Below, piece after piece: positions 1 through 5,376 of a stretch of 5,376 bases of DNA. Origin of the DNA: Campylobacterota bacterium. GTDB taxonomy: Bacteria > Campylobacterota > Campylobacteria > Campylobacterales > Sulfurimonadaceae. Positions within the stretch are counted from its first letter, which is position 1. Each line of letters begins with the position of its first letter. The stretch is from positions 1 to 5,376 of the forward strand of contig JAADDU010000044.1 in assembly GCA_013153755.1 (NCBI GenBank). The letters run 5' to 3'. Under the pieces are notes generated by a model that was not told where the DNA came from, did not search any database, and saw nothing but the letters and a program-made list of their open reading frames with translations. The translations under genes were made by a program, and so were the position numbers.

Positions 1-17
1 TTATGCTGATTATCTAC

Positions 18-47
18 ATACCTATCCGTTAAGGGTAGGTATATTTT
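18..47 (+). terminator. Rho-independent terminator of an upstream gene
   Basis: Positions 18-27 (ATACCTATCC) pair with 33-42 (GGGTAGGTAT) to give a 10-bp stem with one T-G wobble and a 5-base loop (28-32). A T-rich run (44-47, then ATTTTA-like sequence) follows on the + strand. The other side of the stem is not T-rich when read on the minus strand, so the terminator most likely acts on a + strand gene that ends at or before the window start. It separates the four-gene cluster from its upstream neighbour. Confidence 0.75.
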
Positions 48-110
48 ACTACTTTATAACACGATTATTACAAATCAATATTTAATTTACAATTTATAGT
101 TCTTTTTTGT

Positions 111-141
111 TAAACAATTTTTATCTTTAAGCTTTTATTAT
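111..141 (+). promoter_or_regulatory. Candidate promoter for the four-gene cluster
   Basis: TATTAT at 136-141 matches five of six bases of a sigma-70 -10 box and sits in a T-rich context. A weak -35-like TAAACA lies at 111-116, with a long 19-base spacer. Poorly conserved -35 boxes and T-rich upstream tracts are usual in Campylobacterota. Transcription would begin near 148-150 and give a leader of about 65 bases. The short palindrome TTGTT-A-AACAA (107-117) overlaps the -35 region and could be an operator, but such short AT-rich symmetry is common by chance here. The whole region is so AT-rich that other -10 matches exist, for example TATAAC at 55-60. Confidence 0.3.
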
Positions 142-169
142 ACAAAATATTAATAAAATTAATATGGTT

Positions 170-187
170 AGGAGTTTTATGATTTAA
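170..187 (+). other. Shine-Dalgarno plus two-codon ORF in the leader
   Basis: AGGAG (170-174), four T's, then ATG ATT TAA (179-187) make a well-formed ribosome binding site leading into a start codon, one further sense codon and a stop. The ATG at 164 is in the same frame and would give a seven-residue peptide ending at the same stop. The stop is 26 bases before the first real gene. This could be a minimal upstream ORF that affects initiation at 214, or a chance arrangement. No function is claimed. Confidence 0.25.
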
Positions 188-202
188 TCAAGTCGATTGG
201 AT

Positions 203-208
203 AAGGAG
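203..208 (+). promoter_or_regulatory. Ribosome binding site fixing the first gene's start
   Basis: AAGGAG lies five bases before the ATG at 214. The next in-frame ATG (codon 8, position 235) has no comparable purine-rich site before it, so 214 is the preferred start. Confidence 0.8.
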
Positions 209-213
209 TTGAA

Positions 214-1011
214 ATGACGATAATAAACAAAACTATGAAAAATATCAATATGGCTATACTTGCATTAGCTTTCCCACTGTTAAGTGTAGCTCAATCTCAT
301 GCTACAGCAGAAGATGTACATGAGATTATTGATATATGTACTTCTTCAGAGAGGATTATGAAAGATTATGCACTTCTTGGTATGAGAGTTACATACCATA
401 ATCCTAAAAAAGATTTAGATGAAACAGTTAAGCATTTGGATGAAGAGATGGAAATGCTAGAAAAACATCATCTTGCAGAATCTTTACATGAAGAAGAGGT
501 TGCTTTACACAAACTTTGGGCAGAGATAGAACACAATCTTACTCAAACACCAAATAAAGCAAATGCATTAGAGTTGAAACATAAGGTAGATGCTTTTGCT
601 CAAAAATGTGAAGAGGTTGCTGAAGATTTGGCAAAAGATACAGGCAACAAGGCAGAACATGATGTTGTACTTATAGCTAGATTGAATCTAGATGTACAAA
701 AATTAGCTGGTGCATATGTGATGAAAGCTTGGGATGCGATAGGAGATGATGAGTACTATAAGGGTGTTAAAGAGATCAAAGAAGATTATCAAAAAACTTT
801 TGAAGAGCTAGAGAGTGCTGATGATTCATTGGTATCTAAAAAAGTCAAACAACATTTAAAAATAGTGGATAAACATTTTATGATGTTTGAGTTTATGGCT
901 GAAAGTCGATCTGGTAGATTTGTTCCACAGCTTATAGCTAAAAAAGCAAATAAGATAAATGATGAAACTGAAAAGATACTAAAAGAAGAAGAGCAAGAAA
1001 AAGAAAAATAA
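214..1011 (+). CDS. Exported tandem PilJ/NarX-like helical sensor protein
   Basis: A 265-residue exported protein, probably a soluble periplasmic ligand-binding or signalling partner of the kinase at 2620; exact function unknown. Residues 8-30 form a signal peptide with a hydrophobic core (13-25) and possible cleavage after A26 or A30. The rest is predicted helical, with no further membrane span and no output domain. Two copies of a NarX/PilJ-type module are visible. In copy 1 (about 34-142), SSERIMKDYAL (44-54) corresponds to the family's GRQRMLSQR-type first helix, and a later helix carries W102. Copy 2 (about 150-258) starts with LDVQKLAGAYVMKAW (159-173). The family's conserved Arg position holds R47 in copy 1 and K163 in copy 2. 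The only cysteines, C42 and C132, recur in the next gene's product and could form a disulphide. The tail is highly charged (KEEEQEKEK). It is first in the cluster, 18 bases before its paralogue. The domain assignment is by eye; a lineage-specific helical family is the alternative. Confidence 0.7.
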   Translation: MTIINKTMKNINMAILALAFPLLSVAQSHATAEDVHEIIDICTSSERIMKDYALLGMRVTYHNPKKDLDETVKHLDEEMEMLEKHHLAESLHEEEVALHKLWAEIEHNLTQTPNKANALELKHKVDAFAQKCEEVAEDLAKDTGNKAEHDVVLIARLNLDVQKLAGAYVMKAWDAIGDDEYYKGVKEIKEDYQKTFEELESADDSLVSKKVKQHLKIVDKHFMMFEFMAESRSGRFVPQLIAKKANKINDETEKILKEEEQEKEK

Positions 1012-1029
1012 AAATATAGAAGGAAAATA

Positions 1030-1818
1030 ATGTATACCAAAACTATTTTAAAATGTTTAAAGTATAGTTTTGTACTAATGAGTTTTACTATTAGTGTAAA
1101 TGCAAATGCGACACCTGAAGATGTGCATAAGATTATAGATATTTGTGCATCATCTCAAAAAGTGATGAAAGATTATGCATTGATTGGGATGAGGATTATT
1201 TATCATGATCCACAAAAAGACTTAACAAGTACTTTGAAGCATTTAGATACAGAGATGGATGAGTTAGCATCACATCCATTATCTAAAAATTTACATGAAG
1301 AAGAGTTACAGTTGCAAAAAGGATGGCAACAGATAGCTAGAGCATTGCTTAAAAAGCCATCCAAAAAGACAGCGATAGAACTTAGACATGAAGTTGATGA
1401 TTTTGCTAATCAGTGTGAAAAGGTAGCTTCTGATATCGCTACAGATACAAACAATGATGCAGAAAATGAGATAGTTCATATCTCTAGATTGGATTTGGAT
1501 GTTCAAGAGTTGGCTGGTGACTATGTGATGAAAGCATGGGATGCTATGAGTGATGATGAGTACTATAAAGATGTACATGAGATAAAAGAGGATTATCAAA
1601 AAGAGTACAATTTATTGGAATCTGCCGATGATAAACTTGTATCTGAAAAGATAAAAAAGCATTTAAAAATGCTTGATAAACAGTTCATGATGTTTGAGTT
1701 TATGGCAGAGAGTCACTCTGGAAGATTTGTTCCCTTGTTGATAGCTAAAAAAGCAGATATTATACATGCAAAAACAGTTGAAATTTTAAATGAAGATGAA
1801 AGTGAGGAAGAAAAATGA
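1030..1818 (+). CDS. Paralogue of the preceding exported PilJ/NarX-like protein
   Basis: A 262-residue exported protein. From residue 28 it aligns without a gap to residue 31 onward of the preceding product: about 149 of 235 positions identical (63%) by hand count. The signal peptide is unrelated in sequence (hydrophobic core about 12-23, likely cleavage after A25 or A27), so the mature region is what is conserved. The same two NarX/PilJ-like copies are seen. SSQKVMKDYAL (41-51) starts copy 1 and LDVQELAGDYVMKAW (156-170) starts copy 2. The family Arg position is K44 in copy 1 and E160 in copy 2, a charge change from the sister protein. C39 and C129 match C42 and C132 of the sister; C9 lies in the signal peptide. 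Near-invariant stretches between the two include DDEYYK (175-180) and FMMFEFMAES (219-228). GAAGGA (1019-1024) is five bases before the start. The stop overlaps the next start as ATGA (1815-1818), indicating translational coupling. The role is presumably like its sister's but with a different ligand or partner preference; this is inference. Confidence 0.7.
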   Translation: MYTKTILKCLKYSFVLMSFTISVNANATPEDVHKIIDICASSQKVMKDYALIGMRIIYHDPQKDLTSTLKHLDTEMDELASHPLSKNLHEEELQLQKGWQQIARALLKKPSKKTAIELRHEVDDFANQCEKVASDIATDTNNDAENEIVHISRLDLDVQELAGDYVMKAWDAMSDDEYYKDVHEIKEDYQKEYNLLESADDKLVSEKIKKHLKMLDKQFMMFEFMAESHSGRFVPLLIAKKADIIHAKTVEILNEDESEEEK

Positions 1819-2576
1819 GAAAATATTTAAACAAAAAAGTATTGGTAGTAGCAGTTGGGTTGGCGCTTAGTAGTAGCCTTTATGCAAAAGAGGTGGAAAA
1901 TAAAGCAGTTGTTTATGCTGAAACGATAAAAACATTATCACAAGATATTGCTAAAAACTATTTTTATGTGGCAAAAGATATTCAAGTATCATCAGCAAAA
2001 AAAGGCTTGAAAAAAGATATTATTGTACTAGATGACACATTAAAAAAGCTTCAAGAGTCAAGTAAAGATCCTGCAACTCAAAGAGTTGTAGAGTTTATGC
2101 TTTTTAGTGTTGATGAACTAAAATCCACACTAAAAGATAAGTATAATGCTGAAAATGGTGGTATGGTTCTAGACTATACAGAAACACTACTTGAAGGTTC
2201 TGAAAGTATTATCAAGCACCATAAAGGTAAAGATACTACCGTTTTAGATGAATTAGAAGAGATGGAGTTTTTGCTAGAAAGAGCTTCTAAATACTACATT
2301 GCATTTGCGGCTGGTTATACAGATGATTCTAACTTGAAACAAGCAAAGCTTGCTGTTGAAAAGTTTGATAAACTTCTTAATAAGATCAATAATGTGAATT
2401 TCCCAGCAAATATAAAAAATGGACCACTTAAAAAGTTAAATAAATACTGGCCTGTCAGTAAAGACTTTTATCTAGGATTGAAACAAAATGAGTTGCCAAC
2501 AATCGTATTTATATCAACAAAACATATGATGAAATCATTAGAAAAAATGATAGCCTATGAGAAGAGTAAAAAATAA
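1815..2576 (+). CDS. Exported PilJ/NarX-like helical protein, third member
   Basis: A 253-residue exported protein, more distant from the two before it. The signal peptide spans residues 1-24 (KK, then a hydrophobic core at 9-22, cleavage after LYA, A24). No later membrane segment and no output domain. The PilJ-like signature is clearest here: TLSQDIAKNYFYVA (40-53) resembles RMLSQRMAKAYLLVA of the family, followed by a long helix with LDDTLKKL. A second copy begins near FLLERASKYYIAFAAG (152-167), continues with a FDKLL helix (184-188) and a W212-containing helix, and closes with a helix ending in YEKSKK. The family Arg position reads K39 in copy 1 and E151 in copy 2. There are no cysteines, unlike the two upstream products. 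Translation is coupled to the preceding gene (ATGA overlap), with AGGA at 1805-1808 as ribosome binding site. The likely role is a third periplasmic component of the same sensing system. Function is inferred from context; the fold assignment is moderately confident. Confidence 0.7.
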   Translation: MRKYLNKKVLVVAVGLALSSSLYAKEVENKAVVYAETIKTLSQDIAKNYFYVAKDIQVSSAKKGLKKDIIVLDDTLKKLQESSKDPATQRVVEFMLFSVDELKSTLKDKYNAENGGMVLDYTETLLEGSESIIKHHKGKDTTVLDELEEMEFLLERASKYYIAFAAGYTDDSNLKQAKLAVEKFDKLLNKINNVNFPANIKNGPLKKLNKYWPVSKDFYLGLKQNELPTIVFISTKHMMKSLEKMIAYEKSKK

Positions 2577-2577
2577 A

Positions 2578-2595
2578 ACTATATTATCTTATAGT
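2578..2595 (+). other. Weak AT-rich hairpin before the kinase gene
   Basis: ACTATA (2578-2583) and TATAGT (2590-2595) form a perfect 6-bp inverted repeat around a 6-base loop in the 43-base gap between the third exported protein and the kinase. There is no T-run after it, so it is not a convincing terminator. It could slow transcription or protect an upstream transcript end. TATAGT also looks like a -10 box, but no -35 partner is evident. It may be chance in such AT-rich sequence. Confidence 0.25.
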
Positions 2596-2619
2596 ATGTT
2601 AAAATATAAGGATATCTAA

Positions 2620-5376
2620 ATGGCAAGAAAGTCAAAAAAGATCAATTTTTTACTCATGTTAGTACCAGTACTTATGTTGCTAGGTATAGCTGTATATTTT
2701 ACTATAGATGAGTCTAAAAAATTTATCAATAATATGGTTGCTGTAAAACATATACAAATGTTTCAGCAACTAGACAATATAGAAAAAAAAGTTGTTGAAG
2801 AGGCTGTATGTACGTCATACTCAAAAGGTATAGATGAAGATAGCAAAGAGTACTGTAAAAAACAAAGAGAAGCAACAGATAAGATATTGTTGCAACCATA
2901 TAGTAGTACGGGTATAAACTCTTATCTTGAAAAGGCTATAGTATCTGTTTTACCACAAGAGGAGTCTACAGATACTCAAAATGCTTTGGATACTATATCA
3001 ACAATACGTAAAAAAATCAAAAATATTAGATATGATATAGATACAGCATCTTCTGTAAATATAGATACAGTGTTTAATAACTCTTATAAACAGTATATCT
3101 TAGATCCCCTATATAAAGATATGCAAGCTTTTGAAACAAAGCATTATTTTAACACAAATGCAAATTGGATTGTGTTTGCAAAAAAACTTTTAGATAGCAA
3201 GTATAATACTGACTATGAAAATATTTTTGTAACATATTATCTAGCTACGAAAGAGCCTATGAGTGAAAAACACTTAAGAGAGTGGGATCAGTTTATTCGT
3301 TTTTCTGATATATCATATATACCATCCTTTGAATCAGCTGGTATGCAACAAATCTTGCGTAAACTAACATCAAAAACAAGTTTTGAAGAGATAAATAATG
3401 GTATAGAAGATATACGTATCGACTTAATCTCTAACCATACCACAGGAGAGTATACAACCAATATAGAACTTTGGAGAGATTTTATCGGACTAAAAGAAAA
3501 AATCATATCAGAGCATATGGATTTTATCTCTCATAATTTGCTTACTATTGTATCTAAAGAGATGAAGAAGCATGAACAAATATTTTGGATAGCTCTTGCA
3601 TCTGTTCTATTGAGTTTGTTCTTTATGATATATATCATCCGTTCTTATCGTATAGCAAAAGAGGAGGATCTAGCTCTTAGTAAAGTTCTCTCTGGTATTG
3701 AGAAAATCTCTGAAGATAAACACTTGGATTTGAAAAGTGAGCTTGAACTTCCAGATCTAAACAACAAAAAAGAGGTTTATGCATATCTAGAGAAAGTGTT
3801 TGAGTTACTTGAAGAAAAAGAAAGAGAGATAGCTCAAGCAGAAGATGCAAATGCAGCGAAAAGTCTTTTCTTGGCAAATATGTCACATGAGATTAGAACA
3901 CCACTTAATGGTATCGTAGGTTTTGCTGAATTGCTACATGAAACACCTTTAAATAAAGAGCAAAAAGAGTTTTTAGATATTATAAAAAAGAGTTCAGAAC
4001 ACTTACTTAGTATCATCAATGATATACTTGACTTTTCGAAAATTGGTGCAGGACAACTTGAGATAGAAGAGGTAGAGTTTGAATCATTTGAAACATTTGA
4101 ATCAGCTGTAGAATCATATGCGGCAAAAGCATTTGATAAAAATATAGAGCTAGGTGTTTATATAGAGCCTTCAATACCTCAAAGACTTATAGGTGATCCA
4201 ACTAGGGTTTCTCAAGTTTTACTAAATCTAATCAGTAATGCAACAAAGTTTACAAAAGTAAATGGTGCTATTGATGTTTTTATAGAAAAAGTTTCTGAAG
4301 ACGATGAAAATATAGAATTGAAATTTGTTGTTAAAGATACTGGTATAGGTATCTCAGAAGAGCAAAGACAAAAAATCTTTGAGGCATTCTCTCAAGCTGA
4401 CATATCAACAAGTCGTGAGTATGGTGGTACAGGTCTTGGTTTATCAATCTCTGGACAGTTAGTATCAAAAATGGGTGGTAAGCTAGATGTTGAGAGTACT
4501 GTAGGAAAAGGGTCATCTTTCTTCTTTACTTTGAAGTTTAGAAAAGTAGAAGGAGAAGAGAAAGAACCGTATGCTCATAAATACAAAGGTCTTAAAGTTG
4601 GATTTGTTTTACCTTCAGAAAATGTTTATAGACAAATAGATATTAATCTTATAGCATATTTTGATTATTTGGGTGTTGACTTTAGGATGTATTATGGAGA
4701 TGAGATATTTAATATTGATAAATCTGATATGCCTGAAGTTCTTTTCTTTACACAAAAATATACTCAAAATCAAGAACAGTTGGAAAGATACTTGTCTTTA
4801 CCTACAAAACTTGTGCTATTGACAACAGGAGAGATGCAAAGAGATTATCATGTACCGCTTGATAGGGTAACAAAGATTATATATAAACCTATCAACTTTA
4901 GTAAGATTATCTCTACTCTTGAAACATGTACTTCTGCAGATTTGGAAAATAAAACTAAAACTATAGAGTATATGCATAATAAGTTTAAAGATTTGCATGC
5001 TCTTGTGACAGAAGATAATGTTATCAATCAAAAGCTTATAAAAAGAGTTTTAGAAGATTTTGGATTGCAAGTTAGTATAGCAAATAATGGTAAGGAAGCA
5101 CTCAATATTCTTGAAAAAGAACATGATAAGTTTGATATAATCTTTATGGATATACAAATGCCAGTAATGGGTGGTATAGATGCAACTCAACATATCATAG
5201 AGTTTGAAAAAGAAAAAGGTTTGAAGCATATACCTATAGTTGCATTAACAGCTAATGCACTGCAAGGAGATAGAGAAAAATATCTGAATGCTGGTATGGA
5301 TGATTATGTATCTAAGCCTATTGAGTTGAAAAGTATACAAAATATTTTAAAGAAATACTTTTTAGATAAAGAGGTT
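2620..5376 (+). CDS. NIT-like hybrid sensor histidine kinase (3' partial)
   Basis: An inner-membrane hybrid histidine kinase; 919 codons are visible and the frame is still open at the window edge. AAGGA (2608-2612) lies seven bases before the start. Helix 9-29 and helix 321-341 enclose about 290 periplasmic residues. This sensor resembles the NIT nitrate/nitrite module: [11 protein letters not shown] (80-90) fits its QR..TD helix, and a late ELWRDF...LKEKI segment fits its W-containing helix. Periplasmic C64 and C79 could pair. A charged linker and coiled coil (about 345-415, possibly a degenerate HAMP) leads to HisKA with [10 protein letters not shown] (phosphorylated H423). The ATPase follows: N536/N540 in [17 protein letters not shown] (573-578), FEAFSQAD (587-594), GGTGLGL (602-608). 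Residues 655-770 look like a receiver that has lost its phosphorylated Asp (T711 in its place) but keeps K756-P757. The final receiver is intact: E798/D799, D844 in MDIQMP, T877, K899. An HPt domain or a stop may follow outside the window. It probably phosphorylates a downstream regulator or relays through an HPt protein. Its three exported neighbours suggest periplasmic input partners. Kinase assignment is certain; the NIT assignment is by eye. Confidence 0.93.

Follow-up and report, generated by a model that had tools for sequence, protein, structure and literature searches.

Exported PilJ-like proteins encoded with a NIT-like hybrid histidine kinase in Campylobacterota: a candidate multi-protein receptor

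Some known histidine kinases work with a separate receptor in the periplasm, and those named here have one partner each. LuxP and TorT are proteins of the periplasmic-binding-protein fold, one per kinase; CpxP is a partner of the inhibitor or stress-gauge type; NreA is located in the cytoplasm; and, to our knowledge, QseG carries no PilJ modules. In LuxP-LuxQ and TorT-TorS the signal is carried to the kinase by the separate periplasmic protein (PMC8534201), and in NreA-NreBC the kinase is controlled by a separate nitrate receptor protein (PMC8199190). QseG, an outer-membrane lipoprotein, activates the kinase QseE; the sensor of QseE is a four-helix bundle, two conserved arginines of which have been proposed to be involved (PMC12691602). 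Among nitrate sensors, NasR is described as an antiterminator of the one-component type that has a NIT and an ANTAR part (PMC7496416), and a motif termed the N-box, [IVL][ND]xAGxQRML[ST]Q, includes the nitrate-binding arginine (R61 of McpN) (PMC6381276).

The window, that is, the whole stretch of DNA analysed (5,376 nt, positions 1-5,376 of contig JAADDU010000044.1 of Campylobacterota bacterium, GCA_013153755.1), contains four open reading frames on one strand, encoding P1, P2, P3 and a hybrid histidine kinase, with intergenic gaps of 18, -4 and 43 bases (Table 1). The open reading frames confirm the arrangement given in the initial annotation, three genes of exported proteins directly before the kinase gene. 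P1, P2 and P3 are predicted to share the four-helix-bundle module of the McpN PilJ domain (Pseudomonas aeruginosa, 6GCV); however, McpN has a single module within a chemoreceptor, whereas here the modules occur in pairs in free exported proteins. NarX and NarQ share the fold as well, but there the sensor is part of the kinase. Unlike one-component NasR, the locus combines exported proteins with a membrane kinase. It resembles QseG-QseE in that an accessory protein may act on a four-helix-bundle kinase sensor, but QseG is a single partner, as are LuxP and TorT, whereas one to six helical-bundle proteins accompany the kinase here; NreA, a GAF-fold protein, lacks PilJ and NIT modules. Among the titles and abstract openings listed in searches confined to open-licence PMC literature, none describes a NIT kinase accompanied by soluble PilJ proteins.

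Table 1. Features of the window
Feature	Position	Strand	Remarks
Terminator-like hairpin	18..42	+	Upstream of operon; consensus scan, 10 pairs; consensus match only
P1, soluble exported double-PilJ-like protein, 265 aa	214..1011	+	
P1 Cys42	337..339	+	Takes the position of the nitrate-binding Arg of the N-box (McpN R61); alignment A4
P1 Cys132	607..609	+	Second invariant Cys
P2, exported P1 paralogue, 262 aa	1030..1818	+	58% identical to P1
P2 Cys39	1144..1146	+	Counterpart of P1 Cys42; alignment
P2 Cys129	1414..1416	+	Counterpart of P1 Cys132; alignment
P3, soluble exported PilJ-like protein, second family, 253 aa	1815..2576	+	Adjoins kinase gene
Hybrid histidine kinase, 919 aa visible	2620..5376	+	3' end beyond window
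NIT-like periplasmic sensor region, about residues 32-317	2713..3570	+	Between membrane helices; hydropathy, model, NasR match, NIT in relatives
Kinase Cys64	2809..2811	+	14/14 branch kinases vs 0/30 others with a residue there
Kinase Cys79	2854..2856	+	14/14 branch kinases vs 0/30 others with a residue there
Kinase His423, HisKA phospho-acceptor (SHEIRTP)	3886..3888	+	HisKA 413-478; invariant in 46 kinases
Kinase Asp844, receiver phospho-acceptor (MDIQMP)	5149..5151	+	Receiver 795-910; invariant in 46 kinases

The hydrophobic N-termini of P1, P2 and P3, with AxA-like ends, were judged by eye to be signal peptides. The N-terminal hydropathy peak exceeds the threshold in P1 and P3 and falls below it in P2, and none of the three has a second hydrophobic segment above the threshold. 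After the leader, the structure model of P1 (pLDDT 90.8) has eight long helices, read as two four-helix bundles, which on structure comparison resemble those of McpN/PilJ/NarQ and NasR. The Pfam PilJ profile (PF13675) scores 14.6 bits (E 0.035) on P1, under its curated cut-off of 26.6 bits, and does not match P2 or P3; module identity is based on relatives and structure models. Two sets of wider relatives were scanned, and 53 of 81 proteins in one and 27 of 62 in the other match the profile (E <= 0.01), with strongest E-values of 9.5e-25 and 1.1e-22, and the P1-type protein of locus L010 is above the cut-off (38.8 bits). In an hhalign comparison, the P1 and P3 families can be aligned across both modules (prob 99.7, E 8.6e-26). 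Hence the PilJ-type modules that had been assigned by eye hold at the family level, although the window proteins' own Pfam scores stay below the cut-off, and the helical-bundle sensor match on which that assignment depended was found in the P1 model, the relatives and the alignment of the two families. The underlying alignments comprise the P1 family (A1, 56 rows, two short sequences of 58 being dropped), the P3 family (A2, four short sequences of 69 dropped) and A4 (81 rows), which joins 40 sequences from A1 to 41 others.

The HisKA, HATPase_c and receiver domains of the kinase are all above the Pfam cut-off and carry their catalytic residues. Hydropathy indicates two membrane segments (about residues 5-31 and 318-346), and the periplasmic region between them is modelled with a two-bundle fold like that of the NasR NIT domain (4AKK). 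The NIT profile (PF08376) finds nothing in the kinase of the window at E-values up to 10, while it matches 25 of 46 related kinases (E <= 1, best 9.9e-15); the proposed NIT-like sensor thus stands by its modelled fold and its relatives, but not by the profile. Unlike NarX and NarQ, the kinase has no HAMP domain listed after the second membrane helix up to E 10, a search in which HMMER filters drop most weak matches. The kinase alignment (A3, 46 sequences) includes five kinases from a first set of seven and 41 of 49 long kinases. Six other kinase relatives were found, five of 1018-1098 aa and one 602-aa piece. By eye, the two kinases of the set of seven that are outside A3 also show both Cys64 and Cys79.

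The P1-P2-P3-kinase gene set is a conserved cassette. We compared 60 loci, picked from hit lists and several of them from close relatives (e.g., L006 and L008). They contain 66 runs of soluble PilJ-like genes, of which 52 lead directly into the kinase gene; among the 58 runs with more than one gene, 49 do so. The kinase-adjacent soluble gene is of the P3 type, separated by 6-20 bases in 41 of the 52 runs, and from one to six soluble proteins are encoded per kinase (six at L049). In a stricter control within the same loci, the kinase comes after 48 of 182 soluble genes and after none of 493 other genes; since, moreover, the order recurs in other genomes, it exceeds chance, and the arrangement seen in the window is real. 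The association with the kinase in other genomes that the initial annotation had called for was accordingly observed. As in LuxP-LuxQ, the exported partner is encoded with the kinase across genomes. Among 175 genomes of the family, a kinase-sensor match is present in 81/81 with the P3 family and in 74/94 without it (hypergeometric 1.4e-6). Distances between P3-type proteins correlate with those between kinase sensors (r 0.87, 48 pairs, 0/4999 permutations), a comparison made without correction for shared ancestry or MAG incompleteness. No kinase lies directly downstream of 11 of the 66 runs, a gammaproteobacterial pair included; soluble genes stand without an adjacent kinase in the second pairs of L006 and L008 and at L010, L052, L056, L057 and L063. 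Conversely, eight related kinases of about 880 aa and five others have no soluble genes beside them (the L121 kinase, whose upstream side is cut, was excluded from this set).

In the wider loci, 29 of 65 P1-type proteins contain the strict N-box, and 58 have it with at most one mismatch, which speaks for ligand binding in the wider family. The motif with its nitrate-binding arginine is absent from P1, P2 and P3; the arginine is also missing in module 2 of P1 and P2, and P3 has lost the glycine and glutamine as well. At the arginine position, A4 has Cys in 45 rows, Arg in 34 and other residues in two; cysteine there is always accompanied by the second cysteine (45/45 rows vs 0/36 others). McpN thus has the nitrate arginine where the window branch has cysteine. 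The kinases of this branch, which form one supported group (SH-aLRT 99), have gained Cys64 and Cys79, and Arg at residue 62 occurs in none of the 14, vs 19 of 30 others. Exactly two cysteines were counted in 56/56 mature soluble proteins and 14/14 kinase sensors. The window and seven further loci (L001-L003, L006-L009) have a cysteine pair on both sides, P1-type protein and adjacent kinase alike, and an eighth such locus seems to be split into L005 and L058. The L004 kinase has Cys64 and Cys79 beside a P1-type protein without both cysteines, and the L129 kinase, inside the branch but without soluble partners, keeps both.

We consider it probable that the products of the operon make up an extracytoplasmic receptor in separate pieces, in which P1, P2 and P3, as exported double four-helix-bundle sensors, would dock on the periplasmic NIT-like part of the kinase and set its activity, control presumably running from the docked proteins to the kinase. 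The signal would leave via His423 and then receiver Asp844 to a partner probably encoded elsewhere. P3, whose kinase-adjacent family members lack the nitrate motif, would be the likeliest adaptor, and P1-type proteins the likeliest ligand readers; in the wider family, those that keep the N-box may read nitrate or a related N-oxide. The best reading is a multi-protein receptor that is of nitrate/N-oxide type in general and whose ligand or redox site has changed in the window branch. The initial annotation had suggested a multi-component receptor; cassette conservation supports it, while contact, ligand and signalling are what we infer. Because Cys42, paired with Cys132, replaces the arginine and the kinase gains its own pair, the window branch most likely responds to a different, thiol- or redox-linked signal or keeps its cysteine sites as disulfides. 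A more specific proposal, that in Sulfurovaceae a nitrate/N-oxide sensor of free double-PilJ proteins and a NIT kinase was re-tooled in this branch to a periplasmic thiol receptor, is put forward tentatively; candidate signals would be redox, NO, peroxide or sulfane-sulfur.

Instead, the NIT-like region might let the kinase sense on its own; the soluble proteins would then be co-transcribed with it and, without contacting it, serve in the periplasm to carry or scavenge a ligand such as nitrate, nitrite, NO or a redox partner. This agrees with the occurrence of partnerless kinases in the sensor family and of soluble genes that lack a neighbouring kinase; we nevertheless hold it unlikely in view of the close spacing of the P3-type and kinase genes, the presence of the kinase sensor in every genome with the P3 family, and the matched residue changes in soluble proteins and kinase. 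Another account, to which we give only a minor chance, makes the soluble proteins inhibitors or stress gauges in the manner of CpxP or QseG, with the state of the envelope, rather than a small ligand, setting their binding to the kinase and the cysteine pairs reporting redox or misfolding in the periplasm. The invariance of the pairs in the window branch fits it, as does the presence, immediately upstream in nine of the 60 loci, of a gene for cytochrome c peroxidase (five of the nine belong to the Cys branch; assignment Pfam-checked on L006 and L096), and QseG provides a precedent, activating a kinase with a four-helix-bundle sensor (PMC12691602); retention of the nitrate motif by most wider P1-type proteins argues against it.

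The cysteine pairs could also be plain structural disulfides. That they are only this, and that the branch still binds nitrate or nitrite otherwise, e.g., through P3, appears improbable. Each protein has exactly two cysteines, and the P3 family keeps a basic residue at position 39, the place of the N-box arginine (Lys in 46 and Arg in 14 of 65), as such binding would suggest; yet P3 is without the N-box glycine and glutamine, the motif is found in kinase-adjacent P3-type proteins of neither the Cys-branch loci (0/8) nor the wider loci (0/40), module 2 of P1 and P2 offers no arginine, and the branch kinases lack that of residue 62.

The cassette, found in sulfur-oxidising bacteria, has the appearance of a receptor of the nitrate type whose parts are encoded separately. 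With up to six related sensor proteins before one kinase, the cell could read several ligands or affinities via one output. NarPL-like regulators have been reported as non-conserved in Campylobacterota, and regulators of the Nss type respond to nitrate, NO and N2O in Wolinella, marine relatives of which have similar genes (PMC6682613); the cassette is a concrete candidate for a nitrate/N-oxide sensor in the group. The arginine-to-cysteine swap is a clean example, amenable to testing, of how matched parts of a receptor change along with its signal. Co-occurrence with nitrate reductase was seen: NapA is above the cut-off in 63/81 genomes with the P3 family vs 46/94 without (odds ratio 3.65, p 9e-5) and, partial matches included, in 68/81 vs 57/94 (p 7.5e-4), statistics uncorrected for shared ancestry and MAG incompleteness. 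In the gammaproteobacterial MAG, the Cys-type soluble pair lies beside genes for proteins with VWA, NorQ-type and COX3 domains, which we read as NorD/NorQ/NorE-like.

The genes for the soluble proteins and the kinase are genetically linked in a conserved cassette. Ten loci emerged when the genome collection was scanned for P3-family matches; eight of them share the gene order P1-type, P3-type, kinase, where P1-type (P1 and P2) and P3-type (P3) are the two families of exported soluble proteins with two PilJ-like modules, and the kinase carries a NIT-like periplasmic sensor. One further locus begins within the P3-type gene, with the kinase next to it, and one, from a gammaproteobacterial MAG, has a P1-type/P3-type pair without a kinase. 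After 50 more regions from P3-matching genomes, picked from the match lists, were added (60 loci in total; L-numbers denote individual loci), 66 runs of soluble genes were counted, followed directly by such a kinase in 52 cases, by the contig end in three and by neither in 11. Among the latter, in L072 the kinase comes after a P3-type gene seemingly dropped by the ORF picker, and in L066 the next gene codes for a membrane sensor that lacks a kinase core. Such a kinase directly follows 48 of 182 soluble genes versus none of the 493 other genes of the same loci. The usual order is one or two P1-type genes, two P3-type genes and the kinase, with one (L062) to six (L049) soluble genes per run; the window has two P1-type genes and one P3-type gene. 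In the cassettes of L049 and L061, one P3-type gene occurs twice, on either side of a P1-type gene; the copies agree at 261 of 262 residues in L049 and at 277 of 277 in L061, recent duplication, gene conversion and an assembly effect being the candidate explanations.

The P3 family was matched in 81 of 175 genomes of the Sulfurovaceae, the family of L003 (nine matches at E < 1e-100, the next best at 2.8e-59), and in 16 of 397 genomes of the wider phylum, 13 of them also within the 175-genome set. The kinase sensor was matched in all 81 Sulfurovaceae genomes with the P3 family versus 74 of the 94 without it.

In the window, P1 and P2 are 58% identical, and the HisKA, HATPase_c and receiver domains of the kinase all score over the Pfam cut-off. 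Since five of six other sensor-region relatives have 1018-1098 aa (the sixth is a 602-aa piece), about 100-180 C-terminal residues of the kinase probably lie outside the window. In the protein search, the longest contig given for P1, P2 and P3 has 8041 bases, versus 5376 for the kinase, and a longer contig of the locus may exist.

Features of the window and of the compared loci
Feature	Sequence	Position	Strand	Basis or remark
Terminator-like hairpin	window	18-42	+	consensus scan; precedes the four genes
P1	window	214-1011	+	ORF
P2	window	1030-1818	+	ORF
P3	window	1815-2576	+	ORF
Hybrid histidine kinase	window	2620-5376	+	ORF, still open at base 5376
Repeated P3-type gene	L049	7287-9703		
Repeated P3-type gene	L061	5556-7998		
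Four-module protein	L126	6627-8288		
Lone soluble protein	L135	7465-8244		
Lone soluble protein	L136	7839-8618		
Last cassette gene	L123	6750-8288		
Last cassette gene	L124	8863-10494		
Last cassette gene	L066	3534-4802		
P1/P3 pair and Nor-like genes	L010	9021-15485		
Upstream cytochrome c peroxidase gene	L006, L007, L008, L009, L051, L058, L068, L076, L096			

On the alignments, the mark of the window's branch is a change in P1-type proteins at the Arg position of the N-box, the McpN nitrate motif [IVL][ND]xAGxQRML[ST]Q. In an 81-row alignment of P1-type proteins this position holds Cys in 45 rows, Arg in 34 and another residue in two, and a second Cys is present in all 45 Cys rows versus none of the remaining 36; exactly two Cys were found in 56 of 56 mature P1-family proteins. 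Among all P1-type proteins of at least 230 aa in the 60 loci, the Cys pair occurs in 10 of 13 from branch loci versus 0 of 65 from other loci, the three branch proteins that lack it being that of L004 and those of two separate, reversed pairs, one each in L006 and L008. The kinases follow the same division: Cys64 and Cys79 are found in 14 of 14 branch kinases versus none of the 30 others that are ungapped at these positions (two rows have gaps). Arg at position 62, which we take to belong to the NIT helix-1 ER motif, occurs in 0 of 14 versus 19 of 30. L004, whose P1-type partner lacks the Cys pair, is an exception to the matched pairs, and L129, of the same kinase branch, keeps the Cys pair with no soluble partner. 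These Cys may serve as redox switches, form a new site for a ligand or simply make disulfides.

McpN binds nitrate via Arg61 of the N-box, the R61A variant showing no binding, and the PilJ receptor, with modules lacking the N-box, does not bind nitrate (PMC6381276, in extract). In the wider loci, the N-box was found in 29 of 65 P1-type proteins in strict form and in 58 with at most one mismatch; 54 of the 65 carry it more than once. It is also present, in strict form, in 42 of 51 P3-type proteins not adjoining the kinase versus 0 of 40 adjoining it; its lack in P3 is therefore a general trait and not a branch mark, which suggests that P3-type proteins are adaptors. An exported-looking 553-aa protein of L126 comprises four N-box-like modules (by eye) in a single chain. 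In two gammaproteobacterial genomes (L135 and L136) a lone soluble N-box-like protein is encoded, with no further soluble-gene or kinase match within the region read.

As the most likely mechanism we propose that the exported double-bundle proteins would dock on the kinase's NIT-like region and relay binding of a putative ligand, or redox state, to it. Phosphate would then pass from His423 to Asp844 and from there to a partner whose gene lies elsewhere. Having several distinct soluble proteins per kinase would mean several inputs with one output. What speaks most against a strictly two-part mechanism is that soluble partners are optional for this sensor type, since 13 same-sensor kinases with no adjoining soluble gene were examined. 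Eight of them form an approximately 880-aa group (L112-L117, L127, L128), shorter than the cassette kinases, and three instead adjoin genes for proteins that look PAS-like by eye, together with a gene encoding only a receiver. On a tree of 59 kinases the partner/no-partner labels need five changes, the minimum possible being two. The last cassette genes of L123, L124 and L066 encode the sensor with a partial or unrecognisable kinase core, and are possible pseudokinases.

Kinases with periplasmic partners are already known, such as LuxP-LuxQ and TorT-TorS (PMC8534201, in extract) and QseG-QseE (PMC12691602, in extract), as are, separately, PilJ and NIT modules. Among the titles and abstract openings of the papers listed in searches of the open-licence PMC literature, none described a system in which free PilJ proteins are joined to a NIT kinase; what seems new here is this combination, within the known partner-kinase theme.

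Neighboring genes and NapA point to N-oxide and peroxide respiration as the context, short of a proven ligand. Of the 81 genomes with a P3-family match, 63 have NapA over the cut-off, versus 46 of the 94 lacking one (68 versus 57 including partial NapA matches), both comparisons being uncorrected for kinship and MAG completeness. In nine of the 60 loci the gene immediately preceding the soluble genes belongs to one cytochrome c peroxidase cluster, some of the 60 having no upstream sequence; five of the nine belong to the Cys branch, and the identity was Pfam-checked on L006 and L096. The 213 bases before P1 in the window are too short for such a gene. Genes for a FIST protein and a soluble hybrid kinase occur near the cassette in L004, L059, L062, L081 and L094. 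Some of these loci also have a LuxR-type regulator, a lone receiver or a gene with a weak Hpt-like match that falls short of the cut-off (E 0.002); each kind of gene was Pfam-checked on one copy. NosP-type FIST proteins are NO sensors for a partner kinase (PMC12570481, in extract), and these genes could possibly form an NO branch and phosphorelay output. Finally, in L010 (gammaproteobacterial MAG) a Cys-type P1/P3 pair is convergent with NorD/NorQ/NorE-like genes (VWA, NorQ-type and COX3), with a Crp-type regulator some way off; elsewhere this genome encodes a protein of approximately 950 aa with a weak kinase-sensor match (E 3.7e-10).
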